Shown here: in pieces, positions 1 to 64,000 of the stretch
Layout: each line of letters begins with the position of its first letter
How positions within the stretch are numbered: position 1 is the first letter of the stretch
Assembly (NCBI RefSeq): GCF_000372745.1
Contig: NZ_KB889688.1
Coordinates: forward strand, 1 to 64,000
Origin: Embleya scabrispora DSM 41855
Lineage (GTDB): Bacteria; Actinomycetota; Actinomycetes; Streptomycetales; Streptomycetaceae
Length of the DNA stretch: 64,000 bases
Reading direction: 5' to 3'
The notes under the pieces: generated by a model
Seen by the model: only the letters and a program-made list of their open reading frames with translations
Database searches by the model: none
Told to the model about the DNA's origin: nothing
Translations under genes and position numbers: made by a program

Positions 1-11
1 CCCCTCGCTCG

Positions 12-90
12 GGACTTCGTGTCCCTCCGCTTCGCTCCGGGCCACGAAGTCCAAGTTCTGCGGCTCCGCCGCTCTCCGCGCTTCGCGCGT
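12..90. repeat. Cluster of short inverted repeats
   Basis: A 10-bp arm GGACTTCGTG (12-21) is repeated inverted as CACGAAGTCC (43-52) around a 21-base loop. Two small palindromes follow, GCGGCTCCGCCGC near 60-72 and a GCGCTTCGCGCG-like one near 80-90. No gene is visible in 1-204. Such cttcgctccg-type palindromes are common between Streptomyces genes. It may be a terminator for a gene left of the window. Confidence 0.5.
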
Positions 91-204
91 CGATCGCTGG
101 GGGCGGCCGCGGTCGGGGGCGCTGACGCGCCGGGGGGTGGCGAAGGGCGGGCGGGGTGGGGGTGGGGGTGCGTCGGGGAGTGGTCCGGTGGGGGTGGTGG
201 GGGT

Positions 205-1143
205 TCAGGATTCGGGGTGGTTCGGGTGTAGGAGGTTGCCGCGGCGGCTGAGGACGAACTCGCGGAACAGGCGTACCGGTGTGGTCTCCGGTCGGCCCGG
301 TACCCAGGCCAGCCCGATGGTGCGAAAGGCCCGGGGCGCGGTGACGGCCAGGTGTACGGTGCCCGGGCGCGGCACCTCGGGTGCGGGCAGCAGCGCGACG
401 CCCAGGCCCGCCGCGACCAGGCCGCGCAGCGTCTCGGCCTCCTCGCCCTCGAAGGCGATCCTGGGTACGAACCCGGCCTCGGCGAACAGCGCGTCGGTGA
501 TCCGGCGCAGCCCGTAGCCCGGCTCCATGCACACGAAGACGTCCTCGGCCGCCTCGGCCAACCGCACCCGGCGGCGGTGCGCGAGCCGGTGGTCGGCCGG
601 CACCACCAGGTAAAGCCGCTGATCATCCAGCGCCCGCACGGCCAGGTCCGGTGCGTCCGGCAACGGCGCGGTCAGGCACAGGTCGAGTTCGCCGGCGCGC
701 ATGCGCTCCAGCATCGCCGACGCCGACACCTGGACGAGTTGGAAGCGGATGCCCGGGTGGTGCACCCGAAAGGCGCGCAGCAGGCCGGGCACCGCCTCGG
801 GCCCCATCGTGTGCAGGAACCCGAACGCGACCTTGCCGCGCGCCCCGCCCACGTCCTCGATCACCTCGTCCAGGCCGCGCTCCAGCAGCGCGAGCGCCTG
901 TTCCACATAGCCGAGCAGGGTGTGGCCCTGTCGGGTGAGCGCCACCCCCCGCCCGGTGCGGGCCAGCAGCGGCACGCCGACGTCCGCCTCCAGTCGGGCC
1001 ATCGTGCGGCTGAGCGTGGGCTGCGGGATGCCCAGGCCGGCTGCGGCTCGGGTGATGTGCTCCTCGCGGGCGACCGCCGCGAATTGCGTCAGGAGCGGGA
1101 CGATGGCCGCGGAAACCTCCGCTGATCTGCTGTCATACGACAC
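205..1143 (-). CDS. LysR-family transcriptional regulator
   Basis: A 312-residue DNA-binding regulator. The N-terminus has the LysR winged helix-turn-helix (AAGLGIPQPTLSRTMARLE, about residues 33-51), followed by the periplasmic-binding-like effector domain (HPGIRFQLV onward). The length is usual for the family. I chose the GTG at 1143 because the ATG codons upstream lie inside the likely operator. It is divergent from an MFS transporter 63 bp away. This is the classic arrangement in which a LysR protein controls its neighbour and itself. The effector ligand cannot be told from the sequence. Confidence 0.9.
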   Translation of the reverse strand: MSYDSRSAEVSAAIVPLLTQFAAVAREEHITRAAAGLGIPQPTLSRTMARLEADVGVPLLARTGRGVALTRQGHTLLGYVEQALALLERGLDEVIEDVGGARGKVAFGFLHTMGPEAVPGLLRAFRVHHPGIRFQLVQVSASAMLERMRAGELDLCLTAPLPDAPDLAVRALDDQRLYLVVPADHRLAHRRRVRLAEAAEDVFVCMEPGYGLRRITDALFAEAGFVPRIAFEGEEAETLRGLVAAGLGVALLPAPEVPRPGTVHLAVTAPRAFRTIGLAWVPGRPETTPVRLFREFVLSRRGNLLHPNHPES

Positions 1144-1164
1144 AGCATGGATTCTTGCCCAAAC

Positions 1165-1179
1165 ATGCATTGGACGCAT
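1165..1179. promoter_or_regulatory. Candidate LysR operator (T-N11-A dyad)
   Basis: ATGCATTGGACGCAT in the 63-bp gap between the divergent lysR and MFS genes is a near-perfect dyad (ATGCRT-N3-AYGCAT). It contains the LysR T-N11-A signature (T1166 to A1178). Position and symmetry fit autoregulation plus control of the transporter. Confidence 0.5.
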
Positions 1180-1206
1180 GAAAAGACGCGGCCTAGTTTC
1201 GTATTC

Positions 1207-2508
1207 ATGCCCGCCTCGAACAGCTCATCGGACCCCGCCCCAAGCACCGTCCCGACCGCTACCGCGGCAATCCGGCACACGCGCGGTTCGCGCGCGTATC
1301 GCCGGGTGAACCTGGCGCTGTTCGCCGCGGGTTGTTCGACCTTCGCGATGCTCTACGCGACCCAGACACTGCTGCCGGAGTTGTCCGACGGGTTCGACCT
1401 GGACCCGGCCACGGCCAGCCTCTCGGTCTCGGTGACCACCGGTGCGCTGGCTCTGGCGGTGATCCCGGTGAGCATGCTGTCCGAGCGGTGGGGCCGCTCG
1501 CGGGTGATGACGATCTCCGTGTTCGGCGCCGCGCTGCTGGGCGTACTGGCCGCGTTCGCCCCGGACTTCGGCACGCTCGTGGTGCTCCGCGCGGCGCAGG
1601 GCGTCGCCCTGGCCGGGTTGCCCGCGACCGCGATGGCCTACCTCGCCGAGGAGGTCGACGGGCCCTCGCTGGGCTCGGCGATGGGGCTGTACGTGGCGGG
1701 CAACAGCATCGGCGGCATGGGCGGCCGGTTGGTCACCGGACTGGCCTCGGACCTGGGCGGATGGCGGGTCGCCCTGGTGGCGGTCGGCGTGCTGGCGCTG
1801 GGGTCGGCGGTCGCCTTCCGGGTGTTGCTGCCGCCGTCGCGCAACTTCACCCCGTCGGCGATGAGCGCGCGGCAACTCACCGGCGTGCTGCGCGCGCACC
1901 TCGCGGACCCGGTGCTGCGTCGGTTGTACCTGCTCGGCATGGTGTTCATGGCGGCGTTCGGCACCGTCTACAACTACCTCGGCTACCGGTTGCTCGCCGA
2001 GCCGTTCGGGCTGCCGCAGACGGTGGTCGGCGCGATCTTCGTGATCTACCTGGCGGGTACGTTCAGTTCGGCCGCCTCGGGCCGGCTGGTCGGGCGGATC
2101 GGGCACCGTGCGACGTTGTGGGCCGCGGCGGCGATCACGGCCGCGGGCGCGCTGCTGACCCTCCCGGACAACCTGGCGCTGGTCGTGGTCGGCCTGATCG
2201 TGCTCACCGCGGGCTTCTTCGCGGGCCATTCGGCGGCCAGTTCGGCGGTCGGCCTGCGGGTCACCGAGGGCCGCGCGCAGGCGTCCGCGCTGTACCTGGC
2301 GGCCTACTACCTCGGGGCGAGCGCCGGCGGCCCGATCGGCGGCGTCGCCTTCCACGGCCGGGGCTGGGCGGGTGCGGTGGTGCTCGTGCTGGTGCTGATG
2401 GCCGCGGCCGGCGTGGTGGCCCACGGCCTCCACGGCCGGGTGGCCGGCGCACCGGCGCCCGCACCGATCCGGCGGCACCCCCGCGCACACGTGCGCTCGA
2501 CCGCCTGA
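1207..2508 (+). CDS. MFS transporter, YnfM-like
   Basis: A 433-residue major facilitator with about twelve hydrophobic segments. Between helices 2 and 3 it carries the MFS signature loop SERWGRSRVM. A charged N-terminal tail of about 35 residues precedes helix 1, and the C-terminal tail is short and basic. The overall pattern (LYATQTLLPELS after helix 1) is that of YnfM-type arabinose or drug efflux permeases. The ATG at 1207 is preferred over the one at 1147, which would overlap the operator and the lysR start. Regulation by the divergent LysR protein is likely. Substrate unknown. Confidence 0.85.
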   Translation: MPASNSSSDPAPSTVPTATAAIRHTRGSRAYRRVNLALFAAGCSTFAMLYATQTLLPELSDGFDLDPATASLSVSVTTGALALAVIPVSMLSERWGRSRVMTISVFGAALLGVLAAFAPDFGTLVVLRAAQGVALAGLPATAMAYLAEEVDGPSLGSAMGLYVAGNSIGGMGGRLVTGLASDLGGWRVALVAVGVLALGSAVAFRVLLPPSRNFTPSAMSARQLTGVLRAHLADPVLRRLYLLGMVFMAAFGTVYNYLGYRLLAEPFGLPQTVVGAIFVIYLAGTFSSAASGRLVGRIGHRATLWAAAAITAAGALLTLPDNLALVVVGLIVLTAGFFAGHSAASSAVGLRVTEGRAQASALYLAAYYLGASAGGPIGGVAFHGRGWAGAVVLVLVLMAAAGVVAHGLHGRVAGAPAPAPIRRHPRAHVRSTA

Positions 2509-2572
2509 GCAGCGTGCCCCGGTCGGCCGGGGGCCTCGATCGGGCCCCGGCCGGCCTTGGCATGCTGAGCCC

Positions 2573-2743
2573 ATGGACGAGCGGCACAACCCGGTCCCGG
2601 GCCCCCACCCGGGCGACCGCGACGACTTCGGCCGGGTGTACCGCCCGCACACCGTGCGCGCGGGTTGCGCGCTGCTCGGCTGCCTGCTGGTGGTCCTGGC
2701 CTCGGCCGTGCTGATCACCGCACTGATGTGGCGGACCCTGTGA
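2573..2743 (+). CDS. Small single-helix membrane protein (56 aa)
   Basis: This short reading frame starts at ATG 2573 and ends at TGA 2741-2743. It has a polar N-terminus rich in His, Pro and Asp (MDERHNPVPGPHPGDRDDFG) and one strong transmembrane segment of about 22 residues (ALLGCLLVVLASAVLITALM) that reaches almost to the C-terminus. It follows the MFS gene by 64 bp on the same strand. I do not recognise a family. The clean amphipathic-to-hydrophobic layout and the codon use make a real gene plausible. A membrane-anchored small regulator is one possibility, but no function can be assigned. Confidence 0.5.
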   Translation: MDERHNPVPGPHPGDRDDFGRVYRPHTVRAGCALLGCLLVVLASAVLITALMWRTL

Positions 2744-2815
2744 CGAGTGCGACGGTGCGCCCTCGGGTCGACGCGATCGCACGTCCGCGCGGGTGGGCGG
2801 CCGGCTCGTGCCCGT

Positions 2816-3214
2816 TCAGTAGCCCAGGGCCGCCTTGCGCTCGGCCGCAGTGACCCTGGCCCGCTCGATCTCGTTGATGTGCGTCTCCGTCCATTCGCGC
2901 AGCGCGCGGATCGGCTCACCCAGGCTGCGCCCGAGTTCGGTGAGTTCGTAGTCCACCCGAGGCGGGATGGTCGGGGTCACCGTGCGCAGCACGAAGCCGT
3001 CCGCCTCCAGGCCGCGCAGGGTCTGGGTGAGCATCTTCTGCGACACGCCCTCGATCCGGCGGCTCAGGTCCGTGTACCGCATCGTGCCGTCCCGCAGCGC
3101 GTCCACGATCAGCACCGTCCACTTGCCGGCGATGTGGTCCAGGACCTGACGCGTCGCGCACTTGGCGCTGTAGACATCGGCGGGAAGGCCGATCGATTCG
3201 ACAATGGTCACCAT
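2816..3214 (-). CDS. HxlR-family transcriptional regulator
   Basis: A 132-residue winged-helix regulator with the family hallmarks: an N-terminal Cys (KCATRQVLDHIAGKW, Cys near residue 19), the core MRYTDLSRRIEGVSQKMLTQ recognition region, and a C-terminal dimerisation helix. HxlR proteins such as YodB and HypR often sense quinones, aldehydes or disulfide stress through the N-terminal Cys. The gene is divergent from a nitroreductase, a common target of this family. ATG 3214 is chosen; an in-frame TTG seven codons upstream is an alternative. No good ribosome binding site is visible, so leaderless translation is possible. Confidence 0.9.
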   Translation of the reverse strand: MVTIVESIGLPADVYSAKCATRQVLDHIAGKWTVLIVDALRDGTMRYTDLSRRIEGVSQKMLTQTLRGLEADGFVLRTVTPTIPPRVDYELTELGRSLGEPIRALREWTETHINEIERARVTAAERKAALGY

Positions 3215-3237
3215 TCGAGGAGAGTAGCGCACCAATT

Positions 3238-3269
3238 AGTGCCTACTTCCCACTGGAGAGTGACTCTCC
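3238..3269. promoter_or_regulatory. Operator-like palindromes between HxlR and nitroreductase genes
   Basis: The gap between the divergent genes holds a perfect dyad GGAGAG-TGA-CTCTCC (3255-3269). It directly follows a weaker AGTG-N9-CACT dyad (3238-3254). Both lie where the two promoters must overlap. They are the natural candidate binding sites for the HxlR protein. Confidence 0.5.
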
Positions 3270-3282
3270 CAAAATTGTGGCC

Positions 3283-3951
3283 ATGAGCAACGACACGTCG
3301 ATCCGCACCGCCTCGGTCGCCGAGGCCATCCGCACCCGCCGCACCGTCCGCCACTACCGCCCCGAGGCGATCCCGGCCGACACCCTCCGGACTCTGCTCG
3401 AACTCGCCATCGAGGCCCCCACGAGCTGGAACCTTCAGGACCGCTCGATCGTGGTGGTCACCGACGACGTGGGCCGCGCGGGCCTGATCGAGGCCACCGG
3501 TGGTCAGCCGCAGACCCGGGAGGCGCCCGTATTGCTGGTCTTCGTCGCCGAGCCGCAGGCGTGGCGCGACGAGCATGCCGACGTGTACGAGCAGGCGCTC
3601 CGCAACGGGGCCTGGAACGACGCGTTCGTCACCATGTTCGCGGCGGCGTCGCAGGAGTTCCAGCAGGACCTGGCCGCGCGTGGGATGTTGCGCGAGTACG
3701 CGGTCAAGGACGCGATGATCGCCGCCACGTACGTCATGCTCGCGGCCGGCGAACTGGGCCTGGCCACGTCGCCGATGAACGGCTGGGACGAGGCCCTGGT
3801 CAAGCAGGCGATCGGCATCGGGGATCGCGACGACCTGGCGATAGCGCTGATCGTCGCGGTCGGCCGACCGGCCGAGGACCGGCGTCACCCCGGGCGCCGG
3901 GCGCTGGAGCGCAACGTGTTCCACGGCCGCTACGGCGTGCCGCGGCCGTGA
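3283..3951 (+). CDS. Nitroreductase-family oxidoreductase
   Basis: A 222-residue protein of the flavin-dependent nitroreductase fold, which usually reduces nitro compounds, quinones or enoates with NAD(P)H. The N-terminal FMN-phosphate motif is clear (AIRTRRTVRHYRPEAIP), as are the dimer motif APTSWNLQD and the C-terminal Arg-rich FMN contact ([16 protein letters not shown]). ATG 3283 is used; GTG 3277 is an alternative two codons upstream. It is divergently paired with an HxlR regulator and probably induced by electrophiles through it. The exact substrate is unknown. Confidence 0.9.
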   Translation: MSNDTSIRTASVAEAIRTRRTVRHYRPEAIPADTLRTLLELAIEAPTSWNLQDRSIVVVTDDVGRAGLIEATGGQPQTREAPVLLVFVAEPQAWRDEHADVYEQALRNGAWNDAFVTMFAAASQEFQQDLAARGMLREYAVKDAMIAATYVMLAAGELGLATSPMNGWDEALVKQAIGIGDRDDLAIALIVAVGRPAEDRRHPGRRALERNVFHGRYGVPRP

Positions 3952-3953
3952 GT

Positions 3954-4150
3954 TCGACCCGATATCCCGCGGCGACCGGTGTGCCGCGTTCGGTGGCCGC
4001 GAGGATGCCGGCCAGAGACGATCGGGCGTCCTGGAGTCCGGTGATCCGTGCGTCGATTCCGTCCGGTGCGTCGCGCGGGTAGCCGATCACGCACGGGTCG
4101 AAATCCGCTCCGGGGCCCTCGACGCAGGGCAGCAGACCGGCACACACCAT
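3954..4150 (-). pseudogene. Unidentified gene remnant
   Basis: Read on the minus strand from 4150, the frame gives MVCAGLLPCVEGPG, then FDPCVIGYPRDAPDGIDARI and a helix ending AATERGTPVAAGYRVEL. It then runs without a stop into sequence antisense to the nitroreductase. The first 65 residues look like a natural protein C-terminus (Cys-containing, with a helical tail). No recognisable N-terminal domain precedes them, because the opposite-strand ABM remnant begins at the same point. I interpret it as the broken end of a lost gene. I could not identify the family. Confidence 0.3.
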
Positions 4151-4433
4151 CTACGGCTCGCTCCGCCCCAGGCCGCACCGCGCCGCCGAACTCAAGGCGC
4201 TGCTTTCGGCCCTGGTCGAGCCGACCCGCGCGGAGCCCGGCTCGCTCCGGTACCACCTGCACGAGGAGGCCGACGGCACGCTGTTCCCGTACGAGGTCCG
4301 GCGCTCCGCGGAGGACCTCGAACCGCACATGCGCGAGTTCGTGTCCACCTTCCTCGAACACCGGATGGACTGGCTCGAACGCGACCCGGACGCCCACGAG
4401 GGCACCATGTTCGGCCCGTACCCCGTGGAATAG
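4146..4433 (+). pseudogene. ABM-family monooxygenase remnant lacking its start
   Basis: The frame reads TIYGSLRPRPHRAAELKALL, then EPTRAEPGSLRYHLHEEADG, ending GTMFGPYPVE and TAG 4431. This is the pattern of antibiotic-biosynthesis-monooxygenase (YgiN/quinol monooxygenase) proteins: a ferredoxin-like beta strand, the helix ending PTRAEPG, and the LxYxLHE strand. The first beta strand is missing. The frame is closed by TAG at 4080-4082, and no ATG, GTG or TTG lies between that stop and the domain. It is therefore a 5'-truncated copy. Its break coincides with the break of the opposite-strand remnant, so one deletion probably removed both 5' ends. Confidence 0.55.
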
Positions 4434-4462
4434 GCCGACCGCCGATCCACCCGTGCACACGA

Positions 4463-4500
4463 CGAGGCCCTCGCCTCCCGGTCGGGAGTCGAGGGCCTCG
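4463..4500. terminator. Bidirectional hairpin terminator
   Basis: CGAGGCCCTCG (4463-4473) pairs perfectly with CGAGGGCCTCG (4490-4500). An inner CTCCCG/CGGGAG stem extends it. It lies between the ABM remnant (plus) and the end of deoA (minus). Confidence 0.75.
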
Positions 4501-4517
4501 GTGCGTGGGTCGGGCCG

Positions 4518-5804
4518 TCAGGCCGTCGGGCCGATCCGGTCGATCAGGATCGGGGTGGGCTCGAAGGCGGTGCCGGCCGGGGCGATGGTGACCGCGTCGG
4601 CCAGGATCTCGCTCGCGTAGCCGAAGCGCTCCGGGGTGTCGGTGTGCAGGGTCATCAGCGGCTGCCCGGCGGTGACGATGTCGCCCGGCTTGGCGTGCAG
4701 TTCGACGCCCGCGCCGGCCTGGACCTGCTCCTCCTTGCGGGCCCGGCCCGCGCCCAGGCGCCAGGCCGAGACGCCGACCGCGTACGCGTCCACCCGGGTC
4801 AGCACACCGGACAACGACGCCGTGACCACCTGGGTCTCGCGCGCCACCGGCAACTTCGCGTCCGGGTCGCCGCCCTGGGCCTGGATCATCCGGCGCCACA
4901 CGTCCATCGCCGAGCCGTCGCGCAGCGCGTCCGCCGGGTCGATCCGGGTCTGACCGGCCGCCGCGAGCATCTCGCGCGCGAGCGCGATGGTCAGCTCGAC
5001 CACGTCCGCCGGGCCGCCGCCCGCGAGCACCTCGACCGACTCGCGGACCTCCAGCGCGTTGCCCGCCGTCAGCCCCAGCGGCGTGGACATGTCGGTCAGC
5101 AGCGCGACCGTCTTGACCCCGTGGTCCACGCCCAACCGGACCATGGTGCGGGCCAGTTCGCGCGCGTTGGCCAGGTCCTTCATGAACGCGCCGGAGCCGA
5201 CCTTGACGTCGAGCACCAGCGCGCCGGTGCCCTCGGCGATCTTCTTGCTCATGATCGAGCTGGCGATCAGGGGTATCGCCTCGACCGTGCCGGTCACATC
5301 GCGCAGTGCGTACAACTTCTTGTCCGCCGGCGCGAGGCCGTCGCCCGCCGCGCAGATCACCGCACCGACGTCCTCGAGTACGCGCATCATCGCGTCGTTG
5401 GACAGCGCCGCCTGCCACCCGGGGATGGCCTCCAGCTTGTCCAGCGTGCCGCCGGTGTGGCCCAGGCCGCGGCCCGAGAGTTGCGGGACGGCCACGCCGC
5501 ACGCGGCGACCAGCGGCGCGAGCGGCAGGGTGATCTTGTCGCCCACGCCACCGGTCGAGTGCTTGTCCGCGGTCGGCCGGGACAGCGTCGAGAAGTCCAT
5601 CCGCTCACCCGACGCTATCATCGCGTCGGTCCAGCGGTTGATCTCGGCCGCGGTCATGCCGTTGAGCAGGATGGCCATCGCGAGCGCGGACATCTGCTCG
5701 TCCGCGACCGCGCCGCGCGTGTACGCATCGACCACCCAGTCGATCTGAGCCGCCGTCAGTTCACCGCGGTCCCGCTTCGTACGGATGACCGAAATCGCGT
5801 CCAT
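4518..5804 (-). CDS. deoA: Thymidine phosphorylase
   Basis: A 428-residue cytoplasmic enzyme that splits thymidine or deoxyuridine with phosphate into base and deoxyribose-1-phosphate. Seen: the phosphate-binding KHSTGGVGDK motif (about residues 81-90), the family signature SGRGLGHTGGTLDKLEA, and the catalytic-domain SSIMSKKIA. The C-terminal pyrimidine-phosphorylase domain (ARKEEQVQAGAGVELHAKPG) is complete. ATG 5804 (MDAISVIRTK) is the conserved start. The gene lies last in the nucleoside transport operon, 54 bp after cdd, so imported pyrimidine nucleosides are deaminated and then phosphorolysed. Confidence 0.97.
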   Translation of the reverse strand: MDAISVIRTKRDRGELTAAQIDWVVDAYTRGAVADEQMSALAMAILLNGMTAAEINRWTDAMIASGERMDFSTLSRPTADKHSTGGVGDKITLPLAPLVAACGVAVPQLSGRGLGHTGGTLDKLEAIPGWQAALSNDAMMRVLEDVGAVICAAGDGLAPADKKLYALRDVTGTVEAIPLIASSIMSKKIAEGTGALVLDVKVGSGAFMKDLANARELARTMVRLGVDHGVKTVALLTDMSTPLGLTAGNALEVRESVEVLAGGGPADVVELTIALAREMLAAAGQTRIDPADALRDGSAMDVWRRMIQAQGGDPDAKLPVARETQVVTASLSGVLTRVDAYAVGVSAWRLGAGRARKEEQVQAGAGVELHAKPGDIVTAGQPLMTLHTDTPERFGYASEILADAVTIAPAGTAFEPTPILIDRIGPTA

Positions 5805-5858
5805 GCTGTCCGTTCTCTCTTGGCCGCCGCGGCGACCGGTTCGGGTCACGAGCAATTG

Positions 5859-6248
5859 CTAGCGAAGGTCGCCGGGCCCGAAGGCCTCCGGCAGGATCTC
5901 CCGCAACGGCCGTACCCCGTGCTTGGTTTCCAGCAACATCTCGGCGCCGCCGTGCTCCCACAGCAGTTGTCGGCAGCGCCCGCACGGCATCAGTACCGCG
6001 CCCTCGCCGTCCACGCAGCAAAAGGCCACGAGCCGGCCGCCTCCGCTCGCGTGCAGCGCGGACACCAGGCCGCACTCCGCGCACAGCGTGAGGCCGTACG
6101 ACGCGTTCTCCACGTTGCACCCGGACACGATCCGGCCGTCGTCCACCAGCGCCGAGGCGCCGACCGGATACTTCGAGTACGGCGCGTACGCCCCCCGCAT
6201 CGCCGCCGTCGCCGCGTCCCGCAGCGCCGGCCAATCGATCTCCGACAC
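5859..6248 (-). CDS. cdd: Cytidine deaminase
   Basis: A 129-residue homotetrameric-type zinc enzyme converting cytidine and deoxycytidine to uridine and deoxyuridine. Motifs: CNVENASYG (residues 44-52), the CAE motif with zinc Cys56 and catalytic Glu58, and PCGRC with zinc ligands Cys89 and Cys92. The start is GTG 6248, with AAGGG about 9 bases upstream. It begins 5 bases after the stop of the second permease and ends 54 bp before deoA. It therefore sits within the transport operon, between uptake and phosphorolysis. Confidence 0.97.
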   Translation of the reverse strand: MSEIDWPALRDAATAAMRGAYAPYSKYPVGASALVDDGRIVSGCNVENASYGLTLCAECGLVSALHASGGGRLVAFCCVDGEGAVLMPCGRCRQLLWEHGGAEMLLETKHGVRPLREILPEAFGPGDLR

Positions 6249-6253
6249 GCCCG

Positions 6254-7599
6254 TCAGCCCTTCGTGTAAGGCTTGTTGGCCGCCGCCGGCGCGCGCACCT
6301 TGCCGACCAGACCGGCCACCGCGAAGATCGTCACGACGTACGGCATCATCTGCAGGAACTGGCTCGGGATCGAGGTGTTCAGCGGCTGCAGCGACGTGGC
6401 CAGCGCACTGGTGAAGCCGAACAGCAGCGCCGCGGCCACCGCGCCCAGCGGACGCCAGCGCCCGAAGATGACCGCCGCGAGCGCGATGTAGCCCGCGCCC
6501 GAGGTCATGTCCTTCGAGAAGGTGCCCACCGTGCCGATGGTCAGGAACGCGCCGCCGATGCCGGCGATCGCGCCCGCCATGATCACGTTGCGGTACCGGG
6601 TCGCGTTGACCTTGATGCCGACCGTGTCCGCCGCCGTCGGGTGCTCGCCCACCGCGCGGGCCCGCAGGCCCCAGCGGGTGTGGAACAGGCCGAGGTGCAC
6701 GATCACGATCAGCGCGTACATCAGGTACACGATGATGTTCACGTCGAACAGGACCGGGCCGATCACCGGGATGTCCGCGAGCCCCGGAATCCGGATGTTC
6801 TCGAACACGCCCGGGTTGTTGTAGCCCTCGGGGTCCTTTTGCAACAGCTGCGTGTACAGGAAGCCGGTGATGCCGGTGACCAGCAGGTTGATCACCACAC
6901 CCAGGACGACCTGCTCGACCAGGTAGCGCACCGCGAAGACCGCGAGCAGCCCGCCGATCAGCGCGCCCGCGACCATGCCCGCGGCCAGCCCCGCCCACAA
7001 CGACCCGGTGATCGAGCCGGTGAGCGCGGCGGCGAACGCGCCGAACAGGAACTGACCGTCGATGGCGATGTTGACCACGCCCGAGCGCTCACCGATCACA
7101 CCCGCGAGCGCGCCGAGCACCAGCGGTACGGCGGCCAGCAGGGTGTTCTGCAGGGCGCCCGCGAAGGACATCTGCTTGCCCGCGACCGCCCACACCAGGA
7201 ACGCGATCACGAACGCGATCAGGAACAGCGCGATGCTCAGCCGGATCGCCAGGCGCGACCGGTCCAGCACGATCCGCAGCACGCCCGCGACCATGCACAG
7301 CACCGACATCGCGATCGCGACGGCCCGCGCGGGCAGCGACAGGTCGCCGACCTCGGTGGTGTCCCGGTTGGGCACGGTCATCCCGAAGACCGCGTCGACG
7401 CCGCTCTTGGTGCCGAAACCGAACGCCCACAACGCGTACAGCCCGACCAGGATGAAGCCGATGCCCGTGATCAGGGCCTTCTTGCGGGCCGCGGCCCGCA
7501 CCACGTCGGCGGCCTCGCCGGTGGGGTTCACCGGGGCCTCCACGTCGGGGGCGATCACGGTGTCCGCCACCTGCGTGCCTCCTTCAGGGTTCCGCTCGG

Positions 7600-7603
<4 letters not shown>
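6254..7603 (-). CDS. Nucleoside ABC transporter permease (second)
   Basis: A 449-residue inner-membrane permease of the BPD_transp_2 family (as in YufQ, NupQ and RnsD). It has a cytosolic N-terminal tail of about 45 residues, then about ten to eleven hydrophobic segments. The family EAA-like region VGEHPTAADTVGIKVNATRYR and the motif GVVNIAIDGQFLFGA are present. Start ATG 7603 overlaps the stop of the upstream permease (ATGA), so the two are translationally coupled. It would form a heterodimeric channel with that permease and take nucleosides from the BMP lipoprotein. Confidence 0.93.
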
Positions 7604-10544
<2,941 letters not shown>

Positions 10545-10630
10545 CGCGGAGACCTCCTCGGCTACGCCCCCCGCAAGGGGCCGCTACGGGTTCGACCCGG
10601 GTCCCCGCGGGGCCCGGGCGGTACGGACAC

Positions 10631-10661
10631 GGGCGCCGTGGAATCTGCTTCCACGGCGCCC
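10631..10661. terminator. Hairpin between BMP lipoprotein and ABC ATPase genes
   Basis: GGGCGCCGTGGAA (10631-10643) and TTCCACGGCGCCC (10649-10661) form a perfect 13-bp stem with a 5-base loop, 11 bases after the BMP stop on the minus strand. It lies inside the operon. It could act as a partial terminator or a 3' stabiliser giving more lipoprotein than membrane components, a usual pattern for binding-protein operons. Confidence 0.6.
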
Positions 10662-10672
10662 GATCGTTTGGG

Positions 10673-11785
10673 TCAGCTCTTCGGCTGGTTCTTCGAGGTG
10701 ATCTTGATCTTGCCGCTGACGATGTCGGCCTTGACCGTGTTCAGCTCGGCCTTCAGGTCGGCGGGGACCTTCGAGTCGAAGTCGTGGAACGGCGCCAGGC
10801 CGACCCCGTTGTTGGCCAGCGTGCCGATGGTGGCCTTGGTGGTGAACTGGTTGTTCGCCGCGGCCTTGACCGCGTTGAACACCTGGCCCTTGATGTCCTT
10901 GGTCACCGTCGACAGGAACACCGACTTGTACTGCGAGGCGCTCTCGTAACCGTCCTGGTCGACCCAGATGATGCTGGCCTTGCCGCCGCTCTTCTGCGCG
11001 GCGGACGCCGCGCCCAGACCGGTCTGGCCGGCGACCGGCATGATCACGTCGGCGCCCTGGGCGATGAAGTCGTTGGTGATCCGCTCGCCGTCGGCCGGCG
11101 AGTCGAACTTGCCCGCGAGCGAGCCGTCACCCTTGACGTCGTCCCAACCGATGACCTGGACGTTCTTGCCCTTGGTCTGGTTGTAGTACCTGACACCCTG
11201 GACGTAGCCGTCCATGAACACGGTGACCGGCGGGATCGGCAGCGCGCCGAAGGTGGCGACCTTGCCGCTCTTGGAGTAGCCCGCGGCGAGGTAACCACCG
11301 AGGAAGCCGGCCTCGGCCGTGTTGAACTGCAGACCCTGCACGTTCGGCTCGATGCTGGACGAGTCGACGATCGCGAACTTCTGGTCCTTGTGCGTGGACG
11401 CGGCGGCCTTGGTCGCGTCGGCCATCAGGCCGCCGACCGCGATGATCAGGCCGCACTTGTCGTTCACGAGGCTGTTGAGGTTCGGAACGTAGTCGTTCTC
11501 GGTCTTCGAGGTGATGTACTTCACGTCCACGCCGAGCTCCGACTTGGCCTGCTGCAGGCCCGCCCACGAGGAGGCGTTGAAGGAGCGGTCGTCGATGCCA
11601 CCGGTGTCCGTCACCATGCAGGCCTTGAAGTCGATCTTGGCGGCCTGCGACCCACCCGGGGTGGCACTGGTGCCCGAATTCGACTTCTTGTCGTCGTCCT
11701 TGGGCTTGCTACCGCACGCGGCGGTGGCAGTAAGGGCGAGAGTGACGCCGACCGCAGCTGCGGTCACCTTGGATACCCGGCGCAC
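10673..11785 (-). CDS. BMP-family nucleoside-binding lipoprotein
   Basis: A 370-residue substrate-binding lipoprotein of the Bmp/PnrA/Med family, which captures purine and pyrimidine nucleosides for an ABC importer. Start GTG 11785 has AAGGAG seven bases upstream. A signal peptide (VRRVSKVTAAAVGVTLALTA) ends in a lipobox-like TAAC, with Cys near residue 22. Family hallmarks: VTDTGGIDDRSFN near the mature N-terminus, IAVGGLMADA, and the closing region ADIVSGKIKI. It heads the transport operon and has its own promoter region of about 400 bp. The neighbouring cdd and deoA support nucleosides rather than other ligands. Confidence 0.95.
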   Translation of the reverse strand: MRRVSKVTAAAVGVTLALTATAACGSKPKDDDKKSNSGTSATPGGSQAAKIDFKACMVTDTGGIDDRSFNASSWAGLQQAKSELGVDVKYITSKTENDYVPNLNSLVNDKCGLIIAVGGLMADATKAAASTHKDQKFAIVDSSSIEPNVQGLQFNTAEAGFLGGYLAAGYSKSGKVATFGALPIPPVTVFMDGYVQGVRYYNQTKGKNVQVIGWDDVKGDGSLAGKFDSPADGERITNDFIAQGADVIMPVAGQTGLGAASAAQKSGGKASIIWVDQDGYESASQYKSVFLSTVTKDIKGQVFNAVKAAANNQFTTKATIGTLANNGVGLAPFHDFDSKVPADLKAELNTVKADIVSGKIKITSKNQPKS

Positions 11786-12028
11786 GGGTGTCTCCTTCCG
11801 ATGAGCGCCCCTTCGGGCGCTGCTCCCAGATGCAGACTCTGACGCGCTTGGTTCCCTGGTAAACGCGCGTAGACCTGCTAGCCGTCGGAGAGCATACCTA
11901 GTAAAAGAATATGAGCGACAAAATCCGTGAATCGCCACCGCAACACGCCCCGTTAGCCCGGCTGTGTGGCCGGAGCCGAGACGGGTCGGCGCGGAACCGG
12001 GCAGTCCGCGACATGACAAGACGGAAAA
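11786..12028 (-). promoter_or_regulatory. Promoter and leader region of the nucleoside operon
   Basis: The sequence is non-coding. On the minus strand an AT-rich stretch (TTGTCGCTCATATTC and TTTTACTAGGTATGC, about 11890-11925) is the only convincing promoter-like sequence, with TTGTCG as a -35 and a TAGGTA/GGTAT-type -10 at 15-17 bp. A small hairpin GAGCGCCC-CTTC-GGGCGCT (about 11804-11822) precedes the ribosome binding site. No riboswitch fold was recognised. Confidence 0.35.
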
Positions 12029-12064
12029 GACCCGGTGCCGCACGAGATCGAACGGCACCGGGTC
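12021..12064 (-). terminator. Rho-independent terminator of the amidohydrolase gene
   Basis: GACCCGGTGCCG (12029-12040) pairs with CGGCACCGGGTC (12053-12064), 12 bp with no mismatch. On the minus strand it is followed by TCTTTTCC, an unusually clear T-tract for this genome. It isolates the amidohydrolase transcript from the downstream nucleoside operon. Confidence 0.8.
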
Positions 12065-12185
12065 GGAACATTACAGACTTACGAACGTGGGAGGAACGGG
12101 GACCGGGGTCGTGGTGGTTAACAGTTCCGCATACGTCCCATCTCGGTGCTCCCGCCCGCACGGCGCGCGCCGGGCCCGACCGGGG

Positions 12186-13394
12186 TCAGCGAACGGGCCG
12201 CAGCGCCAGCCCGACGAACAATTCGACGCCGATCCCGATCGCCCGCTCGTCGACGTCGAACGTCCCCTGGTGCAAGTCGTATACGGGGTCCCCGACGGGT
12301 CGCACACCGAGCCGGGTGAGCTCGCCGGGGACCTGGTCCAGGAACCACGAGAAGTCCTCGCCGCCCAGGCTCTGCTCGGTACCCTCGACCGCACTCGCGC
12401 CCAGCACGCCGGTCGCGACCGTGCGCATCGCGGCGACCGCGTCCGGGTCGTTGACCACCGGCGGCACACCCCGGTGGTGTTCGAGCTCCCACTTGGCGCC
12501 GTAGGTCGAGGCGATCGAGTCCACCAGCTCGTGCATCAGATCCGGAGCCAGCCGCCACGCCTCCAGGTCCAGGCAGCGCAGCGTGCCCTCCAACTCACCG
12601 GACTGCGGGATCACGTTCGGCGCGGAGCCGGACTGGATCCGTCCCCACACCAGGCTGGCGCCCGAGCGCGGGTCGATCCGCCGGGAGAACGCCGAGGGCA
12701 GCTCCGAGGCGAGCTTGGCCAGCGCGGTGACCAGGTCGGTGGTGCGATGCGGACGGGCGGTGTGGCCGCCGGCCCCGTTGAGCGTGATCACCACCCGGTC
12801 GCAGGCCGAGGTGATCGCGCCGGCGGTCAGCCCGACCCGGCCGACCTCGACCTTGGGGTCGCAGTGGATCGCGTGGATCTCCGCGACGCCCGCCAGGCCC
12901 CCGGCCTTGATCACATCCAGCGCGCCGCCGGGCAGCTTCTCCTCGGCGGGCTGGAAGATCAGCCGGACCGGCCGCGTCAGCAGCCCTTCACGGGCGAATT
13001 CGGCCAGCACCAGCGCCGTGCCCAGCACGATCGAGGTGTGCACGTCGTGGCCGCACGCGTGCGCCCGGCCGGGCACCGTCGAGCGGTAGGGCACATCCTT
13101 GACGTCGTCCACCGGCAGCGCGTCGATGTCGCCGCGGAAGGCGATCAGGTCGTCCGCGACGGCCCGGCCGGCGGGTGACGCCCGCTCGGGTCTGATGTCG
13201 CACACCAGGCCCGTCCCGGGCAGTAGCCGCGGGCGCAGGCCCGCGCGCACCAGCCGTTCCCGGATGAGCCCGGTGGTACGGAACTCCTCCCGACCCAGCT
13301 CTGGGTGCATGTGCAGGTCGCGCCGGAAGGCGACCAGCTCGTCGGCGAAAGCCGCGGCTTTGGCGGCGGCCTGGGCGGGGAGGGATTCGCTCAC
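12186..13394 (-). CDS. M20-family amidohydrolase
   Basis: A 402-residue metallopeptidase-like amidohydrolase (M20D, as in N-acyl-amino-acid or hippurate hydrolases). Seen: the opening AFRRDLHMHPELGREE, metal-ligand motifs HACGHDVHTSI and FQPAEEKLPGG, the dimerisation domain with GAGGHTARPH, and the C-terminal GGEDFSWFL. The start GTG 13394 (VSESLPAQ) is preferred; ATG 13415 seven codons upstream is possible. It is on the same strand as the BMP operon, but a strong terminator separates them. It probably releases amino acids or bases from N-acyl substrates; the specificity is not readable. Confidence 0.92.
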   Translation of the reverse strand: MSESLPAQAAAKAAAFADELVAFRRDLHMHPELGREEFRTTGLIRERLVRAGLRPRLLPGTGLVCDIRPERASPAGRAVADDLIAFRGDIDALPVDDVKDVPYRSTVPGRAHACGHDVHTSIVLGTALVLAEFAREGLLTRPVRLIFQPAEEKLPGGALDVIKAGGLAGVAEIHAIHCDPKVEVGRVGLTAGAITSACDRVVITLNGAGGHTARPHRTTDLVTALAKLASELPSAFSRRIDPRSGASLVWGRIQSGSAPNVIPQSGELEGTLRCLDLEAWRLAPDLMHELVDSIASTYGAKWELEHHRGVPPVVNDPDAVAAMRTVATGVLGASAVEGTEQSLGGEDFSWFLDQVPGELTRLGVRPVGDPVYDLHQGTFDVDERAIGIGVELFVGLALRPVR

Positions 13395-13578
13395 CCACGC
13401 AAGACTACGTTGCATCGGTCTTCGCGACGTGGTAGGGAGCGAATTACCCCCGTTCGGGTGAGAAAAAAGCCTCCCGCCGGCGCATGCGCTACGGCCGGTA
13501 GGGGTATGCCTGTATGCCCGTTCCCGCAATGGCCGACTTCCGTGCGCTCGACCCCGTATCAACCAAGCGCCCGATTGA

Positions 13579-14576
13579 TCAGGACTGCCCTTGCCGCCCA
13601 TGGAACGCGTCCAGGATGCGAGACGCGGCAAGCGTCGCGGTGAGATTGCCGTCCCGGACGTCGCGTTCGAGGTCGGGCACGATAGCCCGCACCGCGGGGT
13701 GCCCGCGCAGCTCCGCCAGGAGCGAGTCGTGCACCGTCGCCCACGTCCAGTCGACCTGCTGTCGGCGCCGGAGCTCGGCCAACTCGCCGGTCGCCTCCAG
13801 GGTCTGCCGGTGCTTGAGGATGGTGTCCCAGACCTCGTCCAGGCCCTCGCCGGACAGGCCGGAGCAGGTCAGCACCGGCGTCGTCCACGACTCGCCCGCC
13901 CGGCGCATCAGCCGCAGCGCGCCCGCCAGTTCGCGGGCCGCCCGGCGGGCCGCGAGGGCGTACTCGCCGTCCGCCTTGTTCACCGCGACCACGTCGGCCA
14001 GCTCCAGGACACCCTTCTTGATGCCCTGGAGCTGGTCGCCGGTGCGCGCCAGGGTCAGGAACAGGAAGCAGTCGACCATGTTCGCCACGGTGGTCTCGGA
14101 CTGGCCCACGCCGACCGTCTCCACCAGCACCACGTCGTGGCCGGCCGCCTCCATCAACACGATCGACTCGCGGGTGGCCCGCGCCACGCCGCCCAGGGTG
14201 CCGGCGGTCGGCGAGGGGCGCACGAAGGCGTTGTCGTCCACGGCGAGCCGACCCATCCGGGTCTTGTCGCCCAGGATGCTGCCGCCGTGCCGGGAGGAGG
14301 ACGGGTCCACCGCGAGCACCGCCACCCGATGCCCCTCGCCGGTCAGCCGGGTGCCCAGCGTCTCGATGAAGGTGGACTTGCCCACACCGGGCACGCCGGT
14401 GATGCCCACCCGGTGGGCACCGCCGGCGTGCGGCAGCAGCTTGACCAGCAATTCCTGCGCGAGGTCGCGGTGGTCGGCCCGGGTGGACTCCACCAGCGTG
14501 ACCGCCCGGGCCAGGATCGTCCGGTTGCCCGCGAGCACGCCTTCGGCGTACGCGCCGACATCGATCACGCGTGCCA

Positions 14577-14577
<1 letters not shown>
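13579..14577 (-). CDS. meaB: Methylmalonyl-CoA mutase-associated GTPase MeaB
   Basis: A 332-residue G3E-family GTPase (ArgK/MeaB) that loads and protects the adenosylcobalamin cofactor of methylmalonyl-CoA mutase. Motifs: P-loop GVPGVGKST (about residues 60-68), the Mg/switch region [31 protein letters not shown], and the base-recognition motif NKAD. ATG 14577 overlaps the TGA of mutB by one base (TGATG), so the chaperone is made together with the mutase. The order mutA-mutB-meaB in one coupled operon is standard in actinomycetes. Confidence 0.96.
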
Positions 14578-16789
<2,212 letters not shown>

Positions 16790-16793
<4 letters not shown>

Positions 16794-18697
16794 TTCGCCC
16801 CCTCCGGGGAATCCGCCGCGGTCTCGTAGGTGGCGTGCAGGACGGCGAGCGCGTCGCACCCGGTGTACACGTACCCGTCCAGGTCGGCTCCGTGCCCCTT
16901 TTGGCCCGCGAGCAGGATCCGGCGGGCGCCGGCTTCGCGCAGCGCGGCGGCGACCGGTGCCGCCAGGGTCGCGTACAACTTCTCCGAGGAGGTCAGCACG
17001 ACGGTCGCCGGCCGGCCGGCCGCCGTCCACCGGTCCAGGATCTGCTCGACCGCGCCCTCGTCCGTCGCGGTGATGCCCGCTTCGACGGTGGCGATGCCGC
17101 CGGCGGCGAACAGGTTGGCGGCGAAGCCGGCCCGCGCGGTGTACTGCGCGAGCGGGCCCAGTGTGGCCAGGAACACGCTCGGGCGCGCACCGGAGGCGGC
17201 GAGCAGCGCGTCCGAGCGGTCGCGCAGCGACTCGTACGCCTCGGCGTAGCGCACCCGGGGCAACCCGGCGGCGGAGACCGGGACGTCGGGCGCGGGTTCG
17301 CGCACGACGGGCACCTCGGTCAGGTTGGGGAACTCGCTGACGCCGGTGATCGGGTCGGTGCGGTCGGCGATGTCCTTGTCCCGCTCGGCCCGCACCTCGG
17401 CCAGCTGCCCGGCGAGCCATCCGGAGTCGAGCGCGGCGACGATTCCGCCGCGCCGCTCGATCTCCTGGAAGAACGCCCAACCGGTGCGCGCGAGGTCGTC
17501 GGTGAGCTGTTCGACGAACCACGAGCCGCCGGCCGGGTCGATCACCTGCGCCAGGTGCGACTCCTCCAGGAGCAGCGCCTGCGTGTTGCGGGCGATCCGC
17601 CGGGAGAACGGGTCGGACAGGCCGATCGCGGCGTCGAAGGCGCGCACGGTGACCGCGTCGGCACCGCCGACACCGGCCGCGAAGGAGGCGACCGTGGTGC
17701 GCAGCATGTTGACCCACGGATCACGCCGGGTGGTCATCGCCCACGAGGTCAGCGCGTGCTGGCGCTGGGCACCGGCCGTGGCGGAGGCACCGGACGCCTG
17801 GGCGACGCGGGCCCACAACCGGCGGGCCGCGCGCAGCTTGGCGATGGTCGGGAACTGCTCGGCGGTGGCCGCGAAGCGGAACTCGAGCAGCCCCAGCGCG
17901 GTGTCCACGTCGAGTCCGGCGTCGGTCAGCGCGCGCAGGTACGCGACGCCGGCGGCGGTGGTCGCGCCCAGTTCCTGGCCCTCCGAGCCACCCGCCTCGT
18001 GGTACGGCTGCCCGTCCACGGCGATGGCCTGCAGGCCCGGGAACTCCGCGTGCACCCGGGCCGCGAGCTCGGCGGCGGCGGCCACGTCGGCGCCCGCCCC
18101 GGTGCGCGCGTGGTGCGAGATCGGGTCGGCGCCCACGTTGCCGCGCAGTTCGCCCGGGGCGACGCCGCTCGCGCGGAAGACGGCGAGCAGCGCGTCGGCG
18201 GCCGAAACGAAGTCGGCACCCGTGGTCAGGGCCACCGGCGCCAGGTCAAGCAGCACACCGGCGAGCGCGCGGGCCAGGTCGACCGGCGCCAGCGCGCCGT
18301 CACCCACCTGCAGGAAGACGGAGGTGACCCCGTTCTCCAGATCGGCGAGCACGCTCTCGTTGGCCCGGGCCGGGTCGGAGTCGGCGTGCAACTGGCGCAC
18401 GTCCCAACCGTCCGCCGCGTGTCCGGCCGCGCGTGAGCCCCGGACGAACGGGCTCAGCCCGGGAACGCCCGGCCGGGCGGCCGCCTCCGTGTACAGCGGG
18501 GACAGCTCGATGCCGTCGTAGGTAGTGGTCGCCAGCAGGTCTTCGGGGCGCTCGGGCGCGTCGTTCTCGCCCAGCACCTTCGATTTGCGGAGCACGCCGG
18601 CCACGAGGCGCTGCCATTGTTCCCGCGTGGGCTGCGGGAACTGGCTCGCGAAGGTGGATCCGGTAGACGTGCCGCCATCGACAGTAGCCTCCGTCAT
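16790..18697 (-). CDS. mutA: Methylmalonyl-CoA mutase small (beta) subunit
   Basis: A 635-residue non-catalytic partner of MutB with the same fold. The barrel regions are conserved ([35 protein letters not shown]). The C-terminal flavodoxin-like domain lacks the DxHxxG cobalamin motif, as expected for this subunit (it reads [15 protein letters not shown]). ATG 18697 (MTEATVDGG) is used; another ATG lies three codons earlier. No clear ribosome binding site is seen. First gene of the mutA-mutB-meaB operon. Confidence 0.95.
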
Positions 18698-19092
18698 GGG
18701 TCGCATCGTAGGGACCGACGGGGCGGATGAATACGCACTCCCGATGTGATGCCGGCCCTACCGGCCGGTCACCTCTGTGATCCGGGCCTCCGCGCTTGCC
18801 TCGAACTTTCGTCCGCAAGCGTGGCGCTTTCACCCGTACGAGTGCTGACGGGGCGTCAGCAATTCGTGACCCGTGACGTCCGGCTCACCCGGATGGTTCC
18901 ACCGCGTCGTGCGGAATGGATCACATCGCGCGCCCTGCCACAAGGGGCCCCCTCATCGATGGCTACCATGGCCGGGGCCGGGCGACCGATACCCGGCCGG
19001 GCCGACCGACAACCAGAGGGTCCGACACGGAATGCGGACACCCTCCCAGCCGGCCGCGTCCCCACCTGTACCGCACCCGGAGGGTAGTTTCC
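18698..19092. promoter_or_regulatory. Divergent promoter region between mutA and sdhC
   Basis: About 395 bp without a gene, serving both the mut operon (minus) and the sdh operon (plus). The clearest element is a perfect 8-bp dyad TGCTGACG-GGG-CGTCAGCA (18843-18861). A weaker CGCTTG/CAAGCG inverted repeat surrounds CGAACTTTCGTCC (about 18789-18817). A GGAGGG ribosome binding site at about 19079-19084 defines the sdhC GTG start. No confident -10/-35 pair was found. Confidence 0.5.
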
Positions 19093-19473
19093 GTGCCGGC
19101 TGGAACGCTCTACCGCGGCCGGGAAGGCATGTGGTCCTGGGTGGCTCATCGAGTCACCGGCGTCCTCATCTTCTTCTTCCTGTTCGCGCACGTCCTCGAC
19201 ACCGCACTCGTTCGCGTATCTCCCGAGGCGTACGACCAGACGATCGACATCTACAAGAACCCGTTCGTCAACCTGCTCGAGTACGGGCTCGTCGCGGCCA
19301 TCCTGTTCCACGCACTCAATGGTCTGCGGATCATCGCGGTGGACTTCTGGGAGAAGGGCCCGCGCTACCAGAAGCACATGCTGTGGACCGTCCTGGCCGT
19401 CTGGCTGATCCTGATGGCCGCCAGCCTGCCGCGGATCCTGGAGCACACGATCAAGACCATCTTCGGGAGCTGA
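19093..19473 (+). CDS. sdhC: Succinate dehydrogenase cytochrome b556 subunit
   Basis: A 126-residue membrane anchor with three transmembrane helices. The family signature near the N-terminus is present (AGTLYRGREGMWSWVAHRVTGVLIF), as is the haem-ligand-type His in the second helix region (FHALNGLRIIAVD). GTG 19093 was chosen for its GGAGGG ribosome binding site and for homology of the start VPAGTLYRG. It is followed after one base by sdhD (TGA-C-GTG). Together SdhC and SdhD bind haem and quinone. Confidence 0.95.
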   Translation: MPAGTLYRGREGMWSWVAHRVTGVLIFFFLFAHVLDTALVRVSPEAYDQTIDIYKNPFVNLLEYGLVAAILFHALNGLRIIAVDFWEKGPRYQKHMLWTVLAVWLILMAASLPRILEHTIKTIFGS

Positions 19474-19474
19474 C

Positions 19475-19921
19475 GTGTCTGCAACGATTGAGAACGCGCC
19501 CAAGATCCACGGCGGCGGTCCGTCGATCGAAAGCCCCCGCAGCAAGCGTTCGCCCCGTTCGACCAAGACCAACTTCGAGCTCTACGGCTGGCTGTTCATG
19601 CGGCTGTCGGGCATCCTGCTGGTCGTTCTGGTCCTGGGCCACCTGCTCATTCAGCTCGTACTCGACGGCGGGGTCAGCCGGATCGGCTTCGCGTTCGTCG
19701 CGGGCCGCTGGTCCTCGCCGTTCTGGCAGTCGTGGGACCTCATCATGCTGTGGCTCGCCGAACTGCACGGTGTCAACGGTCTGCGCACGATCATCAACGA
19801 CTACGCGGAGCGGGACCAGACCCGGTTCTGGCTCAAGGCGCTGCTCTACACGTCCGCGCTGATCGTGCTTTTCCTGGGGACCCTGGTGATCTTCACCTTC
19901 GACCCGAACATCGGCAGCTGA
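19475..19921 (+). CDS. sdhD: Succinate dehydrogenase hydrophobic anchor subunit
   Basis: A 148-residue membrane subunit. A polar Ser/Arg-rich N-terminus of about 33 residues precedes three transmembrane helices (FMRLSGILLVVLVLGHLLIQ; the segment with LAELHGVNGLRTI; the last ALLYTSALIVLFLGTLVIF). The His in ELHGVNGLR and the His in LGHLL are plausible haem and quinone-site ligands. It starts one base after sdhC and precedes sdhA by 27 bp. Confidence 0.94.
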   Translation: MSATIENAPKIHGGGPSIESPRSKRSPRSTKTNFELYGWLFMRLSGILLVVLVLGHLLIQLVLDGGVSRIGFAFVAGRWSSPFWQSWDLIMLWLAELHGVNGLRTIINDYAERDQTRFWLKALLYTSALIVLFLGTLVIFTFDPNIGS

Positions 19922-19948
19922 CCAGTACCCGAGGACTGAACGAGCATC

Positions 19949-21705
<1,757 letters not shown>

Positions 21706-21706
<1 letters not shown>

Positions 21707-22485
21707 TGACTGCCGTAGTGGAAGAGACCGCGCCCGGCAAGGGGCACGGAGCCACGGCCGCCGAGCGTGACCACACCCTGATCACGATCACCCTGCGGAT
21801 CCGCCGGTTCAACCCGGAGACCGACGCGGAGCCGTACTGGCAGGACTTCAAGGTCGAGGCCGACCCGACCGAGCGCATCCTGACCGCGATGATGAAGATC
21901 AAGGCGGAGCAGGACGGTTCGCTGACCTTCCGGCGCTCGTGCGCGCACGGGATCTGCGGCTCGGACGCGATGCGGATCAACGGCCGCAACCGGCTGGCCT
22001 GCAAGACCCTGGTCAAGGACTTGGACATGGCCAAGCCGATCACGGTCGAGGCGATCAAGGGTCTGAAGCTGGAGAAGGACCTCGTCGTCGACATGGATCC
22101 GTTCATGCAGGCGTACAAGGACGTGATGCCGTTCCTGATCACGTCCGGCAACGAGCCGACGCGCGAGCGACTGCAGTCGCCGGAGGATCGCGAGCGTTTC
22201 GACGACACCACCAAGTGCATCCTGTGCGCGGCGTGCACCACGTCGTGCCCGGTGTTCTGGAGCGACGGGCAGTACTTCGGCCCGGCCGCGATCGTCAACG
22301 CGCACCGGTTCATCTTCGACTCGCGGGACGAGGGCGCCGAGGAGCGCCTGGAGATCCTCAACGAGAAGGAGGGCGTGTGGCGCTGCCGCACGACCTTCAA
22401 CTGCACCGAGGCGTGCCCGCGTGGCATCGAGGTCACCAAGGCGATCCAGGAAGTGAAGCGCGCGCTGATCTTCCGCCGCGTGTGA
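21706..22485 (+). CDS. sdhB: Succinate dehydrogenase iron-sulfur subunit
   Basis: A 259-residue electron-transfer subunit. The N-terminal [2Fe-2S] ferredoxin domain has RRSCAHGICGSD and a later Cys (RLACKTL); Asp replaces the third Cys, as in many SdhB proteins. The C-terminal domain carries CILCAACTTSCPVFW and CRTTFNCTEACPRG for the [4Fe-4S] and [3Fe-4S] clusters. Compared with many homologues it has about 18 extra polar residues at the N-terminus. Last gene of sdhCDAB. Confidence 0.98.
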
Positions 22486-22499
22486 TCGATTGACGCGAG

Positions 22500-22531
22500 G
22501 AGGGCCCGGAACCGATCGGTTCCGGGCCCTC
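22500..22531. terminator. Bidirectional terminator between sdhB and mazG
   Basis: A perfect 32-bp palindrome with GAGGGCCCGGAACC on the left arm. It sits 15 bases after the sdhB stop and 11 bases before the end of the convergent mazG gene, so it can serve both transcripts. Confidence 0.85.
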
Positions 22532-22542
22532 GTGCGTTTCGG

Positions 22543-23595
22543 CTATCGTCCTTCGGCCTCGCGCACCCGGTCGCCGTGGCGCAGGGTCGCGGCGCGCAGC
22601 GCGGTCTCGGCGTCGACGCCTTGGCGGGCGGCCAGTTCGGTGACGGCGAGCAGCAGGTCGCCGATCGCCTCGGGGCCGGCGTAGTCGTCGTCCTCGAAGG
22701 CCGTCGGCAGCGCGGGTGTGGGCACGGTCAAGCCCGCTTTGGCGGTACGGGACAAGTACTTCGCCGCCAACGCCAGCGCCGGTTGGCTCAGTGCCACTCC
22801 GTCCAGCGCCGAGTCCCGGTCGCTCTTCTCCGCCGCCTTGAGCGTGTCCCAGTTGGCCTCGACCGCCTCCGGGGTGTCCGCCTCCACGTCGGCGAACACG
22901 TGTGGGTGACGGCTGATCAGCTTGTCCACGATGCCGCCGGCCACGTCGTCGATCGAGAACGGGTCGGCCTCGTCCTCCTCGGCCACCCGGGCGTGGAAGA
23001 ACACCTGCATCAGCACGTCGCCGAGTTCCTCGCGCAGGTGCTCCCGGTCCCCCGAGTCGATCGCGTCGACCAGCTCGTAGGTCTCCTCGACCAGGTACCG
23101 CGCGAGCGACTCGTGGGTCTGCTTCGCGTCCCACGGGCAACCGCCGGGCGAGCGCAGCCGGTCCATCACCGCGACCAGGTCGAGCAGTCGCGCACCCGGC
23201 AGGTCCCACGCGCCGGGCAGCAGTTCGATCTCCGGGATCGGCTCGGCGTCCTCGCCGCCCGCCGCGACCTGCGCGAGCGCCGAACCCAGGCCCGGGTCGT
23301 CGTCGGTGGCCGCGAGCCACACCACCAAGCCGGTCCGGGCCCGCTCCAACAACCGGCGGGCAAGCGCGCGCGGGCCCGCGTCGAGGTCGACGATCTCGAC
23401 TTCGACGCCCGCCTCGCGCAGGTACGGCAGCTGCGGGTGGTCGGCGTCCGCGGTCAGCACGCACCCGGTCGGCGTGCCGGCCGCTTCGCGCAGCGTGTGC
23501 CACGCGGGCCAGCTCAACAGACCGGGTGCGACCCGATGGGTACCGGCGAGCAGGACGAGACGGGCGGGCGGCGCGGAAGCAGGCGAGTCACTCAC
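22543..23595 (-). CDS. mazG: Nucleoside triphosphate pyrophosphohydrolase MazG
   Basis: A 350-residue protein. Residues about 1-130 form the variable N-terminal domain of actinobacterial MazG (weakly tetrapyrrole-methylase-like, LLAGTHRVAPGLLSW). The MazG domain follows, with LRSPGGCPWDAKQTHESL, the first acidic motif EETYELVDAI and the second REELGDVLMQVFFHARVAEE, which give the ExxE/ExxD magnesium sites. It hydrolyses noncanonical or stress-related NTPs to NMP and PPi. It starts at GTG 23595, 21 bp after the SurA-like lipoprotein gene, with mfd further upstream on the same strand. Confidence 0.95.
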   Translation of the reverse strand: MSDSPASAPPARLVLLAGTHRVAPGLLSWPAWHTLREAAGTPTGCVLTADADHPQLPYLREAGVEVEIVDLDAGPRALARRLLERARTGLVVWLAATDDDPGLGSALAQVAAGGEDAEPIPEIELLPGAWDLPGARLLDLVAVMDRLRSPGGCPWDAKQTHESLARYLVEETYELVDAIDSGDREHLREELGDVLMQVFFHARVAEEDEADPFSIDDVAGGIVDKLISRHPHVFADVEADTPEAVEANWDTLKAAEKSDRDSALDGVALSQPALALAAKYLSRTAKAGLTVPTPALPTAFEDDDYAGPEAIGDLLLAVTELAARQGVDAETALRAATLRHGDRVREAEGR

Positions 23596-23616
23596 CCGGC
23601 CAGCCTACGGTCCGGG

Positions 23617-24336
23617 TCAGGTGCCGCTCTCCGCGCCGGACGGGACCTCCACGAGGCCGGGCGCGGCGGGCTGGGTACCCGCGGCGAGCCACGAGTACGC
23701 GGCGGGCGTCGTGCCCAGCTTCGCCGAGTCCCAGGTGCCGTACCGCGGGTTCACGGTGATCTTCATCGAGCTCGCCACGTCGCTCAGGTAGCCGTTCAGC
23801 TGGGTCTGGGCCTCGGCCGAGTCGAGCTGGATCCCGCGCGCCCTGGCGATCTCCGGCTTGAGCGCCTCGGTGCGCACGAACTCGTCCACCTCGCCGGGCA
23901 GCACCCCCGTCTGCAGCAGCCGGACCTGGAGCGCCTCCGGGCTGCCGAACCTCTTCTCCAGGGTGCGCCGGGCCTGGAGCACCTGGGTCGCGCTCAGCGT
24001 GACGTGATTGCGCCGGGCCGCCTCGTCGACCACCCGCCGCGAAATGAGCTGTACCAACTCGGCCTGGTTGGCCTCCAGTTGGGCACTCGTGCCGGTCAGC
24101 GCCAGGTTGTTGCGGGAGAACGCCTGCTCAAGCCGGTCGACCTTGGCGTTCAGGGTGGAGATCTCGATCCGGTCCCCGCCGACCGTGGCGGCGGCGCCGG
24201 CCTTGGACTCCGAGCAGCCGGCGAGCGCGAAACCGGTGACGAGCACCAGACCCAGCGCGGCCACCCGGGCCCGGGCCGCGGATCGCCGCCGGTGGCGCGC
24301 GGGATCGACAGGGACGGAACGCGACGTGCGACTCAC
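23617..24336 (-). CDS. SurA N-terminal-domain lipoprotein
   Basis: A 239-residue exported protein. An Arg-rich n-region, hydrophobic VAALGLVLVTGFALAGC and lipobox LAGC (Cys near residue 42) mark it as a lipoprotein. The mature part begins AAATVGGDRIEISTLNAKVD and continues with long helices, the layout of the SurA_N chaperone domain; no PPIase domain is visible. GTG 24336 is supported by GGGAG six bases upstream. It lies between mfd and mazG. It probably assists folding of secreted proteins. Function is inferred from the family only. Confidence 0.8.
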   Translation of the reverse strand: MSRTSRSVPVDPARHRRRSAARARVAALGLVLVTGFALAGCSESKAGAAATVGGDRIEISTLNAKVDRLEQAFSRNNLALTGTSAQLEANQAELVQLISRRVVDEAARRNHVTLSATQVLQARRTLEKRFGSPEALQVRLLQTGVLPGEVDEFVRTEALKPEIARARGIQLDSAEAQTQLNGYLSDVASSMKITVNPRYGTWDSAKLGTTPAAYSWLAAGTQPAAPGLVEVPSGAESGT

Positions 24337-24493
24337 ACGAACTCCCGGTGGCTCGATGGCGCTGTACGGCGGTACGACTGTCGGCCACGGCAGGCGTGCG
24401 ACCCATGACCAACGATCAAAGATACGGGTGGGCACGCTCGAAGTCCGCACATTCGCCAAGATCATCCGCGCCGGTCGGCGGACCGCCCGGCTC

Positions 24494-24530
24494 GGTTTCC
24501 GGGCCGGGGCACCGCGCCGGCCCGGAAACC
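24494..24530. terminator. Terminator of mfd
   Basis: GGTTTCCGGGCCGG (24494-24507) and CCGGCCCGGAAACC (24517-24530) form a perfect 14-bp stem with a 9-base loop, starting 4 bases after the mfd stop on the minus strand. No T-tract follows, as is usual in this genome. Confidence 0.8.
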
Positions 24531-24534
24531 GCCG

Positions 24535-28092
<3,558 letters not shown>

Positions 28093-28282
28093 GGGCCGGT
28101 TGGATCCTCCGCAACGCGAACGGCCCCGACCTTGGAAAAGGACCGGGGTTCCCCGACAACCCTACGCCCGAAGGGGTCGGTGTGGCCCGCGATGACATCG
28201 TGTGACTGTGACCAGTACCGCCCACCTCTCCCTCTTGGCAATGCGACTGTTAGGGGGTCCAATGGCCTGCGAACAGGAATCT

Positions 28283-28314
28283 GACGGGCCGTCGGATTTT
28301 CGACGGGCCGTCGG
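28283..28314. promoter_or_regulatory. Twin operator-like dyads upstream of the aldehyde dehydrogenase
   Basis: GACGGGCCGTCGG occurs twice (28283-28295 and 28302-28314), 19 bp apart. Each copy contains the palindrome GACGG-G-CCGTC. They lie 43-74 bp upstream of the ATG. Two identical dyads two helical turns apart are typical of a dimeric repressor (for example TetR) bound in tandem. No regulator gene is adjacent. Confidence 0.5.
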
Positions 28315-28356
28315 GAGTCCGGGGCAGCGGCTGGACCAGGGGAGACGACGGACACG

Positions 28357-29823
28357 ATGAGCAGCGCGCAGCAGAAGCTCTACATCGGCGGCGAATGGGT
28401 CGAGCCGGAGCGCGGTCACTACGAAGTGATCAACCCGGCGACCGAGGAGGTCGTGGGCCTGGCGCCCGAGGCGTCGGTGGAGCAGGCGAACGCGGCCGCG
28501 GCGGCGGCGGCCGAGGCGTTCGGCACCTGGTCGCGGACCACGCCCGAGGAGCGCGCCGGCATCCTGGACCGGGCCGCGGATCTGTTCCTGAAGATGGGCG
28601 GCGAGGTGGTTCCGCTCGCCTCCGCCGAGACCGGTGCGACCCTCGCGGTCGCGGGCATGATGCAGTTGGGCACCACGTACTCGCGCTTCAAGCGCTACGC
28701 CAAGGGCGCGCTGGAGCCGACCGAGTTCGCGCTCAACCCGCAGGCGACCCCGGAGACGGCGCTGAGCAGGGCGGGCATCTTCGGCGCGCTGGAGGTGCGC
28801 CAGCCGGTCGGTGTGGTCACCTGCATCACGTCGTACAACAACCCGCTGGCGAACACCGCGGGCAAGGTCGCGCCGGCCCTGGCGATGGGCAACACCGTCG
28901 TGGTCAAGCCCGCGCCGCAGGACCCGCTGGCGGTGTACCGGATGGCCGAGGCGCTGGCGGAGGCCGGGCTGCCCGCCGGCGTGCTGAACATCATCACCGG
29001 CTCGGGAGTGGACGTCTCCGAGGCGACGGTGGCCTCGCCGCACGTGGACATGATCAGCTTCACCGGCTCGACGCTGATCGGTTCGCGGATCGCCGAGGTC
29101 GCGGGCCGCACGTTCAAGCGCCAGCTGATGGAGCTCGGCGGCAAGGGCGCGTGCATCGTGCTCGACGACGCGGACCTGGACGCGGCCGTGCACGGCATCG
29201 GCACGGTGTGGAGTTTCTACGCCGGCCAGATCTGCACCGCGCCGACCCGGGTGATCGCCCAGCGCGGCATCTACGACCGGTTGGTGGAACGGCTCGCGGA
29301 GCACGCGCGCGGGCTCAGGGTCGGCAGCCCGCTGGACCCGGCGACCCAGGTCACCCCGGTCATCTCGGCCGTGCAGCGGGGCCGGGTGGAGGCGCTGATC
29401 GCCAAGGGCCGCGAGGAGGGCGCCCGGCTGGTGGTCGGCGGCGAGCGTCCCGACTTCGAGAAGGGCTTCTACGTCGCACCCACGCTGTTCGCGGACGCGA
29501 CCAACGAGATGACCATCGCGCGCGAGGAATTCTTCGGCCCGGTGGTCACCGTGATCCCGTTCGACGGGGACGAGGAGGAGGCGATCCGGCTCGCCAACGA
29601 CTCGGACTACGGGTTGATCTCCTACGTGTTCGCGGGCGACACCACGCGCGCCTACGGCATCGCGCGCCGGCTGCGCTCGGGCGGTGTCGGGGTGAACACC
29701 GTGGGTCGCAACATGGAGGCGCCGTTCGGCGGCTTCAAGCAGTCCGGTGTCGGCCGCGACGGCGGCTCGTACGGGCTGGCCGCCTACAGCGAGATCCAGA
29801 GCATCGTCTGGCCCAGCGCCTGA
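28357..29823 (+). CDS. NAD(P)-dependent aldehyde dehydrogenase
   Basis: A 488-residue ALDH-superfamily enzyme oxidising an aldehyde to the acid. Motifs: substrate/cofactor region TSYNNPLANTAGKVAPALAM, general-base Glu in MELGGKGA, and the nucleophilic Cys in FYAGQICTAPTRV. The C-terminal EEFFGPVVTVIPFD and APFGGFKQSG are also present. It resembles benzaldehyde/vanillin or aminobutyraldehyde-type ALDHs, but the substrate cannot be fixed. The start ATG 28357 has GGAGA upstream. It is divergent from mfd and preceded by two identical dyads, suggesting repression. Confidence 0.92.
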   Translation: MSSAQQKLYIGGEWVEPERGHYEVINPATEEVVGLAPEASVEQANAAAAAAAEAFGTWSRTTPEERAGILDRAADLFLKMGGEVVPLASAETGATLAVAGMMQLGTTYSRFKRYAKGALEPTEFALNPQATPETALSRAGIFGALEVRQPVGVVTCITSYNNPLANTAGKVAPALAMGNTVVVKPAPQDPLAVYRMAEALAEAGLPAGVLNIITGSGVDVSEATVASPHVDMISFTGSTLIGSRIAEVAGRTFKRQLMELGGKGACIVLDDADLDAAVHGIGTVWSFYAGQICTAPTRVIAQRGIYDRLVERLAEHARGLRVGSPLDPATQVTPVISAVQRGRVEALIAKGREEGARLVVGGERPDFEKGFYVAPTLFADATNEMTIAREEFFGPVVTVIPFDGDEEEAIRLANDSDYGLISYVFAGDTTRAYGIARRLRSGGVGVNTVGRNMEAPFGGFKQSGVGRDGGSYGLAAYSEIQSIVWPSA

Positions 29824-29844
29824 CCGGCTCGCGATGACCGCGGA

Positions 29845-29871
29845 CGGCCCCGGGATCCTTCCCCGGGGCCG
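29845..29871. terminator. Terminator after the aldehyde dehydrogenase
   Basis: CGGCCCCGGG (29845-29854) and CCCGGGGCCG (29862-29871) form a 10-bp stem with a 7-base loop, 22 bases after the ALDH stop. Confidence 0.75.
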
Positions 29872-29997
29872 TTCGCACGTTCGTGTCCGGGACGCCTCGG
29901 GTTCGCCGGTTTCCCGCGTGGGGGTGGGGTTGTGGCCATAACCTGATGGGCGGCCCGGGGCGCTCGGTCGCGGGCTCGTCAGGGGGGATCCCGCAGG

Positions 29998-30627
29998 ATG
30001 TCACAGCCGCAACGTCTGGTCCGGGCCTGGTCGGTGCGCGCGGGGGCCGCGCGCACGCAGGTGGAAGCCGGGGCGCGGGCGCGACGATGGTTGTGGTTTC
30101 GCGAGGCTTTCCCGGACATCGAGCGGCTGCGGGTGGTGGACCTGGGCGGTTCGGCCGAGTTCTGGTGGCACGCCCCGGTGCGGCCCGCGCACGTGCGCGT
30201 GGTCGAGAGCGCGGGCAAATCCGCCGAGTCGGCCTCGTGGCTGGTCCATGAGCCGGCCGATCCGCTGGAGTGGTCCGGGAGTTGCGACCTGGTGGTGTGC
30301 GACGGGCTGCTCGATCGGTTGGCCGCGCCGACCGCCCGGGCCCGGTTGGCCGATGTCGTGCACGCCTCGGCGGAGCGCTACTGGCTGCGTACCGCCGCCC
30401 GGGAGCACCCGCTCGATCCGCAGACCTCGTTGCCCGCGCTGCACCTGATGCCCGGTCACCTGCGGTCGCGGATCGGCGGATCGACGCCCCGGGTGTTTCC
30501 GGCCCGGCGTGGCGAGTTGGTCTCGCGCTTTCCCGGGGCGGTGGTGCGCGGCGAGCGGGTGGCCGGGCTCGTGTCGTCGTGGGTGGTGGCCAAGCCACGT
30601 GCCGATCACGTGCCCGGCCGCCCCTGA
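29998..30627 (+). CDS. SAM-methyltransferase-like protein
   Basis: A 209-residue protein. After a basic helix (ARARRWLWFREAFPDIE) comes a Rossmann opening RLRVVDLGGSAEFW, resembling class I methyltransferase motif I. CDLVVCDGLLDRL (motif IV-like) and a late region with YWLRTAAREHPLDP follow. In such cluster proteins the latter positions an acceptor. Several SAM-binding positions are atypical, so activity is uncertain. It lies 56 bp upstream of a UDP-sugar dehydrogenase on the same strand and opposite a sugar-nucleotide operon. A role in modifying the same glycan is plausible. Confidence 0.55.
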   Translation: MSQPQRLVRAWSVRAGAARTQVEAGARARRWLWFREAFPDIERLRVVDLGGSAEFWWHAPVRPAHVRVVESAGKSAESASWLVHEPADPLEWSGSCDLVVCDGLLDRLAAPTARARLADVVHASAERYWLRTAAREHPLDPQTSLPALHLMPGHLRSRIGGSTPRVFPARRGELVSRFPGAVVRGERVAGLVSSWVVAKPRADHVPGRP

Positions 30628-30683
30628 CGTTGCATCACCAGCCGCTCGGGGGTGGGCGGTTGCGCGAGGAGGGGGAGTCTCGG

Positions 30684-31940
30684 ATGCGTGTTGTCATCGC
30701 CGGTCAGGGTTATGTGGGGCTGCCGCTGGCGGTTCGGGCCGCCCAGGTGGGTCACGAGGTGGTCGGCTACGACGTCGACGAGGGGCGGGTCAAGCGGTTG
30801 GCGGCGGGTGAGTCCTACGTCGAGGACATCCCGTCCGCGCACGTGCGGGCGATCCTGGACGCGGGCAGTTACCGCGCCACCGCCGAGCCGCGCGATCTGG
30901 GCGGCTTCGACATCGCGGTGATCACCGTGCCCACGCCGCTGCGCGAGGGCGTCCCGGACCTGAGCTACATCGAGGAGTGCGCGAGCACGCTGGCCCGATA
31001 TCTGCGGCCCGGCGCGTGCGTGGTGCTCGAATCGACCACCTATCCGGGCACCACCGAGGAGTTGGTCGGTCCGATCCTGGCGGAGGGCTCGGGCCTGACC
31101 GTGGGTCGCGACTTCCACCTGGGCTACAGCCCGGAGCGGATCGACCCGGGCAACCCCACCTGGAACCTGGTCAACACGCCGAAAGTGGTCTCCGGGGTGG
31201 ACGCCGCCTCGCTGGCGGTCGTGGAGGACTTCTACGGTTCGTTGATCGACCGCGTCGTGCCGGTCTCCTCGCCGAAGGAGGCCGAGTTGGTCAAGTTGAT
31301 CGAGAACACCTTCCGGCACGTGAACATCGCGCTCGTCAACGAGGTCGCGATGTTCGCCCACGACCTGGGCATCGACGTGTGGGAGGCGATCGACGCGTGC
31401 TCGACCAAGCCGTTCGGCTTCCTGCGCTTCACCCCGGGGCCGGGGGTCGGCGGGCACTGCCTGCCGATCGACCCGTCGTACCTGTCCTGGCGGGTGCAGC
31501 GGGCGCTCGGCCAGAGCTTTCGTTTCGTGGAGTTGGCCAACGACGTCAACAACCACATGCCGGACTACGTGATTCGCCGACTCACCGCCGCGTTCAACAC
31601 CCGGCGTCGATCGGTCAACGGCTCCCGGGTGTTGCTGGTGGGACTCGCCTACAAGAAGAACACCGGCGACGCTCGGGAGTCGCCGTCCACGCACGTGGCC
31701 CGGTTGTTGCTGAACCTGGGCGCGGAGGTCACCGCCGTCGACCCGCACGTGGACCTCGCGCAGGTCGTGGACGCCCGGTTGCGGCGGGTGGAGTTGACCG
31801 CGGCGACGGTGGCCGCCGCGGACGCGGTGGTGCTGCTCGTGGATCACGACGACGTCGATCTGGATCTGCTGCGTGCCGCCGACTATGTGCTCGACTGCCG
31901 ACGGGTACTCGGCGCGGGCCCCAACATCGAGGTGCTGTAG
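30684..31940 (+). CDS. UDP-N-acetylhexosamine 6-dehydrogenase (WbpA/WecC type)
   Basis: A 418-residue enzyme oxidising C6 of a UDP-amino sugar to the uronic acid with two NAD+. Seen: the N-terminal NAD fold VVIAGQGYVGLPLA, the Thr-Pro motif TVPTPL, the catalytic Lys region PKEAELVKLIENTFRHVNIA, and the catalytic Cys259 in PGVGGHCLPIDP. The C-terminal sugar-binding domain has LLVGLAYKKNTGDARESPS. ATG 30684 follows a GGAGGGGGAG ribosome binding site. It should supply UDP-HexNAcA to the oxidoreductase, aminotransferases and acetyltransferase encoded on the opposite strand at 34-39 kb. Whether the substrate is UDP-GlcNAc or UDP-ManNAc is not decided by sequence alone. Confidence 0.88.
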   Translation: MRVVIAGQGYVGLPLAVRAAQVGHEVVGYDVDEGRVKRLAAGESYVEDIPSAHVRAILDAGSYRATAEPRDLGGFDIAVITVPTPLREGVPDLSYIEECASTLARYLRPGACVVLESTTYPGTTEELVGPILAEGSGLTVGRDFHLGYSPERIDPGNPTWNLVNTPKVVSGVDAASLAVVEDFYGSLIDRVVPVSSPKEAELVKLIENTFRHVNIALVNEVAMFAHDLGIDVWEAIDACSTKPFGFLRFTPGPGVGGHCLPIDPSYLSWRVQRALGQSFRFVELANDVNNHMPDYVIRRLTAAFNTRRRSVNGSRVLLVGLAYKKNTGDARESPSTHVARLLLNLGAEVTAVDPHVDLAQVVDARLRRVELTAATVAAADAVVLLVDHDDVDLDLLRAADYVLDCRRVLGAGPNIEVL

Positions 31941-31959
31941 GGCCGTTCCGGCCCGTCGG

Positions 31960-31994
31960 GCGCCCGGTGGTCGTGGATGTCGATCACCGGGCGC
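31960..31994. terminator. Terminator after the UDP-sugar dehydrogenase
   Basis: GCGCCCGGTG (31960-31969) and CACCGGGCGC (31985-31994) form a perfect 10-bp stem with a 15-base loop, 19 bases past the stop. Confidence 0.65.
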
Positions 31995-32082
31995 GGCTTC
32001 GCCCCGCGCCCGCTCGTGCCTGGTCGAACGTTGCTCGGACCTGCTCGGACCCACTCGTCTTCGGGCGGCCGTGACCCGTCGA

Positions 32083-32238
32083 CTACCTGTACTCGATGAT
32101 CTTCGTCTTGTGCCCGGTGGCCTTGGTGTGCGCCTTGGCCGCCACCTGCGCCGCGTCCTTCGACCGGTACCGCTGGCGGGCGCCGTCGGTCTTCGACGGA
32201 CAACCGTTCTCCTGGCAGATCCATCCCCAGGTGCTCAT
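32083..32238 (-). CDS. C2H2-like zinc-finger microprotein (51 aa)
   Basis: A 51-residue protein starting at ATG 32238: MSTWGWICQENGC, then a basic linker, ending KAHTKATGHKTKIIEYR. Cys8 and Cys13 with His37 and His43 give a C-x4-C-x23-H-x5-H layout. The helix AAQVAAKAHTKATGHKT strongly resembles the helix of a classical C2H2 finger. I know no named family for it. It sits alone between two convergent arms of the sugar-nucleotide region, downstream of the Rieske gene and a 372-bp spacer. A DNA- or RNA-binding or structural role is possible, with no direct evidence. Confidence 0.55.
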   Translation of the reverse strand: MSTWGWICQENGCPSKTDGARQRYRSKDAAQVAAKAHTKATGHKTKIIEYR

Positions 32239-32610
32239 GGACAACCTCCAGCCATCGCAGGCGCCACTCCCGTCCCGGTCGGGAACACGAATGACTCGGA
32301 CGGCCACACCGCAGCACCTGCAGCCGCCGCGTGGCCGACACTCGGCACGCCATGACACGCTCGTGACGGAACCCGGACGTTTCGGAGAAAAACGTTTTCC
32401 TTTTGAATGCCTAACGCGTCGCAACCGACATACAAAGGATGCAATATCGCGATCAATTATCTTATCTAACAAATAGGGCGAACGAGTGACGCAGGCTCCC
32501 TCGCAGGAGTGACGGCCCATCAGACGAGCAGGGCGGCTGCCGACGTGGCGCGGGACGCGATGTCAACGCCGCGAGTTCGCACGCGTGTCTTGAGCGATCG
32601 GCGGCGACTG
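32239..32610. other. Non-coding spacer with an AT-rich island
   Basis: No gene is visible. 32384-32476 is conspicuously AT-rich for this chromosome. It includes the palindromic core AAAACGTTTT (about 32389-32398) and a run near 32451-32475 (GATCAATTATCTTATC, AACAAATAG). It can hold the promoter of the 51-residue gene on the minus strand (TTGTTAGATAAG... as a -35 candidate). No -10/-35 pair is convincing. Confidence 0.4.
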
Positions 32611-34134
32611 TCACCGATCCGGGACATCGGGGCCGGCCGGCTCGACCCGCAGCGGCACGGTGCCGCCCGCTACGCACTCGCCCGTGTCCAGGCGCCACTT
32701 CCAGTGGTGGCGCGGACACTCCAGCACACCGGCCGCGATGTCCGCGTGCGACAGGTCCTCGCCGGCGTGCGGACAAAATCGCTGCATCCGCACCCCGCAC
32801 CGCCGAATCGACTCGCCGTGCGCGGCCGATTCGCGTTCGCGGACCATCTGCATGGTCTGCGCCGGGTGTTCGCCGTAGCGCAGCAGACTCATCAGGGTCA
32901 GGTCGAACACGTCCGGATCGCGGGCCAGGCCCAGGCGCATGGACAGCAACGCCTCCTCCCACCCCACCGCACCGTCCACGATCGCGCGCAACACCCGCTG
33001 CGGGACCTCGATCGTGTAGGCGGGGTCGACCGGTTCCTCCTCGAACACGATGTCACCCGCGATCCGGCCCAGCCGCACCGACCAGGAACCGCCGTCCGAG
33101 GTCAGCCGTACGTCCTTGCGCCAGTCGCCCAGAAAGCGCTTGTTCCAGCTCTGCAACCGGGCCAGGTAGGCGTCCAGTTCGGCCGGGGCGACCGGCTCGA
33201 ACTCCCGTTCCGCATAGGCCCGCCACTCGGCCTCACGGCGGTCCCGATAGGCGCTCAGGTACGCGTCGGTGCGCCAGTGCGCCACCGGGCCCGAGGGTGC
33301 GCCGAGGTCGTCGCCCGGTGCGGCCTCGATCACCCGCACCCGCGGACAGGCCGCGGCGAAGTCGTCGGCGAACGCGTCCCACAGCGGGAAGATCGTCTCG
33401 TCCCGATCGTTGTACCGGGCGAGTTCCGGATCCAGGAACACCGGCGGACCCGCCGACGGCAGGTAGGCGCGCGCACCGGTCAGTCGGACCTTGCGCACCA
33501 GCGTGTCGAACAGGTCCGAGCGCACCTCGGCGGTCTTCTTGCGCTGGGTCTCCTCCGGATACGCATATGCGTTCGGGTACCACATCGCACCGGAGAACTG
33601 CGCGGACAACAGGTCGATGTCACCCGGGAGTTCGCCGAGCGGGGTGTTGCAGTCGTTGAGGTCCAGGAAGCGGTAGCCGTCCAGGTCGACGAGCAGGCCG
33701 CTGTCCTCCTTGTGGCTGGTGTCCAGCAGCATGGTCAGGGTCAGCCCCGGCGCGGGCGTGAACGACTCGCGATGGCCGAGCACCACCTGCTCGTGAAAGC
33801 CCAGCGCGCTCATCCGCTTGACCAGCGACCTGGACCGATACCGGGGCAACACCACGGTGATGTCCCGGTCGAGTTGCTCCAGTACGCGTTCGTCGAAGTG
33901 GTCCTCGTGCAGGTGTGAGAGATAGAGCAGGTCGTATCGGCCGGCCAGCACCTCGGGCAACAACTCGCGATTGTCCGGGAACGGGAACCACGCGCCGAGG
34001 AAGGCGGGATGGAACCACGGGTCGATCAGCAGCGAGACGCCCGCGTGGGCGACCACGAAGCCCGCGTGGCCGAGATGGCGGATCGTGCCGGGCGCCGGCA
34101 GGCACGCCGGTCCGTCGTCGGGCCCGGGGCTCAC
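32611..34134 (-). CDS. MBL-fold/Rieske protein, CMAH/NamH-like hydroxylase
   Basis: A 507-residue protein combining two metal domains. The N-terminal metallo-beta-lactamase fold has HLHEDH at residues 74-79 (His74, His76, Asp78, His79) inside YDLLYLSHLHEDHFDE. The C-terminal Rieske [2Fe-2S] motif is CPH (Cys454, His456) and CPRHH (Cys473, His476), C-x-H-x16-C-x2-H. CMP-Neu5Ac hydroxylase and UDP-MurNAc hydroxylase NamH pair an MBL-like domain with a Rieske cluster to turn N-acetyl into N-glycolyl sugars. By analogy this enzyme may hydroxylate an N-acyl group of the cluster's sugar nucleotide. The GTG 34134 overlaps the stop of the aminotransferase (GTGA). Last gene of the operon. Confidence 0.65.
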   Translation of the reverse strand: MSPGPDDGPACLPAPGTIRHLGHAGFVVAHAGVSLLIDPWFHPAFLGAWFPFPDNRELLPEVLAGRYDLLYLSHLHEDHFDERVLEQLDRDITVVLPRYRSRSLVKRMSALGFHEQVVLGHRESFTPAPGLTLTMLLDTSHKEDSGLLVDLDGYRFLDLNDCNTPLGELPGDIDLLSAQFSGAMWYPNAYAYPEETQRKKTAEVRSDLFDTLVRKVRLTGARAYLPSAGPPVFLDPELARYNDRDETIFPLWDAFADDFAAACPRVRVIEAAPGDDLGAPSGPVAHWRTDAYLSAYRDRREAEWRAYAEREFEPVAPAELDAYLARLQSWNKRFLGDWRKDVRLTSDGGSWSVRLGRIAGDIVFEEEPVDPAYTIEVPQRVLRAIVDGAVGWEEALLSMRLGLARDPDVFDLTLMSLLRYGEHPAQTMQMVRERESAAHGESIRRCGVRMQRFCPHAGEDLSHADIAAGVLECPRHHWKWRLDTGECVAGGTVPLRVEPAGPDVPDR

Positions 34135-35267
34135 AGCCGGCTCAGCGCTCCCGCGAGCACCTCCACGACGCGCTCCTGCTGCGACGCGGTCAGCTGCGGG
34201 TACAGCGGCAACGTCAGGATCTGTTCGGCGGCCCGCTCGGCCACCGGGAAGTCGCCTCGCGCGTAGCCCAGTTCGGCGAAGGCCGGTTGCAGGTGCACCG
34301 GCACGGGATAGTGCACGCCGGCACCGACGCCGGCCTCGTTCAGCAACGCGAGCACCTTGTCCCGCTCGGGCACCCGGACCGCGTACAGGTGCCACACGTG
34401 CTCGTTGCCCGGCGCGGTGCCCGGCACCCGCACCTCCTGAACGCCGGCGAGCAGCGCGTCGTAGCGGGCCGCCGCCGCCCGCCGCCGGACGTTCCAGTCG
34501 GCGAGTCGGCGCAGCTTGGCGCGCAGCACCACGGCCTGGATGGTGTCCAGGCGTGAGTTGAAGCCCAGGCGCGTGTGCACGTACTTGCGCGACGACCCGT
34601 GGTCGCGCATCTCGCGCACCGCCGAGGCGTAGTCCTCGTCGCCGGTCACCACCGCGCCGCCGTCGCCGTACGCGCCCAGGTTCTTGCCCGGGTAGAAGCT
34701 GGTCGCCGCGATGGCCTCCGGCCCCCACGCGCCGGGGCCGATGCCGTCCTGGGTCGCGCCCTGGCACTGCGCGGCGTCCTCGACCAGGGACACCCCGCGC
34801 GCCTGCGCCAGCGCCCGCAGCGCGCCCATCGGGGCCAGCTGCCCGTTCAGGTGTACCGGCACCACGGCGCGGGCCTCGACCGGGCCGTTCAGCGCCTCGG
34901 CGGCCCGCTGCGGGTCCAGCAGGAGGAACTCGTCGTCCACGTCCGCGAACACCGGCCGCGCGCCCGCTCGGACGGCCGCCTCGGCGGTCGCCACGAACGT
35001 GTTCGCGGGCATCACCACACCCGCGCCCGCGCCCACCCCCAGCACCCGCAGCGCCAGTTCCACGGCGTCCGTACCGTTGGCCACCCCGACGCAGTGCGCG
35101 ACGCCGGTGAATTGGGCGTACTCGGCCTCGAAGCCCGCGACGTCGGGGCCGCCGACGAACGCGCACGTGGCCAGCACCCGGGCGATGCCGGCCTCGACCT
35201 CGCCGGCCACCTCGGCATGCGCGGCGGCCAGGTCCACCAACGGAATCCGGTCCAGGTCAGCACTCAT
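34131..35267 (-). CDS. DegT/DnrJ-family sugar aminotransferase (WbpE/FdtB-like)
   Basis: A 378-residue PLP enzyme that transaminates a keto sugar nucleotide, usually at C3 in this clade. Seen: the opening IPLVDLAAAHAEV with GGPDVAGFEAEYAQF, CVGVANGTDAVELALRV, the PLP Asp region LVEDAAQCQGA, the Schiff-base Lys in SFYPGKNLGAYGDGG, and GVHYPVPVHLQPAF near the C-terminus. ATG 35267 has GAGGGGGAG six bases upstream; ATG 35273 overlaps that site. It follows the acetyltransferase gene with an 11-base overlap and couples to the Rieske gene. A role in making 3-amino-uronate is inferred from the Gfo/Idh and 6-dehydrogenase neighbours. Confidence 0.88.
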   Translation of the reverse strand: MSADLDRIPLVDLAAAHAEVAGEVEAGIARVLATCAFVGGPDVAGFEAEYAQFTGVAHCVGVANGTDAVELALRVLGVGAGAGVVMPANTFVATAEAAVRAGARPVFADVDDEFLLLDPQRAAEALNGPVEARAVVPVHLNGQLAPMGALRALAQARGVSLVEDAAQCQGATQDGIGPGAWGPEAIAATSFYPGKNLGAYGDGGAVVTGDEDYASAVREMRDHGSSRKYVHTRLGFNSRLDTIQAVVLRAKLRRLADWNVRRRAAAARYDALLAGVQEVRVPGTAPGNEHVWHLYAVRVPERDKVLALLNEAGVGAGVHYPVPVHLQPAFAELGYARGDFPVAERAAEQILTLPLYPQLTASQQERVVEVLAGALSRL

Positions 35268-35967
35268 CCGCATCTCCCCCTCGTGGTATCCCGACAGTGG
35301 CGGGGGTCGGCGCCGACCGCAGCCGGCGGGCCGGCACCCCCGCCCACACCTCGGCCGGCGGCACATCCCGCGTCACGACCGAGCCCATCCCCACCAGCGA
35401 CCGGGCACCGATGGTGCGTCGCTCGCGCACCAGCGCACCGGCTCCCAGGTACGCCTCCCGGCCCACCGTCACCGCGCCCGCCAGCCGCACTCCCGCGGCC
35501 AGCGTGGCGAAGTCGCCCACGTCGTCGTCGTGGGTCAGCACCACCTGCGGCATGGTGTGCGCGTGCGCTCCCACCCGGACCGAGGTGGTCAACACCGTCT
35601 GCGCCATCAGCACCGCGCCCGGACCGACCTCGCACGTACGCGGAACCACCGCGCTCACGTGCACGAGCGTGGCCCAGCGGGTGTCCGGCAGGCCCAACCG
35701 GGCCACCACCCGCGAGCGACTCCACCAGTTCGTCGGACTCCCGACGCACACCACCACCAGCGCGTCCGGCCACTTGTGCACCGCGTCCGCACCGCCGAGC
35801 ACCGGGAAGCCGTCCACCTCGGTGTGCCATCGGGCCGGATCCTCGTCCAGGAAACCGAGCAGCCGCCATCCCGAACTCCCGCGCGGCGCACGAAAATCCG
35901 GTATGGCCGCGGCAACCTCCCGGGCGAACCCGCCGGCGCCGACCAACAGCAGATCGCGAAAGGACAC
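35257..35967 (-). CDS. NeuD/PglD-like sugar O/N-acetyltransferase
   Basis: A 236-residue protein with the two-part NeuD/PglD architecture. An N-terminal Rossmann-like sugar-nucleotide domain (LLLVGAGGFAREVAAAI; GFLDEDPARW) is followed by a left-handed beta-helix of hexapeptide repeats (from VGPGAVLMAQTVLTTSVRVGA to GMGSVVTRDVPPAEVWAGVPAR). His in the loop near VVLTHDDDVGDF matches the catalytic His position. These enzymes use acetyl-CoA to acetylate an amino sugar nucleotide (UDP-4-amino or 3-amino). GTG 35967 overlaps the TAG of the preceding aminotransferase by one base. It lies between two aminotransferase genes, either of which could supply its substrate. Confidence 0.87.
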   Translation of the reverse strand: MSFRDLLLVGAGGFAREVAAAIPDFRAPRGSSGWRLLGFLDEDPARWHTEVDGFPVLGGADAVHKWPDALVVVCVGSPTNWWSRSRVVARLGLPDTRWATLVHVSAVVPRTCEVGPGAVLMAQTVLTTSVRVGAHAHTMPQVVLTHDDDVGDFATLAAGVRLAGAVTVGREAYLGAGALVRERRTIGARSLVGMGSVVTRDVPPAEVWAGVPARRLRSAPTPATVGIPRGGDADEC

Positions 35968-37130
35968 TAGACCGCCGCCCGGACGCCGGCCGCGGCCCGC
36001 ACCGCGGCGACCACCCGGTCCTGCTGTGCCTCGGTCAAATCGTGGAACAGCGGCAGGATCAGCGAGTCCCGGGTCAGCCGCTCGGTGGCGGGCAGCGGCA
36101 CGTGTTCGACGTCGGCATAGGCCGGTTCCAGATGCGCGGCCATGATCCCGCGCCGCGCCGAGATGCCCGCCCGGGCCAGTTCCCCGAGCAGGTCGTCGCG
36201 CGACATCGGGAAGTCCTCGGGCAGCAGCACCCAGAACGCCTGATAGTTGGTCAGCCCGTGGGCCGGATCGGCCGCCGTCTCCAACCCGGCCACCCCGGCG
36301 AGCAACTCACGGTATCGAGCCGCCAGTTCTCGACGCCTGGCGACCATCGCGGGCAGCCGGCCCAACTGCACCAGGCCGACCGCCGCCTGGATGTCGGTCA
36401 TCCGGTAGTTGAAGCCGAGTTCGTCGTAGCTCTCCACCACCGGCGCACCGCCCGCGCGATCCGCCGCGTCCCGATCGGCCGCGCTCACGCTCATCCCGTG
36501 CTCGCGCAACCGGCGCAGCCGCGGTGCCGCGCTCTCGCGCGCGAGCGTGAGCATGCCGCCCTCGCCGGTGGTCAGCAGTTTGCGCGGGTGGAAGGAGAAC
36601 GTCGCGGACATCGCCCCGGCGCCCACCGGACGACCCCGGTACGTCGAGCCCGCCGCGCACGCCGCGTCCTCCACCACCACGATGCCGCGGGCGTCCACCA
36701 GCGCCCGCACACCGTCCAGGTCGGCCGGAATGCCGCCCTGGTCGACCAGGATCACCGCGCGCGTCGCGGCGGTGAGCACCGGCTCGATCGTCTGCGGACT
36801 CAGGTTCCCGGTGGCGAGCTCGACATCGGCGAACACCGGGCGCGCGCCCACGTAGCGCACCGCGTTGGCGGTGGCCACGAAGGACAGCGACGGCACCACG
36901 ACCTCGTCACCCGGCCCCACACCGGCGTTGATCAGTGCCAGATGCAGCGCCGTGGTGCACGAGGACACGGCGATCGCCGCGGGCACCTCGACATACTCCG
37001 CGAACGCCCGCTCGAAGGCGGCCACCCGAGGTCCCTGGGCCACCCACCCGGAGCGCACCGCGTCCGCCGCGGCAACGGCCTCCTCCTCGCCCATCCAGGG
37101 CCGCATCACCGGAATTCGTTCCATGCTCAT
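35967..37130 (-). CDS. DegT/DnrJ-family sugar aminotransferase (PglE-like)
   Basis: A 387-residue PLP aminotransferase of the sugar-nucleotide type. Seen: the opening IPVMRPWMGEEEAVAAADAV with SGWVAQGPRVAAFE, AIAVSSCTTALHLAL, the PLP region VVVEDAACAAGSTY, Lys in SFHPRKLLTTGEGGM, and RMTDIQAAVGLVQL. The pattern RKLLTTGEGG and the PglD-like neighbour favour a 4-amino-forming clade such as PglE, but this is not certain. ATG 37130 has GGGGAAGG four bases upstream; ATG 37124 is an alternative. It begins 97 bp after the epimerase gene and is coupled to the acetyltransferase. Confidence 0.87.
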   Translation of the reverse strand: MSMERIPVMRPWMGEEEAVAAADAVRSGWVAQGPRVAAFERAFAEYVEVPAAIAVSSCTTALHLALINAGVGPGDEVVVPSLSFVATANAVRYVGARPVFADVELATGNLSPQTIEPVLTAATRAVILVDQGGIPADLDGVRALVDARGIVVVEDAACAAGSTYRGRPVGAGAMSATFSFHPRKLLTTGEGGMLTLARESAAPRLRRLREHGMSVSAADRDAADRAGGAPVVESYDELGFNYRMTDIQAAVGLVQLGRLPAMVARRRELAARYRELLAGVAGLETAADPAHGLTNYQAFWVLLPEDFPMSRDDLLGELARAGISARRGIMAAHLEPAYADVEHVPLPATERLTRDSLILPLFHDLTEAQQDRVVAAVRAAAGVRAAV

Positions 37131-37227
37131 CGTGCCTTCCCCCAGTCCGGTCGCCCGCCCATACCCGTCCCGCCCGCGTCCGCCCCGCACCCGGTACCCA
37201 CCGAACCCCCTCGGTGCCCCGATCGGC

Positions 37228-38193
37228 TCAGACCGCGTCCCGCCACCACGCCACCAGTCGGCGCAGCCCCTCGTCGATGTCCACCTCCGCGGTGAAGCCC
37301 AACTCCCTCGCGGCCTTGGTGGTATCGGCCAGTCGCCGGGTCACCCCACCGCTCGCGCGCGCCGGGCCGTACTCGATGCCCAGCCCGTCCGCGCCCATCA
37401 CCGCCAGCAGCCGCTCGGCCAGTCCGCGCAGCGAAGTCTCGCTCCCGGACGCGATGTTGAACACTTCTCCGGCGGCATCGGCTTGCGCGGCAAGGAGGTT
37501 GGCACGTGCGATGTCCTCGGTGTACACGAAGTCCATGGTCTGCAGGCCGTCGCCGAAGATCAACGGGGGTTCCCCCTTGCCGATCCGCTCCATCCAGCGG
37601 ATCAGCACCTCGGTGTACAGGCCGTGCACGTCCATCCGCGGGCCGTAGACGTTGAAGTAGCGCAGCGCCACGTAGTCCAGGCCGTACATCGCCCGGAAGC
37701 TGCGCAGCAGGCCCTCGTTGAACAGCTTGGCCGCGCCGTAGAGCGTGTCGTTGTCGTACGGGTGGTGCAGCTCGGTGGTCGGGAACTGTTCGGCGAGCCC
37801 GTAGACCGACGCCGAGGAGGAGGTGACCACCTTGCGCACGTCGGCGGCGACCGCCGCCTCCATGACGTCGTAGGTGCCGTCCACGAGCACCTCCAGCGCG
37901 AGCCGGGGTTCCTCCACGCACTGCGTGATCCGGATCGCGGCGAGGTGGAAGAGCACATCGGCGCCCGGCATCAGCCGGGCCAGCAGCGGCCGGTCGCGGA
38001 TGTCGCCGTCGACCAGCTCGACCCGCTCGTCGGTCAGCGCCGCGGCCAGGTTGCCCCGGTGCCCGCGGGTCAGGTTGTCCAGGACGACCACCCGCGCGGC
38101 CCCGGCGGCGAGCAGCCGGTCGACGATCGTGGACCCGATGGTCCCCGCGCCGCCGGTGACCACACAGCGCGAACCGGCGATCTCGACACCCAT
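37228..38193 (-). CDS. NAD-dependent sugar epimerase/dehydratase (SDR)
   Basis: A 321-residue extended SDR. Seen: the NAD motif VVTGGAGTIGSTIVDRLL, Asp-Asn after the second strand (VVLDNLTRGH), LFHLAAI, the catalytic Ser-Ser region TSSSASVYG and the YxxxK pair in YGAAKLFNE. The substrate-binding motif RYFNVYGPRM and C-terminal FNIASGSETSL follow. It is closest in pattern to GalE/WbpP-type UDP-HexNAc 4-epimerases rather than to the 4,6-dehydratases. ATG 38193 overlaps the stop of the Gfo/Idh gene (TGATG). Confidence 0.85.
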   Translation of the reverse strand: MGVEIAGSRCVVTGGAGTIGSTIVDRLLAAGAARVVVLDNLTRGHRGNLAAALTDERVELVDGDIRDRPLLARLMPGADVLFHLAAIRITQCVEEPRLALEVLVDGTYDVMEAAVAADVRKVVTSSSASVYGLAEQFPTTELHHPYDNDTLYGAAKLFNEGLLRSFRAMYGLDYVALRYFNVYGPRMDVHGLYTEVLIRWMERIGKGEPPLIFGDGLQTMDFVYTEDIARANLLAAQADAAGEVFNIASGSETSLRGLAERLLAVMGADGLGIEYGPARASGGVTRRLADTTKAARELGFTAEVDIDEGLRRLVAWWRDAV

Positions 38194-39251
38194 CAGAGTT
38201 CTCCCACCGCGACGGTGGCGCCGCCCAGGTCCAGGCTGCGCGAGGCGGCCTCCAACAGTTCCAGTACCCGCAGACCCGCGCGACCGTCGGTCAGCGCCGG
38301 CCGGGACGTGCCGATCGCGTCGGCGAACTCGGCCATCACCGCGCGCAGCGCCTCCCGCTCGGGCAGCGCGGGCGAGACCACGTCGCCCACCCGGTAGGAG
38401 ATCAGCTTCTCCCGCCGCGCCTCCCGGCTGAGCGCGGCGTCCTCGGCGAGGTCGATGCCCTTGTCGTGCACCTGGAGTCGGGCCGCGGGATTGGTGTCGT
38501 CCCACACCAGGGTGCGCCGGGAGCCGCCGATGATGGTGGTGCGCACCTTGGTCGGCGAGAGCCAGTTCACATGCACGTGTGCGATGGCCTCGTTGCTCAG
38601 CCGCAACACCAGGTAGGCCAGGCAGGCCCGGCCGGTGCCGAGCGGGTCCGCGCCGTGGGCCGCCACCGACACCGGGCGCACCCCGGGCGGCAGGATGAAG
38701 TCCAGGATGGACAGATCGTGCGGCGCGAGGTCCCACAACACGTCCACGTCCGGCTGGACCAGGCCCAGGTTGATCCGTACCGAGTCGAAGAAGCGGATGT
38801 CGCCCAGCTCGCCGCCGTGGATCAGCTCGCGGATGTACCGGACCACCGGCATGTAGCAGAACGTGTGATCGCACATCAGCGTCAGCCCGTTGCGCTCGGC
38901 CAGTTCGACCAGCTTGACCGCGTCCGCGTGCTCGGCCGTGATCGGCTTCTCGACCAGGACGTGCTTGCCCGCCTCCAGCGCCGCCGCGACCAGCTCGAAG
39001 TGCGTCGCGGCCGGCGTCGCGATCGCCACGGCGTGCACCGCGGGGTCGGCGAGCACCTCCTGATAGGACGTGCTCACCCGGACGGTGCTGTAATCCCCCA
39101 GCACCGCACGGGCCCGCGCCTCGTCGAGATCACACAGCCATTCCAGCCGCAGAGCCGGTGTGGCCTGCGCGTTGCGCACCAGATTGGGGCCCCAGTAGCC
39201 GGCCCCTATGACGGCGAGCCCGATGGCTCGCCCAGACCCGGAATTCGACAT
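38193..39251 (-). CDS. Gfo/Idh/MocA oxidoreductase (WbpB-like)
   Basis: A 352-residue NAD-dependent dehydrogenase. The Rossmann start is IGLAVIGAGYWGPNLVRN, with the signature GKHVLVEKPITAEHADA (the EKP motif). The C-terminal domain shows RFFDSVRINLGLVQPDVDVLWDLAPHDLSIL, a pattern I associate with the WbpB/WlbA clade that oxidises C3 of UDP-GlcNAcA. It heads the minus-strand sugar operon; all downstream genes except one are joined by overlaps. Its partner is the UDP-sugar 6-dehydrogenase at 30.7 kb, which would make its substrate. A myo-inositol-type substrate cannot be excluded from sequence alone. Confidence 0.85.
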   Translation of the reverse strand: MSNSGSGRAIGLAVIGAGYWGPNLVRNAQATPALRLEWLCDLDEARARAVLGDYSTVRVSTSYQEVLADPAVHAVAIATPAATHFELVAAALEAGKHVLVEKPITAEHADAVKLVELAERNGLTLMCDHTFCYMPVVRYIRELIHGGELGDIRFFDSVRINLGLVQPDVDVLWDLAPHDLSILDFILPPGVRPVSVAAHGADPLGTGRACLAYLVLRLSNEAIAHVHVNWLSPTKVRTTIIGGSRRTLVWDDTNPAARLQVHDKGIDLAEDAALSREARREKLISYRVGDVVSPALPEREALRAVMAEFADAIGTSRPALTDGRAGLRVLELLEAASRSLDLGGATVAVGEL

Positions 39252-39540
39252 GACGGATCGTCAACTCCCCTTGCAACCCCCCGGCCGCGCGGGCCCAGCC
39301 GCCGCACGGCACCCCCACTCGAACGAAGCTAGCGTCCGATCCGCTCCGCCGCGGGCCAACCGGGAAATCCGCGGGTCGGACCGAACTGCAAAGATCTTTC
39401 CGGGAGTCCCGGTTACACGGGTCGCCGAGACGTTTGGCACGCTGTTGCACGCACAGTCACGATCCGGGCGCCGGCATGATCGATCCGTCGACACAAGCCG
39501 CGTCGACCGAAGCAGCACATGAACGAGAAGGGAACGCCAC

Positions 39541-40056
39541 GTGGCCGCGGGTACTCCGACGACGACACTGGCGAAGGAACGTACGGCGGAAGTGGATCCG
39601 GAACTCGAACCGGCGGGTCCCGACCCGCGCGAGAGGGGTGCGCCCGGGGGCACCCGCGAGAGCATCCTCCCGGCCGTGGCGGCCGCGCTGTTCATCGGCA
39701 AGCGCATCCGCACCCGGGCCGGTGCCAAGGGCGACACCGTGCCGACGGCGCATCCGCTGGTCCGGGACTTCCTGATGGCCCTCCCGGTCGAGGCACGCGA
39801 GCGCTGGCGGGGCCGCTGCCCCGAGGTCGAGCTGGTGTCCGAGCACCTTTTCGAGGCCGAGGCGGCGCGCACCAAGCGGGCGGCCCGGCGGCCGTTCACC
39901 GTGCAGGAGGCACGACGCTCGCTCAAGGGGGCCAAGCTGACCCTGCGCCGGATCCGCGAGGACGGCGACCCACGACACGACACGTATCAACCGCCGTGTC
40001 GATCCTGCGCACCGATGCTCGAACACTTCGGCGTCGCGCCGACGGAAAGCGGCTGA
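39541..40056 (+). CDS. YwqJ-type nucleic-acid/nucleotide deaminase-like protein
   Basis: A 171-residue protein with a deaminase-fold zinc signature: Cys93-Pro-Glu95 (in GRCPEVELVSEHLF) as the C-x-E half, and PPCRSC (Cys153, Cys156) as the C-x2-C half. This is the spacing of YwqJ-family deaminases, known as toxin tips or as free-standing copies in actinomycetes. All predicted zinc ligands and the catalytic Glu are present, so it may be active. There is no signal peptide or secretion domain. The GTG start 39541 has AAGGGA upstream. A SUKH-3 gene begins one base after the stop. Confidence 0.72.
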   Translation: MAAGTPTTTLAKERTAEVDPELEPAGPDPRERGAPGGTRESILPAVAAALFIGKRIRTRAGAKGDTVPTAHPLVRDFLMALPVEARERWRGRCPEVELVSEHLFEAEAARTKRAARRPFTVQEARRSLKGAKLTLRRIREDGDPRHDTYQPPCRSCAPMLEHFGVAPTESG

Positions 40057-40057
40057 C

Positions 40058-40540
40058 GTGTCCCGCTTCTCCACCGACGTGGTGCACGAACTCAAGCGGG
40101 CCGGCTGGACCGTGGGTCGACGCCGGCTGGCCCAGGCCGAGGCGTGGGCCCGGCAGATCAGCGACCACGAGTCGCCCGACGGGCACCGGCACAGCGTGTT
40201 CCCGGCGGCGCTGGTGGCCTGGGCCGAGTTCGGCACGCTGCACTTCGCCATCGGCGGCGCGGGCAAGGACGTGCTCCGCCGACCCTTCACCATCGACCCC
40301 ACCCGAGGGCTGCACCTGCCGCGCACGCTCACCGACGTGGGCCGCGCGCTGGGCACCCCGCTGGCCCCGCTGGGCGACGAGGACGACGGCAGCAGCTATC
40401 TGGCGATCGACCCGAGCGGCCGGGTGTTCGGCCTGGACCACACCGGCGAGTGGTTCATCGGCTCGTCGATGGACACCGCGATCAGCACGCTGGTCCTGGG
40501 GCTGGCGCCGGTGCGCATCCGCGACAACGGGCGCTGGTAG
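40058..40540 (+). CDS. SUKH-3-domain protein (immunity-type)
   Basis: A 160-residue protein of the SUKH (SMI1/KNR4) superfamily, subgroup 3. The features are an N-terminal helix pair (DVVHELKRAGWTVGRRRLAQAEAWA), the LVAWAEFGTLHFAIGG core and the C-terminal YLAIDPSGRVFGLDHTGEWFIGSSMDTAI. SUKH proteins commonly neutralise nuclease or deaminase toxins. GTG 40058 lies one base after the deaminase stop, so the two are co-translated, supporting a dedicated partnership. Confidence 0.78.
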   Translation: MSRFSTDVVHELKRAGWTVGRRRLAQAEAWARQISDHESPDGHRHSVFPAALVAWAEFGTLHFAIGGAGKDVLRRPFTIDPTRGLHLPRTLTDVGRALGTPLAPLGDEDDGSSYLAIDPSGRVFGLDHTGEWFIGSSMDTAISTLVLGLAPVRIRDNGRW

Positions 40541-40556
40541 CCGCCCGGATACGGCC

Positions 40557-40587
40557 GAGGGCGGGTCTCCCCGGGGAGCCCGCCCTC
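40557..40587. terminator. Bidirectional terminator between SUKH-3 and pth genes
   Basis: GAGGGCGGG...CTCC pairs with GGAG...CCGCCCTC, interrupted by one bulged T. It lies 16 bases after the SUKH-3 stop and about 55 bases before the end of convergent pth. Confidence 0.7.
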
Positions 40588-40641
40588 ACTCGTGCATCCC
40601 GTACAAGACGGTCGGGTTTCGGGTGTTCCGACCGCCGTCGG

Positions 40642-41238
40642 TCAGGTGTTGAAGGTGTTCTGCGCGCGCTCCAGACCCTCGCGAACCAGCGCCTCGCACG
40701 CGTCGGCCGCACGATCCACCTCGAACGCGAGTTCCTTGCGCTCGGTCGCGGAGAAGTCCTTGAGCACGAACGCGGCGACGTCCATCCGCCCGGGCGGGCG
40801 ACCGATGCCGAACCGCACCCGCAGGTAGTCGGGTCCGAGCGACCTGGTGATCGACTTCAGGCCGTTGTGCCCGTTGTCGCCGCCACCGCGCTTGAGCCGC
40901 AGCACGCCGAAGTCGACGTCCAACTCGTCGTGGACCGCGATGATGTTCGCGACCGGGATCTTGTAGAAGTCGCGCAGCGCGGTCACCGGACCGCCGGACA
41001 GGTTCATGAACGACATCGGCTTGGCCAGCACCACCCGGTGCGGGCCGATCCGGGTCTCCACCACCTGAGCGCGCGACTTGTGCGCCTTGAACTTCGAACG
41101 ATCCCGCTCGGCGAGCAGATCGACGACCATGAACCCGACGTTGTGGCGATTCCCGGCGTACTCGGGCCCGGGATTGCCGAGGCCCACGACCAACCACGGA
41201 CTGTTCTCCGTGCCGGCGTGGGCCTGCGACTCACTCAT
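40642..41238 (-). CDS. pth: Peptidyl-tRNA hydrolase
   Basis: A 198-residue enzyme that releases peptidyl-tRNAs that drop off ribosomes. Motifs: [25 protein letters not shown] with the catalytic His after the first Asn, [23 protein letters not shown] with the catalytic Asp, and [15 protein letters not shown]. The N-terminus has about 12 extra polar residues before the first strand. ATG 41238; the gene follows rplY by 42 bp, the usual rplY-pth order. Confidence 0.97.
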
Positions 41239-41280
41239 GATGTTGTTGTCCCCGCGTTCGTCCTACGACAACGGACCCGA

Positions 41281-41859
41281 TCAGGCCTCGTCGGCCGTGG
41301 TCTCCTCGGCGGTCGGCTCCGGAGCCGACGGGGTGAGGATGTGCAGGATGACCGCTTCGGGGTCGCCCGCGAGCGCGGTGCCCTTCGGCAGCTTGATGTC
41401 CTTGGCGTGCACCGAGGCGCCCGGCTCCAGGCCGGTCACGTCGATCTCGATGGTCTCGGGAAGCGCGGTCGCCTCGGCCTCGACGGGGAGCGCCGGGACG
41501 ACGGTCTCGAGCAGGCCGCCCGGGGCGATCTCGCCGACCGTGCTGACCGGAACCTCGACCGTGACCGTCTCGCCCTTCTGGACGATCAGGAGGTCGACGT
41601 GCTCCAGGTGACGCTTGATCGGGTGGCGCTGTACGTCCTTGGGCAGGGCGAGCTGCGCCTTGCCGTCGATGTCCAGCGAGAACAGGACGTTGGGGGTCTT
41701 GAGCGCGAGCATGAGCTCGTGGCCCGGAAGCGCAAGGTGGAGCGGAGCGGAGCCGTGACCGTAGAGGACGGCCGGCACCTTACCCGCGCGACGGGCGCGA
41801 CGGGCGGCACCCTTGCCGAACTCGGAACGCGGCTCGGCGACGATACGGACCTCGGACAC
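41281..41859 (-). CDS. rplY: Ribosomal protein L25 (CTC-type)
   Basis: A 192-residue long-form bL25 that binds 5S rRNA. The N-terminal 5S-binding domain (EFGKGAARRARRAGKVPAVLYGHG; LLIVQKGETVTVEVPV) is followed by the TL5/CTC C-terminal beta domain. The tail is acidic and disordered (EPTAEETTADEA). GTG 41859 is supported by GAGGAG eight bases upstream. The long CTC form is often stress-induced in Gram-positive bacteria. The leader of about 325 bp upstream is long enough for regulation. Confidence 0.96.
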   Translation of the reverse strand: MSEVRIVAEPRSEFGKGAARRARRAGKVPAVLYGHGSAPLHLALPGHELMLALKTPNVLFSLDIDGKAQLALPKDVQRHPIKRHLEHVDLLIVQKGETVTVEVPVSTVGEIAPGGLLETVVPALPVEAEATALPETIEIDVTGLEPGASVHAKDIKLPKGTALAGDPEAVILHILTPSAPEPTAEETTADEA

Positions 41860-42184
41860 GACGGGTACTCCTCGAACGACGCGATGGCGGATGGCGGGGC
41901 GGGGTCCCCATGGTGCGGATCGACTGCGGACGGTGATGGCCGGAGTCGGTTCGTAGGTGCCCGAGTGGCACCGGGTCCCCTGCAAAAGCCTTGGAGGAGT
42001 ACACGACACACAACTACCGCGTCGATCACGGAGCAAGTAGCGCGCATCCCTCGCCGGGCAACCCCGTTAGCCTACCCGCTCTTCTCGGTCACCCCGAAAT
42101 CGGGTCGCGCCGAGCGCCACTCGAACGAGTGACAGAGCACCCCCCATTCGGGGCAAGATACCTCGAAAAGCAGGTGGGCACACA
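41860..42184 (-). promoter_or_regulatory. Promoter and leader of rplY
   Basis: A non-coding stretch after the prs terminator. On the minus strand TAGGCT (42069-42074), with an upstream TTTCGG at 19 bp, is the best -10/-35 candidate, which would give a leader of about 200 bases. CCCGATTTCGGG near 42093-42104 is a short dyad overlapping that -35. No known riboswitch was recognised. Confidence 0.3.
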
Positions 42185-42216
42185 TACGCCGCCCGGCCCA
42201 ACGGCCGGGCGGCGTA
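42185..42216. terminator. Terminator of glmU-prs
   Basis: TACGCCGCCCGGCC (42185-42198) and GGCCGGGCGGCGTA (42203-42216) form a perfect 14-bp stem with a 4-base loop, 54 bases beyond the prs stop on the minus strand. Confidence 0.85.
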
Positions 42217-42269
42217 CGCGAGTTACAGCTCAAACGACCCATTCGGGCCGAGCCGGGCGGTGCCGTGGG

Positions 42270-43247
42270 TCAGCTGTGGCCGTCGAACAGGCTCGTGACC
42301 GAACCGTCCTCGAAGACCTCACGGATCGCACGGCCCACCATCGGGGCGATCGACAGGATGGTCAGCTTGTCGAACTGACGCCCCTCCTCGATCGGCAGCG
42401 AGTTGGTCACGATGACCTCGCTGATCCGCGAGTTCTTCAGCCGGTCCACGGCGGGGCCGGACAGCACCGCGTGGGTGGCGGCCACGATCACGTCGGCGGC
42501 GCCGTTCTCGTACAGCGCGTCGGCGGCGGCGCAGATCGTGCCACCGGTGTCGATCATGTCGTCGACCAGGACGCACGTACGGCCGGTGACGTCACCGACC
42601 ACCTCGTGCACGGTGACCTCGTTGGCGATGTTGGGGTCGCGACGCTTGTGGATGATCGCCAGCGGCGCGCCGAGGCGGTCCGTCCACTGGTCGGCCACCC
42701 GCACCCGGCCGGCGTCCGGGGAGACCACGGTGAGCCGCTCGCGGTCCACCCGCTTGCCGACGTGGTCGGCCAGCAGCGGCAGCGCGAACAGGTGGTCCAC
42801 CGGGCCGTCGAAGAAGCCCTGGATCTGCGACGTGTGCAGGTCCACGGCCATCAGCCGGTCGGCCCCCGCGGTCTTGAACAGGTCCGCCATCAGACGGGCC
42901 GAGATCGGCTCGCGACCGCGGTGCTTCTTGTCCTGCCGGGCATAGCCGTAGAAAGGCACGATGACCGTGATGCGCTTGGCGGAGGCCCGCTTGAGCGCGT
43001 CGATCATGATCAGCTGTTCCATGATCCACGTGTTGATCGGAGCCGTGTGGCTCTGGATCACGAACGCGTCGGCACCTCGCACGGAGTCCTCGAACCGTAC
43101 GTAGATCTCCCCGTTGGCGAACTCGAAGGCCTTGGTGGGAACGAGATCCGCACCGAGCTCCGAGGCCACCTCCTTCGCAAGTTCGGGGTGGGCCCTGCCC
43201 GTGAAGAGCATGAGCTTGCGCTCAGGCGTCACCTTGATCCCGCTCAC
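42270..43247 (-). CDS. prs: Ribose-phosphate pyrophosphokinase
   Basis: A 325-residue class I PRPP synthase (ribose-5-phosphate + ATP to PRPP + AMP). Seen: [20 protein letters not shown], the ATP-site region [33 protein letters not shown], and the PRPP-binding loop [13 protein letters not shown]. Its GTG start 43247 overlaps the glmU stop (GTGA), so PRPP synthesis is coupled to UDP-GlcNAc synthesis, a common actinobacterial order. Confidence 0.98.
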
Positions 43248-44782
43248 TGCACCGTCTCCTTGCCATTCGCCTCGGCAGAACCGTCGTTCGGCCCGGCCGT
43301 TGTGTGCACGTCACCCGAGTCGCCCTGCGTGACCGCGAGCGCGCGTTCGGCGGCCTGCGCCGAGGCCGTTCCCGCGCGTTTGCGTGCGACCCACCCGTCG
43401 ATGTTGCGCTGGCGCCCCCGCGCCACCGCCATCGCGCCGGGTGGGACATCTTCGGTGATCGCCGATCCGGCGGCCGTGTAGGCACCGTCGCCGATCTCGA
43501 TCGGGGCGATCAGCATGGTGTCGCTCCCCACCCGCACGTGGTCCCCGACCACCGTGTGGTGCTTGTTCACGCCGTCGTAGTTCACGAAGATCGTGGCCGC
43601 ACCGATATTGGTACCCACCCCGATGGTCGCATCCCCGACGTAGGACAGATGCGGCACCTTCGATCCCTCGCCCACCACGGCGTTCTTCATCTCCACGAAG
43701 CCGCCGACCTTGGCCCCCCGGGCGAGCCGGGTGCCCGGTCGCAGGTAGGTGTACGGACCCACGGTGGCCTCGGGGCCGATCTCGGCGCCCTCGCTCGTGG
43801 TGTTGTACACGTGGGCCCGCTCGCCGACGGCGGTGTCGCGCAGCGTGCAGTTGGGGCCCACCACGGCCTCGGCGGCGACGCTGGTCGCACCGTGCAGCTG
43901 GGTGTTGGGGTGGAGCACGGCATCCGGTTCGAACGTGGCGTCCACGTCGATCCAGGTGGTCGCGGGGTCGACCACGGTGACCCCGGCGCGCATCGCGGCC
44001 TCCACCAGGCGGTCGTTGAACACCCGACGCGCCTCGGCGAGCTGCACCCGGTCGTTGACGCCCAGGATCTCCCGGTGGTCCACGGCCGCGGCCGCGCCCA
44101 CCCGGTGCCCGCCCTCGCGCAGCACGTGCAGCGTGTCGGTGAGGTATTCCTCGCCCTGGCTGTTGTGCGGCGTGATCTGACCGAGCGCCTCGCGCAACAG
44201 CTTGCCGTCGAAGGCGTACACGCCGGAGTTGATCTCGGCGATCGCACGCTGGGCGGCGGAGGCGTCCTTGTGCTCGACGATCGCGGTGACGGCGCCGCGC
44301 CCGTCGGGGGTGTTCTCCCGGACGATCCGGCCGTAGCCGGTCGGGTCGGGCACGACCGCGGAGAGCACGGTGACGGCGTTGCCCTCGCTCTCGTGGGTCG
44401 CGACCAGCGCGGCCAGGCTGTCCGTGGTCAACAGCGGGGTGTCCCCGCATGTGACCAGGACCACGCCGTCCGGCTCCCGGTTGCTCTCGGCGAGCCCGTC
44501 CAGGGCGACGCGCACGGCGTGACCGGTGCCGTTCTGCTGCTCCTGGACGACCACCCGGGCGGCGGGGTCCAGCTCGGACAGGTAGCTCGCGACCTTGTCC
44601 CGGCCGTGGCCGACGACAACGATCAGGTCTTCGGGATCCAGCCGTCTGGCGGCCTCGACCACATGCCCGACCATGGCCCGACCGGCCAGGGCGTGCAACA
44701 CCTTCGGGGTGGTCTTGGAACGCATGCGGGTGCCCTCACCCGCAGCAAGTACGACGACGGCAGCCGGGCGGATGGGGCTCAC
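43244..44782 (-). CDS. glmU: Bifunctional UDP-GlcNAc pyrophosphorylase / GlcN-1-P acetyltransferase
   Basis: A 512-residue enzyme that makes UDP-GlcNAc, precursor of peptidoglycan and of the sugar nucleotides predicted at 30-39 kb. The N-terminal uridyltransferase has [30 protein letters not shown] and CGDTPLL. The C-terminal left-handed beta helix has [33 protein letters not shown] and [14 protein letters not shown] polar tail of about 45 residues follows [11 protein letters not shown] 44782 ([11 protein letters not shown]) is the likely start. The tRNA-Gln gene lies just upstream. Confidence 0.97.
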
Positions 44783-44954
44783 AGAGCAAGGCTCCTCGGC
44801 ATCGCTGGCGGGGGATGCCCGACGACTCCGAAGGCCGACTTCGGAGAAACGAGATGACGGCACGACGAAGCCGAGCCGAACAAACCGGGCCCTATGAGGA
44901 TAGCGCCGTCGGGAGAAGGCTCCACGCGCCGCTGCGGCCGGCACTGCCGAAAGG

Positions 44955-45027
44955 CTCCGCTACCAGGATTTGAACCTGGACCATGGGGACCAAAACCCCG
45001 TGTGCTGCCGAGTTACACCATAGCGGA
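44955..45027 (-). tRNA. tRNA-Gln (anticodon TTG)
   Basis: On the minus strand the 7-bp acceptor stem TCCGCTA/TAGCGGA closes the cloverleaf. The D-arm contains CTCGGCAGCAC. The anticodon stem GGGG/CCCC carries the loop TTTTGGT with anticodon TTG. The T-arm is CCAGGTTTGAATCCTGG. Discriminator G, with no encoded CCA. Placement upstream of glmU is common in streptomycetes. Confidence 0.95.
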
Positions 45028-45371
45028 ATGAATCGGGCATTCCGCTTGGCAGGCGGGTTCATCCCGTTTTCACGGCACCCACTATGCCGGCCCCTCGGCT
45101 CTTCGTGCGCGAATAACCCTCCGCGGACCCGGTGAAACGTCGCCGGAGACGGCTACGCGACGGGCCCGAAGAGCCGCTCCGATCCCTCGCGCATGCCTGC
45201 GGCGGGGCCGGGAAGCCGTCCGACACAAGGGTTTTGCCACGAGCGCGCGGGAAAAATCGGAGGGGGTGCAGACACCTCACTTTCCGCTCATGACCTGCCA
45301 TACTGGCGGAACTTACGGCCCCGTAGGTTACGTCGCCGTAGCCTCGCCGCCCCCGACCTGAGGGAATCCCT
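45028..45371 (+). promoter_or_regulatory. Promoter region of the desaturase, with tandem dyads
   Basis: A 344-bp gap between tRNA-Gln (minus) and the desaturase (plus). Two operator-like dyads sit just before the gene: TACGG-CC-CCGTA (45314-45325) and TACG-TCGC-CGTA (45329-45340), 15 bp apart centre to centre. The TetR protein encoded after the desaturase is the obvious candidate to bind them. CATACT near 45298 may be a -10. GAGGGA seven bases before ATG 45372 is the ribosome binding site. Confidence 0.5.
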
Positions 45372-46340
45372 ATGACCCCTTCCCCTGGCACCAGCGTGCT
45401 CGAAGCCGAACGGAAGTCCGCCACCGACGCGGCCCCGCGCGGCACGCTCGGCGGCGAACGCAAGCATTTCGCCGAACAGATCGCGTTGGCGCTCTTCATC
45501 GGCATCCCGTTCCTCGCGCTGGTCGCAGCGGTGCCGGTGGCATGGGGGTGGGGACTGTCCTGGCGCGACGTGGTGATCGGCGTTGTGATGTACGCCATCA
45601 CCGGCCACGGGATCACGATCGGGTTCCATCGTTACTTCACCCACGGGTCGTTCAAGGCCAAGCGTCCGGTCCGGATCGCGCTGGCGATCGCGGGCAACAT
45701 GGCCGTGCAGGGGCCGCTGGTGCGGTGGGTCGCCGACCACCGCAAGCACCACAGGTTCTCCGACAAGGAGGGCGACCCGCACTCGCCGTGGCGCTACGGC
45801 ACCGGCGTGGGCGCGCTGGCCAAGGGCCTGTGGTGGGCCCACATGGGGTGGTTGTTCGACGTCGAGCAGACCTCGCAGGAGAAGTACGCGCCCGACCTGC
45901 TCAAGGACCGCGACATGATTCGCGTCTCCCGCCAGTTCCCGCTGTGGGTCGCGGTCTCGCTGGCCGCTCCCGCGCTGGTCGGCGGCCTGTGGTCGTGGTC
46001 GTGGCAGGGCGCGCTGACCGCGTTCTTCTGGGCGGGCCTGGTCCGGGTCGGTTTGCTGCACCACGTGACCTGGTCGATCAACTCGATCTGCCACGCGGTC
46101 GGCGATCATCCGTTCAAGTCCCGCGACCGCTCGGGCAACGTGTGGTGGCTCGCGATCCCCTCGATGGGCGAGTCCTGGCACAACCTGCACCACGCGGACC
46201 AGACCAGCGCACGGCACGGCGTGCTGCGCGGTCAGCTCGACAGCAGCGCTCGGGCGATCCGCTGGATGGAGAAGCTCGGCTGGGTCTGGGACGTACGTTG
46301 GCCGGACCGGGAACGGGTCGCGGCTCGCCGCGCGGCATGA
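45372..46340 (+). CDS. Membrane acyl-CoA/acyl-lipid delta-9 desaturase
   Basis: A 322-residue integral membrane di-iron desaturase. The three histidine boxes are intact: HRYFTH (residues 86-91), HRKHH (123-127) and HNLHH in the last third. Hydrophobic segments around residues 38-60, 66-84, 105-118 and 190-225 form the membrane core. It introduces a cis double bond into saturated fatty acyl chains for membrane fluidity. It is followed 7 bases later by a TetR regulator and preceded by tandem dyads, suggesting autoregulated control by lipid or temperature. Confidence 0.93.
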   Translation: MTPSPGTSVLEAERKSATDAAPRGTLGGERKHFAEQIALALFIGIPFLALVAAVPVAWGWGLSWRDVVIGVVMYAITGHGITIGFHRYFTHGSFKAKRPVRIALAIAGNMAVQGPLVRWVADHRKHHRFSDKEGDPHSPWRYGTGVGALAKGLWWAHMGWLFDVEQTSQEKYAPDLLKDRDMIRVSRQFPLWVAVSLAAPALVGGLWSWSWQGALTAFFWAGLVRVGLLHHVTWSINSICHAVGDHPFKSRDRSGNVWWLAIPSMGESWHNLHHADQTSARHGVLRGQLDSSARAIRWMEKLGWVWDVRWPDRERVAARRAA

Positions 46341-46347
46341 TGGGCGA

Positions 46348-47001
46348 GTGACCGAAAGCAGCAGGCGGAGTGCACCGCGCGGCGGCGGTCGTGTGCGCAT
46401 GACCGGGAAAGAGCGTCGCGAGCAGTTGATCGACATCGGTCGAACACTGTTCGCGGAGCGTGGCTACGACGCTACGAGTGTCGAGGAGATCGCTCACAAG
46501 GCGGGTGTCTCGAAGCCGGTGGTCTACGAACACTTCGGGGGCAAGGAAGGGCTGTACGCCGTTGTCGTGGACCGCGAGACCAGCGCGTTGTTGGACATGG
46601 TGACCAGTGCGCTGACCGGCGGGCACCCCAGGGAGCTCCTCGAACAGGCCGCCTTCGCCCTCCTGGACTACATCGACCAGAACACCGACGGCTTCCGGAT
46701 TCTGGTCCGGGACTCGCCGGTGGCCCAATCCACCGGCACCTTCGCGTCGCTGATCAGCGACATCGCCTCCCAGGTCGAGGACGTACTCGGCCTGGAGTTC
46801 AAGTCGCGCGGCTACGACCCGAAGCTTGCCCCGATGTACGCCCAGATGCTGGTCGGCATGGTCGCCCTGACCGGCCAGTGGTGGCTGGACGTACGCCGCC
46901 CCAAGAAGGCCGACGTCGCGGCCCACCTGGTCAACCTGGCCTGGAACGGCCTCTCCGGCATCGAACCCAAGCCGAGGCTGGTGGGGCGCCGAAGCTCGTG
47001 A
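46348..47001 (+). CDS. TetR-family transcriptional regulator
   Basis: A 217-residue repressor-type protein. The N-terminal helix-turn-helix is clear (RTLFAERGYDATSVEEIAHK, then AGVSKPVVYEHFGGKEGLY). The C-terminal ligand domain has MYAQMLVGMVALTGQWWLD. GTG 46348 starts 7 bases after the desaturase stop, so the pair is probably one transcript. Likely target: the dyads upstream of the desaturase. An acyl-CoA-type ligand is plausible but inferred. Confidence 0.92.
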   Translation: MTESSRRSAPRGGGRVRMTGKERREQLIDIGRTLFAERGYDATSVEEIAHKAGVSKPVVYEHFGGKEGLYAVVVDRETSALLDMVTSALTGGHPRELLEQAAFALLDYIDQNTDGFRILVRDSPVAQSTGTFASLISDIASQVEDVLGLEFKSRGYDPKLAPMYAQMLVGMVALTGQWWLDVRRPKKADVAAHLVNLAWNGLSGIEPKPRLVGRRSS

Positions 47002-47023
47002 GCACGGGTGTCCTCGGACACGG

Positions 47024-47060
47024 ACGAAGGGGGCCGCCCCGCCGGGGCGGCCCCCTTCGT
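47024..47060. terminator. Long hairpin terminator after tetR
   Basis: A perfect 17-bp stem (47024-47040 with 47044-47060; ACGAAGGGGGCCGCCCC on the left arm) around a 3-base loop, between convergent tetR and rocD. Confidence 0.85.
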
Positions 47061-47066
47061 CGTGCA

Positions 47067-47097
47067 ACGGCCGCGAAGTCCCCGACTTCGCGGCCGT
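47067..47097. terminator. Second hairpin terminator, for rocD
   Basis: ACGGCCGCGAAGTC (47067-47080) pairs perfectly with GACTTCGCGGCCGT (47084-47097), loop CCC. It lies 19 bases beyond the rocD stop on the minus strand and directly abuts the preceding hairpin. Confidence 0.8.
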
Positions 47098-47115
47098 CCC
47101 CACGTAGTCCCGGTG

Positions 47116-48390
47116 CTACCCCAGCACCGCGCGCAACTGGTCCAAGGACCACTCCAGGTCGTCCTTGGAGATCACCAACGGCGGGGCGATGCGGATCGTC
47201 TGGCCGTGGGTGTCCTTGACCAGGACTCCCCGGTCCATCAGGGCCTTGGAGACCTCGCGGGCGGTGCCGTGGCCGGGGTCGATGTCGACGCCGGCCCACA
47301 GGCCCCGACCGCGTACGGCGGTCACCGAGTGGCCGACCAGTGTGGCGAGTTCGCGGTGCAGGTGGTCGCCGAGGTCGGCGGAGCGCTGCTGGAACTCGCC
47401 GGAGCGCAGGATCTCCAGCACCTCCAGGCCCACCGCGCAGGCCAGCGGGTTCCCGCCGAAGGTCGAGCCGTGCTCGCCGGGCGCGAAGACGCCGAGCACC
47501 GCGCGCGAGGACACCACGGCCGAGATCGGCAGGATGCCGCCGCCGAGTGCCTTGCCCAGGATGTACATGTCGGGCACCACGCCCTCGTGCTCGCACGCGA
47601 AGGTGCGGCCGGTGCGGCCGAGCCCGGACTGGATCTCGTCCGCGATGAACAGGACGTCGCGCTCCTCGGTCACCCGGCGCACCTCGGCCAGATAGCCGGG
47701 CGGCGGGACCAGTACGCCGGCCTCGCCCTGGATCGGCTCGATCAGCACCGCCACCGTGTCGTCGGTGATCGCCGCGCGCAGCGCCGCCGAGTCGCCGTAG
47801 GGCACCACGTCGAAGCCCGGGGTGTACGGGCCGAAGTGCCGGCGCGCCTCCTCGTCCGTGGAGAAGCTCACGATCGTGGTGGTGCGGCCGTGGAAGTTGC
47901 CGGCGGCGACCACGATCCTGGCCCGCCCGTCCGGTACGCCCTTGACCTCGTAGCCCCACTTGCGCGCGGTCTTGACCGCGGTCTCCACCGCCTCCGCGCC
48001 GGTGTTCATCGCCAGCACCATCTCCATGCCGGCCAGGTGCGCGAGCTGCTCGCAGAACGGCGCGAAGCGGTCGTTGTGGAACGCGCGGCTGGTCAGCGTG
48101 ACCCGGTCCAACTGCCGCTTGGCCGCGTCGATCAGGCGCGCGTTGCCGTGCCCGAAGTTGAGCGCGGAATACCCGGCCAGCATGTCCAGATACCGCCGGC
48201 CCTCGACATCGGTCATCCAGGCGCCGTGCGCCTCGGCCACCACGATCGGCAGCGGGTGGTAGTTGTGCGCGCCGAAGTCCTCGGCCAGCTCGATCAGTCG
48301 GGCGCTCTCGGCTCCCGGGCCGGCGGGGCGGCCGACGCCGGACTCGTACTCGTACTCGGAGGAGGGGACGGGCGAGTGCTGCGTGCTCAT
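47116..48390 (-). CDS. rocD: Ornithine aminotransferase
   Basis: A 424-residue class III PLP aminotransferase converting ornithine and 2-oxoglutarate to glutamate semialdehyde and glutamate. Seen: FGAHNYHPLPIVVAEAHGAW at the start, GYSALNFGHGN, NTGAEAVETAVKTARKW, NFHGRTTTIVSFS, LFIADEIQSGLGRTG, and the Schiff-base Lys in MYILGKALGGG. The first 25 residues are a polar extension. ATG 48390 has AAAGGAC three bases upstream. A DDAH-like gene lies upstream on the same strand, consistent with arginine/ornithine metabolism. Confidence 0.97.
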   Translation of the reverse strand: MSTQHSPVPSSEYEYESGVGRPAGPGAESARLIELAEDFGAHNYHPLPIVVAEAHGAWMTDVEGRRYLDMLAGYSALNFGHGNARLIDAAKRQLDRVTLTSRAFHNDRFAPFCEQLAHLAGMEMVLAMNTGAEAVETAVKTARKWGYEVKGVPDGRARIVVAAGNFHGRTTTIVSFSTDEEARRHFGPYTPGFDVVPYGDSAALRAAITDDTVAVLIEPIQGEAGVLVPPPGYLAEVRRVTEERDVLFIADEIQSGLGRTGRTFACEHEGVVPDMYILGKALGGGILPISAVVSSRAVLGVFAPGEHGSTFGGNPLACAVGLEVLEILRSGEFQQRSADLGDHLHRELATLVGHSVTAVRGRGLWAGVDIDPGHGTAREVSKALMDRGVLVKDTHGQTIRIAPPLVISKDDLEWSLDQLRAVLG

Positions 48391-48406
48391 GACGTCCTTT
48401 CGCAAC

Positions 48407-48441
48407 GGTGGAGATCGATACAAATGGTGAAGATCGATACA
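48407..48441. repeat. Direct repeats upstream of rocD
   Basis: GGTGGAGATCGATACA (48407-48422) and GGTGAAGATCGATACA (48426-48441) are 15/16 identical with a 19-bp period, starting 17 bp upstream of rocD. They lie in the 189-bp gap between the DDAH-like gene and rocD. Two copies on the same DNA face suggest a regulator binding site, perhaps for an arginine- or amino-acid-responsive protein. Confidence 0.5.
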
Positions 48442-48579
48442 GAGTTGGGAATCGGTCCGACGGTGGGGTCGATGCGAGGGCGAACAGCAGTACGAAAATG
48501 AGGAAAGCGCACATCGGCGGCGAGAAGGGTGGAACTCACCCGAGTGCGCACAGACGGGATACCCCGTGAAGACGTGCGA

Positions 48580-49572
48580 TCAACGATCGGCGCGCAGTTC
48601 CAGTACGCAACTGCGCACGCTCGCACCGTGGGCCGCGAATGCGGACATGTCCAGTTCGATCGTACGAAACCCCCGGCCCGCGAGCCGAGCCGCCAGCGTC
48701 GGTGTCGCATCGCCCAGCAGCACGCTGCGCCCGTCGGAGACCGCGTCCAGACCGAGCGCGAGCGCGTCCGCCTCGTCGACCTCGATCCGCTCCGGGAAGA
48801 CTCGGGCCAGTCGGCGCTGCGCCCGTGCCGTGAACGCACCGGGGTAGTAGGCCACGGTGTGCTCGCCGAGCACGGTCAGCGCCGAGCCGAGCCGGCAAAA
48901 CCGCGGGTCGGCGAGTTCGAGCGGAAGCACCGGCAGGCCGAAGAACGCCTCAGCCTCGGCATGCGCGGCCGACTCCGTCAACGGTCCCACCGCGGCCAGC
49001 AGGTGTGGTCCGGCCGGAATCAGGTCGCTCTCGCCCTCGTGCGCGAACACCGGTTCCAGGCCGCCCCGGAAGCCGTGCCGCTCGAACCACTCCAGGTAGA
49101 CCGGCGTCTCGGCGAAGCGATCCGCCGAACGAGGCCGCGCACCCAGCACCCGGCCACCCACCACGGTCGCGGCCCGCGCGGCGAACACCATGCCGGGCAG
49201 CCCCGGCCGGCCCGGCACCAGGCTCACCCGATGCCCCAGCGCGATCAGCGTCCCGCGCAACCGCTCCCACTGACTCATCGCGGCGGTGGTCCGCGCCGCG
49301 AACCCGGTCTCCTCCGCGAGCCCGCGCGAGTCCGCAAGCCCGCACGAGTCCGAGAGCCCGCGCGCGTGCGGCAGGCCCCGCGAATCGTCGGCCGCGGACG
49401 CGTCCAGGAACACCGGCGGGCACATCACGTAGTGCCGCGACTCGGCCGCCCGCGGCGCGACGAACCCTCGGCGCCGCTGTCGAGGCACCCGGGCCCGCTC
49501 GGCTCCGGGCGATATGCGCTCCGACCGCGATACGGAGCGGCCCGATCGACCGCAGCACGAGGTGAGGCGCAC
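48580..49572 (-). CDS. DDAH/amidinotransferase-family protein, apparently inactive, with hexapeptide repeat
   Basis: A 330-residue protein of the dimethylargininase fold: MCPPVFLDAS near residue 50, QWERLRGTLIALGHRVSLV, LPGMVFAARAATVVGGRVLGARPR, VFAHEGESDLI, DAVSDGRSVLL, ending SVRSCVLELR. DDAH proteins that I recall next to rocD have INPWM after the first strand, YHLDTALAVL and KCCTLELR. Here the first is replaced by four DSRGLx hexapeptides (residues 63-86). The expected catalytic His is Arg227 (FCRLGSAL), and one of the paired Cys is Ser321. Start GTG 49572 has AAGGGGG upstream; this adds an unusual Arg/Ser-rich N-terminus of about 48 residues. It is probably not a working DDAH. Confidence 0.75.
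   Translation of the reverse strand: MRLTSCCGRSGRSVSRSERISPGAERARVPRQRRRGFVAPRAAESRHYVMCPPVFLDASAADDSRGLPHARGLSDSCGLADSRGLAEETGFAARTTAAMSQWERLRGTLIALGHRVSLVPGRPGLPGMVFAARAATVVGGRVLGARPRSADRFAETPVYLEWFERHGFRGGLEPVFAHEGESDLIPAGPHLLAAVGPLTESAAHAEAEAFFGLPVLPLELADPRFCRLGSALTVLGEHTVAYYPGAFTARAQRRLARVFPERIEVDEADALALGLDAVSDGRSVLLGDATPTLAARLAGRGFRTIELDMSAFAAHGASVRSCVLELRADR
49319..49390 (-). repeat. 18-bp tandem repeat inside the DDAH-like gene
   Basis: Four degenerate 18-bp units (49319-49336, 49337-49354, 49355-49372, 49373-49390) of the type AGCCCGCGCGAGTCCGCA. In frame on the minus strand they encode four copies of a DSRGLx hexapeptide, in the place normally taken by the INPWM substrate loop. Confidence 0.8.
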
Positions 49573-50951
<1,379 letters not shown>

Positions 50952-50961
50952 GGCGCAGCAC

Positions 50962-51504
50962 ATGGCGAAGCGCACCATCGGGGTGTCGATCGCGATCCCC
51001 GAGCCCTACGGCAGTGAGCTCCAGGCTCGCCGCGCCGGGTTCGGAGATCCGCTCGCGAACGCCATCCCGACCCACGTGACCCTCCTGCCGCCCACCGAGG
51101 TGGCCGACGAGGCGATGTCCGAGGTCGAGGAACATCTACGCGCGGTCGCCGCCGGCGAGGCCCCGTTCGACATACACCTGCGCAGCACCGGCACCTTCCG
51201 GCCGACCTCGCCGGTGGTGTTCGTCCAGGTCGCGCGCGGCATCCCGGAGTGTGAACGGATCGAGGCCGCGGTGCGATCCGGGCCGCTGGAGCGCGAGTCG
51301 CACTTCCCGTACCACCCGCATGTGACCGTCGCCCACCACCTGCCGGACCATATGCTCGACCTCGCGTTCGCCGAACTCGTGGACTACGACGCGGTCTTCC
51401 CGATCTGGGGCTTCAGTCTGTACGAGCACGGCGCCGACGGGGTGTGGCGTCCGCAACGCGACTTCGCGTTCGGCCAATCGTTGCCAGGTCCCCTGCCCGT
51501 GTGA
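50962..51504 (+). CDS. 2'-5' RNA ligase / 2H phosphoesterase family protein
   Basis: A 180-residue 2H-superfamily protein. The two catalytic H-x-T motifs are THVTLLPP (His38, Thr40) and HPHVTVAHH (His120, Thr122), placed symmetrically in the bilobal fold. Such proteins act as cyclic phosphodiesterases or RNA ligases on 2',3'-ended RNA or nucleotides. ATG 50962 starts 10 bases after trpS. The linkage to trpS hints at tRNA end processing, but the true substrate is unknown. Confidence 0.88.
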   Translation: MAKRTIGVSIAIPEPYGSELQARRAGFGDPLANAIPTHVTLLPPTEVADEAMSEVEEHLRAVAAGEAPFDIHLRSTGTFRPTSPVVFVQVARGIPECERIEAAVRSGPLERESHFPYHPHVTVAHHLPDHMLDLAFAELVDYDAVFPIWGFSLYEHGADGVWRPQRDFAFGQSLPGPLPV

Positions 51505-51534
51505 CGCCTTCGTGGCCACGCGGGAGGTCACGAA

Positions 51535-52587
51535 GTGGAGTCGCGTGTGGTTCGGGCATCGGAGGGGCAGCAGTCAGCCGTGGCGATCAAGGAACGACTG
51601 GCGAGGATCCCGGTCATCGGTCCGACGTGGCGGGCGTACTCGCGGTACGGCGATCGGCAGGGCAATCGGCTGGCCGCGGCGGTGACCTACTACGGCTTCC
51701 TGTCGCTGTTCCCGCTGATCACGCTCGCGGCGGCGGTGGTGGCCGCGACGCTGGACGAGTCCCAGGTCCAACGCATGCAGAACAAGATCTCCGAGCAGAT
51801 CCCCGGCATCGCGGACAAGCTCGACCTGGACGCGCTGGTGCGCAACGCGGGCGCGGTCGGCGCGATCGGCGGCGTGCTGCTCCTGATGTCCGGCACCGGG
51901 TGGGTGGACGCGACCCGTTCGTCCATCCGGGCGATCTGGGACGTGGAGGAGGAACCCGGCAATGTGATCGTGCGCAAGGTCGCCGACGTGGGTGTGCTGA
52001 TCGGCCTGGGGCTGGCGCTCGCCCTGTCGGTGGGCGCGTCCGCGTTCGCGACCATCGTGATCCGGCAGTTGTCCGACTCGATCGGGCTCGAACACCAGCC
52101 GGTCGGCCGAATCCTGCTGCAGATCGCCGCGTTCGCGGTCGCGGTCGGCGCGAGTGTGGTGCTGTTCGTCTACCTGCTGGTCGGGATGCCCCGGCTGACC
52201 ATGAGCCGCGCGGTCGCGGTCAAGGGCGCGGTGATCGGCGCGATCGGCTTCGAGGTGCTCAAGCTGTTGGTGTCCGGATACATCTCGGGTGTCGCGGGCA
52301 AGAGCGCGTACGGCGCGTTCGCCGTGCCGGTCGCACTGCTCCTGTGGATCTACTTCGTGGTCCGACTGCTGCTGTTCTGCGCGGCGTGGACGGCCAACGC
52401 GCAGGAGGCCGCGGAGGCCGAGGAGAACGCCGACGCCGCGGCCGAGAAGGCGGCGGCCGAACCACCGCTGGACCTGACCGGATACCCCGCGAAGCACTCC
52501 CACCCGGCCCGCGCCTACGGCCTGGCGATCGCCGGCACCGCCACACTCGGCATCCTGCTGGAGCGCCTCACCCGAAACCGCCGATAA
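51535..52587 (+). CDS. YihY/BrkB-family membrane protein
   Basis: A 350-residue inner-membrane protein of the YihY (formerly RNase BN) family. It has a cytosolic N-terminus, then six hydrophobic segments beginning LAAAVTYYGFLSLFPLITLAAAVVAA. Family motifs are MSGTGWVDATRSSIRAIWDV and AYGAFAVPVALLLWIYFVVRLLLFCAAWTAN. The C-terminal tail of about 65 residues contains a stretch rich in Ala and Glu. GTG 51535 follows the 2H gene by 30 bp. Function is unsettled; BrkB-like transport has been proposed. Confidence 0.9.
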   Translation: MESRVVRASEGQQSAVAIKERLARIPVIGPTWRAYSRYGDRQGNRLAAAVTYYGFLSLFPLITLAAAVVAATLDESQVQRMQNKISEQIPGIADKLDLDALVRNAGAVGAIGGVLLLMSGTGWVDATRSSIRAIWDVEEEPGNVIVRKVADVGVLIGLGLALALSVGASAFATIVIRQLSDSIGLEHQPVGRILLQIAAFAVAVGASVVLFVYLLVGMPRLTMSRAVAVKGAVIGAIGFEVLKLLVSGYISGVAGKSAYGAFAVPVALLLWIYFVVRLLLFCAAWTANAQEAAEAEENADAAAEKAAAEPPLDLTGYPAKHSHPARAYGLAIAGTATLGILLERLTRNRR

Positions 52588-52612
52588 CCCACCCCGGCCC
52601 CGCCGACCCAAA

Positions 52613-52756
52613 CCAAACACCCTCGGTTCGCCGGGAGTTCGAGCCCACTTCCACCCCGAACCAAGCACCCTTCGGCCGGGCCGACTCGAGCCCACCTTCC
52701 AGCCCGAGCCAAGCGCCCACCAGCCCGGCCGGCGTTTGAGGCCACCTCAAGCCCAC
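52613..52756. repeat. Three 48-bp degenerate tandem repeats
   Basis: Units begin at 52613 (CCAAACACCC), 52661 (CCAAGCACCC) and 52709 (CCAAGCGCCC) with an exact 48-bp period. Each ends in a GAGCCCAC...CCCGA-like block. The last unit includes GGCCGGCGTTTGAGG, a phrase I recall as frequent at Streptomyces gene ends. It fills the gap between convergent yihY-like and dacA genes, where no ordinary hairpin terminator is obvious. Confidence 0.7.
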
Positions 52757-52762
52757 CAACGG

Positions 52763-53971
52763 CTACCGCAGGTAGTCATCCTCGAACCGAACCCCCGAAT
52801 GCCCCTCGCGCCGCCGAAGGGCGAACAGCACGCCGCCGCCCATCACGAGTGCCGCCGGCACACCCAGACCCGCCCACAGGCCCCAGTTGAAGCCCTTGTC
52901 CTTCGAAGAGGACGCCGCCTGCGCGGTCTTGGCCTCGCCGCCCTTGGCGTCCGTCGGCTTCGGGCCCTTGTCCTTCTTCTCGCCCGGCACCGAGAGCGGC
53001 TCGACCAGCGCGCCGATCGGCCTCGCCTGGGCCAGCGCGGCGAAGCCCCAGTCGAGCAGCTTCCCGGTCTCCTCGTAGGTCTTGCCCTTGCCCTCGACGT
53101 GCATGAGGCTCACCAGCAGCGTGTGGTTGCCGCGTTGCGCCCCGCCGACGAAGGTGTTGCCGGCGTTGGTGGTGTAGCCGTTCTTGACGCCGATCATGCC
53201 GGGATACTGGCCGAGCATCGTATTGGTGTTCTGGATCTGGAACTTGGACCCGGCCACGCCCGGGAAGTCGGCGACCTTCGTACTCGCGTAGGACCTGAAG
53301 TCGTTGTTCTTGAGCCCCTCGCGGGCGAACAGCGCGAGGTCGTACGCGCTGGAGACCTGCCCGGGCGCGTCGTAGCCGTCCGGCGAGACCACGTTCGTGT
53401 CGCCCGCCTGGAGCTGCTTGGCCCGCTCGTTCATCTGCCGCACCGTCGCGGACACGCCGCCGTTCATCGCGCACAGCACGTGCACCGCGTCGTTGCCCGA
53501 GCGCAGGAACACGCCCCGCCACAGATCCTCGACCTTGTAGGTCTCGTTCTCCTTTATCCCGACCAGGCTGCTGCCCTCGCCCAGGTTCTGCAGATCGGTG
53601 GGCACCACCTGATGGGTGGTGTTCCGGTCGATTTTGGGCAGCACCGTGTCGGCGAACAACATCTTGAGCGTGCTGGCCGGCGGCAACTTCCAGTGCGGGT
53701 TCTTCGCCGCCAGGATCTTGCCGGTGTCCGCGTCCGCGACCACCCAGGCCCAGCCCTCGACGTCGGGCAACGGCGGTGCGCCGGGCGGCAGGTCGCTCTG
53801 GACGCCGGACTGGGCCAGACGTGGCCCGCCCAGATCCGACATCGGCGAGGGCGGCTGCGGATCCGAGACGGGACCGGCGGCCCGGGCGGCAGGAGCAAGA
53901 CCGACCGCGAAAACGAACGCGGCAGCACAGAACACGGCCGGCTTCCGAGAAGCCCGGAACCAATCAAACAT
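52763..53971 (-). CDS. dacA: D-alanyl-D-alanine carboxypeptidase (S11 family)
   Basis: A 402-residue exported penicillin-binding protein trimming the terminal D-Ala of peptidoglycan stems. A signal sequence (KPAVFCAAAFVFAVGLAPAARAA) comes first, then catalytic SxxK Ser100-Lys103, SxN Ser158-Gly-Asn160 and KNG 263-265 (in place of KTG, as seen in some actinobacterial S11 enzymes). The C-terminus has a Lys/Pro linker and one transmembrane anchor (GLWAGLGVPAALVMGGGVLFALRRR), so the enzyme is tethered outside the membrane. It is convergent with the yihY-like gene and divergent from a small membrane protein. Confidence 0.94.
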   Translation of the reverse strand: MFDWFRASRKPAVFCAAAFVFAVGLAPAARAAGPVSDPQPPSPMSDLGGPRLAQSGVQSDLPPGAPPLPDVEGWAWVVADADTGKILAAKNPHWKLPPASTLKMLFADTVLPKIDRNTTHQVVPTDLQNLGEGSSLVGIKENETYKVEDLWRGVFLRSGNDAVHVLCAMNGGVSATVRQMNERAKQLQAGDTNVVSPDGYDAPGQVSSAYDLALFAREGLKNNDFRSYASTKVADFPGVAGSKFQIQNTNTMLGQYPGMIGVKNGYTTNAGNTFVGGAQRGNHTLLVSLMHVEGKGKTYEETGKLLDWGFAALAQARPIGALVEPLSVPGEKKDKGPKPTDAKGGEAKTAQAASSSKDKGFNWGLWAGLGVPAALVMGGGVLFALRRREGHSGVRFEDDYLR

Positions 53972-54077
53972 GTGATGAGCGTACTGTCGGCCCCCGGCTG
54001 CGGTGCGTAGGCCGCGCCGCCGCATACTGAATCCGGACAAATTCGCTGAGTTTTCGACCGGGAACGGGTGCTTCACG

Positions 54078-54311
54078 TTGAGGATCGGCCGAGGTATTTC
54101 CGCCTGTCTGGTGTTGTTCGGCATCTGGAGCTGGATCTTGTGGCCGAACTTCCTCAAGAACATCTGGGCCGACGACCGGTCCTGGAACGACGGCGCGACC
54201 ACGTTCTTCCTGATCCATCTGGCGCTGACGATCGTCTCGTTCGCGGCGGGCAACGCGATCGGCTGGCTCGGCGTCAAGGGCCTGCGGGCGGCGCGGACCC
54301 CGCAGCCGTGA
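54078..54311 (+). CDS. SCO4848-like small membrane protein
   Basis: A 77-residue protein with two transmembrane helices around a conserved-looking loop: FGIWSWILWPNFLKNIWADD, then SWNDGATTFFLIHLALTIVS. It matches what I recall of the SCO4848 family found beside dacA in Streptomyces. The start is uncertain. TTG 54078 fits the family N-terminus, while an in-frame GTG at 54003 would add a charged 25-residue extension. Its stop overlaps the P450 start (GTGA), so it is coupled to that gene. Function unknown. Confidence 0.75.
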   Translation: MRIGRGISACLVLFGIWSWILWPNFLKNIWADDRSWNDGATTFFLIHLALTIVSFAAGNAIGWLGVKGLRAARTPQP

Positions 54312-55627
54312 CCGACGACCCCACCCGATGCCCGGCGCACGCGGTGCCGGCCGGACCCGAGTTGTTCTCGCGCGAGTTCATCGCCGACCCGTACCCGGCC
54401 TACGCGCACCTGCGCGAGTACGCGCCCGTGCACCGCACCACGCTGCCCAGCGGCGTCGAGGCATGGTTGGTCACCCGGTACGCGGACGCCAAGCAGGCGC
54501 TCGCCGATCAGCGGCTGAGCAAGGACCCGCGGCACTCGGAGGCGGCCTGGAAGCAGGGCAAGGTCGGGGTGCCCGGCGAACAGCGCTCCGGCGTCGGCGC
54601 GCACCTGCTCAACCTCGACCCGCCGGACCACACCCGGCTGCGCCGGCTGGTGTCGAAGGCGTTCACGCCGCGCCGGGCGGAGGAGTTCCGGCCTCGGATC
54701 CAGGCCCTGACCGACCGCCTGCTCGACGACTTCGCGCGCACCGGCGAGGCCGATCTGATCCACGACTTCGCGTTCCCGCTGCCCATCTACGCGATCTGCG
54801 ACCTGCTCGGGGTGCCCGAGGAGGACCAGGCGGACTTCCGGACCTGGGCCGGGATGATGATCCGGCACGGCTCGGGCCCGCGTGGCGGGGTGGCCCGGGC
54901 GGTGCGGCACATGCGCACGTACCTGGCGGAGTTGATCCATCGCAAGCGCGCGACCCTCACCGATGCGGACGACGACCTGATCTCGGGGCTGATCCGGGCG
55001 AGCGACCACGGCGAACACCTGACCGAGGACGAAGCCGCGGCAATGGCCTTCATCCTGCTCTTCGCCGGCTTCGAGACGACCGTCAACCTGATCGGCAACG
55101 GCCTGCTCACGCTGCTCACGCACGACACCGAGCGGCTCGCGGTCCAGGCCGACCCGACGCTGCTCGCGCCCACGGTCGAGGAACTGCTGCGCTACGACGG
55201 GCCGGTCGAGGTGGCCACGTGGCGATTCAGCACCACCGAGCTGGAGATCGGCTGCACGCGAATCCCGGCAGGCGAGCCGGTGTTGGTCGTCCTCGCGGCG
55301 GCCGACCGGGACCCGCGCCGATTCGCCGAGCCCGACCTGCTGGATCCGGCCCGCGCGGACAACCAGCACCTCGCGTTCGGGCACGGTATCCACTACTGCA
55401 TCGGTGCACCGCTGGCCCGGCTCGAAGGCCAGATCGCGATCGGCACGCTGCTGAGCCGGCTGCCGGACGTACGGCTTGCGCTGCCCGAGGACGAACTGCG
55501 CTGGCGCGGCGGGCTGATCATGCGGGGGTTGCAGCGGCTGCCGGTGACTTTCACACCGGAGACGCGCACGCCGGACGCGGGATCCGCGACAGCGGAATCA
55601 CCGGAAGCGGGATCGTCGGCGAACTGA
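54308..55627 (+). CDS. Cytochrome P450
   Basis: A 439-residue soluble bacterial P450. Seen: HLLNLDPPDHTRLRRLVSKA (C-helix), I-helix oxygen-activation motif LLFAGFETTVN, the K-helix ExxR in EELLRYDGP, and the haem loop FGHGIHYCIGAPLARLE with the thiolate Cys. After the catalytic domain there is an unusual Pro/Ala/Ser-rich tail of about 25 residues. The GTG 54308 overlaps the stop of the small membrane protein. No ferredoxin or reductase gene is near, so redox partners must be encoded elsewhere. Substrate unknown. Confidence 0.93.
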   Translation: MTDDPTRCPAHAVPAGPELFSREFIADPYPAYAHLREYAPVHRTTLPSGVEAWLVTRYADAKQALADQRLSKDPRHSEAAWKQGKVGVPGEQRSGVGAHLLNLDPPDHTRLRRLVSKAFTPRRAEEFRPRIQALTDRLLDDFARTGEADLIHDFAFPLPIYAICDLLGVPEEDQADFRTWAGMMIRHGSGPRGGVARAVRHMRTYLAELIHRKRATLTDADDDLISGLIRASDHGEHLTEDEAAAMAFILLFAGFETTVNLIGNGLLTLLTHDTERLAVQADPTLLAPTVEELLRYDGPVEVATWRFSTTELEIGCTRIPAGEPVLVVLAAADRDPRRFAEPDLLDPARADNQHLAFGHGIHYCIGAPLARLEGQIAIGTLLSRLPDVRLALPEDELRWRGGLIMRGLQRLPVTFTPETRTPDAGSATAESPEAGSSAN

Positions 55628-56312
55628 GCCGATCCCGCCGGGGTCGAAGGCGAGTCGGGATCGAAGGCGGGTGGAAATCGAACGCGGGTCCGGATTTCGG
55701 GCGACAGGTTCGTGTTCCGGCGCCTTCGCGCGAACACGGCGGCGGGCCGGTGGATCGTCATCCACCGGGCCGCCGCCGTACCTACCCCCGACTACCCTTC
55801 TCCCCGAGTCGCCCCCGACCCCCTCGTTTCATCGCCCCCGCGCGCGCTTCCCCGCCCCGCTTCCCCGCCCCGCTTCCTCTGTGCCCGTCCCGCGTTTCCC
55901 CCCACGCTTTCCCCCACCCGTCCCCCTGCGTTCGCTGCCCCCACGCTTCCCCGGCGTGTCACCCCTCGGCCGCCGCCGTCCGACCGTTCCGGCGTTACTT
56001 CCCCAAGACGCCTTCACGGTCATGAGCGAGGCCGTTCCCCCCACCCCGAGGGACCGGGGCTAGTCGTGCCCGGTCAGTGCGGCGAGTTCGGCGGGAGTGG
56101 GTCGGTCGGCACGATCGCGCGCCGCGCGCCGGCCGCCGATCGGACGAATGATGCACCTCATGCCCTGCTCCTGTTCCCCGAGGCGAACCCTTGCGGTTCC
56201 GCTCCCAACAGGGACTTGTCTACAGGCAGCCGTTCCCGGCACACAACGGGTGCTTGATACATTTGATCACTAAGAGTGAATCATGGCCATGAGATGGTCA
56301 AAGAGGTTTGTT
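55628..56312. other. Long convergent intergenic region with a pyrimidine-rich tract
   Basis: 685 bp between the ends of the P450 (plus) and marR (minus) genes, with no supported coding frame. A hairpin CGGTGGAT-CGTC-ATCCACCG (55748-55767) may end P450 transcription. 55790-55970 is strongly C/T-rich on the plus strand. The region 56040-56290 is unremarkable. Confidence 0.6.
55850..55871 (-). other. Predicted G-quadruplex motif
   Basis: On the minus strand four GGGG runs (complement of 55850-55853, 55855-55858, 55863-55866, 55868-55871) are separated by 1, 4 and 1 bases. This is a canonical four-tetrad G4 pattern within a long C-rich (plus) tract. Confidence 0.55.
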
Positions 56313-56807
56313 TCAGGCGTGGTTGTCGAACGGCGCGACAAGGGAACGCAAAAGCCCGGCGAGGGCCGCCTGCTGATCGACCGTCAGGCCGGCCAGAATG
56401 GCCCGTTCCTGGCCGAGCAGCTCGGCCATCGCCGCGTCGACCCGATCGCGACCGTCCTCGGTCAGCCGGACCAGCACACCGCGTCGGTCGTCCGGGTCGG
56501 GCAGTCGCAGCACCAGGCCCTTGGCGGCGAGGCGGTCGATCCGATTGGTCATCGTCCCGGAGGTCACCAGGGTCTGGGTGAGCAACTGGCCGGGCGAGAG
56601 CTGATACGGCGCGCCGTCCCGGCGCAGCGCGGAGAGCACGTCGAACTCCCACGGTTCGAGGTCGCGCGCGGAGAACGCGGTACGTCGGGCGCGGTCCAGG
56701 TGCCTCGCCAGTCGGGTGACCCGACTCAGTACTTCGAGGGGTTCGACATCGAGGTCCGGGCGCTCCCGCTTCCATGCCGCGACAAGCCGGTCGACCTCGT
56801 CTTTCAT
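56313..56807 (-). CDS. MarR-family transcriptional regulator
   Basis: A 164-residue winged-helix regulator. The core is WEFDVLSALRRDGAPYQLSPG, then TQTLVTSGTMTNRIDRLAAKGLVLRLPDPDDRRGVLVRLTE (recognition helix and wing); dimerisation helices lie at both ends. The opening VDRLVAAWKRERPDLDVEPLEV is typical of a large actinobacterial MarR clade. It is divergent from an ADP-ribosylglycohydrolase gene with an imperfect palindrome between them. Ligand unknown. Confidence 0.93.
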   Translation of the reverse strand: MKDEVDRLVAAWKRERPDLDVEPLEVLSRVTRLARHLDRARRTAFSARDLEPWEFDVLSALRRDGAPYQLSPGQLLTQTLVTSGTMTNRIDRLAAKGLVLRLPDPDDRRGVLVRLTEDGRDRVDAAMAELLGQERAILAGLTVDQQAALAGLLRSLVAPFDNHA

Positions 56808-56841
56808 GGGATCATTCTAGCGAGTCGTTCGATGCCGAGCC

Positions 56842-56855
56842 TCTTGATATCGAGA
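56842..56855. promoter_or_regulatory. Candidate MarR operator
   Basis: TCTTGATATCGAGA is a 14-bp palindrome with a single mismatch in the arms, 35 bp upstream of the marR start. It resembles TTGA-centred sites of MarR-type repressors and sits between the divergent marR and ADP-ribosylglycohydrolase genes. Confidence 0.5.
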
Positions 56856-56956
56856 TAAGACTGAGCAATATCCGACACTTTCCGGCGGATCCGAGCGGCT
56901 TCGAGCACCCGGGAAATCCCTGGCTCGAGCCGGGCCCGGCCGGCAGGGTGAGGCGC

Positions 56957-57916
56957 ATGAACCATAGCCGCCCGCACCGTACCCGACGCGTCGCGAACGC
57001 CGCTCGTGCCCTGCACGGACTCGCCCTCGGCGACGCCTTCGGCGAACAGTGGTTCTCCTACAAGGGCGCCGAAGCGACCCAGCGTCAGGCCCGCCGGATC
57101 GCACCCGAGGCCGAGCTCTGGTACTGGACCGACGACACCGCGATGGCGCTGTCCGTGCTGCGCGTCCTGCACCTGTGCGACGACGTCGATCAGGACGCAC
57201 TGGCCGCGCACTTCGCCGCGTCCTACACGGCCGACCCGCATCGCGGCTACGGTCCGTCGATGCACGGGGTGCTGCGCGCGATCCACGAGGGCGAGTCGTG
57301 GCGCGAGGTGACGCGCCGTCAATTCGAGGGCCAGGGCTCGTGGGGCAACGGCGCCGCGATGCGGGTCGCGCCGCTGGGTGCGTGGCACGCCGACGAGGAC
57401 CTCTCCTACGTCGCGGCCGAGGCCGAGCGCTCCGCCGAGACCACGCACGCCCACCCGGAGGCGACGGCGGGCGCGGTCGCGGTGGCGATCGCGGCGGCGC
57501 TGGCGACCCGCGGGCGGGACGAACCGGCCCCGGATCCGGTCGAGTTCCTGACCGAGGTGGCCGAGCACACACCGGAGAGCGACGTGGCCGCCGGCATCCG
57601 CACCGCATCCCGGCTGCGGGCCGACTCCTCGGTCCGCAACGCGGTGAGCGTGCTGGGCAACGGCACCCGGATCAGCGCCCCGGACACCGTCCCGTTCGCC
57701 CTGTGGACGGCGGCCCACCACCTGGACACTTTGGCCGACGCGCTGTGGGAAACGGCCCGGGGCATGGGCGACGTCGACACGACCTGCGCGATCACGGCAG
57801 GCGTGGTGGCATCGCGCACGGGTCTGGCCGACATCCACGATTCCTGGCTCACCGCCCGCGAGCCGATCCCGGGCTGGGTCGACACGGGCGGCGTGCGGCC
57901 GGCGGACCGGACCTGA
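56957..57916 (+). CDS. ADP-ribosylglycohydrolase-family protein
   Basis: A 319-residue all-helical di-magnesium hydrolase that removes ADP-ribose from proteins or nucleic acids. Signatures: ALHGLALGDAFGEQW, WTDDTAMAL (residues 57-65, metal ligands), QGSWGNGAAMRVAPLG, HAHPEATAGAVAVA, and GMGDVDTTCAITAGVVA, the second metal site. All expected ligands are present, so it should be active. ATG 56957 follows GTGAGG. It is divergent from marR. No ADP-ribosyltransferase gene is in the window, so its physiological target is unknown. Confidence 0.92.
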   Translation: MNHSRPHRTRRVANAARALHGLALGDAFGEQWFSYKGAEATQRQARRIAPEAELWYWTDDTAMALSVLRVLHLCDDVDQDALAAHFAASYTADPHRGYGPSMHGVLRAIHEGESWREVTRRQFEGQGSWGNGAAMRVAPLGAWHADEDLSYVAAEAERSAETTHAHPEATAGAVAVAIAAALATRGRDEPAPDPVEFLTEVAEHTPESDVAAGIRTASRLRADSSVRNAVSVLGNGTRISAPDTVPFALWTAAHHLDTLADALWETARGMGDVDTTCAITAGVVASRTGLADIHDSWLTAREPIPGWVDTGGVRPADRT

Positions 57917-58028
57917 AATCCGCGACCGACGTACGGCACCCGGAAGAGGTGCCGGACCGGCGCCGGGACGAACACCCGGTGCTCGGCACCCGCATCACGA
58001 TCGTGCCGAGCAGGGTCCCGGAACACAC

Positions 58029-58056
58029 CAAGGGCGGGCCGTTCGGCCCGCCCTTG
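58029..58056. terminator. Hairpin terminator
   Basis: CAAGGGCGGGCC (58029-58040) and GGCCCGCCCTTG (58045-58056) form a perfect 12-bp stem with a 4-base loop, between the ends of the ADP-ribosylglycohydrolase (plus) and mdh (minus) genes. Confidence 0.8.
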
Positions 58057-58186
58057 TTCGGCAACCAGCCGTCACCGTCGATCGATCGCCACCGCGACCG
58101 GGAACCGGCGAACGGTCCCCGGTCCCGGCCCGGGACGGGATCAGGCGGTCGGATCCCGCAGTCGGCTCAAGCGGCCGGATCCGGCG

Positions 58187-59371
<1,185 letters not shown>

Positions 59372-59408
59372 TCACCCACCGAACCCGATCGATCCCGGAG
59401 GGTGACTC

Positions 59409-60788
59409 ATGCACGCGTCGGACCCGGCCGAGCCGACCCGCGGGCCCGCCTCGGGCCCGCTCGGCGCATCGGCGACGGTCGACGCCGATGCGCCCGACCC
59501 GATCGACGTGGTCGCCCTCGGCTGGGTGGACAACGCCGGCATCACCCGGGTCAAGACGATCCCCTACGCACGCCTGGACGCGGTCGCCACGCACGGCGTG
59601 GGCTTCTCCCCCGTCTTCGACGTGTTCCTCGCCGACGACTCGATCACCGCCGGCACGCTGGTCGGCGGGCCGGCCGGCGATCTGCGGCTGATCCCCGACC
59701 TGGCGGCGCTGCGCCCGCTGGCCGCGCAGCCGGGCTGGGCCTGGGCGCCCGGCGACCGCTACACCCAGGACGGCGTGCCGTACGCGGGCTGCCAGCGCAC
59801 CTTCGCCCGGCGGATGGCCGCGCGTGCCGGGCTGCGCGGATTGTCGCTGCGGATGGGCTTCGAGGTCGAGTGGGTCACCGGCACCGAGGACTCGGCCGGC
59901 CGCTTCGTACCCGCCTTCCACAAGGCCGCGTACGGGATGTCCCGAGTGGTCCGGGTGTCCGGCCAACTGCGCGAGTTGACCCGCGCGCTCGCCGCCCAGG
60001 ACGTGAGCGTGTTGCAGGTGCACCCGGAGTACGCGGCGGGCCAGTTGGAGGTCTCCGTGGCGCCGGAGGACCCGGTCGGCGCGGCGGACACCACGGTGCT
60101 GGTGCGCGAGACGATCCGCGCGGTCGCCGCCCGGCACGGGCACGCGGTCACCTTCGCGCCCTGCGTGCTGCCCGGCGAGGTGGGCAATGGCGCCCACCTG
60201 CACTTCTCGCCGTGGCGCGACGGGATGAACCTGTGCCACGGCGGCGAGGGGCCGCGGGGTCTGACCCGCGAGGGCGAGGCGTTCCTGGCGGGCGTCCTGC
60301 GCGAATTGCCCGCACTGCTGGCCATCGGTGCCCCGGGGGCGGCCAGCCACCTGCGACTGGTGCCGGCGCAGTGGGCGGGCGTGTACCGCTGCTGGGGCCT
60401 GGAGAACCGGGAGGCGGCGCTGCGGCTGGTCACCGGGATGGCGGGCGAGCGGCAGCACACGGCGAACGCGGAGCTCAAGTGCTTCGACGCGACGGCCAAT
60501 CCGTACCTGGTGGTCGGCACGGTGATCGCGGCCGGGCTGGCCGGCATCGAGGACGGACTGCGGCTGCCGGTGGAGGTGCCGGGCGATCCGTCCGCGGCGG
60601 GCGGCGTACCCAGGCTGCCGGAGTCACCGGCCGCCGCGTTGGCGGCTCTGGAGGCGAGCGCGGTGCTGCGCGAGGCGCTGGGCGAGACGCTGTTCGACGC
60701 GATCACCGCGGTCCGCCGGGCCGAGATCGTCCGGGCCGCCGGGATGACCCCGAGCGAGATCGCCGGCGAGGCGCGCCGGCTGTACTGA
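59409..60788 (+). CDS. Glutamine-synthetase-like gamma-glutamyl ligase
   Basis: A 459-residue GS-superfamily protein. The N-terminal beta-grasp domain (IDVVALGWVDNAGITRVKTIP) is followed by the catalytic domain: GFEVEWVTGT (metal Glu), VLPGEVGNGAHLHFSPW (ATP/metal site) and the Arg cluster YRCWGLENREAALRLV. The late motif ELKCFDATANPYLVVGTVIAAGLAGIEDGL is where true GS usually has an Arg rather than this Lys. Changes around the ammonia and glutamate sites argue against glutamine synthesis. GlnA-like enzymes of streptomycetes ligate glutamate to polyamines or ethanolamine, and that kind of role is the best guess. Confidence 0.85.
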   Translation: MHASDPAEPTRGPASGPLGASATVDADAPDPIDVVALGWVDNAGITRVKTIPYARLDAVATHGVGFSPVFDVFLADDSITAGTLVGGPAGDLRLIPDLAALRPLAAQPGWAWAPGDRYTQDGVPYAGCQRTFARRMAARAGLRGLSLRMGFEVEWVTGTEDSAGRFVPAFHKAAYGMSRVVRVSGQLRELTRALAAQDVSVLQVHPEYAAGQLEVSVAPEDPVGAADTTVLVRETIRAVAARHGHAVTFAPCVLPGEVGNGAHLHFSPWRDGMNLCHGGEGPRGLTREGEAFLAGVLRELPALLAIGAPGAASHLRLVPAQWAGVYRCWGLENREAALRLVTGMAGERQHTANAELKCFDATANPYLVVGTVIAAGLAGIEDGLRLPVEVPGDPSAAGGVPRLPESPAAALAALEASAVLREALGETLFDAITAVRRAEIVRAAGMTPSEIAGEARRLY

Positions 60789-60839
60789 CGTGCCGTCGGG
60801 CCGAGGAAGGGCTCTCCCCTCGGCCCGACGTCCGCGAGC

Positions 60840-61220
60840 CTACGAACCGGTGCGCTTGGGCACCCACGGCAGATCGACGAGCGGATCGGGGATGCTCAGC
60901 CCCAGGAGCAGTACCGCGGCGCCGAAGAACAGCAGTACGCCCACGTCGGTGAACCGGCTGCGCACCGCCAGGACTCCCACGTCGGATACGAACAGCCGCA
61001 GTGTCGCGGCGACCAGGAAGGTGCCCGCGATCAGGACCGCGGCGATCCGGAAGCCGTCGAGCGCGGCGGTCAGCAGGGCCGCGATCAGGCAGGCGAAGAC
61101 CGCCATCGCGGGCCATTCCCGCAGCGGCCCCGGCCCGGCCGGCGAGGCACCGCCCTCGGGCAGGTAGGTGCCCGGCTCCTTCTTCCTGCCGTCCTTGCGT
61201 CGCCCCCGAGCCGTTGCCAC
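60840..61220 (-). CDS. DUF3017-type small membrane protein
   Basis: A 126-residue protein. A basic, Pro/Gly-rich N-terminus of about 35 residues precedes three transmembrane segments (PAMAVFACLIAALLTAALDG; IAAVLIAGTFLVAATLRLF; GVLLFFGAAVLLLGLSIP). Between the latter two is the loop VSDVGVLAVRSRFTDV, where I recall the family conservation. It lies downstream of folD on the same strand, the position of DUF3017 proteins in Streptomyces. Function unknown. Confidence 0.8.
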   Translation of the reverse strand: MATARGRRKDGRKKEPGTYLPEGGASPAGPGPLREWPAMAVFACLIAALLTAALDGFRIAAVLIAGTFLVAATLRLFVSDVGVLAVRSRFTDVGVLLFFGAAVLLLGLSIPDPLVDLPWVPKRTGS

Positions 61221-61359
61221 AGGGTCCCACCTCTCCTCATCCGGCGGCGCCAGGCATGACCGGGACCGCGTCGGCCCCGGACCCGGCGGGCGCGAGTCGC
61301 GGGTCGCGGGCGGACGCCCCCGATCGCGCGGCCCGGGCCCGGGGCCCGACGCGGTTCGA

Positions 61360-62217
61360 TCACAGACTGGTGACCTGCCGCTCGGCGGCCTCGATGACGT
61401 TGGTGAGCAACATCGCGCGGGTCATCGGACCCACCCCGCCGGGCATCGGGGCCACCCAGGCGGCCTTCTCGTACGCCTCCGGGTGCACGTCGCCGACCAG
61501 ACCGTGCTCGGTGCGGGTGATGCCCACGTCCAGCAGCACCGCACCGGGCTTGACCATGTCCGCGCTGATCAGGCCGGGCACGCCGGCCGCGGCGACGACC
61601 ACGTCCGCCTGGAGCACGTGGAACGGCAGTTCCTTGGTGCCGGTGTGGCACAGGGTCACCGTGGCGTTCTCGGTGCGTCGGGTGAGCAGCAGGCCGATCG
61701 GGCGGCCGACGGTGACGCCTCGGCCGATCACGCACACCTCGGCGCCGTTGATCTCGATGTCGTGCCGGCGCAGCAGTTCGACGATGCCGCGCGGGGTGCA
61801 CGGCAGCGGCGCCTCCTGGCCCAGCACCAGCCGGCCCAGGTTCGTCGGGTGCAGGCCGTCGGCGTCCTTGTCCGGGTCCATCAGCTCCAGGACCCGGTTG
61901 GCGTCCAGGTGCCTGGGCAGCGGGAGCTGGACGATGTAGCCGGTACAGGCCGGGTCCGCGTTGAGTTCGCGGACCACGTCCTCGACCTGCTCCTGCGTCG
62001 CGTCCGCGGGCAGGTTGCGCTGGATGCTGGCGATGCCCACCTGGGCGCAGTCGCGGTGCTTGCCGCGCACATACGAGTGGCTGCCGGGGTCGTCGCCCAC
62101 GAGCACGGTGCCCAGACCCGGCGTGATGCCTCGGGCCTTCAGTGCCTCGGCCCGAACGGCGAGTTCGGCTTTGATGGCGGTGGCGGTGGCCTTGCCGTCG
62201 AGGATCTGCGCCTTCAA
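61360..62217 (-). CDS. folD: Methylenetetrahydrofolate dehydrogenase/cyclohydrolase
   Basis: A 285-residue bifunctional folate enzyme oxidising 5,10-CH2-THF to 10-formyl-THF. Motifs: [14 protein letters not shown] (Tyr and catalytic Lys), [30 protein letters not shown], and the NADP site [16 protein letters not shown]. The C-terminal [14 protein letters not shown] is present. The start is an unusual TTG at 62217 ([12 protein letters not shown]), supported by AGGAGA six bases upstream. The TTG overlaps the TGA of the upstream gene (TTGA), so translation is coupled. Confidence 0.96.
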
Positions 62218-64000
62218 GTTCTGTCTCCTGGTCCACGGTTTGGGGCCGGTCGCTGCGATTGTCCCGTATCCGTGCCGGCCGCGCGGCGGGCCCCGTACAG
62301 GAGCCGGGCCGGCGGGGCCAGGATGCGCCGCTGGACGAACTCGGGCAACTGCCGGGCGGGCAGTGCCTCGTTCGCCCGGGCGATCGTGCGACCCAGTCGC
62401 TTCAGGTGTTGGCGCAGTACCGGATACCCCCACAGATCCGGCTGTTCGGGCAGCACCGGAGAGCGGCGCTCCTCGGCGGCCGAGGCCAGTTCGGCCAGAT
62501 GGGCGTCCAGCCGGTCGAGGTCGTCCGCGGGGATCGGTTCGGGCGGCTCGGTGCGGTAGGTCTCCGGCGCGGTCATCAACCGGTAGCCGAGCCGCTGGGC
62601 GGTCACGATCGCGGGCCACAACCGCTCGGCGTCCAGTCGGCGGCCGGTGAATTCGCCCAGCGCCGCCTCGTACACGCTCCACAGGTCGAGCAGCTCGCGC
62701 CGGGCCGCCCGGCGGGTGCTGCCCCAGGCGCGGTCGTCCACGATCCGACCGGTGACGGTGGCCCGCAGCAGCAGCGCCTCGGCCCGGATGGTCCGGCCGA
62801 GTTGGCGCGGCAATCGGGTCGCGGACGCGCGCGGCCACAACACCAGGCTCGCGGTCAGGCCGACGGCCAGGCCCAGGACGGTGTCGATCACCCGGGTGGC
62901 GGCCAGGTCGCCCACGTGTGCACCGGGTTGGCCGGTGGCGGCCAGGAAGAGGCCGACGGGGGTCACGCACGCGGCGCCCACGGCCAGGTTGCGGGCGATC
63001 ACGGTCTGCGTCGCGCCGAACAGCAGCGCGACGGCGATCACCACGAGCCACGCGTTGGGCATCAGGTCGTGGAAGAACAGCGCGATCACCGCGACGCCGA
63101 CGAGCGTGCCGATCGCCCGTTGCAGCACCCGGCCGAAGTCGAGCACGACGTTGCCGCCCTGGAGCGCGGCGCCAGCCGCGATGGCCACCCACACCGGGTG
63201 CACCACCGGCAGCAGCGCGGCGGCCAGCGTCGCCGAGCCGACGCCCAGCCCGGTGCGCAGCGCGGTCGGCGGAACCAGGGAGGAGCGGTCGAACGCGGCG
63301 CGCATGCGCTCGCCGGCGGTGGGCCGTCGGCCCGGGATGATCTCGCCCTCCTTCACCGCCGGTTGGCCGGCCTCCGCGGCGGCGGCCCTGAGTACCGTGC
63401 GCAGGTAGCGTTCGGCGGCGGTCTCGGTGTCGGCGAGTACCGCGGGCATGACCGGGACCAACGTGGGCTGCCCGACCGCGCCGGCCAGTGCGCGCACGGT
63501 GTCCGCGATCTCCGGTGGCAGCGGCCGGGTTCGTTCCACGGCCAGCAGTTGTGCGGCCTGGAACAGGTCGAGCGCGCGCCGGCACAACACCCGCAGTCGA
63601 CGGGCCTCGCCGGTGCGCCGATTGCGCTTGGTGTCCGCGCGCAACACGCTCACCCACGCGCTGTGCACCGTCTCGGACGCGCGGTGTCGGGCGGCGTCGC
63701 TGGGCTGGTCGCCGATCGAGGCGAAGAAGTCGGCGAGCGCCTCGAAGCAGGCCGCCAGCGCCATGTGCTCGGGGTGGCGTGGGCGAAGCAGCCAGCCGGA
63801 CATCGACACCAGCCACGCGCCGGCGGCGCCCGCGAGCACCAGCGCGGCCCGCTCGGGGACCATGTCGGGTTGGTGCGGCAGGAAGGCGCCCATCGCGCAG
63901 ACCAGGGTGAACATGTACCCGCCGGGGCGGTCCACCTGCAGCGCGCCGCACAGGAAGGTGGCGACGGTGGCGACCAGGGTGATCACCGGCACGTACAGGA
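62214..64000 (-). CDS. FUSC-family membrane protein (N-terminus outside window)
   Basis: A partial gene; at least 592 residues are visible. It starts at or beyond the right edge (a GTG at 63992 is possible, but the family N-terminal helices would be missing). It shows the two-block layout of FUSC/aromatic-acid-exporter proteins: an N-terminal membrane block ([36 protein letters not shown]), a cytosolic helical part, and a second membrane block. The second block has [32 protein letters not shown] and [21 protein letters not shown]. It probably exports aromatic or similar small molecules. It is coupled to folD by a TTGA overlap. Confidence 0.85.

Follow-up and report, generated by a model that had tools for sequence, protein, structure and literature searches.

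A conserved Embleya operon for the probable synthesis of an unusual amino sugar, with a putative N-acyl hydroxylase of the MBL-Rieske type

Closest described systems

To our knowledge, two hydroxylases that convert N-acetyl into N-glycolyl groups are known, CMAH and NamH. NamH is the N-acetyl muramic acid hydroxylase of mycobacteria and related organisms; its substrate is UDP-MurNAc. CMAH likewise possesses a Rieske part, which comes first in its domain order, and the loss of this enzyme sets humans apart from other mammals. According to the available parts of the respective articles, NamH consists of an N-terminal MBL (UlaG) and a C-terminal Rieske domain and performs the N-acetyl to N-glycolyl conversion (PMC10050696), which CMAH carries out on CMP-Neu5Ac (PMC4819959). 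The MBL-Rieske protein of the locus studied here has the domain order of NamH and the same metal and 2Fe-2S ligands, but it belongs to a separate, long-stemmed clade, is tied to an amino-sugar cassette and occurs alongside NamH-like paralogues in two genomes. With CMAH, compared by description only, it would share an MBL-fold oxygenase and the N-acetyl group of a nucleotide sugar as target (PMC4819959, available part).

The other genes recall the WbpA-WbpB-WbpE-WbpD pathway, as a 6-dehydrogenase, a Gfo/Idh protein and a DegT aminotransferase of related families are present in Embleya. By contrast, the Embleya locus has a second DegT, an SDR and an acyltransferase of the NeuD/PglD type, and its 6-dehydrogenase is inconstant. 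The tandem of Gfo/Idh and DegT also resembles GnnA/GnnB (UDP-GlcNAc to UDP-GlcNAc3N), from which the operon would differ by a further C4-type amination, acylation and hydroxylation. A natural sugar aminated at C2, C3 and C4 is 2,3,4-triacetamido-2,3,4-trideoxy-L-arabinose, from the O-antigen of Psychrobacter cryohalolentis; this sugar, compared by description only, is however a pentose, and no hydroxylase is mentioned in the available part of the source (PMC8040287). No pairing of an amino-sugar cassette with an N-glycolyl oxygenase was described in the literature searched, which was mostly without subscription papers, and the available part of a paper on Actinoplanes exopolysaccharide (PMC13390465) does not mention Rieske proteins.

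Gene content and conservation of the locus

The window analyzed is a stretch of 64,000 nucleotides from Embleya scabrispora DSM 41855. It contains eight genes of interest, all with open reading frames at these positions:

29998-30627, plus strand: methyltransferase-like protein, genus-conserved; named from its look only, without Pfam or NCBIfam match
30684-31940, plus strand: UDP-N-acetylhexosamine 6-dehydrogenase-like protein (Pfam UDPG_MGDP_dh, TIGR03026)
32611-34134, minus strand: MBL (N-terminal) and Rieske (C-terminal) protein of 507 aa, putative N-acyl hydroxylase (Pfam Lactamase_B_3 and Rieske)
34131-35267, minus strand: DegT2 aminotransferase (Pfam DegT; C3-type PDB relatives)
35257-35967, minus strand: NeuD/PglD/VioB-type sugar N-acyltransferase (Pfam PglD_N and Hexapep, TIGR03570)
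35967-37130, minus strand: DegT1 aminotransferase, ATG start taken (Pfam DegT; C4-type PDB relatives)
37228-38193, minus strand: extended SDR, epimerase (GalE)-like (Pfam Epimerase)
38193-39251, minus strand: Gfo/Idh/MocA oxidoreductase, proposed sugar-nucleotide 3-dehydrogenase (Pfam GFO_IDH_MocA)

The gene content and positions given in the original prediction were borne out by the open frames and by the Pfam and NCBIfam matches. Six genes had been described as lying on one strand and mostly overlapping, and indeed neighbouring genes of the minus-strand run (32611-39251) overlap at four of five junctions, by 1, 1, 11 and 4 bases, the sole exception being a gap of 97 bases between the SDR and DegT1 genes. 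The MBL-Rieske gene starts with GTG and overlaps the DegT2 stop by 4 bases. The methyltransferase-like and 6-dehydrogenase genes adjoin this run on the plus strand. As had also been stated, neither a glycosyltransferase nor a flippase was found in the window, in that none of its 54 called genes matched the reference proteins used for these two groups (E 1e-6).

The same eight genes in identical order were detected in all four Embleya genomes, with protein identities of 78-95%; this grouping is thus more than chance. Values of dN/dS ranged from 0.02 to 0.29 against Embleya hyalina (L111) and from 0.02 to 0.33 against L113; since dS was uneven (0.3-2.9, obtained with an experimental module), only the direction of selection was used. 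It is a conserved operon from which this soil actinomycete probably obtains an unusual amino sugar to be placed in a surface polysaccharide; the MBL-Rieske oxygenase, a relative of the enzymes behind N-glycolyl sialic acid and N-glycolyl muramic acid, probably hydroxylates one acetyl group of that sugar.

Proposed reactions and possible products

From these genes we infer a series of reactions, together with the hydroxylated position, the N-acetyl-to-N-glycolyl chemistry and the polymer. The Gfo/Idh protein would oxidise C3 of a UDP-HexNAc and DegT2 would aminate this position. The SDR may then act at C4, either by epimerisation or by release of a 4-keto sugar, and DegT1 would aminate C4, whereupon the NeuD/PglD-type enzyme would N-acylate a new amine. 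Finally, the MBL-Rieske protein, a member of its own clade within the NamH/CMAH type, would put one oxygen into an acyl methyl group with electrons supplied via the Rieske centre, and the sugar would enter a surface or exopolysaccharide. We consider it fairly probable that in this manner the six genes yield a di- or triamino sugar in nucleotide-activated form, one N-acetyl group of which is then turned into N-glycolyl.

The Gfo/Idh protein scored far below the NCBIfam equivalog cut-offs, and its match to the UDP-GlcNAc 3-dehydrogenase family NF040723 also remained below the cut-off. It matches PDB 7bvj, which we take to be GnnA, and no WbpB entry was among the best 60 of 87 matching PDB sequences. 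The best solved relatives of DegT2 are 2oga (presumably DesV, 320 bits), QdtB and WbpE (272 bits), all of them presumably C3 aminotransferases, while those of DegT1 are ArnB (242 bits) and perosamine synthetase, both C4 aminotransferases. Such a pair of C3-type and C4-type enzymes suggests a di- or triamino sugar. The acyltransferase exceeded the cut-off of TIGR03570 (NeuD/PglB/VioB; 182.5 versus 160.8 bits), and VioB was its best PDB match. That the Embleya operon contains one acyltransferase for two new amines is a point against the preferred reading. The SDR carries the motifs SASVYG, YGAAK and RRLAD. Where SDR decarboxylases have a TSE triad ahead of YxxxK, the Glu is absent here, SAS being present in 27 of 27 readable rows (29 rows, with E. 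hyalina included twice and two unreadable by the script). No residue of the SDR would account for the release of a 4-keto sugar, so that the C4 amination step is left unexplained, which likewise speaks against the preferred reading.

According to the original prediction, WbpA-WbpB-WbpE-(WbpD) chemistry would first yield a UDP-2,3-diacetamido uronic acid, and N-glycolylation would follow. In favor of this, the 6-dehydrogenase (TIGR03026, 405 bits at a cut-off of 189.8) is adjacent in all four Embleya genomes and in G1031, a genome carrying an oxygenase of the same clade; DegT2 resembles WbpE, and the Gfo remnant of Rhizobium is joined to a WecC-type NAD domain. On the other hand, DegT2 is nearer to 2oga, the Gfo/Idh protein falls short of its cut-offs, the C4-type aminotransferase is left unexplained, and the fetched Embleya stretches contained acyltransferases of the NeuD/PglD type alone and no small WbpD-like one. 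Moreover, no such 6-dehydrogenase was found at E <= 1e-60 in 6 of 16 clade genomes; the enzyme is a genus-conserved neighbour and no constant partner elsewhere. A uronic acid is thus an unlikely product, and from the predicted operon for a diacetamido- or amino-uronic nucleotide the conserved amino-sugar-nucleotide unit was supported, but not its uronic part as stated.

A decarboxylated pentose akin to the triacetamido-L-arabinose of Psychrobacter would require 6-oxidation, 3-amination, 4-oxidation with loss of CO2 by the SDR and 4-amination by an ArnB-like enzyme. The number of enzymes fits, ArnB is the best solved relative of DegT1, and the RR of the SDR lies in the loop that holds a conserved Arg in SDR decarboxylases such as ArnA (aligned by eye); the sugar itself occurs in nature (PMC8040287, available part). 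However, the 6-dehydrogenase is not constant, and SAS replaces the TSE triad, which is typical of most SDR decarboxylases. The latter is not conclusive, because the Glu of the triad can be replaced in EvdS6 without loss (both statements from the available part of PMC10338323). A canonical SDR decarboxylase is disfavored, and we regard the pentose as quite unlikely.

The MBL-Rieske oxygenase and its linkage to the cassette

In a scan that included named genomes, 9 of 80 kept loci encoded MBL-Rieske proteins with identities of 55-91%, the next at 34%. The tree united all 20 clade rows with full support (1.0) and a stem of 1.02; these rows represent 19 genomes, as E. hyalina was counted twice in the tree and the ligand alignment. 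L184 was omitted from the alignment, and the analysis A2 used 36 of the scan's 80 loci. The identity to non-clade rows amounted to 27-34%. The HxHxDH motif, D161 and the Rieske ligands (CxH...CxxH) are intact throughout the 20 clade rows, as they are in 60-63 of the 63 others. Thirty-two positions are retained in 19-20 of the 20 clade rows and differ in most other rows, six of them being gaps there. Two genomes, Gordonia rhizosphera (G635) and G1031, possess a NamH-like second homologue beside the clade member (38% and 35%). By its sequence it is a NamH-type protein, tied to an amino-sugar unit, yet owing to the separate, fully supported clade and these paralogues most probably not NamH itself, and orthology with NamH-type genes was not found; in this comparison, Nocardia loci and further genomes stood in for named mycobacterial NamH.

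That the protein is nevertheless the organism's NamH, which hydroxylates UDP-MurNAc for peptidoglycan and lies beside a sugar operon by accident, would agree with the shared domain order and ligands. It is also the sole full MBL-Rieske protein found in its genome, where the next row (E 0.02) covered the Rieske residues alone, and 14 of 16 clade genomes are without another homologue at E <= 1e-15. Such an identity is very unlikely in view of the clade, the paralogues and the clade-particular positions, to which the overlap with DegT2 and a cassette linkage seen not only in actinobacteria but also in a planctomycete MAG can be added. Hardly likely, too, is an oxidation of the sugar itself or of an amine (C-hydroxylation, N-oxygenation) instead of the acyl methyl group: in the structure comparison of the MBL domain, CmlA, a beta-hydroxylase, came level (Z 20.3) with the top hit, a Thermotoga MBL (20.4), and FrsH reached 19.0, FrsH came first by E-value in Foldseek, and the clade has residues of its own, but the characterised relatives known to us to combine MBL and Rieske parts, NamH and CMAH, make N-glycolyl groups. 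No entry with both MBL and Rieske parts was among the structure matches listed, at least a fifth of which span residues 13-304 alone, and the fold match does not separate oxygenases from hydrolases, which also counts against the preferred reading, an N-acyl hydroxylation.

The SDR and both DegT genes are present in 18 of 19 clade genomes, an intact Gfo gene in 17 and a hybrid one in another (Rhizobium). In 16 of the 19, all four lie within 18.2 kb of the oxygenase gene. Among the 107 other MBL-Rieske loci that gave rows, not one contained the cassette set. A Gfo match was absent from all 71 non-clade loci, eight of which had some other relative of a window gene (identity <= 45%); in a second non-clade set, such relatives occurred at 2 of 36 loci (of 38, as L083 and L084 gave no match), one being a 35% Gfo stretch. 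The clade is therefore not unique in having loose sugar-gene neighbours, and several scan loci are short contigs, on which missing neighbours are weak evidence. A Rieske protein occurring mostly without the other genes, considered beforehand as speaking against the pathway, is thus found in the wider family and not in the oxygenase clade. In Rhizobium and Pseudaminobacter, oxygenase and cassette are located on different contigs. In G1031, the oxygenase adjoins a dTDP-3-acetamido-sugar cluster, while within the 80 kb fetched neither Gfo nor SDR nor DegT1 was detected with at least 40% identity. Both findings weigh against the preferred reading. Methyltransferase-like relatives lie near the oxygenase in two other clade genomes (G633, 38%; G1012, 32%).

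The linked loci are usually surrounded by glycosyltransferases and flippases, the neighbours in other genera comprising glycosyltransferases, Polysacc_synt_3 and Wzy_C. The assumption that the sugar is used by genes elsewhere fits Embleya, where no glycosyltransferase was found beside the operon in the fetched neighbourhood; in 11 of the 15 other clade genomes, the fetched neighbourhoods encode glycosyltransferase (GTb-type) and flippase relatives. Genes outside the window were called with our own script; the glycosyltransferase, flippase, hexapeptide and DUF4082 references were drawn from clade loci, so that rows of 100% are self matches. Each Embleya genome has one GTb homologue away from the operon (E <= 1e-10). 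That of the window's genome sits in a polysaccharide region on contig C47.

An SDR ortholog (56-75%) was present in all eight non-Embleya genomes of the named scan, the next-best SDR in each reaching 40% at most. Among 297 genomes of the Pseudonocardiaceae, which we take to be the family of Amycolatopsis sacchari (Streptosporangiaceae were likewise assigned from named centre genomes), the SDR was found in 87 and the oxygenase in four, all within the 87 (one-sided p = 0.007, relatedness ignored). Since the cassette is the commoner element and only 4 of 87 SDR-bearing genomes have the oxygenase, the latter looks like an optional decoration enzyme; most cassette relatives would make the sugar without hydroxylation.

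The data point to a common actinobacterial cassette, Gfo-SDR-DegT-NeuD-DegT-hexapeptide, for which no description was found in the literature searched. It is possible, though we put this forward tentatively, that the oxygenase is a third N-glycolylating enzyme beside CMAH (sialic acid) and NamH (muramic acid), with a nucleotide 2,3- or 2,3,4-(acylamino) sugar as its dedicated substrate, and that some actinobacteria, rhizobia and planctomycetes wear a polysaccharide coat with an N-glycolyl di- or triamino sugar of which we found no description. If true, this would add a new substrate and a new bacterial surface sugar, and it would provide a comparison set for substrate choice by MBL-Rieske oxygenases.

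The amino-sugar operon and its enzymes

The eight genes of the original prediction were recovered, as it had described them, by gene calls, Pfam and NCBIfam. Within the genome of 11.39 Mb, mfd and a gene resembling aldehyde dehydrogenase genes lie on one side of them, and on the other a YwqJ/SUKH pair followed by pth and an L25 gene. The eight-gene set is syntenic in all four genomes of the genus Embleya and under purifying selection. Six of the genes form a minus-strand run, beginning with Gfo and continuing with SDR, DegT1, NeuD, DegT2 and MBL-Rieske (the oxygenase), with overlaps at four of the five junctions and a gap of 97 bases at the remaining one. This run is a real, conserved amino-sugar operon possessing its own clade of NamH-type oxygenases; its chemistry we infer. 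Adjoining the operon, a YwqJ-type deaminase gene followed by that of a SUKH-3 immunity protein (39541-40540) is likely a toxin-immunity pair. On the oxygenase side, a short open reading frame was noted:

32083-32238, minus strand: ORF of 51 amino acids between the oxygenase and the UDP-HexNAc 6-dehydrogenase

A gene of 51 amino acids is called at the matching place in E. hyalina (L114:11866-12021), the likeness being one of size and position.

The sugar genes preceding the oxygenase (the cassette) were compared by sequence with solved structures. DegT2 was nearest to 2oga (presumably DesV), to an entry named 'glutamine--scyllo-inositol transaminase', to QdtB and to WbpE; DesV, QdtB and WbpE are C3 aminotransferases. 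The nearest relatives of DegT1, ArnB and perosamine synthetase, are C4 aminotransferases. NeuD was closest to VioB, then to pilin-glycosylation and perosamine N-acetyltransferases. For Gfo, a putative oxidoreductase ranked first, with 7bvj and 6jw6/6nor close, which we take to be the C3 oxidases GnnA and KanD2/GenD2; its match to NF040723 (UDP-GlcNAc 3-dehydrogenase) scored below the cut-off. The SDR was epimerase-like and lacks the TSE triad, an SDR decarboxylase motif according to PMC10338323. Judged by its sequence, it probably acts as a 4-epimerase, or else as a 4-oxidoreductase of unspecified outcome.

A separate clade of MBL-Rieske proteins

Pfam recognised two domains in the oxygenase, MBL (residues 18-121) and Rieske (450-489), in the order given for NamH in PMC10050696. 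A structure model based on an alignment of 37 sequences reached a mean pLDDT of 85.9 and a pTM of 0.87. Its MBL domain resembled a Thermotoga MBL protein (Z 20.4, rmsd 2.5, 207 aligned) and CmlA (Z 20.3, rmsd 3.1, 224 aligned), tied at the top, as well as FrsH (Z 19.0, rmsd 3.2, 228 aligned), with NAPE-PLD and other hydrolases close behind. Since hydrolases rank so close to oxygenases, the MBL fold alone is no sign of an oxygenase. In the E-value ranking of Foldseek, FrsH came first.

The family is broad: among 396 genomes of the phylum, 37 (own genome included) have a match at E <= 1e-20, and 15 genomes from two further families of this order gave best matches of 32-39%. A named scan kept 80 loci among the matches listed, at least nine of them belonging to the clade: nine were 55-91% identical to the oxygenase (Embleya hyalina, Microbispora triticiradicis, a Sphaerisporangium MAG, Amycolatopsis sacchari, Amycolatopsis xylanica, Gordonia rhizosphera, a Gemmataceae MAG, Rhizobium subbaraonis and Pseudaminobacter soli), and none of the other 71 exceeded 34%. 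Family searches contributed three further genomes from the A. sacchari family (oxygenase in 4/297) and four from the Microbispora family (6/250). In a tree of 83 sequences, 20 clade rows from 19 genomes grouped together (support 1.0, stem 1.02). All 20 clade rows, and 60-63 of the 63 others, retain HxHxDH, D161 and the four Rieske ligands. The clade is set apart by 32 positions, six of which are gapped in the majority of the other rows. Whole-genome searches of 16 clade genomes at E <= 1e-15 found the clade member to be the sole homologue in 14; Gordonia rhizosphera (38%) and G1031, a clade genome with a deviating neighbourhood (35%), have a second one. The separate clade and these second homologues indicate, at the level of sequence, that the oxygenase is not NamH itself but a NamH-type paralogue. 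Another MBL-Rieske gene, outside the clade, lies within a polysaccharide operon of Legionella santicrucis (L130, 3843-11602), following PelD-, PelF-like, PelG and SDR genes.

Association of cassette and oxygenase

Cassette genes were counted, at set identity cut-offs, in the neighbourhoods fetched for the 19 clade genomes. DegT2 was present in 19, SDR and DegT1 in 18 each and an intact Gfo in 17 (Rhizobium has a hybrid), NeuD in 12 and at least one small hexapeptide protein in 11; GTb, a flippase and a DUF4082/DMFA2_C protein occurred in 11 each. In 16/19 genomes, no more than 18.2 kb separates any of Gfo, SDR, DegT1 and DegT2 from the oxygenase; in Rhizobium and Pseudaminobacter, cassette and oxygenase are on different contigs, and G1031 departs from the pattern. 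By whole-genome search, an SDR ortholog (56-75%) exists in all eight non-Embleya genomes of the named scan, the next SDRs reaching 40% at most. Among the 71 non-clade MBL-Rieske loci no Gfo match was found, and eight had some other window-gene relative, each at 45% or less. An other-homologue control of 38 loci gave rows for 36, two with another window-gene relative (L077, a 35% Gfo stretch; L091, DegT2 at 31% and a dehydrogenase at 30%).

Within the A. sacchari family, 87 of 297 genomes have the SDR, including all four with the oxygenase (p = 0.007, relatedness ignored). Twelve oxygenase-free SDR loci, hand-picked from 83, contained Gfo (12), DegT1 (12), DegT2 (11; the remaining stretch, L234, stops short of it), NeuD (11) and a hexapeptide protein (9), in the order Gfo-SDR-DegT1-NeuD-DegT2-hexapeptide, with a DUF4082/DMFA2-type protein in 9/12. 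Thus, the cassette is the commoner unit, to which the oxygenase is accessory. At five loci, 2-oxoacid:ferredoxin oxidoreductase-type genes lie directly upstream of the oxygenase, named by POR_N and TPP_C (Pfam) on L115 and L116 and by size and place only on L245, L247 and L249; they are possibly its electron source, or an inherited neighbourhood.

Candidate product and its destination

The uronic-acid part of the original prediction fared less well. The 6-dehydrogenase adjoins the operon in 4/4 Embleya genomes, and in G1031 it neighbours the oxygenase. However, 6/16 clade genomes lack it at E <= 1e-60, so that a uronic-acid product is possible for Embleya and not a general rule. In Rhizobium subbaraonis, one ORF (L194:4119-5051) combines the NAD domain (~150 aa) of a WecC/WbpA-type dehydrogenase with the C-terminal half of Gfo, which is either a real deletion or an assembly join.

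In G1031 (locus L251), the clade oxygenase has a 68% relative of the 6-dehydrogenase on one side and, on the other, RmlA-like, RmlB-like, FdtA-hexapeptide fusion, GT2 and DegT2-type genes. With RmlA and RmlB named by sequence look and Pfam family, the latter group is probably a dTDP-3-acetamido-hexose cluster. A C3-type aminotransferase and a hexapeptide acyltransferase are common to this context and the cassette, which suggests, as a first guess, the 3-acetamido group as the hydroxylated site. A small hexapeptide gene was not found within the fetched stretches of Embleya. A natural triamino sugar, 2,3,4-triacetamido-2,3,4-trideoxy-L-arabinose, is described for Psychrobacter in PMC8040287.

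In other clade genomes, glycosyltransferases, Wzy_C, Polysacc_synt_3, Wzt and a formyltransferase are among the neighbours, and both oxygenase-free loci examined for it contain a Bac_transf priming transferase. These neighbours suggest that the cassette sugar is destined for a surface polysaccharide. A separate polysaccharide region of the own genome (contig C47, 1-79600; L257-L260) encodes two DUF4082/DMFA2-reference-like proteins, an SDR, a NeuD-type protein, glycosyltransferases and an ABC transporter, and harbors the genome's only GTb homologue at E <= 1e-10. This region is a candidate user of the operon's sugar.
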